NCBI GenBank assembly: GCA_025936205.1
Contig: JAICTU010000472.1
Span: 1-7,046, forward strand
DNA: 7,046 bases
DNA from: Polyangiaceae bacterium
GTDB taxonomy: Bacteria; Myxococcota; Polyangia; Polyangiales; Polyangiaceae
Reading direction: 5' to 3'
Both the position numbers and the translations under genes were made by a program. Each line of letters starts with the position of its first letter. Within the stretch, counting starts at the first letter, position 1. Of the stretch, positions 1 to 7,046 are shown piece after piece. The notes under the pieces are model-generated. The model was not told the origin of the DNA. It saw only the letters and a program-made list of their open reading frames with translations, and did no database searches.

Positions 1-475
1 CGGCCGAGCCCAGGCCGGCTTCGAAGACGCCCGCCGCGCGCAGCGCGTAGAGCGCCGCCGACACCGTGAACAGCGTGGCGACACAGTACAGCACGGCTGC
101 CCGTGCCAGCGAGGCGCCCGGCGCGACGCTGGCTGCGCGAGGCCGCCGCGGCGGCGGCGGCAGCGGCGTGCCACCGTGCAACTCCGCGAGCTGCGCGATG
201 CGCCGCCAGTTGTTCATGCCGTCGCGCCAGACCAGCGTGTCGCGGTGAATGAGCCCGCTCTGGTGCACCAGCTCCTCGAGCACGCGCTCGCGGGTCCAGA
301 GGCGGCGATCGAAGGGCGTGACCTGAACCAGCCAGGTCGGCTCGGGGCGCGGCGTTTCGAAGAAGGAGGTCGCGACGTTTTCCTCTTCCGAGTAGCGGCC
401 GAGCGCTTCGAAGCCATCGCTGGCGAGCGGCAGGCGCATCTGGCCAGGTTGCGAGCGATCGTCGATGCCGTGCAT
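1..475 (-). CDS. GYF_2 (DUF4339) domain membrane protein, C-terminus beyond left edge
   Basis: Reading leftward from the ATG at 475-473 gives 158 uninterrupted codons to the window edge, so only the N-terminal part is visible. Residues about 47-101 match the GYF_2 pattern: a WLVQV opening, a helix containing ERVLEELVHQSG, then DTLVWRDGMNNWRRI and a closing AQLAEL. A proline/arginine-rich linker follows (about 104-113, a CCG-codon run), then a hydrophobic stretch at about 125-147 that looks like a transmembrane helix. GYF_2 domains are thought to bind peptides or proteins; no specific partner can be inferred here. The frame stays open upstream of 475, but the only upstream start-like codon nearby (TTG at 505-503) lies inside the likely -10 box, and GGAG at 490-487 precedes the ATG. 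That favours the ATG. The domain call is fairly secure; the function is unknown. Confidence 0.8.
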   Translation of the reverse strand, partial: MHGIDDRSQPGQMRLPLASDGFEALGRYSEEENVATSFFETPRPEPTWLVQVTPFDRRLWTRERVLEELVHQSGLIHRDTLVWRDGMNNWRRIAQLAELHGGTPLPPPPRRPRAASVAPGASLARAAVLYCVATLFTVSAALYALRAAGVFEAGLGSA

Positions 476-501
476 GCCCTCGAGGTCTCCCTGCGTAGAC
501 C

Positions 502-530
502 ACAATACGGCGAGTCTTTTGGAGAGTCGA
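502..530 (-). promoter_or_regulatory. Candidate sigma70-type promoter for the GYF_2 gene
   Basis: On the minus strand, TCGACT (530-525) and TATTGT (507-502) are separated by exactly 17 bases, and each matches 4 of 6 consensus positions. The predicted transcription start would be near 495, about 20 bases before the ATG at 475, with GGAG (490-487) just inside the transcript. The segment is locally less GC-rich than its surroundings. This is inferred from pattern only. Confidence 0.4.
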
Positions 531-558
531 CGCCTGCGCGCGGGCCAGTTGCTCGCGC

Positions 559-589
559 GGAACAGGTTAGCAGGATCCGAACCTGCTCC
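559..589 (-). terminator. Intergenic stem-loop, possible terminator of the hydrolase gene
   Basis: Arms at 559-568 and 580-589 pair over 10 bp on the minus strand, with one G-U pair and an 11-base loop. The stem lies 54 bases beyond the hydrolase stop codon at 645-643 and upstream of the GYF_2 promoter candidate. No T-run follows, so it is not a textbook intrinsic terminator. An alternative 6-bp stem (569-574 with 582-587) shares the right arm, so the two folds exclude each other. It could instead be an RNA-processing or protective hairpin. Confidence 0.35.
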
Positions 590-642
590 GCGCGGTGCCG
601 CTGGAGTCTCGTGTAAGCGCGTGACGCAAAGCAGGTACGGCC

Positions 643-3168
643 TCAGCGCGTGGCGACCGTGGGCACGCGCGTTGCGGGAGGCTGACCTTCCGCAACGGGT
701 GCGCCTGCGATGCCGAAGCGCGCCAGCGCTTGCGCGACGTTGGCGTCGAGCAGCTCGTACTTGCGCGGCGCCAGGCGCGTCAGCCGAGCGAATGGTGCAA
801 TCTGCCTCGCGCTCAGCGCCAGGCGGTACTCACGGTGCGGCTGCACGCGCGCGAGCTCCGCCGCTGGTTCGATGCTGGCTTCGGAGGGAGCGATGGCGCG
901 AGCGGCCTGCATCAGGTCGCTGCCGAGCACGGTCACGACGCTGACCGGCGCAAAGTAGTTCTGGGCCACCAAGTCAGCGAGCCGTGCTTCTCCCGGCTCG
1001 TATGCGCTCGCGCGCGCCGCTTCGGGCAGCCCTGCCACGGCGAAGTCGGCCGGCGCCGCGCGGCGCACGGCCGCCGCGACCGCGCGGCCCAGGTCGGCGT
1101 TGCTCGCCAGCGCTGCGGGCAGCAGCGCCGATTGCTCGCGCGGCAACCAGTGCCAGCGACTGTCGAAGCTGCGGCTCGCGACCAGCGTCGGATCCGACAC
1201 TCGCACCACGACCGCGTCCGCGCCCGACGGGAAGGCGCCCAGCAACTCCGGCGCGAGCGATCCGGCTCCGTAAGCGGCCAGATCCTCCGAGGCGACCCAG
1301 AAGATCAGGCGGCTCGGCGCGTCGGGGTTGTAGTGCACGAGCCCCAGCGCGCGATCGCGCGAGCTCAGCTTGCTGCCGTCGTTCCATTCGATGTTGCCGC
1401 CCTCGAGGCGCACCGGCAGCCGCGCGGCGAGCGCGGCCACCACGGAGTTCTGCGCCACCGTGCCGATCAGGACGAGGTGCCGGCGCGCGACGTCGTCCGG
1501 CGTGACCTCGCTGTCGGCCTTCATGTTCAGCTCGCCGTACAGGTTCTGGTTGTAGGCGACGCCGTCGTCGCCGCCGTCGCGCCCGGGCCTGGACCAGCTG
1601 GCGTTGCTGCTGCGGCTGGCAGCCGTGGCGGCGGCGCGCAGCGCGGCGCGGGTCGCGTCGTCGCCGTGCGTGCCGTACACGATCAGCAAGGGCTCTCCGT
1701 CGTACAGTTGGTTGGCGCCGCCCGGGGTGTGCAAGCGGAAGGGGGACGTCGGCGCGGCGTCGGCGAACAACCAGCTGCCCTCGGCCCGTTCCAGCCAGAC
1801 CTCTTCCGGTAGCGGCGCGGGCAACGTGAGCGCGGGCGCGCCCTCGATGTTGATGCGCAGCGGCTGGTCGCGCTCCAGTGGGGATTCGGCGATGCGCAGC
1901 CGCAAGCTGCGGATGTTGTCGAGCCGCGCCTTCACGCGGTTCCTGGCGCCCACCTCCAGCGCAAAGCGCGCGGGCTTCGGCTCCGGTCCCCACTCGGAGA
2001 TCTCGGCCCAGAACGCGCGCACCGCTTCGCCGTCGAGCGCGGTGAAGTCGAGCTTCTTCACCTCGCGCGACTCCGGGCGCACCTGCTGCGGGAACCAGGC
2101 GTCCGCGCGCGCGGTGCCCTCGCGATAGTTCCAGACGGCGTGCCCGTAACCGGTCGGCTCTTCCAGCGTGACCTTGCCGCCCAGCGCGAGCAGCTTCGAG
2201 AAGGGCCCGCGCGCGCTCAGCACCGGCACTCGATCGTCGTCTTCGCTGTGCAGCGCGTAGATCGGGAAGGTGAGCAGGTTGCCGACGGGCTTGTCGCTGG
2301 CCGAGCCGCACACGGAGCGCCCGGAGGCGAACAGCTGCGGGTAGCGCGAAGCCAGCCACAGCGCGCCGGAGCCGCCCATGCCCCCGCCGACCAGGTGCAC
2401 CCGGCTGCGATCGATCGCCCAGTGCTGGCTCACGTACTCCAGGGCCTGCAGCACGTCCGCTTCCGAGAGCGCGCGGTAGTTGCCGCCGCGAGCGCGGCCC
2501 AGCACCGACAGCTCGAAATAGCCGGCGTGCTCGCGCATGTCGGTCGAGTCCTCGAGGTGGTTGCCGGAGTGGCCGTGCAGCTCCAGCGACAGAGGCGCTG
2601 GATGTGCCGGGTCGTAGTCGGTCGGGATGTTGAGCTTGAAGGGCTGGCCCGAACCGTCCACCGGCGAGCTGTAGGCCCACTCGGTGACGCCGCGCAGCTC
2701 GCTCAGCGCGTTCGGGTTGTCGAGGATCTTGCGCGTCCACTGCGCGAGCCGCAGCCGATCCTGAACGACCTCGCCCGGCTGCTCGCTGAAGCGTTCGCTG
2801 GCGTGTGCCGCGCGGAACTGCAGGTAGCGGATCCAGCCGTGATAGGCGGCGAGGTCTTCGCGCGAGAGGATCTGTTGCACGAGTTGGGCGACGGCGTCCG
2901 GCGTGAGCGGAGCCGCATTGGGGTCGGTGTTGATGGGCAGCGCGGGCGGCTCGGAAGCGGCGGGCGCGGGCGGCTCGGAAGCGGCGCGCGCCACTTCCAG
3001 GCGCTCGGAGGGCTCTCGGCGCGCGACCGAGCGAGTCGGTCGCGGCAGGACCCAGGCGCCGTTCGCTGACGGTTGGGGACTCGAGCTGGGAGCTGCCACG
3101 ACGGCGGGGGCCGTCAGCAGATTCGAGACGCAGGTGCAGAGCGCAGCGGGCAAGAGCCAGTGACGCAT
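643..3168 (-). CDS. Exported prolyl-oligopeptidase/esterase-like alpha/beta-hydrolase protein lacking the nucleophile serine
   Basis: An 841-residue protein with an N-terminal signal peptide (about 1-26, hydrophobic core ending TAPAVVAA), so it is probably periplasmic or secreted. A Pro/Ser/Ala-rich linker (about 27-90) includes a tandem 8-residue repeat. An alpha/beta-hydrolase core follows at about 160-360: LELHGHSG, the nucleophile-elbow region LVGGGMGGSGALWLA, the acid region HSEDDDRVP (Asp311) and the histidine region GYGHAVWNY (His343). The elbow normally reads GxSMGG; here Gly263 (codon 2382-2380, GGC) replaces the serine. A beta-rich segment (about 395-460) and a segment with LIVYG and HLVLIG strands (about 485-650) resemble parts of large bacterial prolyl-oligopeptidase-family proteins. 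Residues about 690-830 resemble a 5'-nucleotidase C-terminal domain. The start is secure: GAGGAG lies 6 bases before the ATG. It may be a pseudoenzyme; the substrate is unknown. Confidence 0.85.
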   Translation of the reverse strand: MRHWLLPAALCTCVSNLLTAPAVVAAPSSSPQPSANGAWVLPRPTRSVARREPSERLEVARAASEPPAPAASEPPALPINTDPNAAPLTPDAVAQLVQQILSREDLAAYHGWIRYLQFRAAHASERFSEQPGEVVQDRLRLAQWTRKILDNPNALSELRGVTEWAYSSPVDGSGQPFKLNIPTDYDPAHPAPLSLELHGHSGNHLEDSTDMREHAGYFELSVLGRARGGNYRALSEADVLQALEYVSQHWAIDRSRVHLVGGGMGGSGALWLASRYPQLFASGRSVCGSASDKPVGNLLTFPIYALHSEDDDRVPVLSARGPFSKLLALGGKVTLEEPTGYGHAVWNYREGTARADAWFPQQVRPESREVKKLDFTALDGEAVRAFWAEISEWGPEPKPARFALEVGARNRVKARLDNIRSLRLRIAESPLERDQPLRINIEGAPALTLPAPLPEEVWLERAEGSWLFADAAPTSPFRLHTPGGANQLYDGEPLLIVYGTHGDDATRAALRAAATAASRSSNASWSRPGRDGGDDGVAYNQNLYGELNMKADSEVTPDDVARRHLVLIGTVAQNSVVAALAARLPVRLEGGNIEWNDGSKLSSRDRALGLVHYNPDAPSRLIFWVASEDLAAYGAGSLAPELLGAFPSGADAVVVRVSDPTLVASRSFDSRWHWLPREQSALLPAALASNADLGRAVAAAVRRAAPADFAVAGLPEAARASAYEPGEARLADLVAQNYFAPVSVVTVLGSDLMQAARAIAPSEASIEPAAELARVQPHREYRLALSARQIAPFARLTRLAPRKYELLDANVAQALARFGIAGAPVAEGQPPATRVPTVATR
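2941..2986 (-). repeat. Tandem 22-bp direct repeat (24-bp period) in the hydrolase linker
   Basis: Identical 22-bp copies lie at 2941-2962 and 2965-2986. In frame they encode two consecutive 8-residue units, AASEPPAP and AASEPPAL, in the low-complexity linker after the signal peptide. The period is a multiple of three, so the reading frame is preserved. This looks like a recent in-frame duplication and could vary in copy number between strains. Confidence 0.85.
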
Positions 3169-3216
3169 CGGGAACTCCTCGAAATTTCTAGAGTCAGGGG
3201 AACAGCGCGTTGCGTC

Positions 3217-3246
3217 ATCGTAGCGGATTTCTTGGCCCGTTGTGAG
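3217..3246 (-). promoter_or_regulatory. Weak candidate promoter for the hydrolase gene
   Basis: On the minus strand, CTCACA (3246-3241) and TACGAT (3222-3217) are 18 bases apart, each matching 4 of 6 consensus positions. Transcription would start near 3210, giving a leader of about 40 bases that contains the strong GAGGAG site at 3180-3175. No better pair was found in the 279-bp divergent region, but matches this weak are common by chance. Confidence 0.25.
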
Positions 3247-3263
3247 ACGATGTAGGTGAAGAG

Positions 3264-3278
3264 CGCAGATCGTCTGCG
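3264..3278. promoter_or_regulatory. Perfect 6-3-6 inverted repeat, possible operator
   Basis: CGCAGA-TCG-TCTGCG is a perfect dyad located 18 bp upstream of the candidate -35 box of the leftward hydrolase gene. The size and placement suit a dimeric regulator. It differs from the TACGAWG-type dyads in front of the repressor gene, so any regulator would probably be a different protein. No regulator can be named. Confidence 0.25.
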
Positions 3279-3396
3279 GGGCCCGAACCCTCGCGAACTG
3301 GATGCGTTCAGAGGGTGCAAGGCATCGGTCTGGCTACTGTTTGACACTCTCGAGTCACGGGGACGCCAGCGCCGATCGAGCCCGCGCTCGTTAATG

Positions 3397-3412
3397 TACG
3401 AAGACCTTCGTT
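3397..3412. promoter_or_regulatory. Operator 1, likely BlaI-type repressor site
   Basis: TACGAAGACCTTCGTT is a near-perfect dyad: the inner ACGAAG-AC-CTTCGT is exact and only the outermost pair fails. It ends on the first two bases of the -35 box. BlaI/MecI-family repressors bind short dyads as dimers and commonly repress their own operons. The half-site here (TACGAWG) is not the TACA/TGTA type known from staphylococci, so binding by the adjacent repressor is inferred from position and pairing with operator 2. Confidence 0.6.
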
Positions 3413-3438
3413 GACAAGTACGATGTTCTTCGTAGACT
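3411..3438 (+). promoter_or_regulatory. Promoter of the repressor-protease operon
   Basis: A perfect TTGACA (3411-3416) is followed after 16 bases by TAGACT (3433-3438, 4 of 6). The predicted start of transcription is around 3444-3447, right at the ATG at 3448, so the mRNA may be leaderless or have only a few leader bases. Operator 1 overlaps the -35 box, and operator 2 fills the spacer and touches the -10 box, which fits steric repression. Confidence 0.6.
3419..3434. promoter_or_regulatory. Operator 2, likely BlaI-type repressor site
   Basis: TACGATGTTCTTCGTA is a 7-2-7 dyad with one mismatched pair. It shares the form TACGAWG-N2-CTTCGTW with operator 1. The two dyad centres are 22 bp apart, about two helical turns, so two repressor dimers could sit on the same DNA face. 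It occupies the promoter spacer and the first two bases of the -10 box. Confidence 0.6.
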
Positions 3439-3447
3439 GAGGCTGCG

Positions 3448-3831
3448 ATGGTCGTGCAGCAGCTGCCTACCGATGCCGAGCTCGCCATCCTGTCGGTGCT
3501 GTGGCGCCTCGGGCCGTCCACGGTGCGGGCCGTGCACGAGCAGCTGAGTCCGAGCCAGGGAACGGGCTACACCACCGTGCTCAAGCTGATGCAGCTGATG
3601 GCCCAGAAAGGGCTGCTGCTACGCGACGAGTCGCAGCGCAGTCACGTGTATCGCGCGGCGAGTGGGGAGGCGCAGACGCAGAAGCGCTTGCTCGGAGATC
3701 TGATGGAGCGCGCGTTCGAGGGATCGGCGTCGCAGCTGGTGCTGCGCGCACTGTCGGTCAAGCGCAGCTCGCCGGAGGAGCTGGAGCAGATCCGGCGCGT
3801 GCTCGATGAGCTGGCGAAGGAGGGCAAATGA
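3448..3831 (+). CDS. BlaI/MecI/CopY-family winged-helix repressor
   Basis: A 127-residue protein, the usual length for this family. The N-terminal winged helix is clear: helix 1 TDAELAILSVLWRLG (8-22), helix 2 STVRAVHEQL (24-33), recognition helix with the family signature GYTTVLKLM (40-48), then the wing with RSHVYRA (64-70). The C-terminal part (about 74-124) is the helical dimerisation region. There are no cysteines, so a copper-sensing CopY role is unlikely. The Asn-Phe bond cleaved in staphylococcal BlaI is absent, so inactivation must use another site or mechanism. It is probably autoregulated through the two dyads overlapping its promoter. Its stop overlaps the start of the M56 protease gene (ATGA), which makes that protease the expected partner. 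A weak GAGG (3439-3442) precedes the ATG. The family is secure; target genes beyond its own operon are unknown. Confidence 0.95.
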   Translation: MVVQQLPTDAELAILSVLWRLGPSTVRAVHEQLSPSQGTGYTTVLKLMQLMAQKGLLLRDESQRSHVYRAASGEAQTQKRLLGDLMERAFEGSASQLVLRALSVKRSSPEELEQIRRVLDELAKEGK

Positions 3832-5339
3832 GCCTGGCTGCGCTGGCGCGCTCGGCCCAGGTCCAGCTGCTGGGCTCGGCGCTGCTGCATTTCCTCTGGC
3901 AGGGCGTGCTGATCGCGGGCGTGCTGTGGCTGCTCCTCGGAGCGCTGCCGCGTGCGCGTGCGCAGGCTCGTTATGCGGCGTGCTGCGCTGCACTCGGGGC
4001 GCTGCTGGCGGCGCCGCTGTTCACGTTGGTGTGGCTCTGGCGCCCGCAAACCGAGTGGCTCGGTGGTGAGAGCGGCCTCGCCTCGTCGAGCTGGTTCTCG
4101 CTCGCGCTGCTGCTGCTCTGGGCGCTCGGCAGCTCGCTGATGCTGGGGCGGCTCGCGTTCGGTCTGCTGATGCTGCGCCGTCTGGTGTCGGGGGCGGAGT
4201 CCGCGCCGAGCGAGTGGCAGCAAGTGCTGGCCCGTCTGGCGCGGCAGCTCGGGCTGCGGCAGGGGGTGCGTTTGCTGGTCTCGCTGCGCGTGGATGCTCC
4301 GCTCGTGCTCGGCTGGTGGCGCCCGGTGGTGTTGGTGCCGCTAGCCGCGCTGAGCGCGCTGCCCCCCTCGTACCTCGAGGCGCTCCTGGCTCACGAGCTG
4401 GCTCACGTGCGCCGCTTCGACTTTCTGGTCAACGTGCTGCAGTGCTGCGTCGAAGCGGTGCTCTTCTATCATCCCGCCGTGCACTGGGTCTCGCGGCGCA
4501 TGCGCGAAGAGCGGGAGCACTGCTGCGATGACGTGGCGATCGCCGTGTGCGGGGATGCGTTGAGCTACGCGCGGGCCTTGACCGAGATGGAGGCGCTGCG
4601 CGCGCCGATCCCAGAGCTGGCACCTGCATCCAACGGAGGTTCTCTCATGCTACGAATCGAACGAATCCTGCGCCGTCCCGATCACCGAACTCAGACCAGG
4701 GCCTATCTCAGCGCCGGTGGCCTACTGGTCGCCGCATTCGGCGCGGCGCTCGCCGGAGTTTGGGCGTGCAGCTCGGCTGAGCCCGAGGTGTCTGCAGCGC
4801 CGGCCACGATAGCATCGGCGAGCGCTGCGCTCTCGATCCCCTGGCTCCCGCCGGTGCTGCAGCGCTGGCAACCGGCGCTGGAGGACAGCGCGCGCCGGCA
4901 CGGCGTCGATCCGGCGCTGCTCGCCATCGTGACCCTGGTCGAGTCGCTGGGCGATCCCGAGGCGCGCAGCCCGGGCGGCGCGCTGGGGCTCATGCAGCTG
5001 ATGCCGTCGACGGCCCGGAGCATCGCCGCCGAGCGCCAGCTGTCCGGCTACTCGGAGAGACAGCTGCTCGATCCGGCCTACAACATCGATTTTGGCGCCT
5101 GGTATCTCGCGCGCCAGCTCGCTGCCTCCGGCTCCGAGAGCAACAGCGCGCGTGCCGTGGAGTTCGCGGCGGTGGGTTACAACGGCGGCCCGCGCATCTT
5201 GCAGTCCTGGCTGCAGGGTACGGCGCCGCTTCCGCCCGAGACCGCGCGCTACCGCGATCTGGTCGTGGGCATGTGGAACGAGCGCGCGTCGCAGGAGTCG
5301 CCCACGTACCAAGCCTGGCGCGAACGCTCGCAGCAGTGA
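3828..5339 (+). CDS. BlaR1-type M56 membrane metallopeptidase fused to an SLT lytic transglycosylase domain
   Basis: A 503-residue protein. Three hydrophobic segments (about 17-40, 49-71, 87-116) precede a cytosolic M56 zinc protease: VDAPLVLGWWRPVVLVP, then HELAH (His189, Glu190, His193) and EEREHCCDD (228-235), in which Glu228 or Glu230 is the probable third ligand. A fourth membrane segment (about 293-313) leads through a linker of about 25 residues to an outer-face domain at about 340-495. This has the hallmarks of SLT/GH23 lytic transglycosylases: VES with candidate catalytic Glu372, SPGGALGLMQLMPSTA (381-396), NIDFGAWYLARQL, GYNGGPRIL around Tyr451, and ETARY. In BlaR1 this position carries a penicillin-binding sensor; no SxxK/KTG-type domain is seen here. 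Translation is coupled to the repressor gene by ATGA, with AGGAGG at 3818-3823. Inferred role: a sensor-protease that responds to peptidoglycan state and controls the repressor. It could instead be a regulated cell-wall hydrolase. Confidence 0.9.
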   Translation: MSLAALARSAQVQLLGSALLHFLWQGVLIAGVLWLLLGALPRARAQARYAACCAALGALLAAPLFTLVWLWRPQTEWLGGESGLASSSWFSLALLLLWALGSSLMLGRLAFGLLMLRRLVSGAESAPSEWQQVLARLARQLGLRQGVRLLVSLRVDAPLVLGWWRPVVLVPLAALSALPPSYLEALLAHELAHVRRFDFLVNVLQCCVEAVLFYHPAVHWVSRRMREEREHCCDDVAIAVCGDALSYARALTEMEALRAPIPELAPASNGGSLMLRIERILRRPDHRTQTRAYLSAGGLLVAAFGAALAGVWACSSAEPEVSAAPATIASASAALSIPWLPPVLQRWQPALEDSARRHGVDPALLAIVTLVESLGDPEARSPGGALGLMQLMPSTARSIAAERQLSGYSERQLLDPAYNIDFGAWYLARQLAASGSESNSARAVEFAAVGYNGGPRILQSWLQGTAPLPPETARYRDLVVGMWNERASQESPTYQAWRERSQQ

Positions 5340-5354
5340 GGCCGCCGGCGGCCT
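5339..5354. terminator. Perfect 16-bp GC-rich palindrome between convergent genes, possible bidirectional terminator
   Basis: AGGCCGCCGGCGGCCT is a perfect palindrome that fills the whole 13-bp gap between two convergent stop codons. It overlaps the last base of the rightward TGA (5337-5339) and two bases of the leftward TAG (5355-5353). As RNA it can form a 6-bp G/C-rich hairpin with a CCGG loop on either strand. There is no T-run, so intrinsic termination is uncertain, but the position suits a shared transcription barrier. Confidence 0.4.
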
Positions 5355-5700
5355 AGGCGTTCAGGGTACGGAGCGTTGCCTCGGGGTCTTCGACCTCGAC
5401 GTACAGTCGATCGTAGCCCGCGCCGCTCAGCTCGATCTCGATGGCGCGAGCCGCGTTGCGTACGTCCCAGAAGTGCTTTTCGCCATTCTTGTAGAAGGTG
5501 CCCGCGGCGATCACTCCCGGCAGATGGGTGCCGGGAATGCGGAACCCCTTCCACATCGCCCAGACTTCCTTCGTATCCATGCGCCGCGCGCTCTTCACCG
5601 CGCTGACGGGCAGCTCGAGACGGCCCTTGAAAGCCAGGAGCTTGTGCAGGCCCCGAACGTCGACCTGCACGCTCTGCCCTTGCGTCGTGATCTCCACCAT
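5353..5700 (-). CDS. Small conserved protein of PH-like appearance, function unknown
   Basis: A 115-residue soluble protein with no signal peptide or membrane segment. It alternates short beta-like strands (EITTQGQSVQVDVRG, RLELPVSAV) with a conserved-looking centre, WKGFRIPGTHLPGVIAAGTF (50-69), then HFWDV (76-80), IEIEL and LYVEVEDPEATLRTL. I recognise this overall pattern as a widespread uncharacterised family. The strand order plus a C-terminal helix is reminiscent of a bacterial PH-like fold, but that is inference. The ATG at 5700 is preferred over an in-frame TTG at 5736: the extra 12 residues look unlike the family start, and AAGG lies just ahead of the ATG. It follows the CNNM transporter gene by 57 bp on the same strand and is probably co-transcribed with it. 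No ligand or reaction can be assigned. Confidence 0.75.
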   Translation of the reverse strand: MVEITTQGQSVQVDVRGLHKLLAFKGRLELPVSAVKSARRMDTKEVWAMWKGFRIPGTHLPGVIAAGTFYKNGEKHFWDVRNAARAIEIELSGAGYDRLYVEVEDPEATLRTLNA

Positions 5701-5757
5701 GGCCCTTGCTTTGGGCGAGTGGCACGGCCGCGTCAAGGGTAGCGGTGCCTGCGGCGC

Positions 5758-7046
5758 CTAATCCTTGGCTTCCGGCGGCTGCTCGGGCGGCTTGATGCGC
5801 ACGCTGCGCACGCGGCGCGGCGACACGTCGACCATCTCCAGCGTGAAGCCATTGTCGAGCGCCAGGGTCTCCCCGGCGCTCGGCACGTGGCCCGCCAGCG
5901 CCATCGACAGGCCGCCGATGGTGTTCCAGTCGCCGTCGTCCGGCAGCTCGAAGCCGAGCACGCGGTTCACCTCGCGTACGGGCAGCGCTCCGCTCACCAG
6001 CACGGAGCCGTCTGCCTGATTGCGGATCGGCGGCGGCGCCGGCCGCGAGTGCTCGCTGAAGATGTCGCCCACGAGCTCCTCCACCAGATCCTCCAGCGTC
6101 ACGATGCCGGCGATCCCGCCCACCTCGTCGACCACGATCGCGAACTTCATCCGCTGCTGGCGCATGTCGCGCAGCAGGTCGACGGCACGCTGCGTCTCCG
6201 GTACGAAGTGCGGCGGGCGCATCAGCTCGGCGAGCGCGCGCGGCTGCTCTTCGAGCGCCGCTTGCAGCAGATCCTTGACGTTCACGTAGCCGACCACGTT
6301 GTCGATCGAGCCGTCGTACACGGGCATGCGGCTGTGGGGTTGCTCGCGCAGGATGGGCCGTAACGCCTTCAGCGGCGTGGACTTCTCGAGCAAGACCGCC
6401 TGCTGGCGCGGCACCATCACGTCCGACACGCGCAGGTCCGGCAGGTCGAGCGCGCGCGAAGCGATCTCGCCGGCCTCGGGATGCAGCGTACCGGTCTTGG
6501 CGGCTTCTTCCACCAGCTGCTGTAGCTCTTCCACGGAGTGTCGGGTCTCGGTGAAGGTGGTGGAATCGCCGAACGGCTTCAGCAGCAGGTTGGCGCTGGA
6601 GCTCAACAGCCAGACGATGGGTCGCGCCAGCCACGAGAGCGTGAGCAGCGGCTTGCCGATCCACAGCGCGTAGGGCTCCGCGCTGCGCAGCGCGAGCGAT
6701 TTGGGCACCAGCTCGCCGATCACGATGGAGAGAAAGGAGATCCCCGTCACGACCAGCACCAAGGCCGCGTCGTGCGCGTGTCCGCTCAGCCCGGGGATGC
6801 CCTCCAGCACGGGCGTGAGATGCAAGGCGAGCGAGGCGCCGCCGAACACCGAGGCCGTCGATGCGATGACCGTGATGCCCACCTGCACGGTCGCCAGAAA
6901 GCGCTCCGGCGCTTCGCGCAGCGCCAGCACGGCGCGTGCCCCGCGCCGCCCCTCATCGACCAGCTCTTTGAGGCGCGAGAGGCGGACGGCGACCACCGCA
7001 ATCTCCGCCCCCGAGAAGACACCGCCCACGATGACCAGCAACAGGA
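5758..7046 (-). CDS. HlyC/CorC-family CNNM-CBS transporter, N-terminus beyond right edge
   Basis: The frame is open from the right edge to the TAG at 5760-5758, showing about 428 residues; a short N-terminal piece including the true start is missing. Numbered from the TTG at 7041, the CNNM (DUF21) membrane domain spans about 1-170 with FSGAEIAVV near the start and GELVPKSLALR at 109-119, a motif typical of the family. A CBS pair follows (about 205-330): DVMVPRQ (207-213), HSRMPVYDG, VVGYVNVKDLL, FAIVVDEVGGIAGIVTLEDL and EELVGDIFSE. The CorC_HlyC domain (about 345-420) contains DWNTIGGL. Family members are inner-membrane proteins linked to Mg2+ or Co2+ efflux or Na+-coupled transport, with CBS domains that bind adenine nucleotides. 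The ion here cannot be decided. Older 'haemolysin' names for the family do not imply toxicity. It is probably in one operon with the small gene downstream. Confidence 0.93.
   Translation of the reverse strand, partial: LLLVIVGGVFSGAEIAVVAVRLSRLKELVDEGRRGARAVLALREAPERFLATVQVGITVIASTASVFGGASLALHLTPVLEGIPGLSGHAHDAALVLVVTGISFLSIVIGELVPKSLALRSAEPYALWIGKPLLTLSWLARPIVWLLSSSANLLLKPFGDSTTFTETRHSVEELQQLVEEAAKTGTLHPEAGEIASRALDLPDLRVSDVMVPRQQAVLLEKSTPLKALRPILREQPHSRMPVYDGSIDNVVGYVNVKDLLQAALEEQPRALAELMRPPHFVPETQRAVDLLRDMRQQRMKFAIVVDEVGGIAGIVTLEDLVEELVGDIFSEHSRPAPPPIRNQADGSVLVSGALPVREVNRVLGFELPDDGDWNTIGGLSMALAGHVPSAGETLALDNGFTLEMVDVSPRRVRSVRIKPPEQPPEAKD

Follow-up and report, generated by a model that had tools for sequence, protein, structure and literature searches.

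In a 7,046-nt stretch of DNA from a Polyangiaceae bacterium (the window, meaning the whole stretch analysed), a gene for a BlaI/MecI-family repressor is followed by an open reading frame that resembles a BlaR1-type receptor in its first part and a lytic transglycosylase in its second. We asked whether this frame encodes one true protein, and whether the periplasmic part would act as a sensor, as a wall-cutting enzyme or as both. The frame is divided as follows.

3828..5339, plus strand: fusion of M56 metalloprotease, TM4 and SLT lytic transglycosylase; 503 aa, ATG start, open frame
3870..4697, plus strand: BlaR1-like membrane and zinc-protease module, residues 15-290, with TM1-TM3 and the protease (HELAH 189-193)
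4698..4772, plus strand: TM4, residues 291-315, identical with a helix of the model and ending in the lipobox-like VWAC with Cys314
4767..4769, plus strand: codon of Cys314, candidate site of lipidation and signal peptidase II cleavage (prediction only)
4773..4835, plus strand: linker, approximately residues 316-336, ahead of the WLP motif at 339-341
4836..5297, plus strand: GH23/SLT lytic transglycosylase domain, residues 337-490, with the Glu372 codon at 4941-4943

A protease and a transglycosylase in one reading frame

The frame has zero internal stops over its 503 aa, and Pfam placed Peptidase_M56 at residues 92-260 (99.1 bits, cut-off 31) and SLT at residues 354-464 (80.7 bits, cut-off 21.3), which bears out the original prediction that both domains share one open frame and that an SLT domain follows residue 340. 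The predicted structure (mean pLDDT 90.1) contains four long helices (residues 10-39, 45-71, 85-121 and 291-315), in agreement with the four membrane segments expected, and by analogy with BlaR1 TM4 would be oriented with its N-terminal end inside and its C-terminal end outside. The linker stretch 317-331 falls below a pLDDT of 50, and residues 337-490 are modelled with a fold of the MltC/Slt type. With HELAH at 189-193 and EREHCCDD at 228-235, the elements of a BlaR1/MecR1-type module are present (four TM segments, M56, HExxH and the distal Glu), as are those of GH23, namely the SLT fold, the Pfam match, an aligned catalytic Glu and the GLMQ and YNGG motifs (GLMQLMP 387-393, YNGGP 451-455). 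Glu372, already put forward as the GH23 catalytic residue, aligned with the Glu of the QES motif in Slt70 (1qsa; position 478 as counted from the alignment).

Conservation and distribution of the fusion

Homologues were taken from a search with 1138 matches, 120 of which were listed and form the set used here. The same single-frame fusion occurs in 15 further loci, and PF05569 and PF01464 are both present in 116 of the 120 listed homologues, the exceptions being P0098 and P0113 (SLT only) and P0107 and P0117 (M56 only). A join of two separate genes by a frameshift or another sequencing or assembly error, an explanation for which no support was found, was therefore rejected, and its probability is close to nil. 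The fusion frames are also open in L142, L137 and L140, where the search had flagged one stop (L082, L093, L096). In an alignment of 107 sequences (the query and those 106 of the 120 listed homologues that reach 470 aa), the zinc-protease residues H189, H193 and E230 are kept in 107/107 and E190 in 106/107, the transglycosylase residues E372, Q390, Y451 and G454 in 107/107 each, and W339 and P341 of the WLP motif at 1.0 and 0.99 respectively.

The source names of the homologues include Polyangium species, Polyangiaceae, a Deltaproteobacteria MAG and a Pseudomonadota MAG. A survey of 377 genomes from the phylum to which Plesiocystis pacifica belongs (Myxococcota; four candidates scored per genome) gave at least 10 with a full fusion. 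Among 183 genomes from the order that includes G369, 8 have one, four of these being shared with the phylum-wide survey; in this order 12 of the 183 genomes matched, G378, G421, G440 and G441 on the SLT side only. A full fusion was also detected beyond the myxobacteria, in a Woeseiaceae MAG, and at least two (L001, L002) were among the 80 loci listed in a wider contig scan, so that over the surveys made 15 genomes (4-13 Mb) carry one.

PF01551 (Peptidase_M23) is present as an additional domain in 20 of the 120 listed homologues, all of which also have M56 and SLT, and in the three M23-bearing members scanned the order is M56-SLT-M23. Of 27 proteins examined for the M23 zinc motifs (19 homologues plus 8 loci, some being the same protein twice, and P0086 with 544 aa left out), 25 have both intact; P0042 and P0089 miss one or both. 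Triple fusions of this kind lie at L145 2055-4055, L143 8792-10636 and L136 766-2712, their hosts being Polyangium-like genomes, G427 and a Woeseiaceae MAG, with the motifs of both hydrolases intact. Some M23 proteins are reported to carry other catalytic domains, M56 among them, which together make up less than 1% of hits; for these M23-M56 proteins the available part of that source names no SLT domain, blaI linkage or mechanism (PMC9662197). M56 proteins and transglycosylases appear as separate genes in PMC2405808, and no description of an M56-transglycosylase fusion was found by title or abstract in the open-access papers searched.

The repressor gene and a conserved predicted operator

The region upstream of the fusion gene contains the following features.

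3397..3412, plus strand: BlaI operator copy 1, TACGAAGACCTTCGTT, one mismatch to TACGAAGNNCTTCGTA; predicted from sequence
3411..3438, plus strand: predicted promoter TTGACA-16-TAGACT, 10/12 matches, overlapping both operators
3419..3434, plus strand: BlaI operator copy 2 (predicted), TACGATGTTCTTCGTA, 22 bp after copy 1, one mismatch to TACGAAG-N2-CTTCGTA
3448..3831, plus strand: BlaI/MecI-family repressor, 127 aa; PF03965 Penicillinase_R, 5.8e-24

The BlaI of the window aligns with the MecI structures 1sd6 and 1okr, and its gene shares 4 nt with the fusion gene. All 15 further full-fusion loci have a BlaI homologue immediately before the fusion and in the same orientation, confirming the proposed coupling to a repressor; the junction is a 4-nt overlap in 11 of these, an 8-nt overlap in one and a 25-nt gap in one, and the called fusion start is ambiguous in two. 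No third gene is kept at one place across lineages, as judged from a neighbour comparison based on rough gene calls, in which several true genes were missed. Three loci share one homologous neighbour gene, at differing places, and the CNNM-type gene near the fusion in the window has a homologue in L144, some 6.8 kb away from the start of the fusion. Divergent from blaI, with which it shares the 279-bp intergenic region, a point that weighs against the closed switch proposed below, the window encodes an 841-aa putative alpha/beta hydrolase (643-3168, minus strand; Peptidase_S9 / esterase match), for which no homologue was detected among the neighbours compared across fusion loci. Convergent with the fusion gene is a 127-aa frame (5353-5736, minus strand), which gave no Pfam or NCBIfam match.

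BlaI operators are dyads starting with TAC and ending with GTA, and the dyad at the blaI promoter fits this class by its sequence. At up to three mismatches the window has two such sites against 0.06 expected, and two or more were obtained in 1 of 200 shuffles. TTGACA-16-TAGACT is the only promoter-like site in 3150-5760 (mean of 0.1 in shuffles). As the blaI ATG follows only 9 nt after the second (-10) hexamer, and similarly closely in several relatives, a leaderless or nearly leaderless blaI transcript is predicted. The operator TACGAAG-N2-CTTCGTA was detected upstream of blaI in 16/16 fusion loci with 0-2 mismatches, and a second copy (1-3 mismatches) at a distance of 22-23 bp in 8 of the 16; this conserved predicted operator at the blaI promoter of the fusion operon is new here.

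When the 15 fusion genomes were searched with this pattern, 15 sites with at most one mismatch were obtained, compared to 9 when the pattern was reversed as a control. Of the 15 sites, fourteen lie at the blaI promoter of a fusion, and the remaining one is in G427, at a place covered by two open frames (203 and 419 aa); G363 and G001 have no such site, their promoter sites having two mismatches. Since close matches are nearly confined to the operon's own promoter, the fusion's repressor has no evident separate target gene, in contrast to BlaR1-BlaI, and the fusion itself is likely the output. At two mismatches 24 sites were counted in G339 (control 11) and 24 in G369 (control 17), the two genomes tried, and as both lie above the control, weak further BlaI targets are possible.

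Among 22 loci with an M56 gene lacking SLT, 21 have a BlaI homologue upstream, and in 6 the gene is preceded by the operator of the fusion loci with no more than one mismatch. Since the operator also serves these pairs, this regulation extends beyond the fusion; the shared operator and the upstream BlaI rather point to a regulatory chassis common to M56 proteins with other periplasmic parts. These pairs have the same blaI layout as the fusion and differ in the periplasmic part, which in ten such proteins scanned with Pfam is TonB_C with CarboxypepD_reg, GWxTD, a PBP transpeptidase or nothing clear, with neither SLT nor M23 detected in any of the ten. The pairs preceded by a TACGA..TCGTA operator (L098, L101, L003, L005, L010 and L012) come from records of Acidobacteria, Bacteroidota and Myxococcota, the operator code being shared across phyla. 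Among other M56 proteins, a Myxococcota protein (L107 1321-3294) of BlaR1-like layout combines a complete PBP transpeptidase domain (PF00905, 1.4e-39) with a TM4 that ends in a lipobox-like VAC, and a 2767-aa frame starting with an M56 module was observed in a Planctomycetaceae MAG (L013 7590-15893).

The counts above bear on the original prediction that the protein senses peptidoglycan and signals through the repressor. In its pure form the SLT domain would bind peptidoglycan or its turnover products without any work on the wall, and the protease would relay this to BlaI in order to control genes elsewhere. Such a role would follow the precedent of BlaR1, whose outer domain is acylated by beta-lactams (PMC9834060), and would suit the BlaI coupling in 16/16 loci, the blaI layout shared with M56 proteins of other periplasmic parts and the two-mismatch sites above control. 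Against it, the 15 genomes contain one operator-like site of at most one mismatch away from the fusion's own promoter, Glu372 is invariant in the alignment though a sensor could lose its catalytic Glu, and a sublineage has acquired a second hydrolase (M23) with intact motifs. We therefore regard a pure sensor as rather unlikely. While the predicted architecture, the BlaI coupling and Glu372 stood, sensor signalling through the repressor is possible and not favoured as the whole story, the purely signalling version being weakened by the kept SLT motifs, the M23 domain added in relatives and the confinement of close operators almost entirely to the own promoter.

Comparison with BlaR1 and a lipobox-like cysteine after TM4

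According to PMC9834060, S. aureus BlaR1 cuts BlaI directly, and SpsB cuts BlaR1 near residue 330, after TM4, thereby removing the sensor, a cut that beta-lactam binding is thought to block. In place of the beta-lactam sensor of the BlaR1/MecR1-BlaI/MecI systems of S. aureus and B. licheniformis, the fusion has a GH23-type periplasmic domain, and Pfam detected no transpeptidase or beta-lactamase domain in it. With the defining sensor domain missing the fusion is, strictly speaking, no BlaR1; by its sequence it is, together with blaI, laid out like BlaR1-BlaI, as a member of the M56/BlaI kind with a different periplasmic domain. In the model, helices 2 and 3 are joined by a short loop (residues 72-84), whereas loop residues 56-86 are unresolved in BlaR1 (PMC9834060). 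The autocleavage bond Ser283-Phe284 of BlaR1 aligns with Ala267-Ser268 of the fusion (read by hand), and the Asn101-Phe102 cleavage site of S. aureus BlaI with Arg100-Ala101 of the window BlaI (by hand, through MecI), and as the Asn-Phe site is replaced by Arg-Ala, cleavage of BlaI is not certain here. The change of both Phe to small residues would be in keeping with an altered protease pocket, as far as such distant alignments go. On the other side of the comparison, the GH23 enzymes MltC, MltE and Slt70 are without the fusion's TM link to a signalling-type protease and without a dedicated repressor gene; MltC is a lipoprotein.

Of the 107 aligned proteins, 93 have a Cys where TM4 reaches the periplasm, preceded by Ala, Gly or Ser in 91 of the 93, and in 78 of the 93 no second Cys follows within the next 200 residues. 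Of the 93 sites, 20 fit a strict lipobox pattern and 30 a PROSITE-like one, and 53, including the window's own VWAC, have Trp at -2; a Polyangium-like member has the canonical form LAAC. Such a Cys (any Cys in the stretch counted) is found in 13 of the 15 genome fusions compared to 5 of 24 M56 proteins on which the fusion profile matched the M56 side only and which were taken as lacking SLT (ten of them scanned with Pfam), a contrast given without a probability because the rows are related; by eye, 2 of these 24 (L011, L107) have a lipobox-like TM4 end. The Cys is missing in 14 of the 107 aligned proteins and in 2 of the 15 genome fusions (L139 by eye, and L143), which means that the family as a whole cannot depend on lipidation. 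Trp at -2 is uncommon at N-terminal lipobox-like signals, as it was seen in 1 of 38 across the fusion loci. In 530 kb of G476, whose fusion is the most similar one (59% identity across two matched pieces), 36 such signals were counted, two with Trp and five with an aromatic residue at -2, against 6 in a control with a -1 residue other than Ala, Gly or Ser; Trp at -2 may therefore be tolerated in G476, provided such signals are real. The lipobox-like Cys after TM4 in the fusion family, recognized from sequence, is likewise new here.

A proposed autoregulated wall-enzyme switch

Given the close operators almost only at the own operon, the fusion as its sole second gene, the intact hydrolase or hydrolases and their place as a receptor's periplasmic domain, the wall enzyme is most simply read as output and sensor at once; the addition of M23 as a second wall-cutting enzyme with intact motifs argues for the effector role. 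We therefore propose, at roughly even odds (about 0.5), a closed autoregulated switch in which the wall enzyme serves as sensor and effector, with predicted lipoprotein release in most members. In the resting cell BlaI would repress the operon and few copies of the membrane protein would remain, their periplasmic domains engaging glycan strands. A change in the wall, be it in occupancy, through damage or by way of muropeptides that reach BlaI, would activate the cytoplasmic protease, as the ligand does in BlaR1, and cleavage of BlaI would derepress the operon and yield more wall enzyme; this relay from protease to BlaI is inferred from the BlaR1 precedent (PMC9834060). In most members signal peptidase II would then cut TM4 at the lipobox-like Cys to give a lipoprotein transglycosylase that cuts peptidoglycan, and the same cut, standing in for the signal-peptidase removal of the sensor in S. 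aureus BlaR1, would also end signalling by that molecule. As a peptidoglycan dipeptide destabilises BlaI/MecI on DNA (PMC3305447), a muropeptide input on BlaI itself is possible by analogy with B. licheniformis, and as lytic transglycosylases make the precursors of such muropeptides, this would create a positive loop. Release of a transglycosylase under control of the protease, the alternative named in the original prediction, fits these data better than sensing alone.

More tentatively, one polypeptide may combine receptor, anti-repressor protease and effector, with TM4 as an internal lipoprotein signal that is split by signal peptidase II. If true, the signalling protease would stay in the inner membrane while the lipidated wall-cutting enzyme goes to the envelope, and the transglycosylase, in some lineages together with the endopeptidase, would be made only as fast as its membrane-bound precursor reports need. 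Wall-cutting enzymes need tight control, for which a dedicated transcriptional switch with the enzyme as its own sensor would be a new answer. It would also show the BlaR1/M56 chassis to be a general receptor for the state of the envelope with exchangeable periplasmic modules, beta-lactam sensing being one case, and the lipobox-like site makes the little-understood signal-peptidase cut behind TM4 of BlaR1 testable as a functional step.

Standalone relatives

Standalone SLT proteins with the WLP motif, the nearest of the standalone relatives, occur in the same order (L146 6132-8063, L147 9193-11457 and L148 615-1268). All three begin with a lipoprotein-like signal peptide, assuming an internal Met as the start in L146 and L147, whose frames look over-extended at the N-terminus, and no BlaI homologue was found beside them in the sequence examined (L148 lies near a contig end). 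Their existence suggests that the SLT domain works without M56 in some genomes, as would be expected if the M56 part were mainly a delivery device or anchor, with signal peptidases processing the transglycosylase regardless of any wall signal and BlaI receiving a separate input such as cytoplasmic muropeptides, which can act directly on BlaI/MecI (PMC3305447). However, both parts are held in one frame in 15 fusion loci and both active sites are strictly conserved, which suggests that the M56-SLT link matters, and we consider a mere delivery role improbable. For the autoregulated switch, the TM4 Cys, these lipoprotein-like relatives and the SpsB cut of BlaR1 (PMC9834060) suggest that sensor shedding has perhaps been turned into lipoprotein maturation.

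In a tree built with 26 of the 107 aligned proteins and 11 of the 15 genome fusions (L166 and L178 were omitted beforehand, and L170, L177 and L181 for a missing motif), the standalone forms may be ancestral or split off, neither being favoured. The fused SLT domains and the three standalone WLP proteins are set apart from 16 generic SLT domains with a support of 97/78, and L145 falls outside the other fused rows.
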